Below are positions 1-64,000 of a DNA stretch of 64,000 nucleotides, piece after piece. The notes beneath the pieces were generated by a model, which saw only the letters and a program-made list of their open reading frames with translations, made no database searches and was not told the DNA's origin. This DNA comes from Sporomusa sphaeroides DSM 2875. GTDB taxonomy: Bacteria > Bacillota > Negativicutes > Sporomusales > Sporomusaceae. Numbering within the stretch: the first letter of the stretch is position 1; the number at the start of each line of letters is the position of its first letter. The position numbers were made by a program, and so were the translations under genes. The stretch spans positions 1,303,501-1,367,500 of the forward strand of contig NZ_CP146991.1 in NCBI RefSeq assembly GCF_001941975.2, written 5' to 3'.

Positions 1-2
1 AT

Positions 3-407
3 ATGGTCGGTGTGGAAAAGAAGAAAATCGATCAATTGAATCCTTGGCTGATTATATTCTATATAGCTGTATCGGTGTCAATTTTTATGTTATTATATAG
101 TATCCCGACCAATAAAATTGTACTGCTTTTACCGCTAAAAGCTTATTTTTACATGTTTGTTCTTTCTATGTTAACCTCACTTTTTGCAGTACTGCTGCTA
201 CAATTGGGCATCAAATATCTGGGGGCTTCTGCAGCGGCGATTTTCAGCTTGTTTGAGCCTGTAACCAGTATAATTTCTGGGGGGATGTTTTTAAACGAGA
301 CAATCACTGTCGGAAAAATTATGGGCTGCATCCTGATTTCTTTTGCGGTTATACTCCTTACCACTAATAAGCAAGTTCAAACGCGTGAAGTTTGTAATGA
401 GGATTAA
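3..407 (+). CDS. EamA/DMT-family permease, C-terminal part
   Basis: Only the C-terminal half of a drug/metabolite transporter superfamily protein is present; the window starts inside the gene, so the ATG at position 3 is probably an internal Met. About four hydrophobic helices are visible, and the last pair carries the small-residue-rich EamA signature (LGASAAAIFSLFEPVTS, then GxMFLNE and a final membrane span). Family members are about 290-300 residues with ten helices arranged as two EamA repeats, so this is the second repeat. Such proteins export or import small metabolites across the inner membrane; the substrate cannot be inferred. A short hairpin with a T-rich tail follows the stop codon, so this is the last gene of its transcript. 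Confidence 0.8.
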   Translation: MVGVEKKKIDQLNPWLIIFYIAVSVSIFMLLYSIPTNKIVLLLPLKAYFYMFVLSMLTSLFAVLLLQLGIKYLGASAAAIFSLFEPVTSIISGGMFLNETITVGKIMGCILISFAVILLTTNKQVQTREVCNED

Positions 408-430
408 AGTCCATCCTTTGGACTTATTTT
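407..430 (+). terminator. Rho-independent terminator after EamA gene
   Basis: A 7-bp stem AAGTCCA/TGGACTT with a 5-nt loop is followed by ATTTTG. It starts at the last base of the stop codon. Confidence 0.6.
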
Positions 431-517
431 GCAGCGGGAAGGGTTGTTGCTCCGTACCAGTAATGCCTTGTGCAGAATGCAGGGGGCATTACAAAGGTTA
501 TCTTGGAGGAAACAAGT

Positions 518-877
518 ATGCGTTTCAATAGGGTATGCAGGGCATGTGAGCGTAGTTTGGACGGAACGTACGGGCGCGCGCCGATTTCATTTAAATATTG
601 TCCGCGCTGCGGTACAGACGGGAATCCTCAGATGAAAACAGTGCAGCATGGATGGCTGCACTGGTGGGGACTGGAATTGCTCTTCACGGCATGGGTAATT
701 GTAGCAAGCGTTTTTCTGGGCAGCGTAATTATGGTGGTGTTTATGGGTGGCATAGGGTATATTGGAAATCGCCTGCTAACCAAGACCTGCAGGCACTGCC
801 GTTCAATCACCAGTGCGATAACGCATACATATTGCCATAACTGCGGGCAGCAGCTGGGCCGGAACTTCCGGGAGTGA
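518..877 (+). CDS. small double zinc-ribbon membrane protein
   Basis: 119-residue protein of unknown function. It has an N-terminal zinc ribbon (CRACERS, then CPRC), one or two central hydrophobic helices (about residues 48-80, rich in Val, Leu, Ile and Gly) and a C-terminal zinc ribbon (CRHC, then CHNCGQQLG). The start chosen is the ATG at 518, preceded by GGAGGA at 505-510 with a 7-nt gap; an upstream in-frame ATG at 470 has no such site. Two CxxC pairs on each side of a membrane segment suggest cytoplasmic zinc-binding heads around a membrane hairpin. It stands alone between the permease and a secreted-protein gene, so context gives no function. Confidence 0.65.
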   Translation: MRFNRVCRACERSLDGTYGRAPISFKYCPRCGTDGNPQMKTVQHGWLHWWGLELLFTAWVIVASVFLGSVIMVVFMGGIGYIGNRLLTKTCRHCRSITSAITHTYCHNCGQQLGRNFRE

Positions 878-884
878 CCATTTG

Positions 885-915
885 CTGGGACAAGGGACCT
901 GTCCCTGTGTCCCAG
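885..915. repeat. GGGACA...TGTCCC dispersed palindrome
   Basis: An imperfect inverted repeat CTGGGACAAGGGAC / GTCCCTGTGTCCCAG with a 2-nt centre. There is no T-tract, so it is not a convincing terminator. Similar GGGAC/GTCCC motifs occur near 18.82, 23.70 and 47.78 kb, always between genes. Confidence 0.5.
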
Positions 916-949
916 GAGAGTAGAATTTGTAATGGGGGAGTTTGATAGT

Positions 950-1885
950 ATGGTAGGATTTTTGCGAAAGCTCAATTGGAGGGGTGCTTTGGTATGGGGA
1001 TTGTTGTTGGTGGTGGTGAACAGTTCTGCTGTTTTTGCCGCTGAAAAACTATCACCGGAAAAGGCGTATTTAAGCGATGTATATAAAAATATGATGGATG
1101 TAACCGGCTTGCATTATGATGTCACGGTCACGGCTGAAACCCCAATGGGGGAAGTGGAAGCTGCCATCAATGGAGAGGCCCGGGAAAAACCGCTGAGCTT
1201 AACCCACGATATAAATATTTGTTACCGTGACGCACTGAATCAAGAAAAAACACTGACGCTAAAGCAGTACATAGAACAAAATCAGGACGATCTGGTGGTA
1301 TATTCATTAAGCAACGAAACCTGGACCAAACAAATTAGGCCGATTGATCCCGCTTTGAATAAAAAGCTTTCAGCAGAGGAAAAGAATTCTGACCGGATGA
1401 ATATGTTGCAGCTGGTGAAAGCGGTAAAGCTGAAAAAGGAAACACCATCCTACAAATATATGGAAATCACTTTGGATAGCATACAACTAAGTGATGCTGT
1501 CAGCGCAGACGCCAAACTAAAAAATCCGCAGGATAAGGAACTGTTGAGCAGGGCTGCGATAGTACGGCTGGGGCTGTTAGCTGTCGGCGATATAAAATAT
1601 ACTATCAAAGTCGATAAAGCGACTAAGCTGGTACAAGAAATAGATATGGATTTGACAGAGCCGGTTCGCAAAGGAGCAGGATTGTTTATGGATTTAATTA
1701 ACCCCAAGGACCGGGCTTTAGTCGAAGATTTTTTAACAAACTCGACGTTGAAGCTGCAGGTAGTTTACTCGCAGTATAATCAGGTAGCTCCGATAGAGAT
1801 TCCTCAGGATGTGCGAGACAACGCAAAAGAACCTGAACCGGCAGACAAGGCTACTCCTGCCAAAAGTGAACACATACTACTATGA
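950..1885 (+). CDS. secreted protein with signal peptide (LolA-like or DUF6612-like)
   Basis: About 311 residues with a clear N-terminal signal peptide: basic start, hydrophobic core GALVWGLLLVVVNSSAVFA and an AxA-type cleavage site before AEKLSPEKAY. The rest is hydrophilic, with alternating strands and helices suggestive of a lipoprotein-carrier (LolA/LppX) type fold, but I recognise no diagnostic motif. The ATG at 950 is preferred because GGGGGAG lies 9 nt upstream; an alternative ATG at 932 adds six residues. No lipobox Cys is seen, so it is probably exported and released or loosely associated. It converges on the vWA gene and shares a bidirectional hairpin with it. Confidence 0.6.
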   Translation: MVGFLRKLNWRGALVWGLLLVVVNSSAVFAAEKLSPEKAYLSDVYKNMMDVTGLHYDVTVTAETPMGEVEAAINGEAREKPLSLTHDINICYRDALNQEKTLTLKQYIEQNQDDLVVYSLSNETWTKQIRPIDPALNKKLSAEEKNSDRMNMLQLVKAVKLKKETPSYKYMEITLDSIQLSDAVSADAKLKNPQDKELLSRAAIVRLGLLAVGDIKYTIKVDKATKLVQEIDMDLTEPVRKGAGLFMDLINPKDRALVEDFLTNSTLKLQVVYSQYNQVAPIEIPQDVRDNAKEPEPADKATPAKSEHILL

Positions 1886-1894
1886 TTTATCAAG

Positions 1895-1928
1895 AAATCC
1901 GTACCGGCGTGATCGCTGGTACGGATTT
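1895..1928. terminator. bidirectional terminator between convergent genes
   Basis: An 11-bp perfect stem AAATCCGTACC/GGTACGGATTT with a 12-nt loop sits between the secreted-protein gene and the vWA gene. The plus side continues into TTTTAT. Confidence 0.75.
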
Positions 1929-1934
1929 TATAAG

Positions 1935-3344
1935 TTAAATATGAATTTTTTCTTGGTCATTCATGGAATAGCCATCTCTGAAGCTAACATGGCTCATATC
2001 CAAAGTGGTATCTTTTGTTTGAACATTTGTAAGCTTTTTAACTGCTCCATAAGCTTTTTTTAATGAAAGGCTGTTTTCTTTCCCGGAAATAACCCACAGG
2101 GTTTTATAGCTCTTTGGTGTTGCCTGGAGCTCATCCTCCCCTTTGCCGTCAGTAAAATACACCAGCAGATCCAGCTTATTAGCATTGGCATATTCAAAGA
2201 CCGGGGTAAATTTAGTGCCACCCCTTATATGGCTTCTCTCTTTTACATCTTTTGCCGATTGGACTTTGTACACCCGTCTAATTTCATTGTCACATTCGAT
2301 AATCGTAAGCTCATGCTTATAATTTTTTACTATCGCGAATACTTCTTTAATGGCTTGCTGAAATTCCTCATCACTAATGCTGCCGCTTATATCAAGCGCA
2401 ACAGCAATTTTTGCCTTATGACTTCTGAGTTGGCCTCGCAAATCCAATCTATCGGGCTGCCGCCTGTTTCTTCGCGTTATCGTCTTCTTTTTATTACTTT
2501 CAACAGTTCCCATTAACCGTTTAAGATAGATGTTCCAGGGCAATTCACCCTTGCTGTTTTTACGCGCTGCCAGCAGGTTTTCCACGTAATTCGGCATACT
2601 GCCTTTTTGAGCATGAATAACAAACTTCTCGGTAAATTCTGTGAGTGTCTTTTCATCGATATCACTGGATTCTTCCCAAATATCATGGGTTTTCTCAGGA
2701 TCATAACCGGTTTCTATTTTTTCAGTTGTATTTTCTTCATCTGCCGTTTCGTCTTTATCTGTCTCCAGTAAGTCTATAGCAGTTTGAAGCTTTTCCACAT
2801 AATATTCAAAAGGTTCAAAGGGCAGGAGCTTTAAAGAATAATTTAGATTTACCCATTCCAATGTAACCGCATAGGGAGGGAGATTATCCAAATAGGTATT
2901 GACTACCAGATTCATTGCCGTATTAATCGCCAATGGGCTATAACCGGCCTTAAATTCTTTTGCTCTTACTAGATGCAGGGATACGATATGGAGGATTTCA
3001 TGCTTAATGGTGGTTTCCATCTGTTTTAGAGTAAGATTCAAAAAAATTAGGGGGTTAAAATAGATAACATAGCAGGCTCCTTTAAAATTCACACCAGTGG
3101 GACTGCTAATATCAAAGCGTATTTCTCTTGTCATTTGCAGCAGAAAATATCCGTAGAAATTATCTTTGTCTTCCATGAGACTTACATTCACTTTATCTAC
3201 CAGGCTAAAAAACTCTTCGCTAAATTCTTGGGGGATATGCAGCTTAGCCTTGGCGTCGCTGCGTTTTTTCTTTAAGAAGGCAGCCGCAATGATATTCGCT
3301 TGTTCATAAAGCCCTGCTGCCAGGGTGTCAAAATAAGTTCCCAT
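1935..3344 (-). CDS. vWA-like metallopeptidase (DUF2201 type)
   Basis: 469-residue cytoplasmic protein. The N-terminal half is a putative zinc metallopeptidase with the HExxH motif HEILH (H115, E116, H119). The C-terminal part is a von Willebrand factor A-like domain with the MIDAS triad DISGS at about 318-322. A charged linker rich in Glu and Asp (about 195-235) separates them. This architecture matches the DUF2201_N/DUF2201 family. It is the last gene of a three-gene minus-strand operon and begins 4 nt after the stop of a MoxR-like AAA+ ATPase. AAA+/vWA pairs such as RavA-ViaA are thought to act as chaperone-like remodelling machines, with the vWA subunit as adaptor. Here the vWA subunit may also be proteolytic; that role is inferred. 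Confidence 0.8.
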   Translation of the reverse strand: MGTYFDTLAAGLYEQANIIAAAFLKKKRSDAKAKLHIPQEFSEEFFSLVDKVNVSLMEDKDNFYGYFLLQMTREIRFDISSPTGVNFKGACYVIYFNPLIFLNLTLKQMETTIKHEILHIVSLHLVRAKEFKAGYSPLAINTAMNLVVNTYLDNLPPYAVTLEWVNLNYSLKLLPFEPFEYYVEKLQTAIDLLETDKDETADEENTTEKIETGYDPEKTHDIWEESSDIDEKTLTEFTEKFVIHAQKGSMPNYVENLLAARKNSKGELPWNIYLKRLMGTVESNKKKTITRRNRRQPDRLDLRGQLRSHKAKIAVALDISGSISDEEFQQAIKEVFAIVKNYKHELTIIECDNEIRRVYKVQSAKDVKERSHIRGGTKFTPVFEYANANKLDLLVYFTDGKGEDELQATPKSYKTLWVISGKENSLSLKKAYGAVKKLTNVQTKDTTLDMSHVSFRDGYSMNDQEKIHI

Positions 3345-3348
3345 ACTA

Positions 3349-4473
3349 TCACCTTATCGAGCTATAGGAGTTAAAATAGGATTCTACAAAGTCTTCATTT
3401 TCTATGGCCTGTTTGTATACTTCAGGATAACTGTTTTTAATATCTTTCATGATTCCGATCATTAAATCTACCGGATAGGTTTTTAAAAACTCAATAAGTC
3501 TGTCAATATAACCGGGGGTGGCGGCAGCATTTTTTATGTTTGCTTCTAAGGCTTTTAGTATATTTTTGGCAGATAGATACAGTCTTGTATGACTTTCGTT
3601 TTTTACTCTTGTTATGATAGATTCCGGCAGAGCATCACAGGCAAAAACATCTTCATACGCTATCAGGAGATTGTAATCTGACTCAACAAAGCTGACAAAT
3701 TCTTCTGCAATGAGTTTTCCTACATTTCCTCTAATAACATTTACAAACACGGCCCTGGGTATGGCTGCTTTTTTCTCTTTGTAAATTTTGTAAATACTGG
3801 AGATTCTTTCATAGCTTCTGGGAGTAGCGTTTATGTCTTCTGTATTTATTTTATGCAAATAATCCGGGAAGGTGGAGATAAACTCTATAACCTTTTGCTC
3901 GATCCCGGCATCGATGGCCCAGGCTAACCACTGCTTGTAATCTGGTTCCATATATAGCCATACAAATCTATTCTCCTGCGCTGCATCCATATCGACAACC
4001 TGGTAATCAAGATCTGAACCATATTTATTTGAAGGATTCATAGCGGCTACTATTTTTACAGATTCATGCAACTTATAATCATTAATTTCCCTGTTTAAGA
4101 TGATGTTCATAAGCTCCTGTTGTACTGTATGCTCACAGCGATTGATTTCGTCGATAAATAGCAGAACAGTCTTGCCTTTAGCTATCTCTTCATCAATTTC
4201 CCGTAGTTTATTATGAACGGCATATACGGTGGTTTTCTTTTCCAGCGCCGCTCCTTTGGCAGTTACTTTTGTATAGGAATCTATGGTTGGCAGACCGCCA
4301 ATTTCACCTTCTTTAAGGAGGTTCCCATTGATAACAATTAAGCTCCAATTATTCATTCTGGCAATTTCCTTGGCCAAAGCCGTTTTTCCTATGCCGCTTT
4401 CACCAATGATTAGAGGTACTTCGCCGGTAGCCAGTACTAAGTCAACACTTTTTAATGTGTCTGTATAATTCAT
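3349..4473 (-). CDS. MoxR-like AAA+ ATPase
   Basis: 374-residue AAA+ protein. Walker A is GESGIGKT at residues 24-31 and Walker B is LLFIDE at 104-109; a sensor-1 Asn lies in the AAMNPSN segment and an arginine-finger region follows. The short N-terminus and the sequence after Walker A are typical of the MoxR/RavA branch. It lies 12 nt downstream of the repeat-protein gene and 4 nt upstream of the vWA metallopeptidase, so the three are very likely co-transcribed. By family analogy it would form a hexamer and use ATP to remodel a target handed over by the vWA partner. The target is unknown; the adjacent solenoid protein is the natural candidate for substrate or adaptor. Confidence 0.85.
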   Translation of the reverse strand: MNYTDTLKSVDLVLATGEVPLIIGESGIGKTALAKEIARMNNWSLIVINGNLLKEGEIGGLPTIDSYTKVTAKGAALEKKTTVYAVHNKLREIDEEIAKGKTVLLFIDEINRCEHTVQQELMNIILNREINDYKLHESVKIVAAMNPSNKYGSDLDYQVVDMDAAQENRFVWLYMEPDYKQWLAWAIDAGIEQKVIEFISTFPDYLHKINTEDINATPRSYERISSIYKIYKEKKAAIPRAVFVNVIRGNVGKLIAEEFVSFVESDYNLLIAYEDVFACDALPESIITRVKNESHTRLYLSAKNILKALEANIKNAAATPGYIDRLIEFLKTYPVDLMIGIMKDIKNSYPEVYKQAIENEDFVESYFNSYSSIR

Positions 4474-4485
4474 TGTATATCGCTC

Positions 4486-5289
4486 CTATATCAGCTTCAG
4501 CTTTTCATCTACAGCTATTTTTTTCGCTTTTTTACTTCCATGTTTATAAATGAACATTAGCTTATCTATTGGCATGATGTCACTATGTTTATCTATAGTG
4601 CTGCAATTTAAAAAATCTCTAACATATTGTTCTTCAACAGCTTCATTTGACAAGGCTGCCTGTAATACCTGCTCTAATTCAGCCTGGGTTATTTCTTTTA
4701 CCACATACTTAATTACTAAGATATTTACTTTCAGAAATTCTATTATTTTATGTTTATCCAAATCATTAATAAAAGTAATAGCCCGCTCGTTATTTTTGAT
4801 TGCTATAAGTTCGGTAGTATGTGTGGGTGAATTTATATAGCGTAGGGCATCATAATTAATTTTTACAGCCTCGGCTTGTACACTTTCGTAAGGTGATTTT
4901 ATAAATTTTATCGAATCGTAATTTTTTCTTACCGCTAATAATTGCAATTCCTCATTGGGATTATTAACATATTTAATAGCCCAGCCGGCTTGATTCAGGG
5001 CTAATCTTACCACCTTATCGGTTGGATTTTTAATATGTTCCAGATTAACCCAGCCATCATTAATAACTTTTATCATCATATCTTCCGTGGGGTTATCGAT
5101 AAATTGAATGGCCCTGGCATTATTGGCGATAGCAGACTCCTGCAGTTCTGTAGTCGGATTCTTGATATATTCCAGCATCAGTCCGTTTTTTTTAACAGCC
5201 AATAATTTCATCTCGTCCGTAGGATTATTTATATAGGCTATCGCTCTGGGATTGTTCGTTATCATTTTAATAAGCTTTGACTCTTCCAT
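4486..5289 (-). CDS. solenoid-repeat protein (DUF4116-like)
   Basis: 267 residues built mainly of about eight tandem repeats of 22-23 residues with the pattern A-x-x-x-I/L-x-(Y/F)-I-x-N-P-T-(D/E)-x-x-x-x-x-A-(V/I)-x-x-N. Examples are AIAYINNPTDEM, MLEYIKNPTTEL, AIQFIDNPTEDM and NLEHIKNPTDKV. This resembles the DUF4116 helical repeats found in other bacteria. There is no signal peptide or membrane span. The last about 70 residues (KEITQAELEQVL onwards) are not repetitive. It is first in the operon with the AAA+ ATPase and vWA metallopeptidase. A protein-binding scaffold or recognition subunit for that machine is a reasonable inference but unproven. Confidence 0.65.
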   Translation of the reverse strand: MEESKLIKMITNNPRAIAYINNPTDEMKLLAVKKNGLMLEYIKNPTTELQESAIANNARAIQFIDNPTEDMMIKVINDGWVNLEHIKNPTDKVVRLALNQAGWAIKYVNNPNEELQLLAVRKNYDSIKFIKSPYESVQAEAVKINYDALRYINSPTHTTELIAIKNNERAITFINDLDKHKIIEFLKVNILVIKYVVKEITQAELEQVLQAALSNEAVEEQYVRDFLNCSTIDKHSDIMPIDKLMFIYKHGSKKAKKIAVDEKLKLI

Positions 5290-5414
5290 ACGGTTTCTTT
5301 CCTTTTATCATTATTTTTTGCAGGTAATTTAATTTTAACTGTCTAAATAGGATAATTATACCACTGTATAAAAATAGGGTCTAGTAATCAAAACCTATTG
5401 TTATTGCAGAAAAA

Positions 5415-5534
5415 ATGGGCCATAATATTAATGGCAATGACTATTTAGTAATCCAAGGAGTAGATATGACTGAAAAGGAAAAGGCGCAGAACGTAACCGC
5501 ATGGTCTATAACCTTGGGGAAAAGCATCCATTGA
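5415..5534 (+). pseudogene. short ORF or gene remnant, 39 codons
   Basis: A 39-codon reading frame lies in the 370-bp gap between the repeat-protein operon and the GNAT/cNMP gene. It begins MGHNINGNDYL. An internal Met is preceded by CAAGGAG, and a strong plus-strand terminator follows about 40 nt later. I recognise no family. It may be a small expressed peptide or the tail of a lost gene. The rest of the gap (5290-5414) shows only AT-rich sequence. Confidence 0.3.
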
Positions 5535-5576
5535 GAATCGTAAAGCTAAATGTCATTCGGCTCTGTAGAGAAAGGC

Positions 5577-5624
5577 AAAACCGTCATTACACTTGATATG
5601 ACAAGTGTAATGACGGTTTTTTTA
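5577..5624 (+). terminator. strong Rho-independent terminator
   Basis: A 19-bp perfect stem beginning AAAACCGTCATTACACTTG, with a 6-nt loop, runs into a T-run on the plus strand. On the minus strand the run is only four T, but it could also end the convergent gene that stops at 5659. Confidence 0.85.
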
Positions 5625-5658
5625 GGATACTAACCTGTAAAAATGCTTGGAGTTAAAC

Positions 5659-6828
5659 TCATTTAATACGAGCTAGTTTTTTCTTGCTATTGATAATACT
5701 TTTGACGACCTTGTGGGCAATTTCCGGGTGGGAACGATAAAACTTTTGAAAAGCAATACCGGATAATGCTAGTATTTCTGTAGAACTAGTAGCTGCTATG
5801 TCTTCCGTGTGTGTATTTTGCTCGGTTAATCCGTTTGCCCCGAAATGCTGACCGGGTGTGACGTATTCCTTATTTGGGCGCTTAACAGTTAATGACTTTA
5901 ATTTGCCGGAAATTAATATATTATAGGTGTAACTAACATCGCCTTGAAAAGTAATAATATCGTCCGGATCGCACTTCACCAAAATTCCGCAATTGTGAAG
6001 GAGTTTTTTTGCTTCTGTTTCAGATAAATTCTGCAGTAAGGTTATTCCTGCCGTTGGTGGACAATGCAAGCGTTTGCACAAAATGCTCCATAATTCTTCC
6101 TCTGTAGTCAGTTGACTATTAATAATAGAGAAATTACCAGTGAAAGCGGTATCAAACCATTCAATAGCTTTGGTATTTAATGATTGTCTTTTCCTTGCTA
6201 TGCGAAAAAGAGGGGAACGTAATTTACGTAGATGCTCAACGTCATCTATAAGCATAGCAAGCGGGACTAACAGGCCATAGCCAGGGTCAAGAAAATTTTT
6301 ATAATATCTGCGGAAGCCTAGTTGCTCATAGAGCCGCAGTAAATGAAAGTTGCAGGCGCCTAAGAGAAATTGGACTTGTTCATAACAACAAATTTCATAG
6401 CATTTTGCCATAAACAAATATAATGCAGGCGAACTTCGATGAGCGGGAGTGACCATTACTTTTGTTGCATAGGCAATTTTATGACTACCATGTTCAATAA
6501 TACCATTATTAAATGTATCCAGAGCTAAAAACTCGATTATTTTTTGTGGAAAGTTTGCCATGGTGCCGATATTGATTCGATAAGTGGCAATTATCTCTGA
6601 ACCAACTTTAGCATATAACAATATCGCCCATTCATCCAGTTCATCATATAAAAGCTTATTATCATGATCAGCCGCTACAAGATGCTTAGACATTTCCTCT
6701 ACATAGATTTGATAGCGAAAGTGGTATATTGCCCTCTTTTCTGCCGGGGTTTTAGCTACGCAAATTTCAATTGAATTCTCAGCGATTATTGTTGAGCAGG
6801 AATTTGTTTTTTCATTATTGGTTATCAT
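5659..6828 (-). CDS. GNAT/FeeM-like acyltransferase fused to cNMP-binding domain
   Basis: 389 residues. Residues about 15-215 resemble the FeeM/autoinducer-synthase branch of N-acyltransferases: an FRYQIYVEEM segment, YDELDEWA, an ATYRIN core strand, then a helix with RLYEQLGFRRYY. Residues about 255-385 form a cyclic-nucleotide-binding (CAP_ED) barrel, seen in ISGKLKSLTV and VTPGQHFGANGL, but without the CRP-type helix-turn-helix. The architecture suggests an acyltransferase, such as an N-acyl amino acid synthase, under allosteric control by a nucleotide or other small effector. The conserved phosphate-binding Arg of true cAMP sites is not obvious, so the ligand may not be cAMP. It is monocistronic. 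Confidence 0.7.
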   Translation of the reverse strand: MITNNEKTNSCSTIIAENSIEICVAKTPAEKRAIYHFRYQIYVEEMSKHLVAADHDNKLLYDELDEWAILLYAKVGSEIIATYRINIGTMANFPQKIIEFLALDTFNNGIIEHGSHKIAYATKVMVTPAHRSSPALYLFMAKCYEICCYEQVQFLLGACNFHLLRLYEQLGFRRYYKNFLDPGYGLLVPLAMLIDDVEHLRKLRSPLFRIARKRQSLNTKAIEWFDTAFTGNFSIINSQLTTEEELWSILCKRLHCPPTAGITLLQNLSETEAKKLLHNCGILVKCDPDDIITFQGDVSYTYNILISGKLKSLTVKRPNKEYVTPGQHFGANGLTEQNTHTEDIAATSSTEILALSGIAFQKFYRSHPEIAHKVVKSIINSKKKLARIK

Positions 6829-6990
6829 ATTTTTCTCTCCTCGTAATAGTTTTTGACGCAGAAACTTTTTATTAAGGATTACGTCTTCATAACCGTCACC
6901 CCCTTAATTAAGGGTTACAGAGAAAAGGGGATAACTCCTGTAATTAATGTAAAAGAATGGAGAATATTGCAAGAATATAGGGTTTTATGG

Positions 6991-7037
6991 GAATATAAAA
7001 AGCCCTTTTTCAGTTATTTACTCACTGAAAAAGGGCT
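6991..7037 (-). terminator. terminator of the PAS histidine kinase gene
   Basis: A 14-bp stem AGCCCTTTTTCAGT/ACTGAAAAAGGGCT is followed on the minus strand by TTTTATATTC. A separate perfect palindrome CCCTTAATTAAGGG lies at 6901-6914 and is unexplained. Confidence 0.8.
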
Positions 7038-7054
7038 GAGAAAATTTTGCGTTT

Positions 7055-8722
7055 TTACGGAGCGGGTGGATTAAAATTCACGAAAAAAGTAGTTCCTGTG
7101 TCACTGGTATCAATTTGTATACTGGCATTATGCCGGTGGGCTATTTGGTAACAAATTGGCAGCCCTAAGCCTGTGCCTGTATCCTTAGTCGTAAAGAATG
7201 GTGTACCCAAGTGTTCTAGTATATGCGGCGGTATTTCCGAGCCTTGGTCACTAATGGATAAAACAGCTTTGTTATCTGCAAGGACCGTACCAATAACCAG
7301 GTTCCCGCCTAGCGGCATTGCTTCAATACCATTACGTACTAGATTCAGTAACAATTGACGGATTTCATTTTCGTCCAACGGCAATTCGGGAATATCGCTA
7401 AGGTCAAGAGTCACATATACTTTGGAGGAATTAGCGTCTGCCTGGATCAAAGGGAATAATGCTTTAATGATATGATTTAACGAGCATTTTTTTAAACTAA
7501 CAAATTTTTCATGGGACAGGGAAAGGTATTCCCGGATAATACTATTGGCTCTGTCTATTTCCTCAATCATTAATTCAAATTTTTCTTTATCGGTTTGATA
7601 CTTTTCCTTTCGGCCCAGTACCTGCAGGTAGCCGCGCACGGTGGTCATGGGATTTCTGATTTCATGAGCGACAGTTGCCGCCATACTGCCCACCATATGC
7701 ATCCTGTCAAAGGCTGAGGCCATTTGTTCCAGTTTTTTTCGTTGCGTGATATCGCGGATAATACCTTCCAATGCCATGAGCCGGCCTTGTTCATCATAGA
7801 TCGGGACACATTTCTGCTCAATCCAGATGGTGCTTTTATCTTCTCTCAACACGCGTATTGTCAGTGGAGTCTCGACAGAGTACGGCAGATTGTTGATGAA
7901 ATTGTTCAGAAGGGCTCTATCATCAGGATGTACCAATTTGAAGATTAATTTATTATCAGCATAATAGTTTTCAGGGGGATAACCGGTGACTGTCAAAACC
8001 GAGGGGCTTATATATTCGAGGGCGGCTTCAGGAGATAGGCGATAATAATAGATTACGTCAATAGCGTTTTCGGCTAATAGTTGATATTGAATTTCTTTGT
8101 TGGATAAGTCAGTTCGGGTTTTTTCGAAAAATAATATCAAGGTTCCGATAGCAATGACCAGGCGCACTGTTCCGCCCAGAACATAGCACAAGGGAACATA
8201 CCATGAGCCATTAACAGTAAAAGGAAAGATAAAATTCAGAAGACCCATGAGAATATAAGCCCAGCCGACAACCAAGCGGCCAAACCTTGGTGCCTTAAGA
8301 TGGCGTATATAAAGGAACCCAATCCATATGAGGGCAAAGCAGCCGGCATAGACGGGAAACAATAATTTATAAGGTAAGGTGGGAGCTAGAACATTCAATG
8401 CGGAACTTGCAATGAGAATACCGGCAGTGCCATAAACCCACCATTTACTAAGCGGCTTGTTTATGAGACTATAAGTACTCCAAACAATCATCAAAATAAA
8501 GAGCAAAGATATCGTTTGATATAGTGATAATCCCCAAACTGACAGTTTCCAGGGAACTAATCCGGAATCCAAAATAACGTACCGTAAGAGCAGGATAAGC
8601 CAGCCGATGGCCCATATAACCATATAGCGCACGCGGTATAACGCATACAGATATATGCAAACTAGAATTATGGCAAGCGTTCCAACTAGTGAACTCATAA
8701 CGGACAAATAAATATAATCCAT
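7055..8722 (-). CDS. membrane PAS sensor histidine kinase (sporulation-kinase-like)
   Basis: 555 residues. Residues 1-200 contain about seven membrane helices; a PAS domain spans about 210-330 (ending GIIRDITQRKKLEQ). HisKA has phospho-acceptor His at 353 (AHEIRNPMTTVRGY), and HATPase_c has N, G1 (DQGSEIPPH) and G2 (TGTGLGLPI) boxes. The HEIRNP H-box and layout resemble the PAS kinases of sporulation phosphorelays such as KinB/KinC types. No response regulator is adjacent, which is also typical of such orphan kinases. The sensed signal is unknown; the 7-helix N-terminus suggests a membrane or lipid-soluble ligand. It probably feeds a phosphorelay; the assignment to sporulation is inference. 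Confidence 0.85.
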   Translation of the reverse strand: MDYIYLSVMSSLVGTLAIILVCIYLYALYRVRYMVIWAIGWLILLLRYVILDSGLVPWKLSVWGLSLYQTISLLFILMIVWSTYSLINKPLSKWWVYGTAGILIASSALNVLAPTLPYKLLFPVYAGCFALIWIGFLYIRHLKAPRFGRLVVGWAYILMGLLNFIFPFTVNGSWYVPLCYVLGGTVRLVIAIGTLILFFEKTRTDLSNKEIQYQLLAENAIDVIYYYRLSPEAALEYISPSVLTVTGYPPENYYADNKLIFKLVHPDDRALLNNFINNLPYSVETPLTIRVLREDKSTIWIEQKCVPIYDEQGRLMALEGIIRDITQRKKLEQMASAFDRMHMVGSMAATVAHEIRNPMTTVRGYLQVLGRKEKYQTDKEKFELMIEEIDRANSIIREYLSLSHEKFVSLKKCSLNHIIKALFPLIQADANSSKVYVTLDLSDIPELPLDENEIRQLLLNLVRNGIEAMPLGGNLVIGTVLADNKAVLSISDQGSEIPPHILEHLGTPFFTTKDTGTGLGLPICYQIAHRHNASIQIDTSDTGTTFFVNFNPPAP

Positions 8723-8829
8723 AAAATCTCCTATAAAGAGTTAATAAATTACATTTTTATTCTCTATAATAATATTGAGTTCCTTCTTTTATGGATAATT
8801 TATACATTCCTTGGGAGGAAACAAAAGGA

Positions 8830-8865
8830 CCGGCTTGTGGTACTCATGTGTGGCGCACAAACCGG
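8830..8865. repeat. CCGGCTTGTG/CACAAACCGG hairpin
   Basis: An approximately 9-bp stem with one bulge lies downstream of the ECF gene and past its terminator. On the minus strand it is followed by TCCTTTTG. It may be a second terminator. Confidence 0.35.
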
Positions 8866-8910
8866 CAGACCACGACTCCGCCGACTGAATGATATTATCA
8901 AGAAAGTACA

Positions 8911-8945
8911 TAAAAAGAGTCGATAATCGTAAGGTATCGACTCTT
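8911..8945 (-). terminator. terminator of the ECF S-component gene
   Basis: An 11-bp perfect stem AAGAGTCGATA/TATCGACTCTT is followed on the minus strand by a T-run and TATG. The site is 58 nt past the stop codon. Confidence 0.8.
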
Positions 8946-9002
8946 AATAGTTTAATACTATAACTGTTTCGAGACAAGGGTAAACTATGATAAAAGAACA
9001 AT

Positions 9003-9533
9003 TCAGCGGCTTCCTGCCCAGGTAAAAATGGCGCTATGTTTCCTTAATTTGAGCACAACAGGCAGGACAATGACTGACGCCACACCGATCTGAACAAGAT
9101 TACCGGGGATTGATGTCATCGGTATGAGCCAATTGCCATAAATAATCGCTTCGGCCCCATAATAACCAACTACCTTAATGATACAAGCCACCACCAAAGC
9201 CAGAACATAGGCCGTGAGCGTCTGATTCTTTTCGCAAATAGCGCCGACGGTATACCCCATAAGCCCGACAATAATCAGAGTAAAGGGCGCCCACAGAAAC
9301 CAGCCGCCCACCACATCAAAAAGGGCCATACCGATTCCCCCCGCCAAAGCTCCTAACCAGCGCCCATAAAGAATGGCAATAATGAATAAAGGCACATTCC
9401 CTAAATGAATTAATCCCCCGTTAGCGGCAACAGGCAAACGAACATTTACAAATACCGTACAAATAAAAACAAGAGCAATGCCCAAGGCCGCATAGACCAG
9501 TAGTTTTGTTTGATTTAAAGATCGTTGTTCCAT
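9003..9533 (-). CDS. ECF transporter S component
   Basis: 176 residues with about five to six hydrophobic helices. The sequence ANGGLIHLGNVPLFI followed by a GxxxGALAGGIGMALFD helix is characteristic of energy-coupling-factor substrate-binding (S) subunits. Family members bind a vitamin or precursor and use a shared EcfA/EcfA'/EcfT module encoded elsewhere; none is nearby. I cannot assign the substrate from the sequence. A Shine-Dalgarno GAAAGGTGG lies just upstream. The about 200-nt leader on the minus strand might hold a riboswitch, but I recognise no known class in it. Confidence 0.75.
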   Translation of the reverse strand: MEQRSLNQTKLLVYAALGIALVFICTVFVNVRLPVAANGGLIHLGNVPLFIIAILYGRWLGALAGGIGMALFDVVGGWFLWAPFTLIIVGLMGYTVGAICEKNQTLTAYVLALVVACIIKVVGYYGAEAIIYGNWLIPMTSIPGNLVQIGVASVIVLPVVLKLRKHSAIFTWAGSR

Positions 9534-9751
9534 ACCGGTTTTTCCACCTTTCTCATATTCTTAATCTTAAGTTTAGTATTGTCGATGAAATCACGCTGTT
9601 TTGCAAAGCATGTTTGTATTATAAAACAAATTTGGCACTGTTGAAATATACAGAATTTATATTTTTGCTAGGTACAGATGAGAGGGTGGAAGTGGGAAAG
9701 CTTGTTTTGTATACGAGCCAGTCATGGCAGACCGGAGAATTTGGCAATGAC

Positions 9752-9798
9752 GAAAAAAGCTTCAACCATTGTTGTTGAAATAAGGGTTGAAGCTTTTT
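9752..9798 (-). terminator. terminator of the AraC gene
   Basis: A 14-bp stem AAAAAGCTTCAACC/GGTTGAAGCTTTTT is followed by TTTTTTCG-type sequence on the minus strand, 4 nt past the stop codon. It is symmetrical enough to act both ways. Confidence 0.8.
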
Positions 9799-9801
9799 TA
9801 A

Positions 9802-10668
9802 CTATTTTTTTAAAACCGGCATCCATATCTCACTTTTAAAATTCGGTGCGGTTATATCTTTATGCTCGTTCCATAAAATCTCTGGTCCTTCTGCTAATTC
9901 ATAGTGTGAGGCGGGTAACCATTCGGAATAAATGCGTCCCCATACATCCTGAAGTGTCTCAGGAAAAGGTCCAACTGCCGTAAAGACGGCCCACGTTGCA
10001 GCAGGGACTTCAAGTGGCATCAGGTCGGCGGGACAGTCTTTAGTTGTCGCTACGCCAATATAATGGTCAAGTTCGCCTTTTTCCTCCATTCTGCCTTCGG
10101 AGAAGTTTGTAGATGCACTAATTAGCCCTGCAGGATCAATATTTGAAAGGCTTTTTAGTTTGGCTATTATCTCAATATCTAATGATTGCCACATAGCAGC
10201 AATATCAGGGTTAACCCCGTTAAAAACGATAGGAACTCTTTTTTTGATGCCAATGATACGAAAAGCTTCTTTTTTTACGATGCGATAGTTCATTTCGATA
10301 CCTCCTCTGATTGACAACTGAAAGGTCATCCGCGGATAGGCTTTTAATACCTGTCCATTGTTTTTAGCTTCAGACGGTGTTATACCGTGCAAACTTTGAA
10401 AAGCTCTGGTAAATGCATCTGGTGAATTGTATCCGTACTTAACGGCAACGTCAATGACCTTTATATCACTATTGATAAACTCAAATGCGGCAAGTGAAAG
10501 ACGTCTGCGGCGAATGTACTCCGATAATGTGACACTTGCCAGGAAAGAGAACATTCTTTTAAAATGATATTCCGAGCAACAAGCCTGTCTGGCTACCTCT
10601 TTAAAGTCGATATCACCAGCCAGGTTTTCTTCAATATACCGCAAGGCTGTATTCATTTTGTCAAGCAT
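9802..10668 (-). CDS. AraC-family regulator with GyrI-like effector domain
   Basis: 288 residues. The N-terminal about 100 residues carry two AraC helix-turn-helix motifs ([19 protein letters not shown] and [20 protein letters not shown]). Residues about 125-288 form a GyrI-like/SOUL effector-binding domain ([18 protein letters not shown] onwards, ending in SEIWMPVLK). This is the Rob/SoxS-like arrangement with DNA-binding domain first, common in regulators of multidrug or antibiotic responses. It is monocistronic between its terminator and a short upstream gap with an AGGAGG-type Shine-Dalgarno. The ligand and targets are not evident. Confidence 0.88.
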
Positions 10669-10797
10669 ATTTATGACCTCCTTACATCAATAAGAATAGC
10701 AGAAAACAAATCGGCCTATCCGACAATTCATGCACAGTTATGCAGGGGTCAAATATAAACGCAGTTTGAATACAAATTATTCTGCATTAATACTCAA

Positions 10798-10832
10798 TTA
10801 AATTGCCGCCCACCTAAAGGTGAAGCGGCAAT
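10798..10832 (-). terminator. terminator of the coat-protein pair
   Basis: Nested stems ATTGCCGC/GCGGCAAT and CACCT/AGGTG are followed on the minus strand by TTTAATT. Confidence 0.6.
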
Positions 10833-10862
10833 AAGTTGTACATGGTAAAGGTAACAATCTTC

Positions 10863-11165
10863 TTAATGAGCTTTAAAAGAGGACAAGGACTCTTGTACAA
10901 CTGTTGAAAGTTGGTTTTCTGGCTGGTCATATGGATTTACCCATTTCTTCTGAATCATATAGTTCATGATTCCCTCATGTCCTGTCAGGCTTTGGGAACA
11001 ATATCCTGCCAAAAAAGCACGAACCTCAGGGGTAGTTGCTGTTAAGGCTGCCGAAAAATAGGCTTGTGCCGTGGCGGCTGCACCGTATGTAGAGTTATAG
11101 GCAATAATTTTATCAGCAGATTCACCCGTGCTTCCGGAAAAAATTGATCCTATCAGTGAAGCCAT
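10863..11165 (-). CDS. CotF-like spore coat protein
   Basis: 100 residues resembling the helical CotF/ferritin-like coat family: AFLAGYCSQSLTGHEGIMNYMIQKKWVNPYDQPE, with the W-x-N-P-Y-D end typical of CotF-type C-termini. It overlaps the upstream partner by one base (TAATG), indicating translational coupling. Such proteins are made in the mother cell and deposited in the spore coat. Its presence supports a spore-forming host. No sigma-E or sigma-K promoter could be assigned with confidence. Confidence 0.65.
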   Translation of the reverse strand: MASLIGSIFSGSTGESADKIIAYNSTYGAAATAQAYFSAALTATTPEVRAFLAGYCSQSLTGHEGIMNYMIQKKWVNPYDQPENQLSTVVQESLSSFKAH

Positions 11166-11416
11166 TACTGTACCTCCCCACTTACCTGAGTTTGCTTTTC
11201 AAGTCCATATCCGGCAGTTGTAATTTTGTTTTCCACCACGAATTGTTGTAGCCCTGCCACCCTGGCCTGCGTTGCTGCAATCCCCGCCTGTGTCATGGTT
11301 TTTAGCTGCTCATCAGATATTGCCATCAAACTAGCTTGAGCTACCGTTAGAGCGTTGGTTTCCATCTCTAGAAGTTTTGCTAACGACAATACTTCTACGG
11401 GAGTCAGTTGGCGCAC
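11165..11416 (-). CDS. CotF-like spore coat protein, N-terminal-domain partner
   Basis: 83 residues, mostly helical (LTPVEVLSLAKLLEMETNALTVAQASLMAISDEQL), resembling the N-terminal half of CotF-type proteins. The start chosen is the GTG at 11416, because AAGGAGG lies 7 nt upstream; a TTG at 11434 would put the ribosome-binding site inside the gene. It is immediately followed by, and overlaps by one base, the second CotF-like gene. Together the two halves correspond to one larger coat protein or form a heteromer. Confidence 0.6.
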   Translation of the reverse strand: MRQLTPVEVLSLAKLLEMETNALTVAQASLMAISDEQLKTMTQAGIAATQARVAGLQQFVVENKITTAGYGLEKQTQVSGEVQ

Positions 11417-11509
11417 GTGAATTCCTCCTTGCAATTTATTCAGGATATTTTATATCTTTCCTAAAACCTAAATAAATATAACTAAAAATGTATCACCAAG
11501 GATATGCTC

Positions 11510-11776
11510 TTACATATTTAAAAATTGCTGTGTGTAACATCCCCATAACAATATGCAGCAACTACCGGTTTGAATATAGCGAATTAATTTACGCAGTTTA
11601 CCGCAGTTTAAACTATCCTGTATACCAGGCTGCGGCATATCTCCGTGTATAATTTCTTGCGCTGCATTCAAAGCCACCTGATACTTTTTCTGGGTTAAGC
11701 TGCCAGAGTTGTTTTGCCCACCAGTAAGCGATGTACGTTCTCGCCTATGTATAGATTTTAATCCGCTGTCTTTCAT
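11510..11776 (-). CDS. hypothetical small protein
   Basis: 88 residues, basic N-terminus, beginning MKDSGLKSIHRRERTSLTGG, with a Cys-rich hydrophobic C-terminus (GSCCILLWGCYTQQF). AAAGGGGCGG precedes the ATG, so translation is plausible. I recognise no family. It is divergent from the LysR gene and upstream of the coat pair; LysR regulators often control the divergent neighbour, so it may be its target. It could be a small spore or stress protein. Confidence 0.4.
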   Translation of the reverse strand: MKDSGLKSIHRRERTSLTGGQNNSGSLTQKKYQVALNAAQEIIHGDMPQPGIQDSLNCGKLRKLIRYIQTGSCCILLWGCYTQQFLNM

Positions 11777-11904
11777 AAAATCCGCCCCTTTGTTTATTTT
11801 ATAAATGGATGTAGTTGTAGTATAATCATTATTAACATTAAAAAAAAATATTAAATATCAATAATTTCATATATTAGATATATAGATGAGGGGATTTATT
11901 AGAC

Positions 11905-12819
11905 ATGGAACTTCGGCAGTTAAAATATTTCCAACTGGTTTGCCAATTAGGTAGTATAACGAACGCAGCCGAACAAGCTCACATTGCCCAACCTGCAATG
12001 TCAATTGCAATTCAGAAGCTGGAAGAAGAGCTGGGAGTACAACTATTAGACCGCAGCCAGAAGAAAATTAAAGTGACTTCTGCAGGTTGCGTTTTTTTGA
12101 AGAGAGTGGGAGACATTCTGACCAGAGTAGAGAATTCCGTTCTGGAGATGAAAGATTATGGCAGCTTTCACCGGGAGAATCTGCGCATAGGAATACCGCC
12201 TATGCTGGGAGCAATGTTATTTCCTTATATATTTAGCAAATTTCAAAAAGAACACCCTTATTTGTATATTACCGTTATTGAAGAGGGGTCTCTGACTATT
12301 GCCGGCATGCTTGAAAAAGGAGAGCTTGATATTGGCATTATAATTATTTCGAATTTGTCGCCTCAGTTAGATACGATATCTATTACGACAAGTGAAGTAT
12401 TTGTCTGCTTACCTATAGGTCATCCCCTTACCCAGCTCTCACGCATTCCATTACAAGAACTAAGGGGCGAGCAATTTCTTTTATTTAAAGAAGATACCTT
12501 TTCCCATCAACTTGTCGTTGAAGAATGTACGAAGAACCAGTTCTCGCCTCGTATAGTTGTTTCGTCCAGCCAGATAGAAACAATAATAGGTTTAGTCGAG
12601 CAGGGAGTTGGGATCACCTTTTTACTTGAACCTATTGCCAGAAAACATTCTAATGTTGCCAGCCTTCCGTTGGCCAATTCACTATCTGTTACAGCAGGGC
12701 TTGCCTGGAACAAAAATCGTTATTTATCGAACGCTACACAGGCATTTATCAGCGCAATACAGAATTTCTCCGAGCAATTTACAGGGGAGAAAACAGATAC
12801 TTCTCAAAAAAACATTTGA
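11905..12819 (+). CDS. LysR-family transcriptional regulator
   Basis: 304 residues. The N-terminal winged HTH (residues 1-60: MELRQLKYFQLVCQLGSI, then AEQAHIAQPAMSIAIQKLEEELG) is followed by a two-lobe LysR substrate-binding domain (from about 90). The best hit by eye is the CynR/CidR-like group. The gene is divergent from the 88-residue hypothetical across a 128-bp AT-rich spacer that likely contains its operator (T-N11-A type). The effector is unknown. Confidence 0.9.
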   Translation: MELRQLKYFQLVCQLGSITNAAEQAHIAQPAMSIAIQKLEEELGVQLLDRSQKKIKVTSAGCVFLKRVGDILTRVENSVLEMKDYGSFHRENLRIGIPPMLGAMLFPYIFSKFQKEHPYLYITVIEEGSLTIAGMLEKGELDIGIIIISNLSPQLDTISITTSEVFVCLPIGHPLTQLSRIPLQELRGEQFLLFKEDTFSHQLVVEECTKNQFSPRIVVSSSQIETIIGLVEQGVGITFLLEPIARKHSNVASLPLANSLSVTAGLAWNKNRYLSNATQAFISAIQNFSEQFTGEKTDTSQKNI

Positions 12820-12918
12820 CTCTCTCGGTACTGGAGGGTTTATATTTTATCTAAAAAGGATAACAGTCTAACGGTAATTAGCAATCATTTGTCAATTTAT
12901 TTTTATGTTGGTGACAGA

Positions 12919-13125
12919 ATGAAGAATATGTATGCAATTGGTGATATGTCAAAAATTCATAATGTGCCCATTAGAACTTTACGTTATTATGATAAAATTG
13001 GGTTATTCAAGCCTAGTTTCGTAGATCAAGGAACCGGATACAGGTATTATTCAACAGAGCAGTTTGAACAGTTGAACATTATCAAGTATTTGAAATCAAG
13101 AGAATCGCCCATTGTATCAGTATAA
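12919..13125 (+). pseudogene. truncated MerR-family regulator
   Basis: 68 codons covering only the MerR winged-helix domain: MYAIGDMSKIHNVPIRTLRYYDKIGLFKPSF, then TGYRYYSTEQFEQLNIIKYLKS. The frame ends after SPIVSV, where the dimerisation helix and effector domain should follow; full-length relatives such as BmrR/BltR are about 270 residues. The start is the ATG at 12919. The loss of the rest suggests a deletion, and a GC-rich GGGCGGCC with a T-run follows the stop. A short standalone DNA-binding repressor cannot be excluded. Confidence 0.7.
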
Positions 13126-13251
13126 ATGAGGGCGGCCTTTTTTTCTTTGTAAGCGTCAACTAATAGATTGAATTATTTTTTGCAGGAGTTTTTCATTTTA
13201 CTGGAGTATTGTGTACTATAGTGTCTAAGAGCGTTGTTGAGGTGAACAGAA

Positions 13252-13878
13252 ATGTATGAATACATTATGGGCCTAATTGTAGTATTTTTGCTTATTTGGT
13301 TTGCCTGGAAATATTCTTCTCGGCATACAAATATACCGTGTCCATCCTGGCTTTACTGGCTTGTTGAGTTAGAAAACCCTTTTGCGAAAGGATGTCAATC
13401 AGCGGTTATAATTACTGGTCTTAATGTTAAAAGAGGAATGACAATACTTGATATTGGATGTGGTCCGGGCAGGCTAAGCATACCGCTAGCAAAAGCGGTT
13501 GGGGAACAAGGCCGAATTATTTCAATTGATATTCAAACTGAAATGCTAAACATAGTCCAACAAAAGGCCGAGAGGGAAAACATTAAAAACATCAGTGTTG
13601 TTAATATTCCCATGGGAGAAGGTAAACTTTGTGATTATAGTGCAGACGGGGCAGTAATGGCCGCTGTACTTGGTGAGATTCCTAACAGGGCTAGTGCCCT
13701 TGAAGAAATATATAAATCCTTAAAACCTGATGGAATTCTTGCAATCGCGGAAACAATTTTTGATCCCCATTACCAAAGTAAGCAAACCATATTGAATTTA
13801 GTCCAACCAATCGGATTTTCACAAGTCGATTTTATTGGGAACAAAATAGCGTTTACAATATATTTAAAGAAGATATAA
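13252..13878 (+). CDS. class I SAM-dependent methyltransferase with N-terminal membrane anchor
   Basis: 208 residues. A hydrophobic N-terminal helix (IMGLIVVFLLIWFAWKY) precedes a Rossmann methyltransferase domain with motif I LDIGCGPGRLS and the post-I acidic residue in SIDIQTEML. Overall it looks like a ubiE/arsenite-methyltransferase-like small enzyme. The substrate is unknown; the membrane anchor suggests a lipid or membrane-associated acceptor. GAGGTG precedes the ATG. It is upstream of a CGGC-domain protein gene. Confidence 0.8.
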   Translation: MYEYIMGLIVVFLLIWFAWKYSSRHTNIPCPSWLYWLVELENPFAKGCQSAVIITGLNVKRGMTILDIGCGPGRLSIPLAKAVGEQGRIISIDIQTEMLNIVQQKAERENIKNISVVNIPMGEGKLCDYSADGAVMAAVLGEIPNRASALEEIYKSLKPDGILAIAETIFDPHYQSKQTILNLVQPIGFSQVDFIGNKIAFTIYLKKI

Positions 13879-14085
13879 TATGGGAAGCGAAATTCAGTTA
13901 TAAAATACCTGAAAGAAGCGTTAATTTTGATGATAGAGGGATTCCAATAAAGACTCTTGTTAAATTTGTATGAATTTGGCAGGAGCTTTGGGAGTTTGTG
14001 GCAAATATTACAAAGAAGTAAGTAATAAAGTTTCGTATCTTGTTCGATGGAACAGTCGCATTGTTTATGCAAAGGAGGTGTAACA

Positions 14086-14514
14086 GTGAGAATTGGCATT
14101 TTAACTTGCTCTGCAGCAACTCAGGATTCGGGGTGCTCATCAGTTAGTTGTCTTCATGATTTAAGAAAGAGAAAAGGGGCATTTGAAAGGTACAGTAATG
14201 ATCAAACACTTGACCTAATTGGTATTATCAACTGTGCTGGATGTCCAACTTTAGCCGGTCCAGAAAAACTATTGAGTAGAGTTCGTTCATTAGCAGAATT
14301 CCGGGTTGATGCGATTCATTTTTCATATTGCATTGACGCTCTATGCCCTTATAAGTCAAAGTATCAGGCATTAATAAAAGAGAATTTTCCTGTAATCGAC
14401 GTTATAATTGGAACTCACGAAGCGCATGTGACGCATGAACAATTTCGGGAAAGTGTTAAAGGCTTATTCTGCCAGCCAAAGCGAACAATGGTGGAGGTTA
14501 TAAAAGGAAAGTAG
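14086..14514 (+). CDS. CGGC-domain protein (putative metal-binding)
   Basis: 142 residues. The GTG start at 14086 is preferred: AAAGGAGG lies 7 nt upstream, while the ATG at 14047 lacks a site. The Cys-rich sequence has INCAGCPTLAG in place of the CGGC signature and a second cluster (SYCIDALCPY) with a final QPKRTMVEVI, matching the small CGGC family thought to bind metal. It lies between a methyltransferase and catalase, separated from catalase by a strong terminator. Confidence 0.7.
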   Translation: MRIGILTCSAATQDSGCSSVSCLHDLRKRKGAFERYSNDQTLDLIGIINCAGCPTLAGPEKLLSRVRSLAEFRVDAIHFSYCIDALCPYKSKYQALIKENFPVIDVIIGTHEAHVTHEQFRESVKGLFCQPKRTMVEVIKGK

Positions 14515-14540
14515 TTACCAACCCAAGGAGCGGTGGTTGC

Positions 14541-14600
14541 AAAAATTCAAGGATAACCTTTGTCAATCCGCTGACGAAGGCTATCCTTGAATTTTTCAAA
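14541..14600 (+). terminator. long terminator after the CGGC gene
   Basis: Arms AAAAATTCAAGGATA and TATCCTTGAATTTTT, extended inside by further pairs, form a near-perfect 24-bp hairpin ending in TTTTT. Confidence 0.85.
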
Positions 14601-14725
14601 GGAATCGGAGAACATAGCCATAGTCTTCTTACACCTTTTCAGCCTTCAGCCAGTTTATTGGTCGACATCCCCGTCCATAGGTCATTATTAATCTCGCCGG
14701 TGGTCTCAATTTACTCAAAAATTAA

Positions 14726-14747
14726 TATAAATCATATAGGATTTATA
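14726..14747. promoter_or_regulatory. inverted repeat upstream of catalase
   Basis: Eight-bp arms TATAAATC/GATTTATA with a 6-nt centre lie just before the Shine-Dalgarno (GGAGGAG) of the catalase gene. The AT-rich arms are compatible with an operator for a PerR-like Fur-family regulator, but the match to the PerR box is weak. Confidence 0.4.
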
Positions 14748-14766
14748 ATTTAGGAGGAGACTGCTT

Positions 14767-16218
14767 ATGGCGAAACGCTATCTCACCAGCAATCAGGGAA
14801 CTCCTGTTACCGATGATCAAAATTCATTAACTGTAGGTGAACGGGGGCCCATATTACTTGAGGATATAGTTTTACTGGAAAAGATTACACATTTCAACAG
14901 GGAGAGAATTCCTGAAAGAGTATTACATGCTAAAGGAGCCGGAGCTTTTGGTTTTTTTGTACCCTATCAATCAATGGCTTCATTAACTAAGGCAAAATTC
15001 CTACAAGATCCTGAGAAGAAAACACCTGTTTTTGTTAGGTTTTCAATAGCAGGCAGTTCTCTTGGCGGCGCAGATACAGTGCGGGATATCAGGGGCTTTG
15101 CTGTTAAATTTTATACAGAAGAAGGTAATTATGACCTTATTGGCAATCATCTTCCTGTGTTTCCTATTAGAGATCCTATGCGGTTTACGGATCTTATTCA
15201 TGCTTTAAAACCGAACCCGGTTAATAATATCAGGGGAGGACCGACAGAAGCCAGCCGGTTCTGGGATTTTATGTCGTTAAGGCCGGAGTCTATGAATTTT
15301 CTTACCTATCTGTTTTCGGATAATGGGATTATCAAAAGCTACAGAACCATCCAAGGATATGGAGTCAACACCTATTCGTGGGTTAATTTATGCGGGGAAG
15401 AGGTGTATGTTAAGTATCACTGGGAACCCTGTGCAGGGGTTGAATACATAGATAGCAAGACCGCAGCTCAACTTGCAGGCACAGACCCTGACGTAGCAAG
15501 CCGGGATTTGTTCGATACCATTGCTGCAGGGCATACAGTCGAATTCGAAATGCGTGTACAGATAATGAACGTTGAGGCTGAATGCGAGCAGACGTTTGAT
15601 CCCTTGGATCCTACTAAGATTTGGCCGGAAAACTTGTTTCCATTAATGCCGGTAGGCAGAATGGTGCTAAATAAAAATCCTGAGAATTTTTTTGTTGAAG
15701 TCGAGCAATCAGCCTTTTCGCCGGCGGCTATTGTACCGGGAATAGCTTTTTCGAATGACAGAATTCTACAAGGCCGTACTTTTCCCTATGGAGATACTCA
15801 AAGATATCGCATAGGTGTAAATTATTTACAACTTCCAACAAATATGCCTAGAAGTCCGGTTGACAATATGATGCAGGACGGAGATATGCAAACCATGTAT
15901 AATCAAGGTATTGTCAATTATTTACCCAATACTTTAGCTGGCGGGATGCCTATGGAGGCACCTCAGCAAGGAAAACCTGCTGAGAATTTCGCTTCAGGTA
16001 ATATAGCCCGGCACGAACTAACAGGCGACGATTATTATCAAGCCAGGAGTAGATATCGAACTATGTCTGCAGCGGAAAGGAAACGTTTAGTTTCTAATAT
16101 CGTAGAAAATCTAAGTCAAGCGTATGAGCCTATTCAAAGGAGGGCGGTTGAACAGTTTTTGCGGGTAGATAACGAATTTGGCAGCAGAATCGCACAGGGA
16201 ATAAATTTGATCATATAA
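14767..16218 (+). CDS. katA: catalase, small-subunit clade (KatA-like)
   Basis: 483 residues, normal length for clade 3 haem catalases; decomposes hydrogen peroxide to water and oxygen in the cytoplasm. The distal His is in RVLHAKGAGAFGFF and the distal Asn in YDLIGNHLPVFPIRD. The proximal haem Tyr is in the conserved RTFPYGDTQRYRIGVN (R-x-F-x-Y-x-D-T-x-x-x-R). The start follows GGAGGAG. The intervening Gly-rich loop (SSLGGADTVRDIRGFAVKFY) matches the family. A possible operator lies immediately upstream, fitting peroxide-inducible control. The gene ends before a dispersed hairpin and is probably monocistronic. For an anaerobe, catalase points to oxygen tolerance during sporulation or aeration. 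Confidence 0.95.
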   Translation: MAKRYLTSNQGTPVTDDQNSLTVGERGPILLEDIVLLEKITHFNRERIPERVLHAKGAGAFGFFVPYQSMASLTKAKFLQDPEKKTPVFVRFSIAGSSLGGADTVRDIRGFAVKFYTEEGNYDLIGNHLPVFPIRDPMRFTDLIHALKPNPVNNIRGGPTEASRFWDFMSLRPESMNFLTYLFSDNGIIKSYRTIQGYGVNTYSWVNLCGEEVYVKYHWEPCAGVEYIDSKTAAQLAGTDPDVASRDLFDTIAAGHTVEFEMRVQIMNVEAECEQTFDPLDPTKIWPENLFPLMPVGRMVLNKNPENFFVEVEQSAFSPAAIVPGIAFSNDRILQGRTFPYGDTQRYRIGVNYLQLPTNMPRSPVDNMMQDGDMQTMYNQGIVNYLPNTLAGGMPMEAPQQGKPAENFASGNIARHELTGDDYYQARSRYRTMSAAERKRLVSNIVENLSQAYEPIQRRAVEQFLRVDNEFGSRIAQGINLII

Positions 16219-16280
16219 AATGCTACCGACCAAAACTGTCTAAGTGATTCTAAGACTTAGGGGGTGATTAGCGGATGATA

Positions 16281-16324
16281 GTAAAATAGACATTGGTCAC
16301 CCTGCTGACTAATGTCTATTTTAC
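16281..16324. repeat. dispersed hairpin, TAAAATAGACATTGGTCA family
   Basis: A stem of about 19 bp with one mismatch, arms GTAAAATAGACATTGGTCA and its complement, around a 6-nt loop. A second copy of the same design is at 24206-24245 and a weaker relative at 33181-33213. It could act as a terminator for catalase. Confidence 0.65.
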
Positions 16325-16500
16325 ATTCGACTATCTAATGACTTTGGCGAGCGCTTTGTGGAACTGTCCCCAAACCCTGAAAATTTTTCTATCTTTGTCA
16401 TATTTTTGACACAATTAAAATGTATAGTATGAGAGATAACTTATAACCTATCCCTTAATTTTTGCAAAACAGAATATATCCAATTGAAAAGAGGAATCTT

Positions 16501-17268
16501 ATGTTAAGAAAACTTATCCCAATATGTACTGCACTTATTATTGCTCTGTCAGGCGTAACCGTCAGTGCATCACCGGCTTTGGAAAAAGAAATAATGAATG
16601 ATTTGAAACAGTTTAACGGACAAGTTGGCGTATACGCCAAAAACTTAAAAACGAAAAAAACGATAAAATATAACCAGGATACGGTTTTTCCTACGGCCTC
16701 CACAAGTAAGCTGATTGTGGCTTTGGCTACATACAAATATCTTTATCCCAAAGCGCCGTCCTATAAACAAAATGAGTATGATCAAGCCATTGATCTAATG
16801 ATAAAAGTAAGTGATAACAATACGTTTAACAAATTACTGAATGAGTTTGATACAACCAAAAAAGACGGATTTAATAAAGTCCAGCGGGATTTACGGTTAA
16901 ATAAGACGAAAATCCATAATGAACAGGCGTTTAAAAAATACAATTATCATAGCGTAACAACACCTTATGAAATGTCCAAGGTTCTTGAGTCCATATACAA
17001 GGAAAAATATGTTGACAAAAAAAATGTGCGGCGGTTAAAAAATAACCTGGCCAACACAATCTTCCACGATGAGATTCCCCGCTATATGCAGGTACCAGTA
17101 TTTCATAAAGTGGGGGAGCTGGATGATGTGCTTTGTGATGTGGGTATTGTTCAGGACGGACATGAGCCAATTTTAATTAGTTTTTACACCCGCACAGGTA
17201 ACCATAGCTATTCCAGTGACTTTATTGCAAATGTATCAGCAAAACTCTACAATGCGTTACGGAGGTAA
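16501..17268 (+). CDS. class A beta-lactamase-like serine hydrolase, secreted
   Basis: 255 residues with a signal peptide (LIPICTALIIALSGVTVSASP). It carries the penicilloyl-serine transferase motifs STSK (Ser67 nucleophile, Lys70), SDN (104-106) and KVG (203-205) in place of KTG. The active-site Ser-x-x-Lys and Ser-Asp-Asn spacing match class A. No Omega-loop Glu in an E-x-x-L-N context is visible, so it may be a divergent carboxypeptidase-like or degraded-activity relative rather than a resistance enzyme. The ATG at 16501 is preferred, with AGAGG upstream; the in-frame ATG at 16462 would disrupt the signal peptide. Promoter TTGACA-like sequence is possible in the AT-rich leader. Confidence 0.75.
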   Translation: MLRKLIPICTALIIALSGVTVSASPALEKEIMNDLKQFNGQVGVYAKNLKTKKTIKYNQDTVFPTASTSKLIVALATYKYLYPKAPSYKQNEYDQAIDLMIKVSDNNTFNKLLNEFDTTKKDGFNKVQRDLRLNKTKIHNEQAFKKYNYHSVTTPYEMSKVLESIYKEKYVDKKNVRRLKNNLANTIFHDEIPRYMQVPVFHKVGELDDVLCDVGIVQDGHEPILISFYTRTGNHSYSSDFIANVSAKLYNALRR

Positions 17269-17360
17269 ATGCGAAGGACATCCTTTCTTGATCTTTTGCA
17301 TACTGCCAAGTATGTGGTATATTAACTTATAACTATGCTTAAGTGAAATGAGGATAATCT

Positions 17361-18779
17361 GTGGAACTGTTTGCAATACTACTAAGTTTGATCTTACTAA
17401 TGTTCTTTTCTTTCCGAGGTTACTCTATTATCTTGTTCGCTCCGCTGTTTGCCGTTTTGGCTGCTGCAGCCAGTAATTTTAGTCTGATGCCGGTATATAC
17501 GGAAATCTTTATGACTAAGGCGGCCGAATACTTTAAAATGTATTTTTCGATTTTTTTACTGGGTGCCATTTTTGCTAAAGTTATGGAAGAGGGTGGGCTG
17601 GCGCTGACAATTGCCGGAACTATAGCTAATAAACTAGGTAAAGAGAATGCTATACTTGCGGTGATACTAGGGTGTGCCTTCCTCACTTATGGCGGCATTA
17701 GTGTATTTGTTGTTGTGTTTGTTATGTATCCGTTTGCCAGTGCTCTGTACCGGGAGGCAAATATTCCGAAAAGATTTATACCTGCTGCTTTATGGTTAGG
17801 TACATTCACCTTCAGTATGGGAGCCTTTCCTGGTTCGCCCCAGATACAAAACATTATACCAACAGCATTTTTTGGCACTACTACCTGGGCGGCACCCTTG
17901 CTGGGCTTAAGTAGTGGGCTTGCTGTTTTTTTTCTGGGCTGGGCCTGGCTTATATACCGACAGCGTCAGGCTGTGGCGCTGAATGAGGGTTATGGGGAGC
18001 ATACCGTAAATGAGCCGGAGGATAGAGCGGAAGGGCAATTATCAAACCACACACTTGCGTTTCTCCCACTTATCGTAGTTATCTTGGCTAACCTGTATCT
18101 TAGCAATCCCTTCCAATGGTCTTGGGCTTATCACTGGAACGAAGAAATTTTGTTATCTGTCAAAGTTTTGAAACTGTCACTTTTAAGTACAAGTGTAGAC
18201 AAAGTACGCGCAATTTGGTCGTTGAATATAGCCTTGATTCTAGGTATTCTTTTTGCAATATACATTGGGCGGGAGCAGTTTCGTAGAACCGGTGGGATTG
18301 CAGCTTCATTAAATAGAGGTGTAAACAGCTCTTTAGTAGCAGTGCTTAATACTGCTTCAGGCTATGGCTATGGCAGTGTGGTAGCCAGTCTGGCTGGCTT
18401 TCAGGTAATAAAATCTTTCCTGATGGATATAAAGATTGGGGCAGGCCCCCTGGTTTCGGAAGTTATTACCGTCAATATTATGGCAGCTATTACCGGCTCG
18501 GCGTCAGGAGGATTAACAATCGCACTTGGTATGCTTGGGGCGGACTACTTAAACTGGGCGCATGCAACCAATGTCCCGGTCGATGTTCTGCACCGTTTTG
18601 CCGCTCTGGCTTCCAGCGGGCTGGACTCAATGCCTCACAACGGTGGGCTTATTACAGTGATGGCAGTGTGCGGCTTAACCCACAAGCAATCATACTATGA
18701 TCTGTTTATAATTACAGTTATAAAAACACTACTCATCTTTATATTTATTGCGTTATACATAACGGTTGGGAATTTCTAG
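17361..18779 (+). CDS. GntP-family proton:carboxylate symporter
   Basis: 472 residues with about 12-14 hydrophobic helices. The family pattern includes FLLGAIFAKVMEEGGLA early in the protein and the C-terminal HNGGLITVMAVCGLTHKQSY, as in gluconate permeases and their relatives. These inner-membrane proteins take up hydroxy acids (gluconate, fructuronate, glycerate) with protons. The start is a GTG at 17361, preceded by ATGAGGATAA. No sugar-acid catabolic gene is adjacent, so the substrate is open. Confidence 0.85.
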   Translation: MELFAILLSLILLMFFSFRGYSIILFAPLFAVLAAAASNFSLMPVYTEIFMTKAAEYFKMYFSIFLLGAIFAKVMEEGGLALTIAGTIANKLGKENAILAVILGCAFLTYGGISVFVVVFVMYPFASALYREANIPKRFIPAALWLGTFTFSMGAFPGSPQIQNIIPTAFFGTTTWAAPLLGLSSGLAVFFLGWAWLIYRQRQAVALNEGYGEHTVNEPEDRAEGQLSNHTLAFLPLIVVILANLYLSNPFQWSWAYHWNEEILLSVKVLKLSLLSTSVDKVRAIWSLNIALILGILFAIYIGREQFRRTGGIAASLNRGVNSSLVAVLNTASGYGYGSVVASLAGFQVIKSFLMDIKIGAGPLVSEVITVNIMAAITGSASGGLTIALGMLGADYLNWAHATNVPVDVLHRFAALASSGLDSMPHNGGLITVMAVCGLTHKQSYYDLFIITVIKTLLIFIFIALYITVGNF

Positions 18780-18820
18780 TTTTATTTCGGTTAAAAGACT
18801 TTGTTCAGACACGGAAGCAA

Positions 18821-18933
18821 GGGGACGCAAAATCTGCTTCGCAATAGCACTTGATTTTATGCATTTTGGAGGGGGACTGGCACGGCAGAAGCAAAATGTA
18901 CGTCCCTGTGCTCCTACCTGTGCTCCTCCCGTT
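18821..18933. other. intergenic stretch with imperfect GGGACG-type inverted repeat
   Basis: The 220-bp gap between the permease and the HD-GYP gene contains the arms GGGGACGCAAAATCTGCTTC and GAAGCAAAATGTACGTCCC, which pair imperfectly. A tandem CTGTGCTCC duplication follows. No gene is seen. It resembles the GGGACA palindromes elsewhere. Confidence 0.4.
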
Positions 18934-18999
18934 TTCTTTCTTTGATATTGGGTTTGCGGATGACCGGTAATGGCATATTGATGATCGCTTATCCGGTGA

Positions 19000-20058
19000 T
19001 TAGGAGCTGTGTCTTTTAAACTGATCTTCGATCTGTAGCAAAGCATTAACAATATTAGGGTCAAACTGGGTACCTGACGCCTCCCTGATGATGGTAAGCG
19101 CTTCTTCGTGGGTATGTGCCCGTTTGTAGCATCTTTCGCTGACCAAGGCATCATAAACATCGACGACTGCTACAATTCTGGCCGACAGGGGAATATCTGT
19201 CCCGGCTAAGTTTGCGGGATAGCCATTGCCGTCCCAGCGTTCGTGATGGAAGCGGCAGATGTCATAGCAGTGGCTAAGATAAACGTCCTCGCCGCTTACC
19301 AGCAAAGACTTGATAATTTCGCTGCCGATCACGGTATGGGTTTTGATAACTGCAAATTCTTCCGGTGTAAGGCGTCCGGGCTTTAACAGGATGTTGTCTG
19401 GGATGCCGATTTTACCGATGTCATGCAGCGGCACGGCTTTAATTAAAACGGAGTAATCGCAGTCAATTAATTGCTGGCGGTAAGTTTGCTTTTTCAGCAG
19501 TTCCATGATGAGGAGCTGGGTTAGCTCGCGGGTGCGTTTGACATGTTCGCCGGATTCCAGGCTGCGGTATTCGATCAGATTTGCCATGGTTTCCAGAAAA
19601 ATTTCTTTTGTGGCTACCAGTTCATTGGCTTTGGCGTCCACTAAGTCCTCCAGCTTTTCGCGGTAGCGCATTAGCTCAATGTGAGTTGCCGCCCGGAGCC
19701 TGACGACTTTCGGGTTAAACGGCTTGGCGATATAATCTACGGCCCCGGCGTTCAGGCCCCTTATTTCATTGGTTTCTTCGTTGGCGGCGGTAATAAAGAT
19801 CACGGGAATTTTTTGCAGGACAGGATCGGTTTTCATAAACCGCAGCACTTCAAAACCGTCCATCTCCGGCATCATGATGTCCAGGAGCACTAACTGCGGT
19901 TTTTGGATGCAAGTAATTAATTTGGTGACGGCCTCCAAACCGTCGGCGGCTTGTTGAATTTCATAGGAATCCGCCAGGATTTCCTGCAATATAAGCCGGT
20001 TGACCTCCATGTCGTCGACAACCAGAATGGTTGCTTTATCTGTTGTATAATCGCTCAC
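19000..20058 (-). CDS. response regulator with HD-GYP phosphodiesterase output
   Basis: 352 residues. Receiver domain about 8-125 with phospho-acceptor Asp in LLDIMMPEMDGFEV and Lys in YIAKPFNP; a helical linker; then an HD-GYP domain with HDIGKIG and the GNGYP signature (HHERWDGNGYPANLAG). HD-GYP enzymes hydrolyse cyclic di-GMP to GMP. Its start overlaps the stop of the upstream hybrid kinase (ATGA), so kinase and regulator are translationally coupled and probably form a phosphorelay. Confidence 0.92.
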   Translation of the reverse strand: MSDYTTDKATILVVDDMEVNRLILQEILADSYEIQQAADGLEAVTKLITCIQKPQLVLLDIMMPEMDGFEVLRFMKTDPVLQKIPVIFITAANEETNEIRGLNAGAVDYIAKPFNPKVVRLRAATHIELMRYREKLEDLVDAKANELVATKEIFLETMANLIEYRSLESGEHVKRTRELTQLLIMELLKKQTYRQQLIDCDYSVLIKAVPLHDIGKIGIPDNILLKPGRLTPEEFAVIKTHTVIGSEIIKSLLVSGEDVYLSHCYDICRFHHERWDGNGYPANLAGTDIPLSARIVAVVDVYDALVSERCYKRAHTHEEALTIIREASGTQFDPNIVNALLQIEDQFKRHSS

Positions 20059-23000
20059 CGGACTCCCTCCCTTTCCAGTAACTTTTGGATCAAAATTATG
20101 GTCGCATCCATTGTCGTGGTGAGGGAAGAAGTCAGTTGGGTGACATTGATCCCGTTTTTAGCCTGGATTTCAATGACGGCGGCAATGGCGCTTAGCTCTG
20201 TGAGACCTAAGTTGGCGGCGGCGCCTTTTAGGGCGTGCGCCGTATTTGCTGCTTTGACCGGTTCGTCTGTTTCGATCAGGCTAATGATTTCAGCGACTAT
20301 TTCCTGTCCAGTAAAATTTTTGAGCAAGGTAAAGTAGAGCTTTTTGTTGTTCATGAGTCTGTCTAACCCCGCCCGTACGTCAAGTATGGGGAGCAAATCG
20401 GTATAATCCGGCGAAGTATCGGGTGGCAGGCGTTCGGGGAAGGTAATGGGCCGGTAAGAGCAGGCTGGCGCAGGGGCTTCTGTTGGGGACAGGTATTTGT
20501 TTAGTTTTGTTATCAGTTCCCCGGGATCGAGCGGCTTGCCGATGTGGTCATTCATTCCTGCCTCTAGGCATTTTTCGATGTCTTCCCGGAATACGTCGGC
20601 TGTCATGGCGATAATGGGAACCTGTCTGGCCCGGGCGATGGGCAGGGAGCGTATGTTTCGGACGGTTTCATAGCCATTCATTTTAGGCATATGCACGTCC
20701 ATTAAGATCAGGCTGTAGGCATCCGGTTGCTTGGCAAAACGGTCCAGAGCTTCGGCGCCGTCAACGGCAAAGTCGATCGCAATGCCGGTATCTTCCAGCA
20801 GAGAAGCGAGAATCTCCCGGTTGACGTCCACGTCTTCCGCCACCAGCAGGGAAAAGGCCGTAAAGTCATGTCGCTGGAGCTGGAACTGGCTGGTCTGATC
20901 TTTTACGGCCACTCCCATAATTTCATTGATTGCATTCATGATGGCCGACGGGAACAGCGGTTTGGCAATAAATTTACTTATGCCCGCCGCCGTTGCTTCT
21001 TTTTCAATATCGCTCCAGTCGCTGACGGAAATCATAATGACCACTGTGTTTGGACCGGTTAGCTGTTTGATTTTTTTTGACAGGTCAATACCATTAATGT
21101 CCGGCATCAGCCAATCGACAAAAATGATGTTATAGGGCGCTTCCTGACGGGCGTGAATCAGGGCGAGCGCTTCCTGACCGTTGGCCGCGACGTCGCAGGC
21201 CAGCCCGAAAGCGGACATGACATGGAGGAAGTAATCCCTGGTTTCAGGGGAATCGTCGACGGCGAGGATGCGGAGCGAGGTTTTGTCAATCTGCTTGCTT
21301 AACACGGGTTGTTGTTGCGATATGCCGTTTTTCACCTTGATGGTAAGGCTGAATTTGGCGCCTTCATCCAGTTTGGATTCAATCCAGATGGAACCGTCCA
21401 TCAGATTGACGATTTTTTGGGAAATTGCCAAGCCCAGGCCTGTGCCGCCGTATTTACGGGATATACTGCCGTCGGCCTGTTCAAAAGAAGTAAACAGCCG
21501 GGCTTGTTGTTCTTCGGAGATGCCAATGCCGTTATCACTGACTTCGATTTTCAAGATGGAAATATTATCCGCTTCTTCCTGTTTAGTTACGGTTAAGACA
21601 ATGGTGCCATGATTAGGCGTAAACTTGATGGCATTGGAGAGCAGGTTGGTAATGACTTGGGACAGCCGGGTTTCGTCGCTGATGATGAAAAACGGCAGAG
21701 TGGGGTCCAGATTGACGATAAGGTTTTGCCTTTTTTCTTCAGCCCGGAAGGTGACCACATTCATAATGTTCATCAGCATGCTTTCCAGGTTGAATTCATG
21801 CAGGTACAATTCGAATTTATTGGCTTCAATTTTGGACATATCCAAAATATCATTAATTACGCCTAATAAATGTTTGGAGGCCTGATCAATTTTTTCAAGG
21901 CAGTACTCTTTTTTCGCCTGGTCCTTAGCTGTCCTGGCAATATTGGTCATACCGATGATGGCATTCATTGGCGTTCTCATTTCATGGCTCATGCGGGAGA
22001 GAAATTCACTTTTGGCCAGGCTGGCGCTTTCCGCGGCCAGTTTGGCATTTGTTAAGGATGCTTCGGTTGATTTTAGATTGGTAATATCTACGGAATGCTG
22101 CAGGTGAACTTTTTTGCCATCCAGCCATTCGATGATGCAGTCGGTATTTTTATAGTACTTACGGGTTGCGGTGTTATGCTCTTCCCAGGTAACCGGCGTG
22201 TCCGGATTGGCCAGCAATTGAGGGACAGGGCAAAAGTCGCAACGCTGTGTAAAGCCGGCTTGAAGGACCTGCCAGCAGGTAGTGGCGGCAATGTCATCTT
22301 CGAGACAAAATTCCCGTTTCATTTTGTCGTTGATGAATAGCAGTTTGTTGGTATGGGGATCAGAGACGTAAAGACAGGCGTCAAGGCCGTTGAGCAGCCG
22401 CTGCAATACCGCCAGCGAGGAACTTAGCTGCTGCTTTTCGGCTTCCAGCGGCGCGCTGAGCATGCGGGCGATTGCCATGCCAAACCTGGCGGCGGCAAAG
22501 CCGGCCAACACGAGCAGCAGCACCATGACCGCCATGGCTGCCTGTGCCCGGCGCTTATTTTCTTCCACCGCCTGTCTGCCGGCCTGTTCTTTCAGTAGCG
22601 ACAGTCTGTCAATGGCCTTGGCAAAATTGGCGGACAGTCTGGGGCCGTCGTTGACCATTACCTTAAAGGCAAGCTCTTTATTGCCGGCAGCACATAATGT
22701 CGCGACCTGATTACGGTACAGGTTGAAGTTTTCCAGGACATTGGAAAAGTAGGCAAATTCTTTTTTCTCAACCTCAGTGAGTTGGCTTGCGGCAAAGGTT
22801 TGCATTGAATAATCGATTTTGTTGCTGTTTTTTTTCAGTTCATGGATGTAGGAGGCGATTTTAGCCGGATCATTTTCAAGAACCATATCCCGCAAATGCA
22901 CCCGATTCTGCTCAAAGCAGCCGTTAATGACCCTAAGTTTTAACAGCGGCAGGGCCTGGTACTGGTAAAGATCGCTGTCCATATTCTGTAGCCGCAGAAT

Positions 23001-23099
23001 GTTGACTATGCCCACAATTCCCACCAGCAGCGACACGGCTGCCACCAGGCAGAAACGCCATAATAATTTGCGACTCAAATTTGCGGGTAATGTTTGCAT
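20055..23099 (-). CDS. hybrid sensor histidine kinase with two receivers and HPt
   Basis: 1014 residues. A first membrane helix at about 14-36, a four-helix periplasmic-type sensor segment to about 190, and a second membrane helix at 188-210. A PAS-like domain at about 225-345 carries a Cys cluster (Cys275, Cys287, Cys290). HisKA has His372 (MSHEMRTPMNAIIGM), followed by HATPase, two receiver domains (Asp in FVDWLMPDING and LMDVHMPKMNG) and a C-terminal HPt domain (AHALKGAAANLG). This is a BarA/EvgS-like unorthodox kinase that can relay His-Asp-His-Asp to the adjacent HD-GYP regulator. It starts at the stop of the FMN-binding protein gene with a 1-nt overlap. Confidence 0.93.
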   Translation of the reverse strand: MQTLPANLSRKLLWRFCLVAAVSLLVGIVGIVNILRLQNMDSDLYQYQALPLLKLRVINGCFEQNRVHLRDMVLENDPAKIASYIHELKKNSNKIDYSMQTFAASQLTEVEKKEFAYFSNVLENFNLYRNQVATLCAAGNKELAFKVMVNDGPRLSANFAKAIDRLSLLKEQAGRQAVEENKRRAQAAMAVMVLLLVLAGFAAARFGMAIARMLSAPLEAEKQQLSSSLAVLQRLLNGLDACLYVSDPHTNKLLFINDKMKREFCLEDDIAATTCWQVLQAGFTQRCDFCPVPQLLANPDTPVTWEEHNTATRKYYKNTDCIIEWLDGKKVHLQHSVDITNLKSTEASLTNAKLAAESASLAKSEFLSRMSHEMRTPMNAIIGMTNIARTAKDQAKKEYCLEKIDQASKHLLGVINDILDMSKIEANKFELYLHEFNLESMLMNIMNVVTFRAEEKRQNLIVNLDPTLPFFIISDETRLSQVITNLLSNAIKFTPNHGTIVLTVTKQEEADNISILKIEVSDNGIGISEEQQARLFTSFEQADGSISRKYGGTGLGLAISQKIVNLMDGSIWIESKLDEGAKFSLTIKVKNGISQQQPVLSKQIDKTSLRILAVDDSPETRDYFLHVMSAFGLACDVAANGQEALALIHARQEAPYNIIFVDWLMPDINGIDLSKKIKQLTGPNTVVIMISVSDWSDIEKEATAAGISKFIAKPLFPSAIMNAINEIMGVAVKDQTSQFQLQRHDFTAFSLLVAEDVDVNREILASLLEDTGIAIDFAVDGAEALDRFAKQPDAYSLILMDVHMPKMNGYETVRNIRSLPIARARQVPIIAMTADVFREDIEKCLEAGMNDHIGKPLDPGELITKLNKYLSPTEAPAPACSYRPITFPERLPPDTSPDYTDLLPILDVRAGLDRLMNNKKLYFTLLKNFTGQEIVAEIISLIETDEPVKAANTAHALKGAAANLGLTELSAIAAVIEIQAKNGINVTQLTSSLTTTMDATIILIQKLLEREGVR

Positions 23100-23617
23100 C
23101 AGTGGTTCTCCCCGGCAGCCGGCGCTGCTAACTCCGGCTGAGGAATAATAATAGGGGATTGATCGCCGGTTTGCGCATTTTTAAAGGCAGCCTGGGCCAG
23201 TTCTTTGAAAGCTCGCGAGGAGTGGGTGGCCCCGGTAATTGCGTCGACCTCTTCCGGGTTTTGATAGACCAGCAGGTTCTTGGCGAACCTCGGGCAATAG
23301 TCGCTGGGGCCCAGGCCGCTGTCGTTTATCATTTCCTGATTGTATGCCTGGTCCTGTGTTTTTAAATCGCCAGACTTATTTACGTAATCATAAGTTGCCT
23401 CTTCGATTTCGCCCCCATCATTAATTTTCATGATGAAAAAAGCCTTCCAGCCGTGCCAGTCTGGCTGATCATACATGGCAGAATATGTTCCCGGACTGAG
23501 TGTAACGGTAGATGCCGGCAGTTGCTGCAAGGCATCCTCCCCAGATGGGGAAGGATAAAACAAAAAGAAAAGGCCAGCCAGTATACAACCAACAGGCAAT
23601 AAAGCATATCTGTTCAT
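23099..23617 (-). CDS. membrane-anchored FMN-binding-domain protein
   Basis: About 172 residues from the ATG at 23617, chosen because AAGGAG lies upstream; an in-frame ATG at 23665 has none. An N-terminal hydrophobic helix (LLPVGCILAGLFFLFYP) precedes an FMN-binding domain with the flavin-attachment motif DAITGATHSS, whose Thr receives FMN covalently in RnfG/NqrC/ApbE-modified proteins. Location is therefore extracytoplasmic. It heads the operon with the hybrid kinase and HD-GYP protein, so it may present a redox signal to the kinase. An ApbE flavin transferase is not encoded nearby. Confidence 0.8.
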   Translation of the reverse strand: MNRYALLPVGCILAGLFFLFYPSPSGEDALQQLPASTVTLSPGTYSAMYDQPDWHGWKAFFIMKINDGGEIEEATYDYVNKSGDLKTQDQAYNQEMINDSGLGPSDYCPRFAKNLLVYQNPEEVDAITGATHSSRAFKELAQAAFKNAQTGDQSPIIIPQPELAAPAAGENH

Positions 23618-24046
23618 TACAATTCTCCTTTTTGAACCGGTCAAGACGTAGGGCATGCTGGCCACTATGCCTCAGGATAGCGGTTAGATGACGCTGATGG
23701 GACACATGTCCCCAAGTTGACATTTTACCCAAAGAAGATGGCACTTGCATAACTTCATAAATTATCTCGGTGAATGTTCATATTCATGGTATGGACAGTT
23801 TGTCCGAAGTGTCCACGATAGCCCCTCCTTGCCGTTTATGTAAGGGCCCGATTGCTTACCCGGTTTTAAGGTCTTTTAGCAATATTTGTCAATTGTTGTT
23901 TTACACATATATACTGTGAATACTAATAAGAAAGTGGGGGAAGTGTCAATTCTGCCGCTGATATAAACTGAAGTCGTCCAGATTATACCAGACGACATAA
24001 AGGCTGATTTTTTGCCGTTTGGATGGCAACCGGCAGGGGGAGTTAA
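23618..24046. other. leader region of the FMN-binding/hybrid-kinase operon
   Basis: No gene is supported in this stretch. On the minus strand a TTGACA motif (about 23890) and a strong AAGGAGGGG with a GTG-initiated 10-codon frame (about 23815) are present, possibly a leader peptide. A GGGACA/TGTCCC palindrome lies near 23700, and GCCCGATTGCTTACCCGGTTT-type sequence lies near 23850. I looked for a cyclic di-GMP riboswitch and could not recognise one. Confidence 0.35.
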
Positions 24047-24190
24047 GCGGTACATTTTAAGTGGGACAAGGCTAATGCAGTCCTCGGATTGGCATATATA
24101 GCTCGGACGAAAGGGAAGCTTGAAAAGTATATTCCTAATGCTGAATTACTGAAAATGCCTTTGCTGGGAAACTGGAAGCTAGAACACTAA
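24047..24190 (+). pseudogene. C-terminal remnant of a lost gene
   Basis: 47 sense codons follow an in-frame stop and encode AVHFKWDKANAVLGLAY, then ARTKGKLEKYIP, ending GNWKLEH at a TAA. Codon usage and composition look protein-like, but no ribosome-binding site or start is present. The family is unknown. Confidence 0.4.
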
Positions 24191-24205
24191 ACTTGAATGT
24201 ACAGT

Positions 24206-24245
24206 AAATAGGACATTGGTCAAAGTATTGACTAATGTCCTATTT
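24206..24245. repeat. dispersed hairpin, second copy of the GACATTGGTCA family
   Basis: Arms AAATAGGACATTGGTCA and TGACTAATGTCCTATTT with a 6-nt loop; compare 16281-16324. The compensating change GACA to GGACA on both arms shows that pairing is conserved. Confidence 0.65.
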
Positions 24246-24468
24246 TGCGCTTAAACTATAAAATTGGTATCTGAAGAAGCGAGGGACGCCCTTTGTGCTT
24301 CTTTTGTAGGAAGCAAGGGGAAGAAAGGGCAGCTTAATTTCGGTTGGAAATTGAATATTAACATGCCCTTATTTAATATGTTCATATCACATTTAGGAAC
24401 AGATAAATTGATGGCAGCAATCCGGAAGTTTTCAGCTGTTAACTCCAAGATTGCTGCTGTTTTTCTTC

Positions 24469-25971
24469 CTATGCGGAAGTATGAAATTTCGCGCGATCAA
24501 GCTCAATCCAGAATCTTACGCCTTGATCTAGGTTCTCTGCCCCAAAGTTGTTATGATGACGTTCCTGGATTGCCTTTACAATGGCCAGGCCTAAACCCAC
24601 TCTGCCGTCTTCCCGCGGCCGGGCCTGGTCTGCGCGGTAAAAACTGATCCATATTTTATCCAGACTATCATCTGCGATATGGCTGCCTGAATTCATTACT
24701 GACAGGCGGATTTTTTCCCTGTAGGGCGTTAAATCAAGGGAAATGATCTTATCCTGATTGACATGGGAAAGCGCATTATTAATAAAGTTTACGATGACCT
24801 GCTCAATTTTACCCCGGTCTGCATATACCAGGATTTCATTGCTGGTTTCAACTGATAATTTTATGCTTTTTTCGGCGAATATGGCGGTGTATTTATAGAG
24901 TACTTGTTTCACTAAAACAGCTATGTCAAATACTGTTTTATTCAGCTGAAAGTACTCTGATTCGAGTTGCGCCAGGTTCAAAAGATCTTTGACAGTTTGA
25001 TCCATTTTACGGGCTTCGTCCATAATGACTTCACAGTAGAAACTTTTGTTGGTCTCATCTTCCATCACATTGGCCTTAAGCCCTTCGGCATAGCCTGAAA
25101 TCAGGGAAATGGGGGTTTTAAGCTCATGGGAAACATTGGAGATAAACTCTTTGCGCAAGTGTTCGAGCTGCCGCTTTTTTTGAATATCTTCCGTAAGGCG
25201 CTGATTTTTTAGATGAAGTTCCTGGATGGCTAAGTCCAGTTGATCGGAAAGATAATTAATACTGTCAGCAAGGTCGGATACTTCATCATTGCTTTGGTGC
25301 TGGCACTTTTTTCTGAAGTCGAGATTGGCCATACTGTGGGCAATCTCTTTCAACTGAATGATCGGGTGTGTGAACCGCCTGGCAAAGACCACTGTCCAGA
25401 GGCAGCCCAATAAAATGACTGGTATGGCAGTAAACCCCATAAACTGATTAGCGATAGCGACGCTTTCCGTTATGGTTGATAAGCGAATTCGCAGCATCAG
25501 AACATCGCCATTTTGCAGCTTGCGCTCCAAAACGAGGTAATCTCTATTTAAAATAGGGTCTTTCTGAATTTCCAGGATGAATTGGTCATTAATAGATTGG
25601 TCTATTTTTAGATAATTGGAGGATACATTTGCTCTAGAAGTTTGATCCGGTGATGCAGTGGCTTCTGGAAAAAATGGCTTCCCGTTGATTAGGCGGTAAA
25701 TGGAACTGTATTTGGTTATACCGTCTGTACCGGTAATCCGGATAGAAACACTCATGTCGCTCTCCAACTGTTCCAGAGTGGACGCGATTTTACCCGGGTC
25801 ATCCTTATACAGGTCATCAATAATCTGGCTGTTGTAGATTAACAGATCCTGCTTTTTGCTCATATAGTATTTTTCAAGGTATTGCGTATTTAACAGCCAC
25901 ACCAGGCCGACATACAACAGGACCAGGCCGCTCATACCAAGATACAGTTTGGTTTTAATCGGAATCCTCAT
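24469..25971 (-). CDS. HAMP sensor histidine kinase
   Basis: 500 residues. Two membrane helices (about 8-27 and 178-198) flank an extracytoplasmic sensor domain of about 150 residues. HAMP follows, then HisKA with His282 (VSHELKTPISLISGYAEGL) and HATPase_c (N box FINNALSH, G2 box GRVGLGLAI). The H-box context and cognate OmpR-type regulator place it in the PhoR/WalK-like class. Its start codon overlaps the regulator stop by 4 nt. The signal is unknown. Confidence 0.92.
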   Translation of the reverse strand: MRIPIKTKLYLGMSGLVLLYVGLVWLLNTQYLEKYYMSKKQDLLIYNSQIIDDLYKDDPGKIASTLEQLESDMSVSIRITGTDGITKYSSIYRLINGKPFFPEATASPDQTSRANVSSNYLKIDQSINDQFILEIQKDPILNRDYLVLERKLQNGDVLMLRIRLSTITESVAIANQFMGFTAIPVILLGCLWTVVFARRFTHPIIQLKEIAHSMANLDFRKKCQHQSNDEVSDLADSINYLSDQLDLAIQELHLKNQRLTEDIQKKRQLEHLRKEFISNVSHELKTPISLISGYAEGLKANVMEDETNKSFYCEVIMDEARKMDQTVKDLLNLAQLESEYFQLNKTVFDIAVLVKQVLYKYTAIFAEKSIKLSVETSNEILVYADRGKIEQVIVNFINNALSHVNQDKIISLDLTPYREKIRLSVMNSGSHIADDSLDKIWISFYRADQARPREDGRVGLGLAIVKAIQERHHNNFGAENLDQGVRFWIELDRAKFHTSA

Positions 25972-26639
25972 TTAGCTTCCTCAAATATGTAGCCCAGTCC
26001 CCGGACGGTTTGAATCCATTTGCTCAGGGTACCAAGTTTTATTCTTAGCCTGTTGACATGCGTGTCTACTGTGCGCAAATCGCCGAAATAGTTATAGTCC
26101 CAGACCCGTTCCAGTATCTGTTCGCGGCTTAAGGCCTTGCCGCGATTCATCGCTAAAAACAGCAGCAAGTCATATTCTTTCGGGGTCAGATTCAAAGACT
26201 GCTCATCCAGATAGACTTCGTGAGCGGCGGTATTAATCGTCAGGCCGCCAAATTGAAACGGCGTATCCGCTATGATTTCGGTCCGGCGCAGCAGCGCTTT
26301 GACTCTAGCCACTAAAATTTGCGGGCTGAACGGTTTGGTAATATATTCGTCGGCGCCGATTTCAAACCCGAACAATTCATCCGCCTCTTGGCTGCGGGCG
26401 GTTAGGAAGATGACCGGTATGTTGTATTTAGTGCGGATTTCCCGGCATACGCTCCAACCGTCTCTTCCTGGCATCATGATATCTAATATTACCAGCGCGA
26501 TATTGTCGGAGAGCAGCGTAAGCGCTTTTTCTCCGTCTTCTGCCTCTAGCACATCATAACCGGCTTTGCGCAAAAAGTCTCCCACTAACTTGCGCAGACG
26601 GAATTCATCATCCACGATCAAGATGGTTTCTTTGACCAT
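25968..26639 (-). CDS. OmpR/PhoB-family response regulator
   Basis: About 223 residues from the ATG at 26639 (AGAGGTG upstream; an in-frame ATG at 26678 is unlikely). Receiver domain with ILIVDDE, phospho-acceptor Asp in LVILDIMMPGRDGWS and Lys in YITKPFSP. Its C-terminal winged helix has LTPKEYDLLLFL and VDTHVNRLRIKLG. It is followed by its kinase with a 4-nt overlap and is divergent from an acyltransferase gene. The shared promoter region contains 11-bp-spaced TTGTNA direct repeats typical of this regulator family. Confidence 0.92.
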   Translation of the reverse strand: MVKETILIVDDEFRLRKLVGDFLRKAGYDVLEAEDGEKALTLLSDNIALVILDIMMPGRDGWSVCREIRTKYNIPVIFLTARSQEADELFGFEIGADEYITKPFSPQILVARVKALLRRTEIIADTPFQFGGLTINTAAHEVYLDEQSLNLTPKEYDLLLFLAMNRGKALSREQILERVWDYNYFGDLRTVDTHVNRLRIKLGTLSKWIQTVRGLGYIFEEAK

Positions 26640-26708
26640 AGCAACACCTCTTAGATTAATTCTAGTGAAAAGATACAATATCCCTTTTTACTATTTTACT
26701 TTTAAAAT

Positions 26709-26761
26709 GTGACAAAATTGTAACAAATTTGTCACAGAGTTGTAAACTAGTTTGTTTACAA
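26709..26761. promoter_or_regulatory. putative OmpR-type operator with 11-bp direct repeats
   Basis: TTGT elements begin at 26718, 26729, 26740 and 26752, i.e. spaced 11, 11 and 12 bp, as in TTGTAAC, TTGTCAC, TTGTAAA, TTGTTTA. The same stretch contains two inverted repeats, GTGACAAA/TTTGTCAC and TTGTAAAC/GTTTACAA. It sits between the divergent regulator and acyltransferase genes. Confidence 0.6.
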
Positions 26762-26874
26762 TGAAATCATCTATTAATTACCCGCTTATTACCTTTGTCA
26801 ATAGACTTTGCTCTCACACGCCGGAGAAGCGGGTGTTTTAGAAAAGATGAATTCATCAGTTTGCGAGGGATGGG

Positions 26875-28077
26875 ATGAAGTTAAATCAAATGCCGCAAAG
26901 GGAAAAAATCGATGCGATCTATATCGTTAGGGCCTTAACCATTATTGGAGTCATACTAGTTCATATCTCGTCTGTACCTGTTGGAATGGTAACTCCGGAA
27001 TCAAAAACATTTGCCATTTACAATTTTATCAATATTTTTAGCAAATTCGGAACTCCTACATTTATTTTCCTTAGTGCCTTTGTATTGTTTTACAGCTATT
27101 TTTATCGTCCCTTTACCGGAAATTTGATTTTGCGATTTTATAAACGACGTTTTCTGTATGTTTTGCTTCCTTACCTGATTTTTTCGCTGGGCTATTATGG
27201 TATGCAATGTTATGTGGATGGGAAAGGCTGGGAAGAGTTTATTAGTCACGCTTCGTTTACGGAGTTTCTTTATATGTTGCTTATGGGGAAAGCATTTTAC
27301 CATCTCTATTTTGTTTTTATTAGCATTCAATTTTATTTCCTATTTCCTGCCCTGCTATGGTTGTTACAGCGATATCGTTATCTTACCAGACATTTGATCT
27401 GGACAGGCATTGTCCTGCAATGGGCGTTTGTGCTGGTTAATCAGTGGGAGTGGCAATATGCTGATAAAGGCTCTCTTTGTTTTTCATATATCTCGTATTA
27501 TTTCTTGGGCGCTTTCTTAGGAATTCATTATGAATCTGTTGAAAAGTGGGTTTTGCTTACCCGAGAACGCATTCGATCATATCAAATCTGGCTTTGGCTG
27601 ATTTTGTATTTGGGTTGGGGCTCAGCGGCAATCGCCAATGTCTATATCTGGTATCAGTTAAGGGCATATGGCATTATCCAGCATGTATTGGTGTATGAGG
27701 CGCTATGGCATCTTCATGCTTACATAACTGCTCTGATCCTGTTTCAGGTCTCCTGCTTTTTAATTGACCGCCTAAGCCGCGTGTGGGTTAATACTCTCTT
27801 GCATCTTGGTACAGTTTCTTTCGGCGTATATCTTCTGCATGCCGGGTTGTTGGATTTTTACTTTAGCATCCCGGTGGGAGATTCACCGCCTATTTATCAT
27901 TTATTTGTGATAGGAGGATTTTTGTGGACACTTTTAAGCTCGTGGACAATCGTTGGGTTGGCGTTTCAATTAACCAATAGGGCCTGGATACTTTTCGGCC
28001 CTCTACCGGCGACGAATCTGCTCCGGCAAGAGTATACAGGGGAAACGGAAGGAGTTCCTCGTATACAGGCACAATGA
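26875..28077 (+). CDS. membrane acyltransferase (acyltransferase 3 family)
   Basis: 400 residues with about ten hydrophobic helices. The N-terminal helix carries IVRALTIIGVILVHISSV, the family's R-x-x-A-x-x-x-V-x-x-x-H signature with the catalytic-type His. Relatives (OafA, WecH, IcaC) transfer acetyl or other acyl groups to surface polysaccharides or lipids across the inner membrane. It is divergent from an OmpR/kinase pair whose likely operator lies in its promoter, so it is probably controlled by that pair. GAGGGATGGG precedes the ATG. The acceptor is unknown. Confidence 0.85.
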   Translation: MKLNQMPQREKIDAIYIVRALTIIGVILVHISSVPVGMVTPESKTFAIYNFINIFSKFGTPTFIFLSAFVLFYSYFYRPFTGNLILRFYKRRFLYVLLPYLIFSLGYYGMQCYVDGKGWEEFISHASFTEFLYMLLMGKAFYHLYFVFISIQFYFLFPALLWLLQRYRYLTRHLIWTGIVLQWAFVLVNQWEWQYADKGSLCFSYISYYFLGAFLGIHYESVEKWVLLTRERIRSYQIWLWLILYLGWGSAAIANVYIWYQLRAYGIIQHVLVYEALWHLHAYITALILFQVSCFLIDRLSRVWVNTLLHLGTVSFGVYLLHAGLLDFYFSIPVGDSPPIYHLFVIGGFLWTLLSSWTIVGLAFQLTNRAWILFGPLPATNLLRQEYTGETEGVPRIQAQ

Positions 28078-28084
28078 GGAATCG

Positions 28085-28228
28085 ATGAGTGTCTTATCCT
28101 TCCTCTTCCCGCGTTTAATGGACAGTCCTAAAGGTGCCGCTGCCAGTGCTGCTATCTACAGCTTAGTGGAAACAATCTCAAAGGCTAAATTGGAATTTGC
28201 AGGACATTATTTGCCACCTGAACACTAA
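28085..28228 (+). pseudogene. IS66-family transposase, C-terminal scrap
   Basis: About 47 codons with MDSPKGAAASAAIYSLVET, the C-terminal motif of IS66 TnpC (SDSPKGAxASAxxYSLxET). No full element or ends are present. It marks an old insertion at the left edge of the accessory island. Confidence 0.6.
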
Positions 28229-28254
28229 TTTAATAATAACTACCTGTTATATAA

Positions 28255-28410
28255 GGTATGTAAACCCAAGCGCAAGCAAATCCTAAACAGGGAGCTATAT
28301 AGCTATGAAAACGGGGTGAAGCGAAGGTCTGAGAAGCACGTTAACCACCTGGAAAATGAGAAGAGTCCATCTTATTGCGGCACGTGGATAATCCGATTGG
28401 CTGGTATCTG
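28255..28410 (+). pseudogene. decayed copy of the yyaL/DUF255 5' end (copy A)
   Basis: This segment aligns with the leader and first about 25 codons of the intact gene at 53.6 kb. The stretches GTATGTAAACCCA, AAGCAAATCCTAAAC, AAAACG-GGGTGAAGC, GTCTGA-AAGCAC-TTAACCACCT and AAGAGTCCAT match, followed by ATAATCCGAT-GGCTGGTATC. Frame is lost by small indels and substitutions. It is the oldest of three copies. Confidence 0.75.
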
Positions 28411-29002
28411 TCGGACGTAATGCAACGGGGGGAGCAACATTGGCAAATTCATTAAATATTAAACCATTAATAAATGAGAACTCAATATCTTTTGATTCGT
28501 ATGAGAAAATGGCAGAATATTATTTTGAATGTGTTGATACGAAGCCATTTAATGCATACTATGAAAGGCCGGCTACACTGTCATTGCTTCCTGATATTAA
28601 TGGGAAAAAGGTGCTAGATGCCGGGTGTGCTGCAGGATGGTACAGTAAATGGTTGTTGGATAATGGTGCAAAGGTAACAGCAATAGATTTTAGTCCTCAT
28701 ATGATAGAAATGACGAGGAAGAGAATCGGTGAACAGGCTGATATTAGAATGGCTGATCTCAACGAACCGCTAAATTTCATCGAAGATAAATCAATAGACG
28801 TTATTGTGTCATCCTTAACACTTCACTATATTAAAGACTGGAATCCCGTAATGGCTGAGTTTAATAGAATACTAAAGCCATTAGGTTCTTTAGTATTATC
28901 AGTGCATCATCCGTTTATGGACTTTACATATTTTCATAGAGAAAACTATTTTTTAACAGAGATTATAGAAGATGAGTGGGATACTAATTGAACCATATTG
29001 GG

Positions 29003-29881
29003 CTACGCGGACAGGTTAAATGGCGAGTATCTCCTGATTTCGTACATTAGCGGAGAAATGCCACCTAATGCACTATGACGTCTTTTGGTATTGTAATAAT
29101 CAAACCAACTTTTGAAGCTTGCAGCGGCTTGGCCAATTGTGGCAAAATAGCGTTTTTTAACATGTTCACCTTTAAACAAGTGGAAAAAAGATTCCATAGG
29201 TGCATTGTCGTACGGATTACCTTTGCGGCTCATACTGCCGATCATGCCGTTTTCCTTTAATATGTCTTTGTATTTTTTAGAGGTGTACTGACTGCCCATG
29301 TCTGAATGATGCATAAGGCCTTTAGGCGGCCGCTCCCGCAAAATAGCCATATTCAGTGCTTTAGCAGCTAATTCTGCCGTTGGCCGATTTCCTAATGCCC
29401 AGCCTACTAGTTTTCTTCTTGCAAGATCTAATACAGCCGCCAAATAGCACCATTTACCGCCAACTCTAACATAAGTAAGATCAGCAAGCCACACGGCATT
29501 AAAATCGGTCACATCGAATTTTTGATTTAGAAGATTGGGAAACGCCTGTTCATTTGGATCGGCTTTAGTTGTTTGTGGCTTATATTTACTTTTAATCTGA
29601 GCTTTGATCCCATGTTGATGCATGATACGCTGCACCCGGCTGCGGCCTACGGAAACTCCTTTTCCGTTTAATTCTTCATACACCTTCTGAACGCCATAGT
29701 TATGATCATTCTCACGTTCAATTTGCTGTATATGTGCCACTAAAACAGCATCTTTTGCAAAAGGTTTTGGACAGCCCGCTTTGACCCAGTTATAATAACT
29801 GCTCTTGGAAATTGATAGTACGCGGCATAATTCTCGAACAGCAAATTTCGAGCGGTGGTCATAAATGAATTGATAGATTAC
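29003..29881 (-). CDS. IS3 transposase OrfB (DDE domain)
   Basis: The frame is open from about 29881, overlapping the end of orfA, and is reached by -1 frameshifting; the first ATG is at 29740. The N-terminal part VREL-x-x-VLSISKSSYYNW is the usual OrfB HTH_21 start. The rve integrase core follows: Asp in WLADLTYVRVGGKWCYLA, Asp in HHSDMGSQYTS and Glu in MESFFHLFKGE. It makes the catalytic half of the OrfAB transposase. Confidence 0.9.
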   Translation of the reverse strand, partial: VIYQFIYDHRSKFAVRELCRVLSISKSSYYNWVKAGCPKPFAKDAVLVAHIQQIERENDHNYGVQKVYEELNGKGVSVGRSRVQRIMHQHGIKAQIKSKYKPQTTKADPNEQAFPNLLNQKFDVTDFNAVWLADLTYVRVGGKWCYLAAVLDLARRKLVGWALGNRPTAELAAKALNMAILRERPPKGLMHHSDMGSQYTSKKYKDILKENGMIGSMSRKGNPYDNAPMESFFHLFKGEHVKKRYFATIGQAAASFKSWFDYYNTKRRHSALGGISPLMYEIRRYSPFNLSA

Positions 29882-30177
29882 TTGCTGTTCTTTGCGAAGT
29901 ATACCGCCGCTTGCTTTAAAATGGCTACCTCATTTTCTAATTCTTTGATTTTACGTTGTGCTTTCCGCAGCTCGTCAGCATCGGGCTTAAGGTTCCCAGA
30001 GCCGGGGAAAGCTTGCTCTGGATTTTCTTTATACTGCTGAATCCATTTATAAATTGTATTTTCATGCAGGCCTAACTCTTCAGCTAAGCTGGGGCAGGTG
30101 CGCTCTCCATTTATATATAGTTTTACAATATCTTTCTTAAATTCTGAATCAAATCGTTTTCCTTTCATTATGGACAC
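29878..30177 (-). CDS. IS3 transposase OrfA
   Basis: 99 residues: KGKRFDSEFKKDIVKLYINGE, then a helix-turn-helix (SLAEELGLHENTIYKWIQQY) and a leucine-zipper tail (ELENEVAILKQAAVYF). The tail overlaps the orfB frame, as needed for programmed frameshifting. Confidence 0.9.
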   Translation of the reverse strand: MSIMKGKRFDSEFKKDIVKLYINGERTCPSLAEELGLHENTIYKWIQQYKENPEQAFPGSGNLKPDADELRKAQRKIKELENEVAILKQAAVYFAKNSK

Positions 30178-30450
30178 CTCCTGGTTTTATTGTACCAGCC
30201 ATTCATGGTGTCCGCAAAAGGCAATACGGTTCAAATATAGGAAAAGTAAAAGTCCAATTTTATAGAAGACCTTTGTGTAACATCATCTCACCTATAATAG
30301 ATGCGGGATTTATAATTGAAAAGCTGATAGAACCTATGCCAACAGAAAAATTCAAGGAATTGCATCCTAAAATATATGAGAAGCTAACTCGAAACCCCCA
30401 GTTTCTTTTTTTAAGAGCAAGAAAAAACTAAACAATTGTATGGCAAAAAC

Positions 30451-30496
30451 AAACAACAGCTAAGAGAGAGGATACCTTCTTTCTTAGCTGTTGTTT
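30451..30496. terminator. bidirectional terminator between methyltransferase remnant and ArsR gene
   Basis: Arms AAACAACAGCTAAGA and TCTTAGCTGTTGTTT form a 15-bp stem. It can terminate both the plus-strand methyltransferase and the minus-strand ArsR gene. Confidence 0.75.
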
Positions 30497-30515
30497 AAAA
30501 TTCCGTAGTTATTTA

Positions 30516-30531
30516 CTTGACTTACCACAAA
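30516..30531. repeat. boundary sequence CTTGACTTACCACAAA
   Basis: These 16 bases are identical to the left ends of the two large yyaL-associated repeats at 43428 and 53477. Sequence to the right is different here. Confidence 0.55.
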
Positions 30532-30538
30532 TTGCCTT

Positions 30539-31234
30539 CTACTCCAAATTTAAAGTTAAACCAAATTCATCGAATAAGCCCTTTTTTCCAACAGCGGTTA
30601 CACGTATAGCACGTCCATCAGATAAATATTCTATCCAGTTAAGCTCAAACATACGTTGCGTCAGTGATGCACCTAAGCTGCCAGCTAAATGATATCGGCG
30701 TTCACTCCAGTCTAAACATTGTCGAGCAAAGCAACGACGACATTTTCGCTTTTTCTCGACTTCTATTCCGAAGTTTTTAAATTTGGTTTTACCTGCTTCG
30801 GTTAATAGGAAATCTTTACCTGATTTCTCCAGAAATCCGTCTTCAAGTAGCTTGTCTGTTAAGTTTACTCCTAGTTTGCCTGCCAGATGATCATAGCAGG
30901 TTCTTGCAAGCTGTAAAGCTTGTACTTGATTCGATTCTCGAAGGGATCGAATGGGTTTGGAAGGAGAAATTGCAAGAAGGGCTTCAAGTGCAGTTGCCAC
31001 TTCGGTAGTTGCAAGACGAAAATATTTATGGCGGCCGAAGGATTCTTGAACGAGGAGTCCTCCTTTTATCATTTTAGCGAGATGTGTGCTAGCCGTCTGA
31101 GGCGATATCTGGGCGGAACGGGCCAGTTCGCCTGCAGGTAAGGCTTTTCCGCCGAGCAAATTTAGAAGTATTGTGAGACGTGAAGGATCACCGATGAGAG
31201 AGGCAATTTCCACGAGATTGGGATTTATCATCAT
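30539..31234 (-). CDS. ArsR-family regulator with C-terminal extension
   Basis: 231 residues. The N-terminal winged helix (IASLIGDPSRLTILLNLLGG, then ARSAQISPQTASTHLAKMIKGGLL) is typical ArsR/SmtB. The C-terminal 140 residues contain a Cys cluster (KRKCRRCFARQCLDW) that could bind metal or an Fe-S/thiol ligand. It is divergent from a sulfite-reductase-like gene across an inverted repeat that is likely its operator. The effector may be a metal, arsenical or sulfur species. Confidence 0.85.
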   Translation of the reverse strand: MMINPNLVEIASLIGDPSRLTILLNLLGGKALPAGELARSAQISPQTASTHLAKMIKGGLLVQESFGRHKYFRLATTEVATALEALLAISPSKPIRSLRESNQVQALQLARTCYDHLAGKLGVNLTDKLLEDGFLEKSGKDFLLTEAGKTKFKNFGIEVEKKRKCRRCFARQCLDWSERRYHLAGSLGASLTQRMFELNWIEYLSDGRAIRVTAVGKKGLFDEFGLTLNLE

Positions 31235-31248
31235 ATTTTAATATCTCC

Positions 31249-31296
31249 TTGTAACATTCATACTTCGATTCTAGCCGAATTATTGCTATGTTACAA
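31249..31296. promoter_or_regulatory. inverted repeat in the ArsR/reductase divergent promoter
   Basis: Nine-bp arms TTGTAACAT (31249-31257) and ATGTTACAA (31288-31296) are separated by 30 bp with an inner TTCG/CGAA symmetry. This is operator-like for the divergent ArsR gene. Confidence 0.55.
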
Positions 31297-31340
31297 TATG
31301 CTCAAATGAAAAAGTGGGATATGACGGAGGTATCGTAAAT

Positions 31341-32201
31341 ATGAATGATAAGCACCGCTTAATAGAGCAACATGGCTATATTAAACAGCAAGAAGACGGA
31401 TTATATGCAATACGGGTTCGAACCATTGCAGGTAACTTAACTAGTGTTCAATTACACAACCTAGCAGATTTATCCGATAGATACGGTAATGGTCAAGTGC
31501 ATATTACCACTCGACAATCAGTAGAACTGCATTGGATACCGGAAAAAAAGTTAGACAGTATTTTTCAAGAAATAAATGAGTTAGGTTTATTGATTGCAGT
31601 TCGTGGACCGCGAATATTAACCGTTATCGCTTGTCCTGGAATAAGGCTCTGTAAAAAAGGGATTTGCAATACTATAAATCTAGCTACTCAATTGGATGCT
31701 TTAATGGTAGGGCGGAGTCAGCCGTCAAAAACTAAAATTGCTTTAAGCGGTTGTCCAAATTCTTGCGCTAAGCCTCAAATCAATGACATTGGGCTACATG
31801 GAGTTATTGTCCCAATTGCTGACAGTGGTTGTATTGGTTGTAAAACTTGTGAAACGGTGTGCAAATTCAAAGCAATTTCAGTACAGGACGGTAAGCCGCA
31901 TATTGCGGTTGAAAAGTGTATTGGCTGCGGATTGTGTGTGAGAATTTGTCCTAACCACGCTTTGCACATCCATAAACAAGGTTATAGCCTGTACATGGGC
32001 GGAAAGATCGGTAGAAAACCAATCTTGGGTAATAAGATTTTTACTGTTATACCAGAACAGGAAGCTATTTCCTACATTGAGATCGTACTTCATGTTTATA
32101 ATCAATTAGCTTATAAAAACGAGCGAATTGGGGATGTAATAAATCGAATCGGTTTGAATAGTTTCCTGCAAGAAATATTACAACATGTTCCAGAATGCTA
32201 A
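31341..32201 (+). CDS. nitrite/sulfite reductase-like protein with 2[4Fe-4S] ferredoxin insert
   Basis: 286 residues. The NIR_SIR ferredoxin-like N-terminal half carries HITTRQSVELHWIP. The sirohaem/4Fe-4S motif is C98-x5-C104 and C138-x3-C142 (CPGIRLC, CPNSC). It is followed by a two-cluster ferredoxin region, C164-x2-C-x2-C-x3-C and C193-x2-C-x2-C-x3-C. This matches AsrC-like small anaerobic sulfite reductase subunits or related unassigned reductases. The ATG at 31341 is preceded by ACGGAGG; an upstream in-frame start at 31314 has none. AsrA/AsrB partners are absent, so the electron donor and substrate are open. It is likely controlled by the divergent ArsR-type gene. Confidence 0.8.
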   Translation: MNDKHRLIEQHGYIKQQEDGLYAIRVRTIAGNLTSVQLHNLADLSDRYGNGQVHITTRQSVELHWIPEKKLDSIFQEINELGLLIAVRGPRILTVIACPGIRLCKKGICNTINLATQLDALMVGRSQPSKTKIALSGCPNSCAKPQINDIGLHGVIVPIADSGCIGCKTCETVCKFKAISVQDGKPHIAVEKCIGCGLCVRICPNHALHIHKQGYSLYMGGKIGRKPILGNKIFTVIPEQEAISYIEIVLHVYNQLAYKNERIGDVINRIGLNSFLQEILQHVPEC

Positions 32202-32354
32202 TATCCTGTTAAAAACGCTCGCATTATAACAGAATCAAGATAAAGATAAGCACGGTCTGGCTAATATGCCACGGAATGATTTAATGACATGTCCGTAGCT
32301 TTTATTCTTTTTATCCCGCTCTCTCCATATATCTATATGGGAGGGGATTAAAAA

Positions 32355-32879
32355 GTGGGAGAGAAAGAAAATTATGTTTTTCAAACACTGTTTGGAATTT
32401 ATGAACGAAGTTTAGATGAGGCAAACAATATAATAGCCCGTGCACAAAATCCTTTAGCGGCCCTAAGTGTAATTATTGCAATCTGGGGTTATATGGTGCA
32501 GTCGATAATTTCATCACCAATACCAAGAATAACTTTAGAGAATTGCCCTATAATAGGAGGATTATACTTAGTCTTAATCCTAACGGTGTTTTATGTGATT
32601 CAGTCAGTTTATTATCTCTGGCGCGGTTTTAGGCAAGGGTTTAAATATGAACTTGTTGCGTCTCCAAGTCAGGTTGAATCATTAATAAAATCGCCTGACA
32701 GTGATAAAGACGTATTTCTTAAGCTAATAGAAAGGTATAAAAGTGCTAGTGAATTTAATAATGAAAAAAATATGGAGAGAATGGTATATATTAGGACTGC
32801 AACGGAAAAAATAATTCTAGCGGTGGCATCTTGTTTTTTTGCAAGCTTCTTGTTTTGTATTATTATTCTTTTAAAGTGA
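32355..32879 (+). CDS. three-helix membrane protein of unknown function
   Basis: 174 residues, GTG start with GGGAGGGG upstream. Hydrophobic helices occur at about residues 34-53, 65-90 and 150-172, with a charged cytoplasmic-type segment between. The layout is reminiscent of SLATT-type or holin-like effectors, but no motif confirms it. A small coiled-coil ORF follows 24 nt later. Context is the accessory island. Confidence 0.45.
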   Translation: MGEKENYVFQTLFGIYERSLDEANNIIARAQNPLAALSVIIAIWGYMVQSIISSPIPRITLENCPIIGGLYLVLILTVFYVIQSVYYLWRGFRQGFKYELVASPSQVESLIKSPDSDKDVFLKLIERYKSASEFNNEKNMERMVYIRTATEKIILAVASCFFASFLFCIIILLK

Positions 32880-32903
32880 GAAACTGGTAGCATTTTACGG
32901 AAG

Positions 32904-33089
32904 GTGAATGACAGTATAAATAAATCAAGCATTGATGAATCGGTAGATATGAGATTAACTCGTATTGAAAATGGATTAGAGGATATTAAGAAGCAACTTT
33001 CATCGATTTCAGAGAGAATGAATCTAATTGACTCAAATACTATTTCAACAACTAAAACAACATGGGACAAACATTATAGTGTTTATTAG
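32904..33089 (+). CDS. small coiled-coil protein
   Basis: 61 residues, with a heptad-like stretch MRLTRIENGLEDIKKQLSSI. It starts at GTG 32904 with a weak site (ACGGAAGG partly overlapping). It follows the three-helix membrane protein and may be its partner, comparable in size to XhlA-type accessory peptides. Expression is uncertain. Confidence 0.35.
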   Translation: MNDSINKSSIDESVDMRLTRIENGLEDIKKQLSSISERMNLIDSNTISTTKTTWDKHYSVY

Positions 33090-33180
33090 AATGATATAGG
33101 AAAGAGACTCAGAGATGCCCCGCTGTTTGTTAGCAGTTTAAATGAATTTGCAGTTATGTGTATAAGCTGATAGTTGAACC

Positions 33181-33213
33181 ATAGACATTAGGAAAAGAAC
33201 ATCCTAATGTTTA
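33181..33213. repeat. dispersed hairpin, weaker AGACATTAGGA copy
   Basis: Arms ATAGACATTAGGA and TCCTAATGTTTAT with a short loop, running into TTTTTAT. It is a diverged member of the 16281/24206 family and possibly a terminator. Confidence 0.5.
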
Positions 33214-33264
33214 TTTTTATAAAGTGGTTTCGATGTCAAGTAGAACCTAGACACTGAACCTTAA

Positions 33265-33450
33265 CTACAGGACTTGATCGTTGCTAAGATAGTAAAGGAT
33301 GGAAAGACTGTAACCGAAAAAACGATCCGGGAATATCAAATCAAATTAAATAAAGCGTTTGATACAATGGTTGCGGAAGCAGAGCTGGAATATACTCAAA
33401 AAGAATATGTTTCATTGGCAGATTTAAAGCGAGAGAATAAACATGTATGA
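33265..33450 (+). pseudogene. C-terminal remnant of a lost gene
   Basis: 61 sense codons after an in-frame stop, with protein-like sequence (KIVKDGKTVTEKTIREYQI, then ADLKRENKHV). No start or ribosome site. Family not recognised. It belongs to the 870-bp gene-poor stretch 33090-33958. Confidence 0.4.
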
Positions 33451-33521
33451 AGTTGTTATTCGACTCATCTATACTTGCATTTTGCCGCAAACAGGCTATA
33501 ATTAAAAATAGGTGGGAATTA

Positions 33522-33616
33522 AAAAGGTCGACGTGACCTGAAAGTGCGGCAACACTTTCAGGCCCGCGCAAGGTGCACAGACACCTACACGTAACAGCCA
33601 AGCTGTCCACGACGAC
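33522..33616 (-). ncRNA. putative small RNA with own promoter and terminator
   Basis: On the minus strand a TATAAT box (33623-33628), preceded by TG, sits 18 bp from TTGTGC (33647-33652). The predicted transcript folds into successive hairpins: GACAGC/GCTGTT, AGGTG/CACCT, CCTGAAAGTG/CACTTTCAGG (33538-33563) and GGTC/GACC, and ends in a T-run. It is about 95 nt. A short open frame starting MSSWTAWLLRVG runs through it but lacks a ribosome site. No known RNA family is recognised. Confidence 0.55.
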
Positions 33617-33699
33617 ATTTCTATTATACACCGCTCTTCTGGCGCCGCACAAGCGGGGGAGCGCGGGGGTAATAGACGTTGCCGTCGACGCGCCGGGCT

Positions 33700-33895
33700 G
33701 TAAGTGCGACTGGACGCAGCAAATGATTTGGACTAGCCTCATCAGCTACTGAGCAGCAGGCAGACCAGACCAGGACCTAAGGGTTTGTGGCCGCCTGATT
33801 GTTTGGCCGGGTATACCGGCTTATTAGCGTTGAGTATGTAACAGACATCGAAACAGGACGCATGTGTAGGGTAAACCCTTTGCATGTGTCTTTTT
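33700..33895 (+). ncRNA. structured leader or RNA ending in a terminator, upstream of the 33959 gene
   Basis: The GC-rich stretch contains GGCCGCC/GGCC and CCGG/CCGG pairings. It ends with a strong terminator at 33857-33895 (GACGCATG, GTAGGG/ACCCT, GCATGTGTC, TTTTT). The next gene starts 64 nt later. It may be an independent RNA or an attenuator; a known riboswitch class was not identified. Confidence 0.35.
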
Positions 33896-33958
33896 AATTT
33901 CCCCCTGTAAAAAAGCTGACGGCCAACCAGTCGCAGTCTAAATATAGGGGGTATATAA

Positions 33959-34390
33959 ATGTCTGATCAAGTAACAACATCTGACTTAGTTTTTTGTCCG
34001 GGACCGGTATCAGCCCTGCCGGCAGAGCGGGACCGGGAGACACAGCAGCCCGGGGCCGTGCCGGACGACCGGCTTATGCTTCAAAGCATCTTAAACGAGG
34101 CCTTTAATCAGTATATCTTTAACAGGGTGGAGAATATTCTTAAACTGGCCGAAACCAATGATGCTGACTACAGTAAGACGGTTCATGAGGTCAGAGGCCT
34201 CCTGAACCGTATGCTGAAGCTGGCCGGAAAACTGAAGGACCAGTATCCGGAATTGATTGACCTGGTCATGGAGTTGGAGTCGTACACAGCCCTGGAATCA
34301 GGCCAGTCGGCGGACATCGCCTACAAACAGGGGTTACGGGACAGCGGTTATATCCACCAGGAATTTATGACCTTCCTGCAGCAGCGGTAG
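33959..34390 (+). CDS. hypothetical helical protein
   Basis: 143 residues, start at 33959 with AGGGGG-type site. A Pro/Glu-rich N-terminus is followed by an all-helical domain (QSILNEAFNQYIFNRVENIL; GLLNRMLKLAGKLKDQYPE; YKQGLRDSGYIHQEFMTFL). It resembles small DUF6809-type proteins of Firmicutes, of unknown function. GC content is higher than the surrounding accessory genes. Confidence 0.5.
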   Translation: MSDQVTTSDLVFCPGPVSALPAERDRETQQPGAVPDDRLMLQSILNEAFNQYIFNRVENILKLAETNDADYSKTVHEVRGLLNRMLKLAGKLKDQYPELIDLVMELESYTALESGQSADIAYKQGLRDSGYIHQEFMTFLQQR

Positions 34391-34428
34391 GATTGAAGTG
34401 TAGTGGTGGGTAATTTTCTCCTGTCAAA

Positions 34429-34451
34429 GGTGCCATGTTCATAAAAGTAAC
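34429..34451. repeat. island junction motif GGTGCCATGTTC...AAAGTAAC
   Basis: 23 bases matching 20 of 23 with the right edge of the yyaL repeat copy B (43731-43753, GGTGTCATGTTCGTTAAAGTAAC). The yyaL core GGTGCCATGT itself lies at 53774-53783. Confidence 0.45.
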
Positions 34452-34559
34452 TCTGATGCAGGAAAAATAAGTAAAATATCGAACTAGTACTCCATCAAAC
34501 TAGCAAATTGAAGTAGCAAACATCCCCAGCATATGGTAACCTTATGTCAGGTGATGAAG

Positions 34560-35057
34560 ATGAATCATAAATATATCGTGACGTTGACGGATGAAGAAAG
34601 TAACAGCCTGAATGAACTCATACGTAAGGGAAAAACCCAGGGTTACCGTATCAAACACGCGCAAATCCTTCTCAAGCTAGATGAGATCCCGGAAAACCAA
34701 AGTTGGACCTATCAGAGAATCAAAGAGGCCTTCCGCGTCTCGCCACACACGATCAGTCAGATTGCCAAACGTTTCGTAACCGGAGGACTGGAAGCGGCGC
34801 TGGGAAGAAAAGAGCAAGCCAACCGGCATCGGAAAGTGGACGGTAACGTGGAAGCACATATAGTCGCCATAGCCTGTTCCGCTCCGCCAGAAGGACGCGA
34901 GCACTGGACCTTGCAGCTGATCGCGGATGAACTCGTACGTCTACAGGTTGTGGAAAGCCTCTCCGACACAGCTGTCATGAACACACTTAAAAAAACGAAC
35001 TTAAGCCCTGGCAGAAGAAAGAATGGTGTATCCCCAAAGCCGGTGCGGAATTCGTAG
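34560..35057 (+). CDS. IS630 transposase, N-terminal frame
   Basis: 166 residues holding the paired helix-turn-helix region (QGYRIKHAQILLKLDE; YQRIKEAFRVSPHTISQIAKRF; HWTLQLIADELVRLQV). It ends out of frame after the A7 tract at 34989-34995. An in-frame ATG at 34554 is an alternative start. Confidence 0.85.
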   Translation: MNHKYIVTLTDEESNSLNELIRKGKTQGYRIKHAQILLKLDEIPENQSWTYQRIKEAFRVSPHTISQIAKRFVTGGLEAALGRKEQANRHRKVDGNVEAHIVAIACSAPPEGREHWTLQLIADELVRLQVVESLSDTAVMNTLKKTNLSPGRRKNGVSPKPVRNS

Positions 35058-35686
35058 CCCGCATGGAAGATGTCCTGGAAACCTACAGCCTTCCCTACGA
35101 CCCGCTTCGTCCTGTCGTCTGTCTGGACGAGACAAACCGCCAGCTCCTCGAAGAGCGGCATATTCCCGCTGTCCCCGGCTCCCCGGAGCGTATCGATTAC
35201 GAATATCGGCGCTGCGGTGTTGCCGACCTGTTTGTGGCCTTTGAGCCGCTTGCGGCCAAGAGGGTCGTTAAAGTTACCGAAAGACGTACCGCCATAGACT
35301 TTGCCCAGTTTTTGAAGGAACTGACGGATGTTCATTATGCGCACGCAGAAAAGATTGTGTTGGTCATGGACAACCTCAATATTCACGGTATTGCGTCGCT
35401 GTACAAGGCGTTTGAGCCGGAAGAGGCACGGCGCATCGCGGAAAAAGTGGAGATTCATCATACGCCCATACATGCCTCGTGGCTAAATATGGCCGAGATT
35501 GAGATTGGGGTTCTATCCAGGCAGTGTCTGGCGGAATCCATGAACAGTATAGAGATGATGAGGCGCAAGGTCTCCGCATGGCAATGTCGCAGAAACGCTG
35601 CCTGCTCGACGGTAAACTGGCATTTCACCTCCGCCGACGCCCGCATCAAGCTTAAAAAGCTCTATCCCCTTATTTCTAGTTCCTAA
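34994..35686 (+). CDS. IS630 transposase, DDE frame (via -1 frameshift)
   Basis: Catalytic half reached by -1 slippage at AAAAAAA. It has Asp in VVCLDETNRQL, Asp in VLVMDNLNIH and Glu in ASWLNMAEIEIG, the IS630 DDE set. The first ATG in this frame is at 35063. Confidence 0.85.
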   Translation, partial: NELKPWQKKEWCIPKAGAEFVARMEDVLETYSLPYDPLRPVVCLDETNRQLLEERHIPAVPGSPERIDYEYRRCGVADLFVAFEPLAAKRVVKVTERRTAIDFAQFLKELTDVHYAHAEKIVLVMDNLNIHGIASLYKAFEPEEARRIAEKVEIHHTPIHASWLNMAEIEIGVLSRQCLAESMNSIEMMRRKVSAWQCRRNAACSTVNWHFTSADARIKLKKLYPLISSS

Positions 35687-35765
35687 CTTGGTGGAGTACT
35701 AGAGCCATAGCTTATTTATAGCTATGGCTCTTTTATAATTCAGGTGTACGTCAGGAGGTTCGTTA

Positions 35766-36545
35766 ATGAGTATTTTATATAAACCCAGTCCAGAATGGTA
35801 CAAAAAAATATGGTCACTTGATATTCAAGATATGTCTTGGGTTGAACATACTAAAGATGAAATTGATTTTATTGTTGATATTATGGAGTTATCAGGAACA
35901 GAAAGAATCTTGGATTTAGCATGTGGTTTTGGTAGACATGCAATAGAACTCGCAAAAAGAGGTTTTTCAGTAGTTGGTGTTGACATTACACCTGAGTATA
36001 TAAAAGAAGCTAGAAGAATTTCTTCTTTTGGCAAGTTGAATACGGAATTTATCTGTGCTGATTTGAGAAATATTTCTTTTGAAAATGAATTCGACGTTGT
36101 TTTAAATATGGCAGATGGTGCAATTGGATACCTTGAAAATGATGAAGAGAATCTTAAGATATTTGATTTAATTGCAAATTCACTTAAAAAGAATGGAAAG
36201 CACTTTATGAATATATGTAATGCAGAACATGCTGAAATGCATTTTCCAAAGCGAAATTGGGATATTGGAGAGAAAGAGCTTTCGCTTCCAGAGTTTCATT
36301 GGGACAAAAAAAATCGACGGATGCTATATGGAGTATGGAGCATAAAATTTGGAGAGATAGCTAAAAAACCAAGAATTGATGAATTGGCAGCAGATTCAAG
36401 TATTAGATTATATTCAATAAACGAAATAGAAAATATCTTTAGATCAAGACAAATGATTATCAAAGATACATTTGGTAACTTTGATAAATATGTACCGGCG
36501 TCGCATAAGGAAATGCAACTGCTAGTTTACTCACAAAAGAAATAA
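35766..36545 (+). CDS. class I SAM-dependent methyltransferase
   Basis: 259 residues. Motif I is ILDLACGFGRHAIELAKRG, followed by VVGVDITPEYIKEA and the acidic post-II region DVVLNMADGAIGYL. CAGGAGG lies upstream of the ATG. The substrate is unknown; the overall form resembles cyclopropane-fatty-acid/ubiE-like small-molecule enzymes. AT-rich codon use matches the accessory island. A strong terminator follows. Confidence 0.85.
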   Translation: MSILYKPSPEWYKKIWSLDIQDMSWVEHTKDEIDFIVDIMELSGTERILDLACGFGRHAIELAKRGFSVVGVDITPEYIKEARRISSFGKLNTEFICADLRNISFENEFDVVLNMADGAIGYLENDEENLKIFDLIANSLKKNGKHFMNICNAEHAEMHFPKRNWDIGEKELSLPEFHWDKKNRRMLYGVWSIKFGEIAKKPRIDELAADSSIRLYSINEIENIFRSRQMIIKDTFGNFDKYVPASHKEMQLLVYSQKK

Positions 36546-36598
36546 TATTTCAGATAAGCCAGACTTTTAGCGTGAACAAATATGTCAGAAACAATGCA

Positions 36599-36636
36599 AT
36601 CCTGCATTACCTCTCGATAGGTAGTGCAGGATTTTT
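36599..36636 (+). terminator. terminator of the 35766 methyltransferase
   Basis: Arms ATCCTGCATTACC and GGTAGTGCAGGAT with an 8-nt loop, followed by TTTTT. Confidence 0.8.
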
Positions 36637-36898
36637 GTATTAATTTGGCAGGGGTTTTGAAGTCCTGCGGGAATATAATTATTAAGGATGAGACATAATT
36701 GTATCTATTTATATGGTTTTACAAAGAGCACATGCATATTATCGAAAAAGAGCCTGTTAATATTCCTATTCCTCATGTACATACTACAATACTGAGTATG
36801 ATAGCGTTGAGTCTAAGCTTATTAATCAGTATAAATGAAGTATAAAGCCGTTACACGTGGCATTCATTCTTAATCAATGTAGAGATGGAGGATTATAG
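36637..36898. other. intergenic, nothing recognised
   Basis: Contains the half-element TTAATTTGGCAGGGGTTTTG (compare the 37806 repeat) and AT-rich sequence. No gene or RNA is supported. Confidence 0.4.
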
Positions 36899-37165
36899 AT
36901 GTTTACCTTTTGGGCAATGATTGTAATTGCAGCCTATGGCATACTGTCTGGGATAATCATTATATCTACAATTGTTCTTTTGGGCTATTTGGATTTATTA
37001 CCAAACCCGGAAGACCTAGTTGGAAAAGTTCTGATTATCTGGGGCAGTATACTGCTCGTTTACTCATATGCTCTGCATACTTTAACAATGTTTCTGCTAC
37101 AGCCTCTTATTAATTTTACTCGAAAGAAAGTCCGGGAGTTACCTTATACACGTCGCTGGAGGTAA
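36899..37165 (+). CDS. small two-helix membrane protein
   Basis: 88 residues, ATG after TGGAGGATTATAG. Two hydrophobic helices (IVIAAYGILSGIIIISTIVLLG and LIIWGSILLVYSYALHTLTMF, roughly) and a basic C-terminus (TRRWR). No family recognised. It is 26 nt upstream of a HEAT-repeat protein, so the two are probably co-transcribed. Confidence 0.5.
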   Translation: MFTFWAMIVIAAYGILSGIIIISTIVLLGYLDLLPNPEDLVGKVLIIWGSILLVYSYALHTLTMFLLQPLINFTRKKVRELPYTRRWR

Positions 37166-37191
37166 CTTGGGAGGATATTCAGGAGGACGTT

Positions 37192-37710
37192 ATGTCAAAA
37201 ATTTACGATAAGTTAAAGGGCGGAGATCTGCGGTCAATCGGTAAAGCCGAGGAAGTAGTTACAGATATTTTGAATGACAAAAATCTGTTTATAGAAGTTT
37301 TTAACAGAATGTTAAGTGATGATGCGCTTATTAGGATGAGATCCGCCGATGCTATTGAAAAGGTATCACGTCTTTATCCCGAATATCTTCAACCATTCAA
37401 ACAACGACTAATAGACGAGATCTCGCAAGTTAGGCAACAAGAAGTACGATGGCATATTGCCCAAATGTTCTCGCGACTGGAATTTCAGAAGGAAGAAATT
37501 TCGCAAGTAGTTAGTTTACTAATTGAATGGATAGACAACAGTCAAAGTAAAATAGTAAAAGTCAACTCACTACAGGCTTTAACTGATATAGCAAAAAAAC
37601 ACAATGAAATAATATTTTTGGCAATAAGCAAAATCGAGGAAGTAATAGACAACGGTAGTCCGGCTATGATAAGTAGAGGAAAGAAGCTATTAAAGGAGCT
37701 AACTGAATAA
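37192..37710 (+). CDS. HEAT-like repeat protein
   Basis: 172 residues, all helical, with HEAT-type repeats (ALIRMRSADAIEKVSRLYPE; EVRWHIAQMFSRLEF; IVKVNSLQALTDIAKK). TCAGGAGG precedes the ATG. HEAT solenoids mediate protein-protein contacts; no catalytic motif is seen. It follows a small membrane protein gene, perhaps as its cytoplasmic partner. Confidence 0.65.
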   Translation: MSKIYDKLKGGDLRSIGKAEEVVTDILNDKNLFIEVFNRMLSDDALIRMRSADAIEKVSRLYPEYLQPFKQRLIDEISQVRQQEVRWHIAQMFSRLEFQKEEISQVVSLLIEWIDNSQSKIVKVNSLQALTDIAKKHNEIIFLAISKIEEVIDNGSPAMISRGKKLLKELTE

Positions 37711-37805
37711 CTAAAGATATAACTAGTTTGAAGTAAGCATATGTTCAGAAATGTAAATCTTTGTCAATGATTTGTACAGATAATTGAAAATGTCAATAAT
37801 AAGTG

Positions 37806-37845
37806 AAACTCCTGCTAAATTTGTATTAATTTGGCAGGAGTTTTT
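37806..37845. repeat. dispersed CTCCTG...CAGGAG hairpin
   Basis: Arms AAACTCCTGC and GCAGGAGTTTTT around AAATTTGTATTAATTTG. Related copies occur at 40840, 47633 and 50101, with half-copies near 13175, 13960, 34416 and 36640. They probably work as terminators. Confidence 0.65.
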
Positions 37846-37947
37846 GCGTTTTGTAGGGAAGTTTCTAACTTGATAAATCTAGTAATATGGACTGATTCTG
37901 CAGAATCGTCCCAATTGAGCCAAAGATTTGGAATGTGGGTGAAATTT

Positions 37948-38712
37948 ATGCAAGATAATCGAAGAGAATTTTCAGATAATGAAAAAATGATTCTTTATAA
38001 CGAAGTGAATGGCAGATGTCCAATTTGTGGGGATGTTTTAACACATAGAAAAAAGAACAATCAGATTCATAAGACGTTTGAAGTTGCTCATATTTATCCG
38101 GCTAACCCTCGCCCAGAAGAAGTTGTACTATTGGCTCAGGAACAACGATTAAGCTCAGATGTAAATGATCTTAAGAATGTACTCGCTGTATGTCGCAAAT
38201 GTCATAAAATTTTTGATACTCCACGTACTATTGACGAATATCAGAAATGGTTTCGACTCAAACAAAAGTTAATTCAAGATACAGAAGTTAAAAGCACTTA
38301 TGTGATTTTTAATATCGAAGCTGAAATCAGAGAAATATTGGAAAAGCTCAACACACAATCACTTGAATCAGAGTTAGTTCAATTAAGTTATGAATCATTA
38401 AAAGTTGATCAAAAAACGAATGATACGCTACCCTTTGCAATTAAACGATCTATTAAACGAGATGTAGTAGATTATTTCGATTACATTAGAAGGCTTTTTA
38501 TTGAAATTGATAAAGTTACACCATATAAATTTAATACACTGGCTGCCCAAATCAAAGGTTTTTACTACAAATGTATGCAGGTTAATCCCAATCAAGAATA
38601 TGTATATAATTCACTAGTTGATTGGATTGACGAAAAGACGGATTCCTATTCTAGAAAAGCGTGTGAAATTGTCGTCGCATATTTCATCCAAGATTGTGAG
38701 GTATTCTCATGA
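37948..38712 (+). CDS. HNH nuclease effector of an ABC-three-component system
   Basis: 254 residues. An HNH/McrA-type zinc nuclease domain has C24-x2-C27 (RCPICGD), the catalytic-type His48 (EVAHIYP), Asn77 and C82-x2-C85-His86 (VCRKCHKIF). The C-terminal about 130 residues are helical and match the effector tail that docks with the middle component in ABC-3C systems. The start is the ATG at 37948; the longer TTG-initiated frame would begin inside the dispersed repeat. It overlaps the next gene by 4 nt. It is likely the DNA-cutting arm of an anti-phage system. Confidence 0.75.
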   Translation: MQDNRREFSDNEKMILYNEVNGRCPICGDVLTHRKKNNQIHKTFEVAHIYPANPRPEEVVLLAQEQRLSSDVNDLKNVLAVCRKCHKIFDTPRTIDEYQKWFRLKQKLIQDTEVKSTYVIFNIEAEIREILEKLNTQSLESELVQLSYESLKVDQKTNDTLPFAIKRSIKRDVVDYFDYIRRLFIEIDKVTPYKFNTLAAQIKGFYYKCMQVNPNQEYVYNSLVDWIDEKTDSYSRKACEIVVAYFIQDCEVFS

Positions 38713-38948
38713 TATTACCCAATAAGTTGATAGGATTTCAAGATAGCATTATTGCAAAAATGATTTATATTCTTGATGCAGTCAGTTTAGAAGATCAAAG
38801 CATTAGCAGTCTTTATAATAAAGTAAAGAATAACTTTGAAGATATAAATCAATATATTTTAGCATTAGATGTTCTTTTTACTCTTGAAAAAGTTGAATTT
38901 AATGAAAAGGCGCAGGTAATTACATATGTTAAAACAGATAATTTGTGA
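38709..38948 (+). CDS. ABC-three-component middle component
   Basis: 79 residues, small and helical (DSIIAKMIYILDAVSLEDQ; INQYILALDVLFTLEKVEF), of the size and position typical of middle-component winged-helix-like proteins in ABC-3C cassettes. Overlaps HNH gene (4 nt) and ATPase gene (23 nt), so it is translationally coupled to both. It bridges ATPase and effector by analogy. Confidence 0.7.
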   Translation: MILPNKLIGFQDSIIAKMIYILDAVSLEDQSISSLYNKVKNNFEDINQYILALDVLFTLEKVEFNEKAQVITYVKTDNL

Positions 38949-40551
38949 TAAGTTTGTTCAAAAGGAAATTATACTTGATGATGGATTAAACGCTGTTGTA
39001 GGCGATGATATTGCATCAAATTCTATTGGCAAATCAACGCTGCTAATGATTATTGATTTCCTTTTTGGCGGAGAAGATTATATAAAGAAAAATCATGATG
39101 CAATTGACCATTTAGGACACCATGAATTTAAGTTTCTGTTTGAATTTGCTGATGAAAAATTGTATTTTATAAGAACTACCAACGAATATAAATTTATAGC
39201 TGTTTGCAACGATAGATATGAAATACAAAAACGCATTAAAGTTGAAGAGTATACAAATCTTTTACAAGAGAAATATAAATGTCGACTTGAAGATTTAACT
39301 TTTCGGAATATAGTTGGCCGATATTTCAGAATATATGGTAAAGAAAATCTCAATGAAAGAAAGCCAATACAATATTTTGAAAAAGAAGCAGCAGCAAATT
39401 CGATAATCGTTCTGCTTAAACTTTTTGATAAATTTAAGATTATAAAAGAGTTTGAGGAGCAAATTGAAAAATTAACCGATGAACGGGCTATATTAATAGA
39501 AGCTGCAAAAAAAGATTTGATTCCACGGGTAACAAAAACTATATTTAATAAAAACGAAAAAAGGATAGTGGAGTTAAATCAGCAATTGGAAGCTTTAAAG
39601 ACTGAAATAATTAGTGCATCTGCAGACATCGAAGCTCTTATATCAAAAGAGGTATTATCGCTGCGAAAAGAAAAAAGTACATTAATTACAAAGGTTAATG
39701 TACTAAAGAACAGATTAATTCGCACTCAAACAAATCTCAAGAATAAGAATATCAACATTCAACCTGAACTTAAACAACTGCTTAACTATTTTCCAAGCTT
39801 TAATGTTGAACAAGTAGAAAAAGTTGATTCGTTTCATGAATCTATTACTAAAATCCTAAAAGAAGAATTACTCTGGGCAGAAAAAGAAGTTAAGGCCGAA
39901 ATATTAGAGATTGAAAAACAAATTCTTATTTTGGATGATACAATTAATTCTAAGTTGACAATACAAAATGCACCCAAATTTGCTATCGATAAAATCATTG
40001 AGTTAGCAGCACAAATTAATCAGCTAGGTGATGAAAATGGGTATTTTACAAAAAAGGAAAACTTAGATGATTCCATAAAGAGTGCAACTGAAAATCTAGA
40101 TATCTTAAAAGAAAAAGTCCTTGACGAAATGTGCAGTCAAATTAATATAAAAATGCATGAAATCAATAAGCAAATTTATATTGATGGCCGACGTGCACCT
40201 ACACTTAATATTCATGGCAATAAATACACTTTTAATACCTATGGAGATACTGGAACGGGTACTGCTTTTGCTAATTTAGTCACTTTTGATTTAGCGTTGT
40301 TGGATTTAACATGCTTACCAGCAATTGCTCATGATCTTCCACTACTCAAAAATATCGAAAATCTTGCTTTAGAGAATATTGTAGACATTTACAGCAAGAG
40401 TAGAAAGCAGGTTTTTATTGCAATAGATAAATTGAGCTCATATAGTAAAGATACTGCACAGTTGATTGAATCATGTAAAGTATTACAGCTTTCAAAGGAT
40501 AAACTCCTTTTTACAAAAAATTGGAAACAAGATAATCAAACTAATGCTTAG
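38926..40551 (+). CDS. DUF2326 SMC-like ATPase of an ABC-three-component system
   Basis: 541 residues. The Walker A is near the N-terminus (NSIGKSTLLMIIDFLFGG, residues 32-48), typical of DUF2326 ATPases. A long coiled-coil spans about 180-400 (IEKLTDERAILIEAAKK; LRKEKSTLITKVNVLKNRL). The C-terminal DUF2326 portion contains YTFNTYGDTGTGTAFANLV and the hydrophobic acid-bearing LPAIAHDLPLLKNIE. It is the sensor/motor of the cassette with the HNH effector and middle component; the ATP-driven trigger is unknown. The start overlaps the middle component by 23 nt. Confidence 0.8.
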   Translation: MLKQIICDKFVQKEIILDDGLNAVVGDDIASNSIGKSTLLMIIDFLFGGEDYIKKNHDAIDHLGHHEFKFLFEFADEKLYFIRTTNEYKFIAVCNDRYEIQKRIKVEEYTNLLQEKYKCRLEDLTFRNIVGRYFRIYGKENLNERKPIQYFEKEAAANSIIVLLKLFDKFKIIKEFEEQIEKLTDERAILIEAAKKDLIPRVTKTIFNKNEKRIVELNQQLEALKTEIISASADIEALISKEVLSLRKEKSTLITKVNVLKNRLIRTQTNLKNKNINIQPELKQLLNYFPSFNVEQVEKVDSFHESITKILKEELLWAEKEVKAEILEIEKQILILDDTINSKLTIQNAPKFAIDKIIELAAQINQLGDENGYFTKKENLDDSIKSATENLDILKEKVLDEMCSQINIKMHEINKQIYIDGRRAPTLNIHGNKYTFNTYGDTGTGTAFANLVTFDLALLDLTCLPAIAHDLPLLKNIENLALENIVDIYSKSRKQVFIAIDKLSSYSKDTAQLIESCKVLQLSKDKLLFTKNWKQDNQTNA

Positions 40552-40667
40552 ATTTGTTGGGTAGATTATTCTCAGGAAGGCATTGTAATGAACCTTAGAC
40601 AAATCATTGACACAGGTTTGACCAGACCTTCTGTTCAAGGGACACTATTAAAAATACCAGGCATCTC

Positions 40668-40825
40668 AGGTTAATCTGGGATGGTAGAGATGGTAAAGAA
40701 GCGGATGATGAATTTAAGGCGTATATTGATCCAAAGAACAGAATAAAGCTTTTAGGCTATTAATAGAGCGGATTGTATATGATAGGGAAGATAATGGAGT
40801 AAGGTTGGATATTTTGTATAAATAA
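40668..40825 (+). pseudogene. C-terminal remnant of a large serine recombinase
   Basis: The end reads FRLLIERIVYDREDNGVRLDI, close to the C-terminal tail of large serine site-specific recombinases (L-I-E-x-I-x-V-Y-D-x...). A further about 26 codons in a shifted frame (WDGRDGKEADDEFKAYIDP) precede it. The main catalytic domain is gone. It may be the vestige of the integrase that built this island. Confidence 0.5.
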
Positions 40826-40839
40826 TTACAATAAAATTT

Positions 40840-40876
40840 AAACTCCTGCTAAATTTGTATTAATCTGACAGGTTTT
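40840..40876. repeat. dispersed CTCCTG...CAGG hairpin, degenerate
   Basis: AAACTCCTGC with the same AAATTTGTATTAAT centre as the 37806 copy; the right arm is shortened to TGACAGGTTTTTG. Confidence 0.55.
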
Positions 40877-41005
40877 TGTATTTTTATGGCAAATAGTAAA
40901 AGTATCAAATGCGAAGTAGTTATAATATTAAAAATTCTACAGGAAAGGTTGAGTTCTTGAAAGTTTTAATTGCTTATTCGCTTATATTTGGGGAGGTGTA
41001 TACAA

Positions 41006-42382
41006 ATGAGAATTAAACAGATTTCTGTAAGTAAATTATTCGGGATGTTTGATCATGTAATTCCACTAAACTTAAATGAGCATATGACTATTGTTCACGG
41101 ACCTAACGGTTTCGGAAAAACAGCAATGCTAAGAGTTTTACATAGCCTATTTTCATCGAGAATTGACGTAATTAAAACCTACCCCTTTCAACAATTTCAA
41201 GTTATATTTGAAGATAATTCATTATTAAAGATTGCAAAAGTAATTGATAAAGAAGGAAAACTAGGAAGAATAGAAACGTTTCTATTTACGTATACAAATG
41301 AAGAGGGTGAAAATATATACAAACCATTCCATCAAAAGCTATCTATAAGGGCTGAGGACGTAATGCGTTATATTCCTCCGCGAGTTATAGAAAGAGAAAT
41401 TCCGGAAATAAGTAGAAATGGTGTTAATAAATGGTCGGATATTGAAACTGGTGAATTATTAGATATTCAAGCAGTTTTGGATAGATGGGGTTATAGAATA
41501 GTTCGATTGCTACCATCAAGTACAAAATCCAATATGCTTGATTTTGAACCTCCGTGGTTTGACGAGTTATCAAACAAAGTAAGAGTACGTTTTATTGATA
41601 CTAATAGATTACAGAATAAACCGTCTAGTCACAGAGTAAGTGAATATGAATCTAGAAATCGTGAACCAGTACCTATGATTCTTACAATTAGTAAAAAGAT
41701 AGCAAGCGCAATTCAAAAGGAGTTATCAAATTTTGCCCGGTTTTCTCAAGCATTAGATAGAACTTTTCCACAACGCCTATTGGAATCCAAAAAACAATCG
41801 GTTCAAAAGCTTAATAATGAAGAGTTAAATGCAAGACTTGAGGAATTAGAAAAAAAACGGTTACGTTTTATGAATGCAGGATTACTTGATATGGATGAGA
41901 CCACTGATTTTCAGATTCCTTTAAAATTTGACTCGACTCAAAGAAAGATTTTGTCTTTATACGTTCAAGATAATGAGGAAAAATTAAAAGTTTTGGATAA
42001 AATTGCAGCTCAAATAGAAGCCTTTTCTAATATAATCAATGGATTGTTTACATATAAGGAAATATCCTGCAACCGAGAAATAGGCATCAGTTTAAAAAAT
42101 AGAAATGGTGATCCCCTGGAGCTTGAAATGTTGTCATCTGGAGAACAACATGAAATTGTTCTTATGTATGAGTTATTATTTAATATAGAACCAGGTTCAT
42201 TAGTATTAATTGATGAACCGGAGATATCATTACACATAGCATGGCAACAAGAATTTTTAGCTAATTTGGGAGAAATTATTCAGTTGAGTTCCTTTGATAT
42301 CTTAATAGCTACGCATTCCCCTGCGATTGCGAGTAGTAGGTGGGATCTTACTGTCGATTTGGAGGGGAATATAGAATGTTAG
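41006..42382 (+). CDS. PARIS AriA-like AAA ATPase
   Basis: 458 residues from the ATG at 41006 (GGGGAGGTG upstream). Walker A GPNGFGKT at 32-39. Near the C-terminus come ABC-signature LSSGEQ (376-381), Walker B SLVLIDEPEISLH and the switch His in ATHSP, the AAA_21/AAA_15 arrangement. It overlaps a DUF4435 TOPRIM gene by 7 nt. AriA/AriB in PARIS defence have this order and size: AriA is the ATPase sensor that holds AriB and releases it on sensing a phage anti-restriction protein. Assignment is by architecture, not by alignment. Confidence 0.75.
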   Translation: MRIKQISVSKLFGMFDHVIPLNLNEHMTIVHGPNGFGKTAMLRVLHSLFSSRIDVIKTYPFQQFQVIFEDNSLLKIAKVIDKEGKLGRIETFLFTYTNEEGENIYKPFHQKLSIRAEDVMRYIPPRVIEREIPEISRNGVNKWSDIETGELLDIQAVLDRWGYRIVRLLPSSTKSNMLDFEPPWFDELSNKVRVRFIDTNRLQNKPSSHRVSEYESRNREPVPMILTISKKIASAIQKELSNFARFSQALDRTFPQRLLESKKQSVQKLNNEELNARLEELEKKRLRFMNAGLLDMDETTDFQIPLKFDSTQRKILSLYVQDNEEKLKVLDKIAAQIEAFSNIINGLFTYKEISCNREIGISLKNRNGDPLELEMLSSGEQHEIVLMYELLFNIEPGSLVLIDEPEISLHIAWQQEFLANLGEIIQLSSFDILIATHSPAIASSRWDLTVDLEGNIEC

Positions 42383-43329
42383 AGTCTGCTAAACCAGAAA
42401 CTATTGCAGGAATGATTATGCAGTCACGTAGAAAATTCAAAGGCAGTTATTTACTTGTGGAGGGAAAAACGGATTATAAAATATATAAATCCTATATAGA
42501 TAACGATACTTGCATAATTCAACCGACAGGAGGAAAAGGAAAAGCTAAAGAAGTCATTGCCTTTCTAGAACGATATAAACAAGCCAATGGAGTACTTGCT
42601 TGTGTAGATTTGGATTTTGAAACACTAAATCCACAACCCAGAAAAGAAAATGTTTTATATACAGATGTTAATAACTTAGAGACTATGATTATTTCATCCC
42701 CAGCATTTGATAAAGTTATGGAAAGATGGGGAGATCCTAAAAAAATATTATTATTCGAAAAAAGAATGGGAAAAGAATTGCGGTCATTCTTATTAGAATG
42801 TTGTCAACCTGTTAGTTTTTTAAAATATCTCTCAAATTACAATAATTTAGGTATTGATTTTAAAATGTTAGATTATGATTTATTTGTAAATGAGAAGGAT
42901 TTAACTATAAATATTGATGAGCTAATTAAGATTGCTGGTATAACTACAAAAACGCATTTTGATATTGCTTGTTTAAAAACAGAGCTTTCAAAGCTAGCAG
43001 CGAAAAATCTAAATGTGTGGTTAGTTTGTTGTGGACATCAATTAGTGAGAATACTTTCAATTGCTTTTAGATACTTAATCGGAAAGAATAAAACAAAAGG
43101 TAAGACTGTTTTACCATTCCATATACTACCATCAGAACTTGAGAATATTTTACATTGTTCATATGAGAGTTTATATTTTGCGAAGACTGAATTATGTAAG
43201 AATATAATAGAGTGGGAGCGGAAAAATTCACCTCATAAAATCCTCTTGCCGGTTTTTGATAAATTAATAGTTGATTATATCGAAATGGAATTGGACAATG
43301 CTACAGCCGAAGTAGCAGTTGCAAAATAA
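42376..43329 (+). CDS. PARIS AriB-like DUF4435 TOPRIM nuclease
   Basis: 317 residues from the ATG at 42376 (GGAGGGG upstream). TOPRIM-type residues: Glu29 in YLLVEGKTDYKIY and the DxD-like Asp78/Asp80 in ACVDLDFE, the DUF4435 signature. A glycine-rich PTGGKGKAKE lies between. In PARIS, AriB is activated by AriA and cleaves host RNA such as tRNA, causing abortive infection. A strong terminator follows at 43381. Retaining both active-site acidic residues suggests an active system. Confidence 0.75.
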   Translation: MLESAKPETIAGMIMQSRRKFKGSYLLVEGKTDYKIYKSYIDNDTCIIQPTGGKGKAKEVIAFLERYKQANGVLACVDLDFETLNPQPRKENVLYTDVNNLETMIISSPAFDKVMERWGDPKKILLFEKRMGKELRSFLLECCQPVSFLKYLSNYNNLGIDFKMLDYDLFVNEKDLTINIDELIKIAGITTKTHFDIACLKTELSKLAAKNLNVWLVCCGHQLVRILSIAFRYLIGKNKTKGKTVLPFHILPSELENILHCSYESLYFAKTELCKNIIEWERKNSPHKILLPVFDKLIVDYIEMELDNATAEVAVAK

Positions 43330-43380
43330 GTACTATTTTAGTTATTAAAAATATGAAGATCTACGGCAGAAAGCCATTGG

Positions 43381-43421
43381 AAAACGTTCAAGTCGCTAAT
43401 AAATAGCGACTTGAACGTTTT
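43381..43421 (+). terminator. terminator of the PARIS-like operon
   Basis: Arms AAAACGTTCAAGTCGCT and AGCGACTTGAACGTTTT with a 7-nt loop. Confidence 0.85.
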
Positions 43422-43427
43422 AAACAC

Positions 43428-43740
43428 CTTGACTTACCACAAAATACTAATTACAATAAGAATAACACCTAACAAATAATCGATATCCATTTAATAGCGT
43501 ATGTAAACCCACCCGCAAGCAAATCCTAAACAATACCCATAAAAACGAGGTGAAGCCGATGTCTGAAAAGCACATTAACCACCTAGTCAACGAAAAGAGT
43601 CCATATCTATTGCAGCACGCGCATAATCCGATAGATTGGTATCCGTGGGGCGAAGAAGCGTTTGCCAAGGCTAAGGAAGAGGAAGAAGACAAACCGATTT
43701 TTTTTAGTTGTGGCTATAGTACGTGCCACTGGTGTCATGT
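43428..43740 (+). repeat. yyaL 5'-end duplication, copy B
   Basis: 313 bp, near-identical to 53477-53783, beginning at CTTGACTTACCACAAA and ending at the codons for CHWCHV. It differs by a 6-nt in-frame insertion (an extra Glu-Glu) and scattered substitutions, many synonymous. Confidence 0.9.
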
Positions 43741-43747
43741 TCGTTAA
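43559..43747 (+). pseudogene. truncated DUF255/YyaL thioredoxin-domain gene
   Basis: 62 codons corresponding to the first about 60 residues of the intact gene at 53608: [19 protein letters not shown], then the CxxC motif CHWC. It stops right after CHWCHVR. The leader and ribosome site are also duplicated. No rest of the gene follows; it is a left-behind 5' end. Confidence 0.9.
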
Positions 43748-43817
43748 AGTAACATGCTCGCTTAAGATTAGTCGGGGAGACCGCAACCACTAATACCGTA
43801 CGGCTGGATTTTGTCAA

Positions 43818-43843
43818 GTAGAAAATCAGTACTGATTTTCTAC
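43818..43843. other. 26-bp perfect palindrome
   Basis: Arms GTAGAAAATCAGT and ACTGATTTTCTAC with no loop. It lies 78 bp past the end of copy B. A dimeric DNA-binding protein or recombinase site is possible; a terminator is unlikely without a loop. Confidence 0.7.
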
Positions 43844-43952
43844 TGATATAGATGAAATGGAGCTGCTATCGCTAAATTAGTAAACACCTAAAAGCGAAGT
43901 TTTTGTTGCTATATGTAAAAATACAGAAGGATATATTATGTTAGGTAGAGAA

Positions 43953-43998
43953 AATATCCCATAGCTTACTAAAAAAGTAAGCTATGGGATATTTTTTT
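43953..43998 (+). terminator. strong terminator upstream of the STAND gene
   Basis: 17-bp perfect stem AATATCCCATAGCTTAC and its complement with a 7-nt loop, then T8. No gene is visible upstream in 43748-43952, so it may insulate the STAND gene or end a lost gene. Confidence 0.85.
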
Positions 43999-44029
43999 AT
44001 AATGGCTATTATCGGACATTAATATCAAA

Positions 44030-44061
44030 TACCACACTCAAATCTTAGTAAGAATGTGGTA
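44030..44061 (+). promoter_or_regulatory. hairpin in the STAND gene leader
   Basis: Arms TACCACACTC and GAATGTGGTA. Downstream, AGGAGG and a TTG-started 10-codon frame end just before the AAGGAGG of the STAND gene; this could be a leader peptide. Confidence 0.4.
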
Positions 44062-44126
44062 GTAACTTAGGAGGAAAAAAGAAATTGCGGAAGTGCTACA
44101 ATCTTATTGTAAACTAAGGAGGAGCA

Positions 44127-46907
44127 ATGAACCCGAATTATAGAAAATACTGCTTAGCTGAGATTTGTGATGAATTCAGTAATTTAGATGGCACTGAACT
44201 AGAGATTGTCGGTCATATTATTCTTGAAGATATGTGTGGTCAGCAGCTTCAAATGCGTGGACATAATATTCAGGGAAAATCCGTAGGGTATACTCTTGAC
44301 TCCTACAATAATTTAGCAAGAATAGTGGGTGAGTATAGTACCGAGAAGGGGTATTTTGAAGGAAAGTTTAACAAGATTAGAAACGATATTCGCCATGCGA
44401 TCAAGCTTGCTCCACAGGTGCAGGTAATTCATCTGTTCTCGAACCAGAGTAAAGGGCCGAGCGCAGGGATGGCATTGGCAAAATTGTGCAACAGAATCCA
44501 AAAATTCACTAATCGAAGTGTTATCATATACGATGTGAGAGATGTGGCTGAATACTTATTGGATCATCTATTTATGAAGGAGATTGTGATCGAAAAAATT
44601 GTGGATTATTTCCCTTTACTACGAAAACTCTTAGATACACATAGTATTACTAACGCCGTACCCTCCATAGACAAAGGTTATATTGCTCGAACCAGCGACG
44701 AAACAGATATTATCAATAAAATGGATAATGGAAACCATTTATTGGTATCTGGTATTAGTGGTATTGGAAAGACAAGTTTAGTAATTTCAGTGTGCCATAG
44801 GATTAAGGAGCAGTTTGATCTAATCGTTTGGTTAGATGGAGCCGATGTCCATTGCCACAATCTCAGGTCAGTGTTAATCTCTCGCCTGGGAGTAAATCAA
44901 AATTTACTCGGGTTACTTAACACACATAAAACCCTTGTCATAATCGATGGACTTGAAAAAGATACTGTTAGTATAATCCAAGCTTTAGCAGAAAAGTGTA
45001 AGGCTGGCTCAAAAGTATTGGTTACCAGTCAACTGGAAGATGCTGGTGTTGATTGCCATGTCATAAACTCTATGAATGAAGATGAAAGTTATAATCTACT
45101 GAACAAAGATTTGAATGAACAATGTCCTAGGGATATTTTTTGCAAAATATACTCTAATGTAGGCGGGCACCCATTATTGCTATCACTTATAAATGCTTCG
45201 GTATACTTGAATGAGTTGTCTTGGAAAGATGTTGATAATGAGATTGACTATTTAACTGAATATGAAGACTATCGTTGTAATAGGATATGTGATAGGGTAA
45301 TTGGGAGACATATTGATGCTGTATCCATTGAACTTTCTGCTATCAGATGGCTCAATACTCAAACGATTGATTTTGGTGTTCTTAAGAGCTTGATAAAACA
45401 AATTGGGATAAACAAGCTAAAGAAGAGATGTTTACTGACTTTGCATAGCAACAAGGGAATTAAGGTTCACGATATTGTATATAGCAGTATTATGCGCGCA
45501 GATATCGAAGATCGCGATTTTATTGAACAGTTTCGTACATTCTTTGAAGCTCATGTTGAACAAAAAAGTCCTGCTTTCTTTAAGGGGCTTTATACTCACA
45601 AAGCAAAAATCATGGAATTACTTAATGGTAACCCTGAATTAGGTATTTTATTATATTGCTATCTTCATATAGTTGGTTACGGAGAACTGGATGTTGATCT
45701 CATTTCAAAAATTGACTATCGGAGGCTTCTGGCCAATGATTATGAATATACCGAAGTGGATTACTATTCACTAATCTCGCTAGTAGAGTTATTTGAGGTT
45801 GAAAGGAGAGATTATAGAGCTAGAAGTGGGGAGTTTCCGAGTGAATTGGCTGAGGGTACTGTAGAAAAACTAATTCAATGTATCAATATTAAAAAGTTGC
45901 CTGGTGATGTCATAATTCAGGTAAAACATCATCTCGGTAAGTTCTATTTGCAAGCTTTACATAACAGCAAAGCTGCTAAGGAGTATTTTAATGAATCTTT
46001 ACAGAATCCAAAAACCGAATTCGCTGCTCGGTTGCAACTTGCTAGAATTTACAAGAAGGAAGATATTGAAACGTCGAAAACATACTTAAAACAGATCTTT
46101 GAGTCATTTAAACTTGATAATAATTCTGTTAGCCCGACTACTATTCTTGGTGCTTTTGAAGATCTGCGTTCAAAAGAATATAGTGATTTAAGGGATACAT
46201 ATTTAGATGATAGCGATTTGCTAGAGACAGCGTTATTCCTGAGTTGTAACGAGAGTTTCGATCAACCGTTTAGGGTATTGGCTAATCTTTCTGGTCACCT
46301 CACATATAAATACCCCGAAAGAACTAAAGCAATAATTAGGGAAATGCCTATTCCCTCCGAGGAGAATGTTGGGAGGTGGGCCTTTGTAGCAGGTGAATTA
46401 TATAAGGAAATGGGAAAATGTTATCTATGGGATGAATCACCTGATGAAGCTTTAGCTCGCTCTACCTTTAGCCAAGCTAAAGCATACTATGCAAAGATAG
46501 AAGATAGATGCAACCCTTTCGAAGGTATCAAAATTGCAGAAAATTATATTCTTCTTAATGAGGGAGATAATGCTATAAGGATACTTATTCAGTTTTCTGA
46601 AGAGAAGAGGGATTCCTTTTGGTATTATAGATTTGCACAGGCACTCTCGTTAATCGCTAAAGAAAATGAAGCTCTAGAAGCTATTAACACCGCGCTTGGT
46701 AAGCTGAAACTAATGCAATACGAAAGCACATTCAGGCGTGAAAAAGCAAAAATTCTAGAGAAATTGGATAATATGAATTTTATTACCGAATACCAGCTAG
46801 CATGGAGACTTGCCGAGATCGAAAAATACAAGAAACAGATGGAAAGGGAAGTGGCTCTTATAGCAGAAAAAAGAAAAATAAGCATATCGCTGGTAGCCGA
46901 TCAGTGA
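44127..46907 (+). CDS. STAND (NLR-like) NTPase with nuclease-like N-terminus and TPR-like C-terminus
   Basis: 926 residues, ATG after CTAAGGAGGAGCA. Residues about 20-140 resemble a PD-(D/E)xK-type endonuclease module: ILEDMCGQQLQMRGHN, Asp58 in VGYTLDSY and Glu69 in IVGEYSTEKG, followed by helices. NB-ARC/NACHT-like NTPase: Walker A SGISGIGKTSL (about 208-218) and Walker B LVIIDG (270-275). The C-terminal half is helical repeats (e.g. AKEYFNESLQNPKTEFAARL), probably TPR-like target-sensing repeats. This is the architecture of Avs/NLR-like anti-phage sensors. The third catalytic Lys position of the nuclease is not certain, so activity is unproven. Confidence 0.75.
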   Translation: MNPNYRKYCLAEICDEFSNLDGTELEIVGHIILEDMCGQQLQMRGHNIQGKSVGYTLDSYNNLARIVGEYSTEKGYFEGKFNKIRNDIRHAIKLAPQVQVIHLFSNQSKGPSAGMALAKLCNRIQKFTNRSVIIYDVRDVAEYLLDHLFMKEIVIEKIVDYFPLLRKLLDTHSITNAVPSIDKGYIARTSDETDIINKMDNGNHLLVSGISGIGKTSLVISVCHRIKEQFDLIVWLDGADVHCHNLRSVLISRLGVNQNLLGLLNTHKTLVIIDGLEKDTVSIIQALAEKCKAGSKVLVTSQLEDAGVDCHVINSMNEDESYNLLNKDLNEQCPRDIFCKIYSNVGGHPLLLSLINASVYLNELSWKDVDNEIDYLTEYEDYRCNRICDRVIGRHIDAVSIELSAIRWLNTQTIDFGVLKSLIKQIGINKLKKRCLLTLHSNKGIKVHDIVYSSIMRADIEDRDFIEQFRTFFEAHVEQKSPAFFKGLYTHKAKIMELLNGNPELGILLYCYLHIVGYGELDVDLISKIDYRRLLANDYEYTEVDYYSLISLVELFEVERRDYRARSGEFPSELAEGTVEKLIQCINIKKLPGDVIIQVKHHLGKFYLQALHNSKAAKEYFNESLQNPKTEFAARLQLARIYKKEDIETSKTYLKQIFESFKLDNNSVSPTTILGAFEDLRSKEYSDLRDTYLDDSDLLETALFLSCNESFDQPFRVLANLSGHLTYKYPERTKAIIREMPIPSEENVGRWAFVAGELYKEMGKCYLWDESPDEALARSTFSQAKAYYAKIEDRCNPFEGIKIAENYILLNEGDNAIRILIQFSEEKRDSFWYYRFAQALSLIAKENEALEAINTALGKLKLMQYESTFRREKAKILEKLDNMNFITEYQLAWRLAEIEKYKKQMEREVALIAEKRKISISLVADQ

Positions 46908-46911
46908 TCAG

Positions 46912-47080
46912 AACTACTGTCCAACATTAATAAAATTCGCCGTTACGTATGATACGGAGAGAAATACCATCACTGAGCCGGAAAGGCTCGATATCCGACA
47001 CAAAAGGTATTATGAGGCAGGAAGACAGTTAGAGCGGCTTAAAAGCCAACTTAATATAGTAGCAGGCAATATTGGATAGG
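46912..47080 (+). pseudogene. C-terminal remnant of a lost gene
   Basis: Frame open from about 46900 to TAG at 47080: KFAVTYDTERNTITEPERLD, then KRYYEAGRQLERLKSQL. No start signal. Family unknown; it could also be a former C-terminal extension of the STAND protein in another frame. Confidence 0.35.
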
Positions 47081-47148
47081 CTACACTAAAGTGGACAGTT
47101 TTCTTAAGGGGTAGTAAACTGAAAGATAACAATGATGGGAGAGTAACT

Positions 47149-47433
47149 ATGACCAGAAGAAAACGGCGAGAATACACAGATGAATTTAAAAATCAAATGG
47201 TACAGTTATATGTAAGCGGTAAACCACGATCAGAAATCATACGAGAATATGATTTAACCGAAAGTGCATTTGATCGTTGGCTAAAGCAAGGCCAGTCCAC
47301 AGGATCTTTTCGAGAAGCAGATAACCGAAGTACAGAGGAAAATGAATTAATCCAGCTTCGCAAAGAAAATCAACGCCTGAAGATGGAAAACGACATCCTA
47401 AAGCAAGCAGCGCTGATCTTAGGACGAAAGTAA
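47149..47433 (+). CDS. IS3 transposase OrfA
   Basis: 94 residues: EYTDEFKNQMVQLYVSGKPR, helix-turn-helix (IIREYDLTESAFDRWLKQG) and leucine-zipper tail (LRKENQRLKMENDILKQAAL). GGGAGAGTAACT precedes the ATG. It has no functional partner, so it is likely inert or only a regulator. Confidence 0.9.
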   Translation: MTRRKRREYTDEFKNQMVQLYVSGKPRSEIIREYDLTESAFDRWLKQGQSTGSFREADNRSTEENELIQLRKENQRLKMENDILKQAALILGRK

Positions 47434-47618
47434 CTGTAATTCGGCAAAATGCCCACAAGTACTCAGTATCAGCATTGTGCAACGTCCTACAAGTGAATCG
47501 AAGCACGTATTATTACGAGTCGAAACCTCGCCCCGTAGACAATGCAGTGGAAGAGAGGGAGGCTCATTACCCCTTTTCTGCACTGTTTGACCCATATGGA
47601 GAGAAATACCATTGGTAG
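47430..47618 (+). pseudogene. truncated IS3 OrfB
   Basis: About 62 codons in the -1 frame: VIRQNAHKYSVSALCNVLQV, then NRSTYYYESKP. It terminates before the DDE core, near PYGEKYHW. Confidence 0.8.
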
Positions 47619-47632
47619 AGGTGCTGGATAAG

Positions 47633-47672
47633 GACTTCTGTCAGATTTGTGATAATTTGGCAGGAGTTTTTT
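47633..47672. repeat. dispersed CTTCTGTC...GGCAGGAG hairpin
   Basis: Member of the CTCCTG family with centre AGATTTGTGATAATTTG and arm GGCAGGAGTTTTTT. It is followed by 200 bp without a gene before the dGTPase. Confidence 0.6.
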
Positions 47673-47868
47673 AGTTGTAGGAGGAATTTTGTGGATTATG
47701 CTATAGCTGTGATTGAATTCATGGGATTGCGGAGATGAGTTTGCAAAAAGTGTATTGTAATAGGATGTCGTGGGACGAGTAACCTGTCCCTTTAGCTTTA
47801 ACATGATTTGCTAAAGATAGATTGTAGAGAATTACTGCAGTTTACACTATATTTATAGGGGTGATTTC

Positions 47869-49755
47869 ATGAGCAAGTTTATTATGATAAAAGCGAAGAA
47901 CTCTTTACCTTCTCTTAAATTTTTAGAAGAAAGTTACAATACCAAAGGAGAAGAAAGACATTTTAACGTTACAGGAAGTGGCTCTGATAAGGCGGCAGTG
48001 AGAGGTTTGTCGGATGATTCTTATCCTGTTTATATTTTAGTATTTTCTGAGATAGGTGCTGAGCAGAAAGTAGAATATCTTTATCTTGGTTCAGGTACTA
48101 AATGCGGTTCAGAGCGTAGCCTTTCACTAAGAGTATCAATTTTACAAAAGGTTTTAAACCAATCAGTTATCGAGAATTTTCTGTCTTGTTCTGAAATTGA
48201 CTTAACTCAAGACTTTGATTATGCCTCTTATATATCCGTTGAAAACTCTCCAAGCCTGGTTAAGCAAATGAATTTTATTACCTATCCTTTATATAAAAAT
48301 ACTGAGATATTGCAAATAGATACATATACTGTTGTAGATGAAGAAAAATCATTACACTCCTTGGCCCAACGAAATGAATACTGTATTAGAGAATATGCAT
48401 CTGTTAGAGCAGAATACAATCGCGGGGAATTTCAAAGAGATTATGAGCGTATAGTGCATTCAAAAGCATTTAGGCGAATGGTAGATAAAGCACAGATATT
48501 TTCAGCTGAAAAGGGCGACCACTATAGAACACGCATGACACATTCGATTGTAGTTAGCCAAATTGCCAAAGGGATAAGCAATGCCCTTAAATTGAACAAC
48601 TTCTTGACGGATGCAATTGCTTTAGGCCATGATATGGGACATACTCCATTTGGACATCAGGGTGAACGAACTCTAAATGCAGTATTAACTGGAGAAAAGC
48701 CTTTATTAAAAAGTGTTATAGAAGAGGGGGCTACCTATGGGGGATTTAAGCATAACTATCATTCACTTAGGGTAGCAACCAGGTTGGAGGAAAAATATAT
48801 TGAGTTTGATGGATTGAATCTGTCATTTCAAACTCTTGATGGTATTTGGAAACATACCAAAACAAACTTGCCCAATAACCCCCTTATTAATTTTGTTTCA
48901 TCTAGTACATTGCATGCATATTTGAATAGTGAACCTATTCCACGTACCCCAGATGGGCAAGTAGTTCCATATACCTTAGAGGGGCAAGTAGTTAGGGTTG
49001 CGGACGAAATTGCTCAGCGAAGCCATGATTTAGAAGATGCCTTTTCCGCTAAAAGACTAACAGTTGAGGAACTCAAAAATTATTTGCTTCTTGGAAAAAT
49101 GCACGAGTTAAAAACTCAAATTGAACAAATAGAAGAAGGTTTCATCGAAGCAAAAAAATCTAACCACTTTGGTGCTGACGATGATGAACTGTTGCAAGAA
49201 CGTATATCATCAAGAATTATATACTATTTTATAAACGACGTACTTACTCAATCTAATACGAATATCGATAGTTATCTCTTAGCCGATGGAAAATCTAAAT
49301 TTGAGAAAAATGGACATAAAGTTGACAAACTGCTTATCGAGTTTTCTCTTAAAGGAAAAAATCTTTGTGATTATCTTGAAAAGATTATCTCAAAAAAAGT
49401 TATTAACAGTGGAGAAGTGTCTTTATTTGATAGTAATGGTGCGGCAGTAATTGAATCTCTTTTTGCTTCATATTATAATAATCCGCGCTTATTACATAGA
49501 GGCACACTTCGTAGAATAATGCAAGATTTTCGTAAAATCACAAAAAATGTTGTTGACTTTGAAGAAGGTGACCCACTTATTATTGAAAAAGAATGGCGCA
49601 AAATCATAAATGCAAAAGCAAATAAAGAAGATCGTGATTTGGAAGAGAATGAATATTTTCTGAAAAACAGAGTGCTTGTAAGAAATATTACTGATTTTAT
49701 TGCGGGCATGACCGATTCTTATGCAATAAACGAATATAATAATATCCGTCGTTAG
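47869..49755 (+). CDS. dGTPase with about 165-residue N-terminal extension
   Basis: 628 residues. The C-terminal about 440 residues are a dGTP triphosphohydrolase: FQRDYERIVHSKAFRRMVDKA, then HD motifs (His225 in RTRMTHSI; His254-Asp255 in ALGHDMGHTPFGHQGE) and VRVADEIAQRSHDLEDA. The N-terminal extension has YPVYILVFSE, YLYLGSG and SLRVSILQKVL, loosely like a GIY-YIG fold, and is not part of ordinary Dgt (about 400-500 residues). dGTPases deplete dNTPs and some protect bacteria from phage. The island setting supports such a role. The extension may be a sensor or nuclease; this is inference. A terminator follows at 49811. Confidence 0.8.
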   Translation: MSKFIMIKAKNSLPSLKFLEESYNTKGEERHFNVTGSGSDKAAVRGLSDDSYPVYILVFSEIGAEQKVEYLYLGSGTKCGSERSLSLRVSILQKVLNQSVIENFLSCSEIDLTQDFDYASYISVENSPSLVKQMNFITYPLYKNTEILQIDTYTVVDEEKSLHSLAQRNEYCIREYASVRAEYNRGEFQRDYERIVHSKAFRRMVDKAQIFSAEKGDHYRTRMTHSIVVSQIAKGISNALKLNNFLTDAIALGHDMGHTPFGHQGERTLNAVLTGEKPLLKSVIEEGATYGGFKHNYHSLRVATRLEEKYIEFDGLNLSFQTLDGIWKHTKTNLPNNPLINFVSSSTLHAYLNSEPIPRTPDGQVVPYTLEGQVVRVADEIAQRSHDLEDAFSAKRLTVEELKNYLLLGKMHELKTQIEQIEEGFIEAKKSNHFGADDDELLQERISSRIIYYFINDVLTQSNTNIDSYLLADGKSKFEKNGHKVDKLLIEFSLKGKNLCDYLEKIISKKVINSGEVSLFDSNGAAVIESLFASYYNNPRLLHRGTLRRIMQDFRKITKNVVDFEEGDPLIIEKEWRKIINAKANKEDRDLEENEYFLKNRVLVRNITDFIAGMTDSYAINEYNNIRR

Positions 49756-49810
49756 TTTTTCGTTGTTATCCACTCAACGAAGAACCGTATCACTAGTAAT
49801 GGCGAAAAAA

Positions 49811-49843
49811 GGGCTCAACCTTTATATGATAAGGGTTGAGTCC
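49811..49843 (+). terminator. terminator of the dGTPase gene
   Basis: Arms GGGCTCAACC and GGGTTGAGTCC around a short loop, 55 nt past the stop. T-tract is short. Confidence 0.65.
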
Positions 49844-50225
49844 TTTGAAACAGGTCTCTACTAGGTCATATTTTAACCTTTTCAGCAATATATTTTGAAC
49901 TTGTAAACATTTTTGCCTGATTCTGACAAGAAAAATTACTGCAAATGGCATTTAGACATGCGAGATAAATCTAAGAACATATGTGCGAAGTGGGAAAAGA
50001 TCAAATTTATTACGGAGCAATGAGGACAGACCTCATTGCTACTTCCAGCACTGTTTGGACCGATAGAGAACTGTACCATTGGTAATGGCGAAAACGTTGA
50101 ACTCCTGTCAAAGTTATGATAATTTGACAGGAGTTCTTATAGTTTTAAGGAATAAAAAATATATAGGGGATTACGGAGTGTAAACGTTATCAAAGTACTG
50201 GGAGGTATTAAGGTACCGTCAAGAT
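49844..50225. other. gene-free stretch with hairpins
   Basis: Contains a 10-bp hairpin AGCAATGAGG/CCTCATTGCT (50016-50040). It also has a sequence shared with 47590 and 46950 (GAGAGAA-TACCATTGGTA-ATGGCGAAAA type) and the 50101 hairpin. No gene is supported. Confidence 0.45.
50101..50135. repeat. dispersed CTCCTGTC...GACAGGAG hairpin
   Basis: ACTCCTGTCAAAGTTATGATAATTTGACAGGAGTTC without its T-tract; arms pair over 12 bp with compensating change (GTCA/TGAC) relative to the GC/GC copies. Confidence 0.65.
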
Positions 50226-51558
50226 AGTTTCGCAAATTAGTTTGCAATCCGTATTAAGTAAAATCAGTCAGCACTAAAATCCGACTCAAGGCCGGTAGTT
50301 TCTAAGTGTTTCATATTCATATACTTTTTGCTGCCCCACTGGGTTCCGGCAACGTGACGAAGACGGGCACAAACCAACATGAGAGCCGATTGGCCATCGG
50401 GGAAGGTGCCAACTACCCGCGTCCGACGCCTAATTTCCCGATTTAGTCGTTCAATTACATTGTTGGTGCGGATCCTCGTCCAATGCTCAAAGGGAAACTC
50501 TGTATAAGAGAGGGTTTCATCAATGCTGTTTTCTATTTTAGCGGCAGCTTCCTTAAGCTTCATTTCTAGTAAAGTTTTAGCTACCTGTTTAGCCTTTTCT
50601 TGGGCGGACTGCTTACTTTCCTGAGCATGAATGGCTTTTAGCATTTTGGCGACTACTTTCACTTTGGAACGTGGAACAACGGAGAATACATTCCGGTAAA
50701 AATGAACGGTGCAACGTTGGTATTTTGCTTCAGGGAATACTTCGTTCACAGCTTCCAACATACCAAGGCATTTGTCCCCAATAACAAGTTTAACACCATG
50801 TAAGCCACGGCCTTTCAGCCATTTGAAGAACTCTGTCCAACTCGCTTTGTCTTCTTTCATGCCTTCGGCGGCACCGATGACTTCACGATAGCCATCTTCA
50901 TTGACTGCAATAGCTACAAGTATGCTTACATTCTCATATTCGCCGCCCCAATTGCGCCTCAGATAAATGCCATCTACATAAACGTAGGGATATTTCCCGC
51001 TTTGCAACGGGCGGCTCCGCCATTGTTCGATATGGACATACGCTTTCTTATTTAACTCACTGATGGTGGATGGGGATACTTTGGTGCCCCATAGCGCCTC
51101 GGTAATATCCTCAACTCTACGAACAGAAACTCCGGCCAGATACATTTCAATAAGGGCTTCTTCGACAGAGCTTTCCCTACGCCGATACCGTTCAATGATA
51201 GCCGTTTCAAAAGGAATGCCTTTGAGTTTCGGGACTTTAAGGGTTACATTCCCGGAGGTGGTTGTTAGATTCCTATCGTAGTGACCTGAGCGATACCCTT
51301 GTCGTGATTCGGTTCGCTCGTATTTGGCCGCTTGGGTCAGATCTCTAGCCTCCTGATCCAAAAGATTATTTAGTGTTTCCTCCACGCTGCTGCGTACTAG
51401 TTCTTTTAATTCTCCCTTGATGATTTCCTCGTTCAACTGTATAATTTCCTTGGACATGTTTGCAGTCTCCTTTCGGTAAATGGTGTTGTGGTGACTTCAT
51501 TTTACCTTTTGGACTGCAAACTTGTCCTCTTTTTTCTCTTAATTCAATTTGCGAAACT
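50226..51558 (-). mobile_element. IS256-family insertion sequence
   Basis: About 1333 bp with ends AGTTTCGCAAATT and AATTTGCGAAACT. No matching 8-9 bp target duplication was found (GTCAAGAT versus TATTGTAC), so one flank may have been rearranged. It truncates the neighbouring gene at 51561. Confidence 0.8.
50264..51457 (-). CDS. IS256 transposase
   Basis: 397 residues, the usual size for the family. Mutator-type DDE: Asp in PYVYVDGIYL, Asp in LVIGDKCLGML and Glu in NNVIERLNREIRRRTRVVGTF; it includes the GYRSGHYDRNL N-terminal region and the C/H motif QRCTVHFYRN. AAAGGAGACTG precedes the ATG. It appears intact. Confidence 0.92.
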   Translation of the reverse strand: MSKEIIQLNEEIIKGELKELVRSSVEETLNNLLDQEARDLTQAAKYERTESRQGYRSGHYDRNLTTTSGNVTLKVPKLKGIPFETAIIERYRRRESSVEEALIEMYLAGVSVRRVEDITEALWGTKVSPSTISELNKKAYVHIEQWRSRPLQSGKYPYVYVDGIYLRRNWGGEYENVSILVAIAVNEDGYREVIGAAEGMKEDKASWTEFFKWLKGRGLHGVKLVIGDKCLGMLEAVNEVFPEAKYQRCTVHFYRNVFSVVPRSKVKVVAKMLKAIHAQESKQSAQEKAKQVAKTLLEMKLKEAAAKIENSIDETLSYTEFPFEHWTRIRTNNVIERLNREIRRRTRVVGTFPDGQSALMLVCARLRHVAGTQWGSKKYMNMKHLETTGLESDFSAD

Positions 51559-51560
51559 TA

Positions 51561-52580
51561 TTGTACATTATCGGTATTAATTTGCAAGCGATATGTTATA
51601 GAAATACAAAAACTACAATACCTGGCTGGGTAGATAATATTCATAAAGAACAGCCCAGAGGCTATGCGTATGAAACAGATACACATTTTGTGCATTTTTA
51701 TGGTCGAGATAATAGATTTTATGTTATTTCCCCTGGACTTACTGTTTTAGAAAAGAAGCATGGATCTTTAGAAGATTGGGTAAAACGAGTATTTGAGGCG
51801 AATCATATTGCACCTATGATAATGGACGTTGGACATACAAAAGATGGGGTATGGCGGCCAGGTTTATACTTTCAGGAAGAACTAATTCAAGGACTAGATA
51901 TTACACGAATTCAGCAACGTTCAGCCGAACAAGCTCTAAGGGTTCTGGTGGAAAAGCTTGATGAGATTTTATTGTATATTGAGCCTGATAAGGCTGGTCT
52001 TGATTCATATAGTCACAAAACACGTGAACTATTAATTCTTTCTTGTACTGAATTAGAAAACCAATGGAAGTCTTTTATAAGTAAGGCAGGTGTAGGGCCA
52101 ATTAATGGGAGAATGTTTACTACACAAGATTACGTTAAATTACTAAAGCCTTTATGTCTAAAAGAATTTCAGGTTAAGCTTAGAAATTATGATAGTGTAC
52201 CAATTCTTCAACCATTTAATGATTGGGATATCGCTTCACCTACTCAGTCATTATTTTGGTATGATGCTTACAATAAAACAAAACATGATAGAGATAAGCA
52301 TTTTAATTCATCAAAATTAATTAATGTAATGCTATCCGTTGCGGCAAACTTGGTTCTCTTTTGCATACAATTTGGCCCATTTCACCTTTTAAATGAAACA
52401 AAAACCCTATCAACAATAGTGAATCAAACGTTTGAAATAGAAATGGTAAACTGCGATGTGAATAGATTTTATATACCTTTGGTTTTATTGCCTAATAATA
52501 CAAGAGCGGATTTATTATGTTATGATTCCTTTAGAGAAGGGCATATTCAAAGATGGGAAGTTGATCCATTAGTCATATAA
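51561..52580 (+). pseudogene. hypothetical gene truncated at its 5' end by IS256
   Basis: About 339 codons remain open from the IS256 edge to TAA at 52580. Distinctive segments: FVHFYGRDNRFYVISPGLTV, WRPGLYFQEELIQGLD, and SLFWYDAYNKTKHDRDKHF. The latter recalls HEPN-like or toxin-associated helical proteins, but I cannot assign a family. No start codon with a ribosome site survives; the frame otherwise is undamaged. It may be a former defence gene. Confidence 0.6.
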
Positions 52581-53193
52581 ACCAAAAGTAAAGTACAAAT
52601 ATTAAAGTACAAATATTTATGAAGGGAAAAACACGGGGATAGGGAGTGTTTTACGTTTTCCAGACCCGTGTTAAAAACAATATCTCTGTCCTCATTTTTT
52701 TCATTTTTTCGTATCAGTCCCCGTGTAGATTGTCATTAACTTTGTCTTCTCGACACCATCTATAGCTAAAGTTAATGATGAAGGTAAATCCTAAAATGTT
52801 GTTAACGTATATTCGTCTAGCTTCAATTTCCATTGTTATGTTTTCTCATTTAGATAGTAGTGATTTGTGCGGTAATTTTAATTGCGAAGATAGAGGTGTA
52901 GGGGAAAAATGAGAATCGAAAGAAGTGTAACTGGGGATTAAGGGGGAGCACTATACTGCTTTAGTATTAGGCGGAAGCATTTGTTAATGCATATCAAAAG
53001 GATAGAGGACTTGATTTTTATTGTGAACTAAGAAGTGATTATCTTTCCTTGTCTGGGAATCATAAGCGGTAATTATTTTCAACAGCATGATGGTTGTGCT
53101 TATTGGTTGAGCACCTGCTATTCTTATTTAAGCGTTTCTATCGTCGGGCTTCATCGACTTTATTGAATTTAGCACAGTAGAATAATCCATATT
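52581..53193. other. gene-free stretch
   Basis: Includes a hairpin AACACGGG/CCCGTGTT (52629-52662) right after the truncated gene, likely its terminator, then AT-rich sequence with no recognisable gene. Confidence 0.45.
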
Positions 53194-53366
53194 AGAACAC
53201 AGAAAATCGTCAGCCTTCATATACAGAAACAAAGACCACGGTTGCTTTACTGATTGGCTTCTTTTTAGGTCTAGGTGAAAAAATATTAGCTGCAAAAGTG
53301 TCTGAGCAAGCAAATGAATATTTAAAATGTGAAATTCAAATTTCTTCTGACGACCTACTGTACTAG
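53194..53366 (+). pseudogene. C-terminal remnant with a membrane helix
   Basis: 57 codons after an in-frame stop: KTTVALLIGFFLGLGEKILA, then AKVSEQANEYLKCEIQI. No start. Resembles the tail of a membrane-anchored protein; unknown. Confidence 0.4.
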
Positions 53367-53476
53367 TGGGCAGTGTTGAATAAAGTTTAGAACTAGGATA
53401 TAGAACAAAAATATAATCTTTGGGATTAAACCGGCATTGTATTGTGCTGGTTTTCTATTTTTTTCTACATTTCAAT

Positions 53477-53783
53477 CTTGACTTACCACAAAATACTAAT
53501 TATAATAAGAATAACATCTAACAAATAATTAATATCGATTATATAGCGTATGTAAACCCACCTACAAGCAAATCCTAAACAATACCCATAAAAACGAGGT
53601 GAAGCCAATGTCTGAAAAGCACATTAACCACCTAGTCAACGAAAAGAGTCCATACTTACTGCAGCACGCACACAACCCCATAGACTGGTATCCCTGGGGT
53701 GAAGAAGCGTTTGCCAAGGCTAAGGAAGAAGACAAGCCGATATTTTTTAGTTGCGGCTATAGTACGTGCCACTGGTGCCATGT
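53477..53783 (+). repeat. yyaL 5'-end duplication, copy C (host gene)
   Basis: 307 bp matching copy B at 43428-43740. It includes about 130 bp of leader and the first about 58 codons of the intact gene. Confidence 0.9.
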
Positions 53784-55695
53784 CATGGAACGGGAATCTT
53801 TCGAAAACCAAGACGTTGCGGCGTTGTTAAATAACTATTTTGTTGCCGTCAAGGTTGACCGGGAAGAGCGGCCGGATGTTGACCATATTTATATGGCGGT
53901 GTGCCAGGCTGTGACCGGGCAGGGTGGCTGGCCGCTGACTATTGTGATGACACCTGATAAGAAGCCGTTTTTTGCCGGGACGTACTTGCCTAAGCATGCC
54001 AAATGGGGCAGGCCTGGGATTATGGAAGTCTTGTCAATGCTGAAGGAACAGTGGGATCAAAACCGGGATAAGATTGAGGAAATTGGCGAAAAGCTGGCGC
54101 AATCCCTGAAACAGCCCGCGCTTAAGCCGGAGGCGGGGCAATTATCCCAAGCAACCCTGGAGCGTGCCTTTTCCCAACTGTTAAATGACTTTGACCCCAA
54201 CCATGGCGGATTTGGGACTGCGCCTAAGTTTCCCACACCACACAACTTATTGTTCCTGATGCGCTATTGGCGGCGAACAGGCGATAAGAAGGCCATTGCC
54301 ATGGTAATCAAGACTCTGGATGCGATGAGTCGCGGGGGGATTTATGATCATCTGGGCTATGGTTTTGCCCGCTACTCAACAGATGCCAAATGGCTGGCAC
54401 CGCATTTTGAGAAAATGCTGTATGATAATGCCCTTTTATGTTACGCCTATGTTGAAGCTTATCAATGCACAGACGATCCGGATTTTGCCCGTATTGCCGG
54501 GGAAATAATTTCCTATGTGCTGCGGGATATGACGAGTCCGGGTGGCGCGTTTTATTCTGCTGAAGATGCTGATTCAGAAGGGGTAGAAGGCAAGTTTTAC
54601 ATATGGTCGCGGCAGGAACTGCTGGAACTCTTGGGGCCGGAGCTTGGGGAATTGTTTGCCGATGTATATAATGTCACGCCGGAGGGCAATTTTGAGGCCG
54701 GCGACAATATTTTGAATCTGATTTCCCGTGACTTGTATGACTATGCCGCCCAGCATGATCTTGATATCCATGAGCTTGAGGAAAAAATGGCTGAGGCCAG
54801 GCAGCTCCTCTATCAGGCGCGTGAGCAACGGATACCTCCGTTTAAGGATGATAAGATTCTGACAGCCTGGAATGGACTGATGATTGCCGCTTTGGCTAAG
54901 GCAGCCAGAGTGTTGCAGCGGGAAGAGTATGCTGAAGCTGCTGAACGGGCGGTAGAATTTGTTTTTACCAAACTTACTGCCGAGGACGGTAAGCGGCTGT
55001 TGGCCCGCTACCGGGATGGCCATGCGGCGTATCTGGGCTATGTCGATGATTATGCCTTCCTGCTCTGGGGTTTGCTGGAGGTCTATGAAACCACCTTTAA
55101 TCCGAAATATTTGCGCCAGGCATTGGAGATCAGCGAAGAGCTTACACGGCTATTCTGGGACAAAGAAAATGGCGGGTTTTATTTTACCGGGAATGACGGC
55201 GAGGAATTGCTGCTGCGTCCGAAGGAGATTTATGATGGCGCTATCCCATCGGGAAATTCGGTGGCTGCCCTGGCTTTACTTAAACTGGCACGGTTAACTG
55301 AGGATAATAAGTATATTACACTGGTTGAAACTATGTTTAGCTGTTTTAGCCGCGAAGTGCAGCATTATCCCCGGGCCTATACATACTTTCTGTTAGCGCT
55401 CGATTACTACTTGTCTGTTCCCAGTCATATTGTTATCGCCGGCGAACGCGAAGACCCTGAAGTGCAGGCCATGCTGGCAGTTGCCGGGGGAAGGTTTATG
55501 CCGGAAACTACCGTTGTTTATAATGACCCGGTATATCAGACCGATAATTGGGAACTAATACCTGTAGCAGCCGGTCAGGAAGCAGTGGGTGGCCGCGCCA
55601 CCGGTTATATTTGCGAAAACTTTGCCTGCCGGCGTCCTGTTCATACGCTTGCAGAATTTGAGCAGATGCTCACTAAACAAAGGGTAGGACAATAA
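53608..55695 (+). CDS. yyaL: thioredoxin-domain protein, DUF255/YyaL family
   Basis: 695 residues. An N-terminal thioredoxin-like domain carries the CxxC motif CHWC ([15 protein letters not shown]). The six-hairpin glycosidase-like alpha/alpha barrel follows (e.g. [52 protein letters not shown]). The family is widespread (bacterial YyaL, mammalian SPATA20), of unknown biochemical role, probably cytosolic. The start is the ATG at 53608 with GAGGTG upstream. Its 5' region is the recombination or integration site duplicated in the island. GC-richer body than the island suggests a core gene. Confidence 0.9.
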
Positions 55696-55807
55696 TTATA
55701 TAAAAACAGTTATGTAAAAAGCTTGTTTGCTTATCTGTTAGTTGGTAAAATATATTCATACACTAACGTTTAAAGCAAAAAAAGCCAATTGAAAGGGGAT
55801 CGTTAAA

Positions 55808-56299
55808 ATGATCAGTGCAAAACTACAAAAAGCCATTAATAATCAAATCCAGGCAGAAATGTATTCGGCCAATTTATACCTGTCGATGTCTGGATACTGC
55901 ATGTCCCAAAACCTAAAAGGTTTCTCAAACTGGCTAAGAGTGCAATATCAGGAAGAAACTGAACATGCACTAAAACTGCTTGATTATTTGCTGGAGCGCG
56001 GTGGCGAGGTAGAACTTCAGGCAATTGAAGCGCCGCCGACAGAATTTGGAAAACCGGTTGAAGTGTTTGAAAAAGTACTGGCACATGAAGAGCATGTTAC
56101 CAGCTTGATTAATAAACTCTATGAAGTTGCTGTTGAAGAAAAAGATGTGGCTGCTCAGATTTTCCTCCAATGGTTTGTCACTGAGCAAGTTGAGGAAGAA
56201 GCTTCGGCTGGTGACATACTGGCACAACTGAGAATGATTGGTGACAAGACTGGTGGCATATTCTTCTTGGATAAAGAATTGGCGGCAAGAAAAGCCTAA
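55808..56299 (+). CDS. ftnA: ferritin
   Basis: 163 residues, normal length. A four-helix bundle with ferroxidase residues: Glu17 (NQIQAEMYSANLYLSM), the di-iron EE-x-x-H in QYQEETEHALKLLDYL, and Gln/Glu positions in FLQWFVTEQVEEEAS. It stores iron as ferric mineral and protects against Fenton chemistry. AAAGGGGATCG precedes the ATG. A terminator follows at 56331. Co-occurrence with catalase in the window suggests oxidative stress capability, though they are not linked. Confidence 0.95.
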   Translation: MISAKLQKAINNQIQAEMYSANLYLSMSGYCMSQNLKGFSNWLRVQYQEETEHALKLLDYLLERGGEVELQAIEAPPTEFGKPVEVFEKVLAHEEHVTSLINKLYEVAVEEKDVAAQIFLQWFVTEQVEEEASAGDILAQLRMIGDKTGGIFFLDKELAARKA

Positions 56300-56330
56300 A
56301 CGATCACGGTCAGATGTCCAAGAACTAAGG

Positions 56331-56357
56331 AAGACCCCTGAATCAGGGGTCTTTTGT
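56331..56357 (+). terminator. ferritin terminator
   Basis: Arms AAGACCCCTG and CAGGGGTCTT with AAT loop, then TTTGTTT. Confidence 0.85.
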
Positions 56358-56391
56358 TTAAATTCGTACTCTGTGGGGAGGATGGAGGAAC

Positions 56392-57774
56392 ATGAGAAAG
56401 ATAGTGATTATCGGCGGTGTAGCAGCAGGGCTTAAATCAGCCGCTAAAGCGCGCCGGGAAGACCCAACAGCGCAGATTACGGTATTAGAAAAGGGTACGC
56501 TCATTTCTTATGGTGCTTGTGGTATGCCCTATTATGTCGGGGGGTTGATCGCCGACGTGGATGAGGTCATGAAAACGCCGTCAGGTTCTGTGCGTAATGC
56601 CGTTTTTTTTAAGAATGGAAAAAATATTGATGTTCGTACAAGAACGATGGCTACGGCTATTAACAGAGTGGACAAAACGGTGGCAGCTAAGGCGCTTGAA
56701 ACAGGAGAGGAACTGGAGTTTCCTTATGATAAACTGGTTATTGCCACCGGTGCCACTCCGCTCAGGCCGCCGCTGCCGGGTATTGAGCTCAGCGGTATTC
56801 ACCAGTTCTGGCATCCGGATGATGCTGTTGCTATCCGTTCAGGTATTGATAATGGTCACATCAAGAGTGCGGTGGTTATCGGTGCCGGTCTTGTTGGTAT
56901 GGAGATGGCAGAGGCGTTCAAAACCCGTGGTGTTGACGTAACGGTTATTGAGATGCAGGACAAGGTGTTCCCGGCGTTCCTGGATGATGAAATTGCGGCT
57001 TCAGTGGCCGATTTTGCGGCAGCCAACGGCATAAAGCTGGCCTTGGGAGAAAAAGTAGAACAGTTTAATGGTGACGAAAGGGTTAAAGAGGTTGTTACCA
57101 ATAAGCGCGTTATTCCGACCGATGTTGTGGTACTGGCCATTGGGGTACGGCCTAATGCGGAACTTGCCAGGGCAGCGGGAATCGCCATCGGACCTACCGG
57201 TGCTATTGCTGTGAACGAGTATATGGAAACCAATGATCCGGACATTTATGCCGGCGGCGATTGTGTGGAAAGCACCAATATGGTATCAGGCAAGAAAGTG
57301 TTTGCCCCGATGGGTTCGACTGCTAATAAGCACGGACGGGTTATTGGCGAAAATATTGTTGGCAAACGTGTTTCCTTTCGTGGGGTGCTGAATACTGTTG
57401 TGGTTAAGGTGTTAGACCTCAATGTCGGCAAAACCGGGCTTATCGAAAGAGAAGTCAAAGCGCTGGGCTATCAATATGTAACCGCTGTGGTGGGCGGATA
57501 TGATAAACCCCATTATATGCCGGATGCCAAGTCGCTTACCATTAAATTGATTGTTGAGACCGGCAGCCGGAAAATCTTGGGCGCGCAAGCCTATGGCGAG
57601 GGTGATGTTGCCAAACGTATTGATGTTGTGGCCGCCGCCCTGACTATGAATGCCACCATTGATGATTTGTTTGACATGGATTTAGGGTATGCGCCGCCTT
57701 ACAGTCATCCTATTGATAATGTTGCCGTGGCCGCGAATGCGGTTATGAACAAACTAAGCGATAAACCGGTGTAA
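56392..57774 (+). CDS. CoA-disulfide reductase / NADH oxidase-like flavoprotein
   Basis: 460 residues. The FAD-binding motif GGVAAGLKSAAKARR (9-23) lies at the N-terminus. The single redox Cys is in SYGACGMPYYVGG (about residue 43). The NAD-binding GAGLVGMEMAEA is about 165, the second FAD motif is DIYAGGDCVES and the C-terminal dimerisation domain contains GAQAYGEGDVAKRID. The Cys context matches CoA-disulfide reductase, NADH oxidase or NADH peroxidase. Likely reaction: NAD(P)H-driven reduction of a CoA or protein persulfide/disulfide, or of peroxide. GGGGAGGATGGAGG precedes the ATG. Monocistronic, next to splB. Confidence 0.85.
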   Translation: MRKIVIIGGVAAGLKSAAKARREDPTAQITVLEKGTLISYGACGMPYYVGGLIADVDEVMKTPSGSVRNAVFFKNGKNIDVRTRTMATAINRVDKTVAAKALETGEELEFPYDKLVIATGATPLRPPLPGIELSGIHQFWHPDDAVAIRSGIDNGHIKSAVVIGAGLVGMEMAEAFKTRGVDVTVIEMQDKVFPAFLDDEIAASVADFAAANGIKLALGEKVEQFNGDERVKEVVTNKRVIPTDVVVLAIGVRPNAELARAAGIAIGPTGAIAVNEYMETNDPDIYAGGDCVESTNMVSGKKVFAPMGSTANKHGRVIGENIVGKRVSFRGVLNTVVVKVLDLNVGKTGLIEREVKALGYQYVTAVVGGYDKPHYMPDAKSLTIKLIVETGSRKILGAQAYGEGDVAKRIDVVAAALTMNATIDDLFDMDLGYAPPYSHPIDNVAVAANAVMNKLSDKPV

Positions 57775-57820
57775 AATTCATAACAGTGGTTCACACTACC
57801 TTTGAGGTGATACTGCTGCT

Positions 57821-58846
57821 ATGAAACCTTTTGTACCCAAACGTGCTTTTTTTGAACCCGAGGCATTGGAATATCCGTTGGGAAAAGAACTGTATGAAAA
57901 GCTGCAAGCCTTGGCAGTTCCGATAAAATTTACCGGATCACATAACCGGATAACCGGCATCCCGGGTAATACGGCGCAGGAGTCCTTTCGGGAAGCGAAA
58001 CGCACGCTGGTAGTCGGTGTGAGAAAAAGTGTTGATTTTGCCGGTTGCAAGCCGTCGGCTCATTACCAGTTGCCGCTTAACACTAGTTGCCCGAGTATGT
58101 GTGAATACTGCTATTTGGCAACCACGCTGGGGAAAAAGCCGTATCTTAGAGTGTACGTAAATATTGAGGAAATCTTTGCCCGGGCCGAAAGCTATATGGC
58201 GGAACGTGCGCCGGAGATTACCTGGTTTGAGGGTGCGGCTACCTCTGACCCCATTCCTACTGAGTATCTGACAGGGCTTTTATCTAAAACGATTGAGTTT
58301 TTTGGCAGGCAGGAACTGGGACGGTTTCGGTTTGTTACCAAGCATGATAAAGTGGATACACTGCTGCATGCCCGGCATAACGGCCACACCCGTTTTCGTT
58401 TTAGCCTAAATGCCGAACCTATTATTGAAAAATATGAGCATGCCACGCCATCCATGTCCGCAAGGGTGGCTGCTGCGGCCAAAGTGGCGCAAGCCGGTTA
58501 TCCGCTGGGTTTTATTATTGCTCCCATTTTTTATTTTCCCGGCTGGCAGGAAGAATACGCCAAACTGTTTGAGGCCTTGGACGCCCAATTGCCCGAAGAT
58601 GCAAGGCATGATTTAACTTTTGAACTAATTTCCCACCGTTTTACCAAAAGAGCTAAAAATACTATTTTGGATTTATTTCCGGAGACGACTTTGCCTATGG
58701 ATGAAAGTGAGCGTAAGCTTAAATACGGACAGTTTGGTTATGTTAAGTATGTCTATCATTCTGCGGTAATGGGAGAAATAAAAGCATTTATGGAAGATAA
58801 GCTTGCCGCTATTTTTCCGCAAGCTAATATTGAATATCTGGTCTAA
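57821..58846 (+). CDS. splB: spore photoproduct lyase (radical SAM), lacking the usual donor Cys
   Basis: 341 residues, right length. Radical-SAM CX3CX2C motif: SCPSMCEYCYL (about 90-98). SplB hallmarks include YPLGKELYEKL, VRKSVDFAGCKPSAHY, KPYLRVYVN, FRFVTKHDKVD, and TFELISHRFTKRAK. It repairs the UV dimer spore photoproduct during germination. The position of the B. subtilis hydrogen donor Cys141 (EASCTSD as I recall) is FEGAATSD, i.e. Ala. Cys76 lies at a place where B. subtilis has Ser and might substitute. TTTGAGGTGATACTGCT precedes the ATG. Confidence 0.9.
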   Translation: MKPFVPKRAFFEPEALEYPLGKELYEKLQALAVPIKFTGSHNRITGIPGNTAQESFREAKRTLVVGVRKSVDFAGCKPSAHYQLPLNTSCPSMCEYCYLATTLGKKPYLRVYVNIEEIFARAESYMAERAPEITWFEGAATSDPIPTEYLTGLLSKTIEFFGRQELGRFRFVTKHDKVDTLLHARHNGHTRFRFSLNAEPIIEKYEHATPSMSARVAAAAKVAQAGYPLGFIIAPIFYFPGWQEEYAKLFEALDAQLPEDARHDLTFELISHRFTKRAKNTILDLFPETTLPMDESERKLKYGQFGYVKYVYHSAVMGEIKAFMEDKLAAIFPQANIEYLV

Positions 58847-58880
58847 AACGATTGTCTGGATGTTTACAATAATTTCTATG

Positions 58881-58911
58881 GTTCTGCCACTGTCTGGCAG
58901 GACTTTTTTTT
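58881..58911 (+). terminator. splB terminator
   Basis: Stem GTTCTGCCA/TGGCAGGAC with 5-nt loop and T8. Confidence 0.85.
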
Positions 58912-59000
58912 ATGTTGCGAGAATTGCTTAATTACACCTGAAAATTTTCGATATATAATATAGCGATACTTTGCTGAGATGTTATAGGGAGGGCTTTTAT

Positions 59001-59786
59001 TTGGAGAAGTCGACAGTTATTGGTGTAGCTTTGGGAGTTGGCGCTGTTGTTATTGGGATGGCGCTTAAAGGTGCCAGTCCGGCTGCGTTGGTAAACCCGG
59101 CTGCATTTATGATTATTTTTGTTGGTACAGCTGCTGCTCTGTTCAATGCATTTCCGATGGAACAGGTCAGGAATTTCCCTGTATTAGTTAAGAAATTATT
59201 CAAACAGCAGGAGCTTATTCCGAAGTCGGAACTGCTCACTCTGTTTGTCGAGTTGTCCCAAATTGCACGGCGGGAAGGTATTTTGGCATTAGAAAGCCGG
59301 TTAGAGGATATCAAAGATCCATTTTTGAAAAATGGCATGAGCATGGTCATTGACGGCATGGATGTTGATTTTGTCCGGGATGTGCTTGATGCCGATATTG
59401 AAGCGATGGAAGAGCGTCACCGGGCTGGAGCGCTGGTTTTTGCGCAAGCCGGTATGTATGCGCCTACGCTGGGGGTATTAGGGGCGGTAATTGGTCTTAT
59501 TGCCGCATTAGGCAACCTGGAAGATATCGAAGTATTAGGCCAATCCATTGCAGCGGCGTTTGTTGCTACTTTGCTGGGTATCTTTACAGGGTATGTGCTT
59601 TGGCATCCATTTTCCAATAAGCTTAAACAACTTTCAAAAGATGAGGTAGAAGTAAAGCGGATGATGGTGGAAGGTATACTATCACTCCAGGCCGGTGATT
59701 CACCGATGGCGATAGAATCCAAGCTGTTGGTGTTTATTCCGCAAAAGGTCCGGGCTTTATTAAAGCCTCGACCGGAGGATAAGTAA
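59001..59786 (+). CDS. motA: flagellar motor stator protein MotA
   Basis: 261 residues with TTG start at 59001, chosen because GGGAGGG lies 7 nt upstream. Four membrane helices; the cytoplasmic loop has the charged residues (ARREGILALESRLEDIKD) and the last two helices carry PTLGVLGAVIGLIAAL and AAFVATLLGIFTGY, typical of the MotA/TolQ/ExbB channel family. It is coupled to MotB by a 1-base overlap (TAATG). Conducts ions for the flagellar motor in the cytoplasmic membrane. Confidence 0.93.
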   Translation: MEKSTVIGVALGVGAVVIGMALKGASPAALVNPAAFMIIFVGTAAALFNAFPMEQVRNFPVLVKKLFKQQELIPKSELLTLFVELSQIARREGILALESRLEDIKDPFLKNGMSMVIDGMDVDFVRDVLDADIEAMEERHRAGALVFAQAGMYAPTLGVLGAVIGLIAALGNLEDIEVLGQSIAAAFVATLLGIFTGYVLWHPFSNKLKQLSKDEVEVKRMMVEGILSLQAGDSPMAIESKLLVFIPQKVRALLKPRPEDK

Positions 59787-60559
59787 TGGCCAGGAAAATA
59801 AAAAAAGAGCATCATGAGGAACATGCCGACGAGACATGGCTTGTTCCCTACTCCGACATTTTGACATTACTACTGGCATTGTTTATTGTATTATTCGCTT
59901 CGGCGCAGGTCGACCAGAAAAAGTTTGATCAGTTGAAGGCCAGCTTTAGTATCGCCTTTAGTGGCAGCCCGGCGCTGCTTGAAAATCCAAGGCCGACTCA
60001 GCCTGAAAGTTCGAGTCCCAATCCGCCTGTACCGCATTTGCCAACCATTATGGAAGCTCTGCAGGGCACTAATGAAAAGGCGTATATGCAGGAAACCGTC
60101 CAGTTGATTGAATTGAAAAAGACGCTGGATCAATATATTGCCGATAATGGCCTGGGCGGTGATTTGACGACAACCTTAACCGACGACGGTCTGGTTATCC
60201 GCATTCAGGATACGGCCTTATTCCCGTCAGGCAGTGCTGATTTGCGCCCTGAATCACGGCGGTTCGGCACTCATATAGCCAAGCTTTTGACGCCGCTTAC
60301 GCAAAAAGTTACAGTGTCCGGTCATACCGACAATCTGCCGATAAATACCAGGGAATTTCCCTCTAACTGGGAACTTAGCTCACGGCGGGCAGTCAATTTT
60401 ATGAGATTCCTCATGGCAGAGGAAACCGGACTTAGGCCTGAGCGCTTTAGCGCTACCGGTTATGGAGAATACCGGCCGGTTGCCGGTAACAATACAAGTG
60501 AAGGCCGGTCGGCTAACCGGCGGGTAGAGGTATTCATTCAGCGCAATTATCGCTTATAG
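59786..60559 (+). CDS. motB: flagellar motor stator protein MotB
   Basis: 257 residues. The single membrane helix carries the ion-binding Asp (WLVPYSDILTLLLALFIVLFA). The periplasmic OmpA-like peptidoglycan-binding domain has TVSGHTDNLPIN, SSRRAVNFMRFL, and a final SANRRVEVFIQRN. It anchors the MotA4-MotB2 stator to the wall. The start overlaps the MotA stop. Followed by a terminator. Confidence 0.95.
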   Translation: MARKIKKEHHEEHADETWLVPYSDILTLLLALFIVLFASAQVDQKKFDQLKASFSIAFSGSPALLENPRPTQPESSSPNPPVPHLPTIMEALQGTNEKAYMQETVQLIELKKTLDQYIADNGLGGDLTTTLTDDGLVIRIQDTALFPSGSADLRPESRRFGTHIAKLLTPLTQKVTVSGHTDNLPINTREFPSNWELSSRRAVNFMRFLMAEETGLRPERFSATGYGEYRPVAGNNTSEGRSANRRVEVFIQRNYRL

Positions 60560-60616
60560 ACAAGGCAAAACCCATAGAGAACTTAGTAAATCAATCTTAA
60601 TATATTGCCTGTTGGA

Positions 60617-60646
60617 AAATGAGGCTGTTGTCAGGCCTCATTTTTT
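60617..60646 (+). terminator. motAB terminator
   Basis: Stem AAATGAGGC/GCCTCATTT followed by a T-run. Confidence 0.85.
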
Positions 60647-60786
60647 ATTTATAATTATGGATATAATAACCTGTATTGTGCCGGCGGTTTTAAGAAAGAT
60701 GAAGTACTTGTCTTGCTTTTTGCTTGGCTTTTTTAAAATTTGGTATATAATTGAAATTGAATTGTGATTGTATGGCAGGTGTTATG

Positions 60787-61164
60787 ATGATTATTGGTAT
60801 TGGCATGGATATTGTTGAGATACCCCGGATTAAGGCGGCTATTGAGCGGGAAGCATTTGTCAGGCGGGTGTTCACTGAGGCGGAAGCAGCATATTGCCGC
60901 AGCCGGGGTGTGCAGCAGGCGGCTTCGTTTGCTGCGCGCTTTACCGCGAAAGAAGCGGTGGCTAAAGCGCTTGGCACCGGTTTTACCGGGGGAAATATTA
61001 AAGATATTGAAGTTGTGGCCGAGGCTGGCGGTAAACCAAGCATTGTTCTTCACGGCAGCTTTAACGAGCTGGCTAGTCGGCTTGGTGTCAGGAAAATACA
61101 TGTTACCCTGACACATGCGCGGGAATATGCGGCAGCTCAGGCAGTGGCAGAAGGAGGCAGGTAA
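60787..61164 (+). CDS. acpS: holo-[acyl-carrier-protein] synthase AcpS
   Basis: 125 residues from the ATG at 60787, preferred by CAGGTG spacing; the adjacent ATG at 60784 is equally in frame. Conserved IIGIGMDIVEIPRI and ARFTAKEAVAKALGTG supply the Mg-binding Asp and Glu. It transfers 4'-phosphopantetheine from CoA to Ser of ACP. It is the first gene of a run with the NAD(P)HX repair enzyme, as is common in Firmicutes. Confidence 0.95.
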   Translation: MIIGIGMDIVEIPRIKAAIEREAFVRRVFTEAEAAYCRSRGVQQAASFAARFTAKEAVAKALGTGFTGGNIKDIEVVAEAGGKPSIVLHGSFNELASRLGVRKIHVTLTHAREYAAAQAVAEGGR

Positions 61165-62718
61165 GTGATGAGAGTGGCAACAGCAAGTGAGATGCGGGAA
61201 ATTGACAATATTGCAATTGATGAATATGGCATTCCTGGTACGGTATTAATGGAAAATGCCGGGGTGGCGGTAATCCGGCGGCTGGAGTCCATTTGGGAAT
61301 CGCTCGCCGAACGGAAATTTTGTGTGTTAGCCGGCAAAGGCAATAACGGCGGTGATGGGTATGTAATTGCCAGACACCTTGCCAACCAGGGGGCCAAAGT
61401 TAAAGTATTTCTGTTAGGTGAAAAAGCAGGCATAAGCGGTGATGCCCGGATTAATCTTGACATCATTGATAAAATGGGTCTGGATATTATCGAGATTGTC
61501 AGTGAACGCGATTGGGATAAGGTGAAAGTGGCGGCTGCTTTTTCCGACTGTTTGGTGGACGCTCTTTTGGGCACCGGATTTCGCGGTGAAGTCGGCGGCG
61601 ATATGGCCCATATAATTGATATCATGAATGCTGCCGGCAAGCTGGTTATTGCGGTAGATATTCCGTCCGGTGTAGAAGCCGATACCGGCCGCATTTGCGG
61701 CAAAGCCGTACAAGCCGCCTATACGGTTACCTTTGGCTTGCCAAAACCCGGCCTGTTTTTATATCCCGGGGCCGAATGTGCCGGTGAAATCACAGTAGCA
61801 GATATCGGCATACCTACAGCCGTTGTCAGCAGGCAAAATATAAAGCAGAATATCATTATGGCAGGTATGGTTCGGGCAATCCTGCCCAGGCGCAGTCCGG
61901 CCGCGCACAAAGGTACAAGCGGCCGGACGCTGGTCATAGCCGGCTCGCGTGATCTTAGCGGCGCCGCTGCCATGGCTGCCGAAGGCGCGCTTAGAGCCGG
62001 GGCAGGCTTAGTTACACTGAGCGCTCCGGCCAGCTTGCAAAATCTACTGGCGATGAAGCTTACCGAAGTAATGACCAAGCCGCTGGCTGAAACCGCAACC
62101 GGAGGGATTTGCCGGGAGGCTGTCGGTGAAATGCTGCAGCTGGCCTCAGGCAGTGATGTAGTGGCCATCGGTCCCGGACTTGGCCGGCATGAGGAAACTG
62201 CGTCAGCGGTGCGCGAGACAATTACCACAGCCCAGTGCCCGCTGGTTATTGATGCTGATGCACTATATGCGCTTGCAGGCTATACGAATCTGCTTAATGA
62301 ATGTGCGGCCTTGCCGGTACTGACGCCACATCCGGGTGAGATGGCACGGTTGACCAAGCTTGACGTAGAGGCTGTTAATGCTGACCGTGTGGGAGTCGCC
62401 CGGCAGGCAGCCGGAGAATGGGGCTGCATTATCGTATTAAAAGGCGCCCGGACGGTAGTTGCTTTTCCTGATGGAGAAATATATATTAATACCACAGGCA
62501 ATGCCGGTATGGCCACCGGTGGCACAGGTGATGTACTTACCGGTGTTATCGCCGGTTTGATTGCTCAGGGGATGTCCAGTCATGATGCGGCGGTGGCCGG
62601 TGTATATGTTCATGGTTTGGCTGGCGATGTTGCTGCTCAGGGCGGTATGGTCGGCATGACGGCTATGGATCTTCTTAAAGCAGTTCCGGCTGCTTTATAC
62701 GGCATAACTGGCTGTTAA
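61165..62718 (+). CDS. nnrDE: bifunctional NAD(P)HX epimerase/dehydratase
   Basis: 517 residues. N-terminal YjeF_N epimerase domain (EMREIDNIAIDEYGIPGTVLMENA; GKGNNGGDGYVIARHL) and C-terminal ADP-dependent YjeF_C dehydratase/kinase-like domain (AHKGTSGRTLVIAGS; GNAGMATGGTGDVLTGVIAG). Repairs the damaged hydrated forms of NADH/NADPH. GTG 61165 follows AGGAGG at good spacing; ATG 61168 is the alternative. It follows acpS with no gap. Confidence 0.95.
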   Translation: MMRVATASEMREIDNIAIDEYGIPGTVLMENAGVAVIRRLESIWESLAERKFCVLAGKGNNGGDGYVIARHLANQGAKVKVFLLGEKAGISGDARINLDIIDKMGLDIIEIVSERDWDKVKVAAAFSDCLVDALLGTGFRGEVGGDMAHIIDIMNAAGKLVIAVDIPSGVEADTGRICGKAVQAAYTVTFGLPKPGLFLYPGAECAGEITVADIGIPTAVVSRQNIKQNIIMAGMVRAILPRRSPAAHKGTSGRTLVIAGSRDLSGAAAMAAEGALRAGAGLVTLSAPASLQNLLAMKLTEVMTKPLAETATGGICREAVGEMLQLASGSDVVAIGPGLGRHEETASAVRETITTAQCPLVIDADALYALAGYTNLLNECAALPVLTPHPGEMARLTKLDVEAVNADRVGVARQAAGEWGCIIVLKGARTVVAFPDGEIYINTTGNAGMATGGTGDVLTGVIAGLIAQGMSSHDAAVAGVYVHGLAGDVAAQGGMVGMTAMDLLKAVPAALYGITGC

Positions 62719-62732
62719 AGTATATAAAAAAG

Positions 62733-62762
62733 TTGACATTGATATATAACTAATTATATAAT
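62733..62762 (+). promoter_or_regulatory. sigma-A-type promoter of endoAI-endoA
   Basis: TTGACA (62733-62738), 18-bp AT-rich spacer, TATAAT (62757-62762). Excellent consensus match. Start codon about 44 nt downstream. Confidence 0.9.
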
Positions 62763-62805
62763 GATACTATCTTTAAATAGGCTCCATACTGGCGGGGGTG
62801 ATGGT

Positions 62806-63081
62806 GTGGCAGAATTGCGGCGAATTATGATTAGCATTCCGAATGCATTGCTGCAGGAAGTGGACGGCATTATAGCTATGGACAAATTGAGCAGAAGTCA
62901 GTTTGTCAGGGAGGCCATGCGGCTTTATATAGAAGATCGTAAGCGTAAAGCAGTACGCGATATGATGAAAAAAGGGTATCAGGAAATGGCCGTTATTAAC
63001 CTGACTTTAGCAGAAGAAGGCTTGCTGGCCGATGTCGATACATTTGAACTGATGCCAGGCTTGCTGGCGGAGCGTGAATAG
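62806..63081 (+). CDS. ndoAI: antitoxin EndoAI (MazE-like, ribbon-helix-helix)
   Basis: 91 residues from the GTG at 62806 (GGGGGTG upstream, 6-nt spacing). An N-terminal RHH domain ([19 protein letters not shown], then [14 protein letters not shown]) binds DNA and dimerises; the C-terminal tail wraps the toxin. It is coupled to endoA with a 2-nt gap. Counterpart of B. subtilis YdcD. Confidence 0.92.
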
Positions 63082-63083
63082 CT

Positions 63084-63434
63084 ATGATTGTTAAACGCGG
63101 GGACATATATTACGCTAATTTAAGTCCTGTGGTAGGTTCCGAGCAAGGCGGCCACCGGCCGGTGCTAGTCATTCAAAATGATGTCGGCAACAAATATAGT
63201 CCGACAGTTATTGTCGCAGCCATTACTTCACAAATTTCCAAGGCCAAGCTGCCTACCCACGTGGAAGTAAATGCAAAACAGTACAATCTTGAAAAAGACT
63301 CGGTTGTTCTTTTGGAACAATTGCGCACAATTGATAAACGGCGTCTGCGGGATAAAGTAACACATTTGAGCGAAGAGATAATGGGCAAAGTGGACGAAGC
63401 CATCCGGATAAGCATTGGCTTGGTTCAACTGTAG
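63084..63434 (+). CDS. ndoA: mRNA interferase EndoA (MazF family)
   Basis: 116 residues, canonical length: [20 protein letters not shown], then [19 protein letters not shown] and [15 protein letters not shown]. It cleaves mRNA at specific sites (UACAU for the B. subtilis enzyme) unless bound by EndoAI. A conserved chromosomal toxin-antitoxin pair. Confidence 0.95.
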
Positions 63435-63564
63435 ATTGGAGAGAGGATAGGCGGGTGACTGCCTATTTTTGTTTATTTAAGCGCCCGGCTGTTGCATTGT
63501 TCTTGGTCATGGATACCTCCGGCCGGCAGAGTGAATATACATATTGGTTGGGGAGGAAGATATA

Positions 63565-64000
63565 ATGAATCGAATTGGCAAATGGTCATGGCTGGTTATA
63601 GTTGTGACTGTTTTTTCATTGGCTTTTATGGCCGGTTGCGGCGGGGTGAACATAACTGTCCGGCCTGAGGCCAGCATGGCAGCCGGCGCGGCCTCGAGTG
63701 CGCCGCTTACCGTTAAGGTGCTTGACGTGGGGCAAGGGGATGCCATTCTCATTCGCTCCAAGGAACAGGTAACGCTGATTGATACCGGTGATGTCCCGGC
63801 CAGGGATAAGCTTGTCAGTATGTTAAAGAGTCAGGGAATCGATACCATTGATAAGCTTATTATCACCCACCCGCATGCCGATCATCTTGGCGGTGCGGCA
63901 GCTTTATTCGACAATTTTACTATCAAACAGATATATGACAGCGGCCAAAAACATACATCCAATCTATATAAGCAATACCTGACCCGAATTCAAAAAAATA
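63565..64000 (+). CDS. ComEC-like MBL-fold lipoprotein, N-terminal part
   Basis: The gene runs off the window end; about 145 residues are visible. A lipoprotein signal peptide has lipobox MAGC (FSLAFMAGCGG). The metallo-beta-lactamase domain begins KVLDVGQGDAILI and carries the metal-binding HxHxDH in THPHADHLGG (His, His, Asp, His). It resembles the ComEC C-terminal hydrolase domain or late-competence MBL proteins that act on DNA outside the membrane. GGGGAGGAAG precedes the ATG at 63565. Confidence 0.85.
   Translation, partial: MNRIGKWSWLVIVVTVFSLAFMAGCGGVNITVRPEASMAAGAASSAPLTVKVLDVGQGDAILIRSKEQVTLIDTGDVPARDKLVSMLKSQGIDTIDKLIITHPHADHLGGAAALFDNFTIKQIYDSGQKHTSNLYKQYLTRIQKN

Follow-up and report, generated by a model that had tools for sequence, protein, structure and literature searches.

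By upsetting the nucleotide pool, anti-phage dNTPases hold phages in check; their dGTPase members are defined by an HD motif together with an HE dyad (PMC12265719). Off/on control of such an enzyme is described in molecular detail for Clover, which consists of the dGTPase CloA and the nucleotidyltransferase CloB: dTTP activates CloA, and p3diT, an inhibitory nucleotide bound through residues near the N-terminus of the enzyme, including R29, R34 and R38, keeps it inactive (PMC12265719). A second reference point is the group of anti-phage dGTPases, with the enzyme of Shewanella putrefaciens CN-32 (SpdGTPase), the NCBIfam family NF041026 and the PADLOC dGTPase model.

The protein analysed here is encoded in a 64-kb window (the whole stretch of DNA under study) of Sporomusa sphaeroides DSM 2875. 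The ORF at 47869–49755 on the + strand encodes 628 residues, is uninterrupted by any internal stop codon and is preceded by a good ribosome site, AGGGGTGATTTCATG. It is a single intact protein in which an HD-type dGTPase (about residues 171–628) lies behind an N-terminal extension of ∼ 160 residues. We divide it into the extension proper (residues 1–160; 47869–48348, + strand), which is conserved in three relatives and modelled with low confidence, a junction (residues 161–184; 48349–48420, +) with the motif H-x-LAQ-[RK]-NEYC common to the four proteins with a recognisable extension, and the dGTPase domain (residues 185–628; 48421–49752, +). The methionines that flank the junction are M134 and M204; because there is none at residues 135–203, a free-standing dGTPase would have no possible ATG start. 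The start, the ribosome site, the lack of an internal methionine and the conservation of the extension together rule out an artefact of frame or start choice. The conserved dGTPase start motif is preceded by 190 residues, versus 42 in the host's own Dgt (L002), so that the extra part amounts to about 150–165 residues; the preliminary description had put the portion lacking in a normal Dgt at about 165 residues, the upper end of this range.

By its sequence, the C-terminal part is a dGTPase/dNTPase whose catalytic residues are intact. TIGR01353 (dGTP triphosphohydrolase) matches residues 185–626 with 241.1 bits (cut-off 152.35), the PADLOC dGTPase model matches residues 171–626 (E 6.7e-79), and the closest solved sequence is that of Thermus thermophilus 2dqb (E 1.2e-42, with the match starting at residue 185). 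To assign active-site residues we used the set H..HD..D, which we take to be the metal ligands of dGTPases. The expected metal site and H/E dyad (H225, H254-D255 and D379, with H263/E266) are invariant in the alignment of the four fusion relatives, the positions being assigned by motif. An AlphaFold model of the full-length protein, built from a 22-row alignment, was used for a fold search that covered about residues 169–628. Residues 174–628 superimpose on 2dqb with Z 35.4 (rmsd 2.0, 319 aligned), and the model also matches the Shewanella anti-phage dGTPase 9p8w (Z 28.1, rmsd 3.2, 361 aligned) and CloA 9p8s (Z 27.8, rmsd 3.2, 367 aligned). With TIGR01353 and PADLOC matching the enzyme part and no Pfam match above its cut-off in the extension, a dGTPase fused to an unfamiliar N-terminal domain, as first proposed, is what we find.

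The fusion protein resembles SpdGTPase in its HD fold, its catalytic motif and, in the window, its defence setting. It differs by the 160-residue extension, which lies outside the matched stretches, and by its score of 190.9 bits against NF041026, below the cut-off of 400, which places it outside that named family. With Clover it would share a dGTPase effector controlled in part from its N-terminal side, which in CloA contributes through p3diT binding. Unlike Clover, the locus has no nucleotidyltransferase in the scanned ORFs (no CloB was found among the flanking ORFs 44127–46907, 47149–47433, 50264–51457 and 51549–52577), so that the fused domain would be the regulator; the sequence of the fusion protein is also closer to that of Thermus 2dqb than to that of CloA. 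In the literature, no dGTPase fusion of this sort is described among the matches listed, whose coverage of subscription journals is limited; this weak evidence of absence agrees with the earlier statement that no defence protein of this form was known.

A dGTPase fusion with this extension is rare. The proposed taxonomic survey found the extension in 2 of 380 genomes of the host's class (its own and G040) and in 1 of 398 genomes drawn from the phylum (its own), which rules out a common Dgt appendage. It was not found in 46 and 82 genomes of two other classes, in searches that held no positive control. Three relatives share the extension, with whole-protein identities of 93% (G040), 67% (Sporobacter termitidis, L018) and 46% (L098, on a faecal scaffold of 5.4 kb whose record, MT838302, is labelled 'Bacteriophage sp.'). 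Scans of viral contigs brought up no relatives, whether the query was the protein of the window, L098, L005 or the alignment of four rows; the plasmid search returned no record in which one place covered 80% of the fusion protein, and the L098 extension had no match in plasmids.

A tree built from 53 dGTPases unites the four proteins with a recognisable extension in one clade (support 97/93) and places the host's own 332-residue Dgt (L002) elsewhere. The clade is joined (99/94) by G014, whose N-terminal region is similar in length and different in sequence: against the other extensions it scores −0.4 bits in hmmsearch, and in pairwise alignment 5–9 of 300 shuffles were as good for three members and 110 of 300 for the fourth. 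The G005 dGTPase is placed as sister to the clade on a long branch; L006 is a long branch in this tree, so that its sister position is unsure, and a further clade-like dGTPase (G384, 240 bits) lies outside the tree. The translations of the G005 and G384 dGTPases have no such extension. Seven dGTPase rows that lack the anchor motif are not in the tree (L048, L069, L093, L096, L009, L016 and L003, of which L003 is a host paralogue); nor are ORFs of < 300 residues, seven duplicate loci and, of the Pelagibacteraceae rows that begin MNNYSK, all but the first three.

The extension changes at about double the rate of the enzyme part: in comparison with L098, identity is 24% in the extension and 53% in the enzyme. 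Between the window protein and G040, dN/dS is 0.58 for the extension and 0.25 for the enzyme; the corresponding values are 0.23 and 0.10 against L018 and 0.71 and 0.21 against L098, where sites are near saturation, and all stand below 1 without a significance test. These ratios (with the same reservations), the conservation of the extension and its richness in strands in both low-confidence models all argue against a disordered linker. Neither of the two readings that the preliminary description had set against its own, a widespread appendage and a linker, is thus borne out.

A defence-island setting had been proposed for the gene, and HMM searches confirm it in the window. Upstream on the + strand lie an HNH + ABC-3C CTD11 protein (37831–38712) and the DUF2326 protein (38926–40551) that completes an ABC-3C-like pair, a PARIS-like pair of an AriA-like ATPase (40970–42382, E 4.7e-27) and an AriB-like DUF4435 protein (42340–43329, E 4.8e-19), and an NB-ARC STAND protein (44127–46907) without a PADLOC match. 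The fusion gene itself stands between an IS3-family orfA-like remnant (47149–47433, +) and an IS256-family transposase (50264–51457, − strand). At the Sporobacter locus the neighbours are PDC-S53, a PDC-S49 KAP ATPase, a protein that weakly resembles mREase_II, and other candidates; among the dGTPases without the extension, that of G005 adjoins a type I R-M locus and GajA, and that of G384 adjoins IetA/IetS and a PbeA-like protein. Seven loci that belong to the clade or resemble its members were inspected, and four of them (window, Sporobacter, G005 and G384) adjoin defence genes; of the five loci with an N-terminal extension, two, the window and Sporobacter, have known defence neighbours. As to the other three, the G014 gene has an ABC transporter, a TetR regulator and an RND efflux set around it, and the eight neighbours scanned gave no PADLOC match; the G040 contig, which ends near the gene, carries rlmH, transposase-like ORFs and a chemotaxis receptor; and the single ORF scanned beside L098 gave no match.

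By guilt by association, this company suggests a defence role for the fusion protein. We give a probability of about one in two to the reading that it is an anti-phage dNTPase effector gated by its fused regulatory domain, which is possibly a nucleic-acid reader; we infer that it acts against phages, that it depletes dNTPs and that the extension gates it, and likewise what fold and ligand the extension has. The dGTPase part would lower dGTP, and perhaps other dNTPs, and so stall phage DNA replication, while the N-terminal module would keep the enzyme off in healthy cells and release it on infection. The extension would exert, from within the same polypeptide, the control that other dGTPases receive from separate regulators or allosteric nucleotides, and a domain fused to the N-terminal end would be well placed to act on a CloA-like control region. 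If a dNTPase carries its control domain in cis in this way, a single protein would allow both sensor and effector to be tested.

What the regulatory module might be was approached through family and fold searches. A Pfam scan of residues 1–174 by themselves gave no match at E ≤ 10. When the whole protein was scanned, residues 97–139 gave a sub-threshold match to PF25723 (E 0.046, 14.3 bits against a cut-off of 27); we rejected this phage HU inhibitor family, since the match is below cut-off and disappears when residues 1–174 are scanned alone. The extensions of G040 and L098 gave weak matches (E 0.012–0.19) to families unrelated to one another, and a PDB profile search with the four relatives returned chance-level chains only (best E 0.036), with no YTH/EVE chain at E ≤ 10. 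The AlphaFold model of the extension, from a two-row alignment, has a mean pLDDT of 42 (the other four models, 25–30). Among the 50 PDB entries listed by VIA-align for this model, 44 are titled YTH, Mmi1, THYN1/DUF55 or McrB N-terminal domain; the others are one DrmAB entry and five proteins without a functional title, which we presume to be EVE-type. Z ranges from 7.1 to 5.2 (best 6p0f, Z 7.1, rmsd 4.0, 128 aligned), which is within noise, in a range that the tool calls common and in a PDB rich in YTH entries. Foldseek leans likewise, the best of the matches listed being a YTH domain (E 0.013), and a search of BFVD, a viral library, was incoherent. The structure prediction and fold search that had been proposed for the extension thus yield mostly YTH/EVE-type matches, from a model of pLDDT 42 and at Z values within noise.

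Our leading guess, which leans on this predicted model, is that the module may be a rapidly evolving barrel of the PUA/EVE/YTH-like type, with nucleic acid or a modified base as its ligand. Compared by profile and HMM with 40 EVE domains of related genomes, the extension scores no better than decoys; no EVE or YTH Pfam family matches it at E ≤ 10, and tryptophan is absent from the extension in all four members. The described fusions of EVE/YTH/PUA-like readers to restriction proteins (TgMcrB YTH, EVE-HNH) share with the protein a weak predicted-fold likeness and the logic of reader and effector; here, by contrast, there is no sequence match and no tryptophan in the extension, and the effector would be a dNTPase rather than a nuclease or the McrB GTPase.

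The preliminary description had noticed strands recalling GIY-YIG and suggested a nuclease-like or sensor domain; a sensor or regulatory domain is the better reading, and the nuclease half finds no support. At the positions of Tyr, Tyr and Arg, which we assume to be the catalytic set of a GIY-YIG nuclease, the four members have Y/Y/Y/F for the GIY-type tyrosine, Y/Y/Y/F for the YIG-type tyrosine and R/R/E/I for the following arginine, and we rejected an active GIY-YIG nuclease. A decayed GIY-YIG domain, kin to the PDC-S14 proteins (GIY-YIG + DUF4357) and now serving as a non-catalytic DNA-binding or oligomerisation module, is a different matter, and one that we think unlikely. The strand motifs stand at GIY/YIG spacing and three of the four members keep both tyrosines, but the catalytic tyrosine and arginine positions vary; moreover, in a GIY-YIG domain a helix bearing the arginine follows the YIG strand, and both low-confidence models place a strand at that position. 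Residues 36–159 of the Sporobacter extension are collinear with the PDC-S14 protein L118 (local Z 6.0, 0 of 500 shuffles as good; the best of 115 pairs), as are residues 31–159 with L112 (Z 5.8, 0 of 500 shuffles, among the same 115 pairs), yet the window protein, 60% identical to Sporobacter there, shows no signal (best Z 2.7). PF01541 (GIY-YIG) has no match at E ≤ 10 in the extensions of the window, G040, L018, L098 and G014, and in an HMM search the Sporobacter member ranked 149th (E 25). A profile–profile comparison with 23 GIY-YIG/DUF4357 proteins, in which one locus is counted twice (L006, L115), reached 19.1, below the 20.7 of the best among 100 column-shuffled decoys, and fell within the decoys again on repeat; in the comparison with EVE and GIY-YIG, 50 decoys per target were used of 100 made. 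No GIY-YIG protein is present among the listed fold matches of the extension model. Compared with PDC-S14 proteins, then, some members have GIY/YIG-like strand motifs and one pairwise alignment is suggestive, whereas the catalytic positions are unconserved, DUF4357 is not found and the profile tests stay at decoy level. In G005 a PDC-S14 gene follows the related dGTPase, but it heads a type I R-M locus, so the adjacency may be coincidence; for this reason, and because the sole dGTPase among 30 short loci around PDC-S14 matches is that of G005 itself, we also discarded the idea that this pair is a split version of the fusion.

We see a somewhat better prospect, although still well short of even, for the proposal that the extension represents a new fold or family and acts as an oligomerisation or protein–protein sensor (responding, for example, to a phage dGTPase inhibitor) rather than a nucleic-acid reader. 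It would account for the lack of any sequence family above cut-off, and evolution at about twice the rate of the enzyme part would be expected where a protein surface encounters phage proteins. The PDB entry of E. coli dGTPase bound by T7 Gp1.2 (among the listed fold matches) provides an example of a phage protein that binds this enzyme; the protein partner of the extension, however, is itself conjectural. Alternatively, the enzyme may be a dGTPase of ordinary metabolism, its appendage being neutral and its place in an island of mobile genes accidental, which we judge improbable. Because the neighbours of G014 and G040 are not defence genes, the reading as a gated effector is weakened and the metabolic one strengthened, and the host genome has two more dGTPase-like genes besides the fusion gene. 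Against a metabolic role, the fusion clade is distinct from the housekeeping Dgt, more than half of the clade or clade-like loci adjoin defence genes, the extension has dN/dS values below 1 (as above, not tested for significance), and there are signs that the gene moves as a cassette.

Staphylococcal cassette chromosome (SCC) elements are located at rlmH, and a similar placement is seen here. Window and G040 have in common a 2.15-kb block of DNA (47638–49784, 94.5% identical over 2147 positions). In G040 this block begins about 20 bp past the stop codon of rlmH (SPOUT_MTase PF02590, a family that we take to be RlmH; E 9.3e-45, cut at the contig end), with the fusion gene directly after rlmH. 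Insertion at the rlmH 3' end is therefore seen in G040, while the window itself has rlmH-tail-like repeats only, and rlmH was not found within the window, in the 60 kb to its left or in the 40 kb to its right. The pattern Glu-x-Tyr-His-[Trp]-stop occurs three times in the 64 kb when both strands are scanned, each time on the + strand, around the fusion gene and followed by a hairpin. The site to the left of the cassette reads E-K-Y-H-W-stop (47601–47618) and precedes a terminator-like hairpin (47630–47671, +) at the left edge of the shared block; that at the right edge reads E-P-Y-H-stop (49782–49796) and is followed by a second terminator-like hairpin of different sequence (49808–49846, +); the third reads E-L-Y-H-W-stop (50068–50085), followed by a hairpin at 50099–50136.

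The fusion gene, which is the sole long ORF of the shared block, thus appears to travel as a small mobile cassette. On the simplest reading of these sequences, a single-gene, SCC-like cassette would insert at the end of rlmH, and the array in the window would retain remnants of the rlmH tail. The likeness to SCC elements lies in the insertion beside the rlmH 3' end in G040 and in the repeats around the window cassette; the differences are that there is one gene, that no ccr recombinase is present in the block 47638–49784, and that the host is not a staphylococcus. Given such borders at rlmH, movement of the SCC kind would also apply to single genes in hosts other than staphylococci. We speculate further, and regard it as a long shot, that the whole is a one-gene immune device: a PUA/EVE/YTH-like reader of nucleic acid or modified bases, fused to a dNTPase, would recognise foreign or modified nucleic acid and trigger dNTP depletion in place of DNA cutting, and the gene would spread as a minimal cassette that inserts behind rlmH, at its 3' end.

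The hairpin at 47638 has further family members in the window, at 37812, 40846, 50105 and 13957, and others after rlmH in G040 and upstream of the G005 dGTPase; at ≤ 4 mismatches the family was found at no other locus in 189 sequences (1.396 Mb, some overlapping) that included 100 kb of the host genome beside the window. When folded, five of six hairpins, including that at 49808 of other sequence, were far better than shuffled sequences (z −5.8 to −8.6), and that at 40838 was not. Within the dGTPase part, just before D379, lies a 27-nt imperfect tandem duplication (48938–48991, + strand), whose extra residues are present in the window protein and G040 and absent from L018 and L098.

The dGTPase fusion gene (window 47869-49755) is flanked on both sides by repeats that resemble the 3' end of rlmH and by a recurring hairpin (window 47601-50136; locus L103:10475-10560). 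In G040, another genome that carries the N-terminal extension, the equivalent block is found immediately 3' of rlmH. The repeats and hairpin, taken with this position after rlmH, suggest that single-gene defence cassettes resembling the staphylococcal cassette chromosome exist at rlmH outside staphylococci. Hairpins of the same family are located immediately upstream of the ABC-3C-like pair (hairpin at window 37805-37845) and of the PARIS-like pair (window 40842-40898, a degraded copy), with no rlmH tail visible at either. The defence island of the window appears as if it were, in its entirety, an array of hairpin-bordered cassettes.

A segment of ∼ 310 bp is duplicated at 89–92% identity (window 43428-43740 versus 53477-53783), the copies lying 10 kb apart. 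Between them are the fusion gene, the STAND gene on its upstream side and, downstream of it, IS256 (50264-51457, reverse strand). The downstream copy includes the 5' end of a DUF255 thioredoxin-like gene (window 53599-55695). The duplication looks like a scar left by insertion or recombination. A 343-aa ORF (window 51549-52580), located after IS256 and before the DUF255 copy of the duplication, gave no Pfam match at E ≤ 0.01.

Related dGTPases occur in other settings. The 545-aa protein of G005 (L006:1444-4063) has no extension, and immediately downstream of its gene is a GIY-YIG/DUF4357 (PDC-S14) gene that heads a type I restriction locus. A clade member in G014 (L005:985-2928) has an N-terminal region similar in length to the extension but unmatched in sequence, containing four Trp residues; its neighbours are RND efflux, TetR and ABC transporter genes, not defence genes. 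A full-length relative of the fusion protein is encoded on a 5.4-kb faecal scaffold (L098:2187-4136; MT838302), an unannotated, 'unverified' record whose phage label is as deposited; the scaffold may be either viral or bacterial.

The dGTPase part of the fusion gene contains a 27-nt imperfect tandem duplication (window 48938-48991) immediately before the metal ligand D379. The residues it adds are present in the window and G040 proteins and absent from those of Sporobacter termitidis (L018) and the faecal scaffold.
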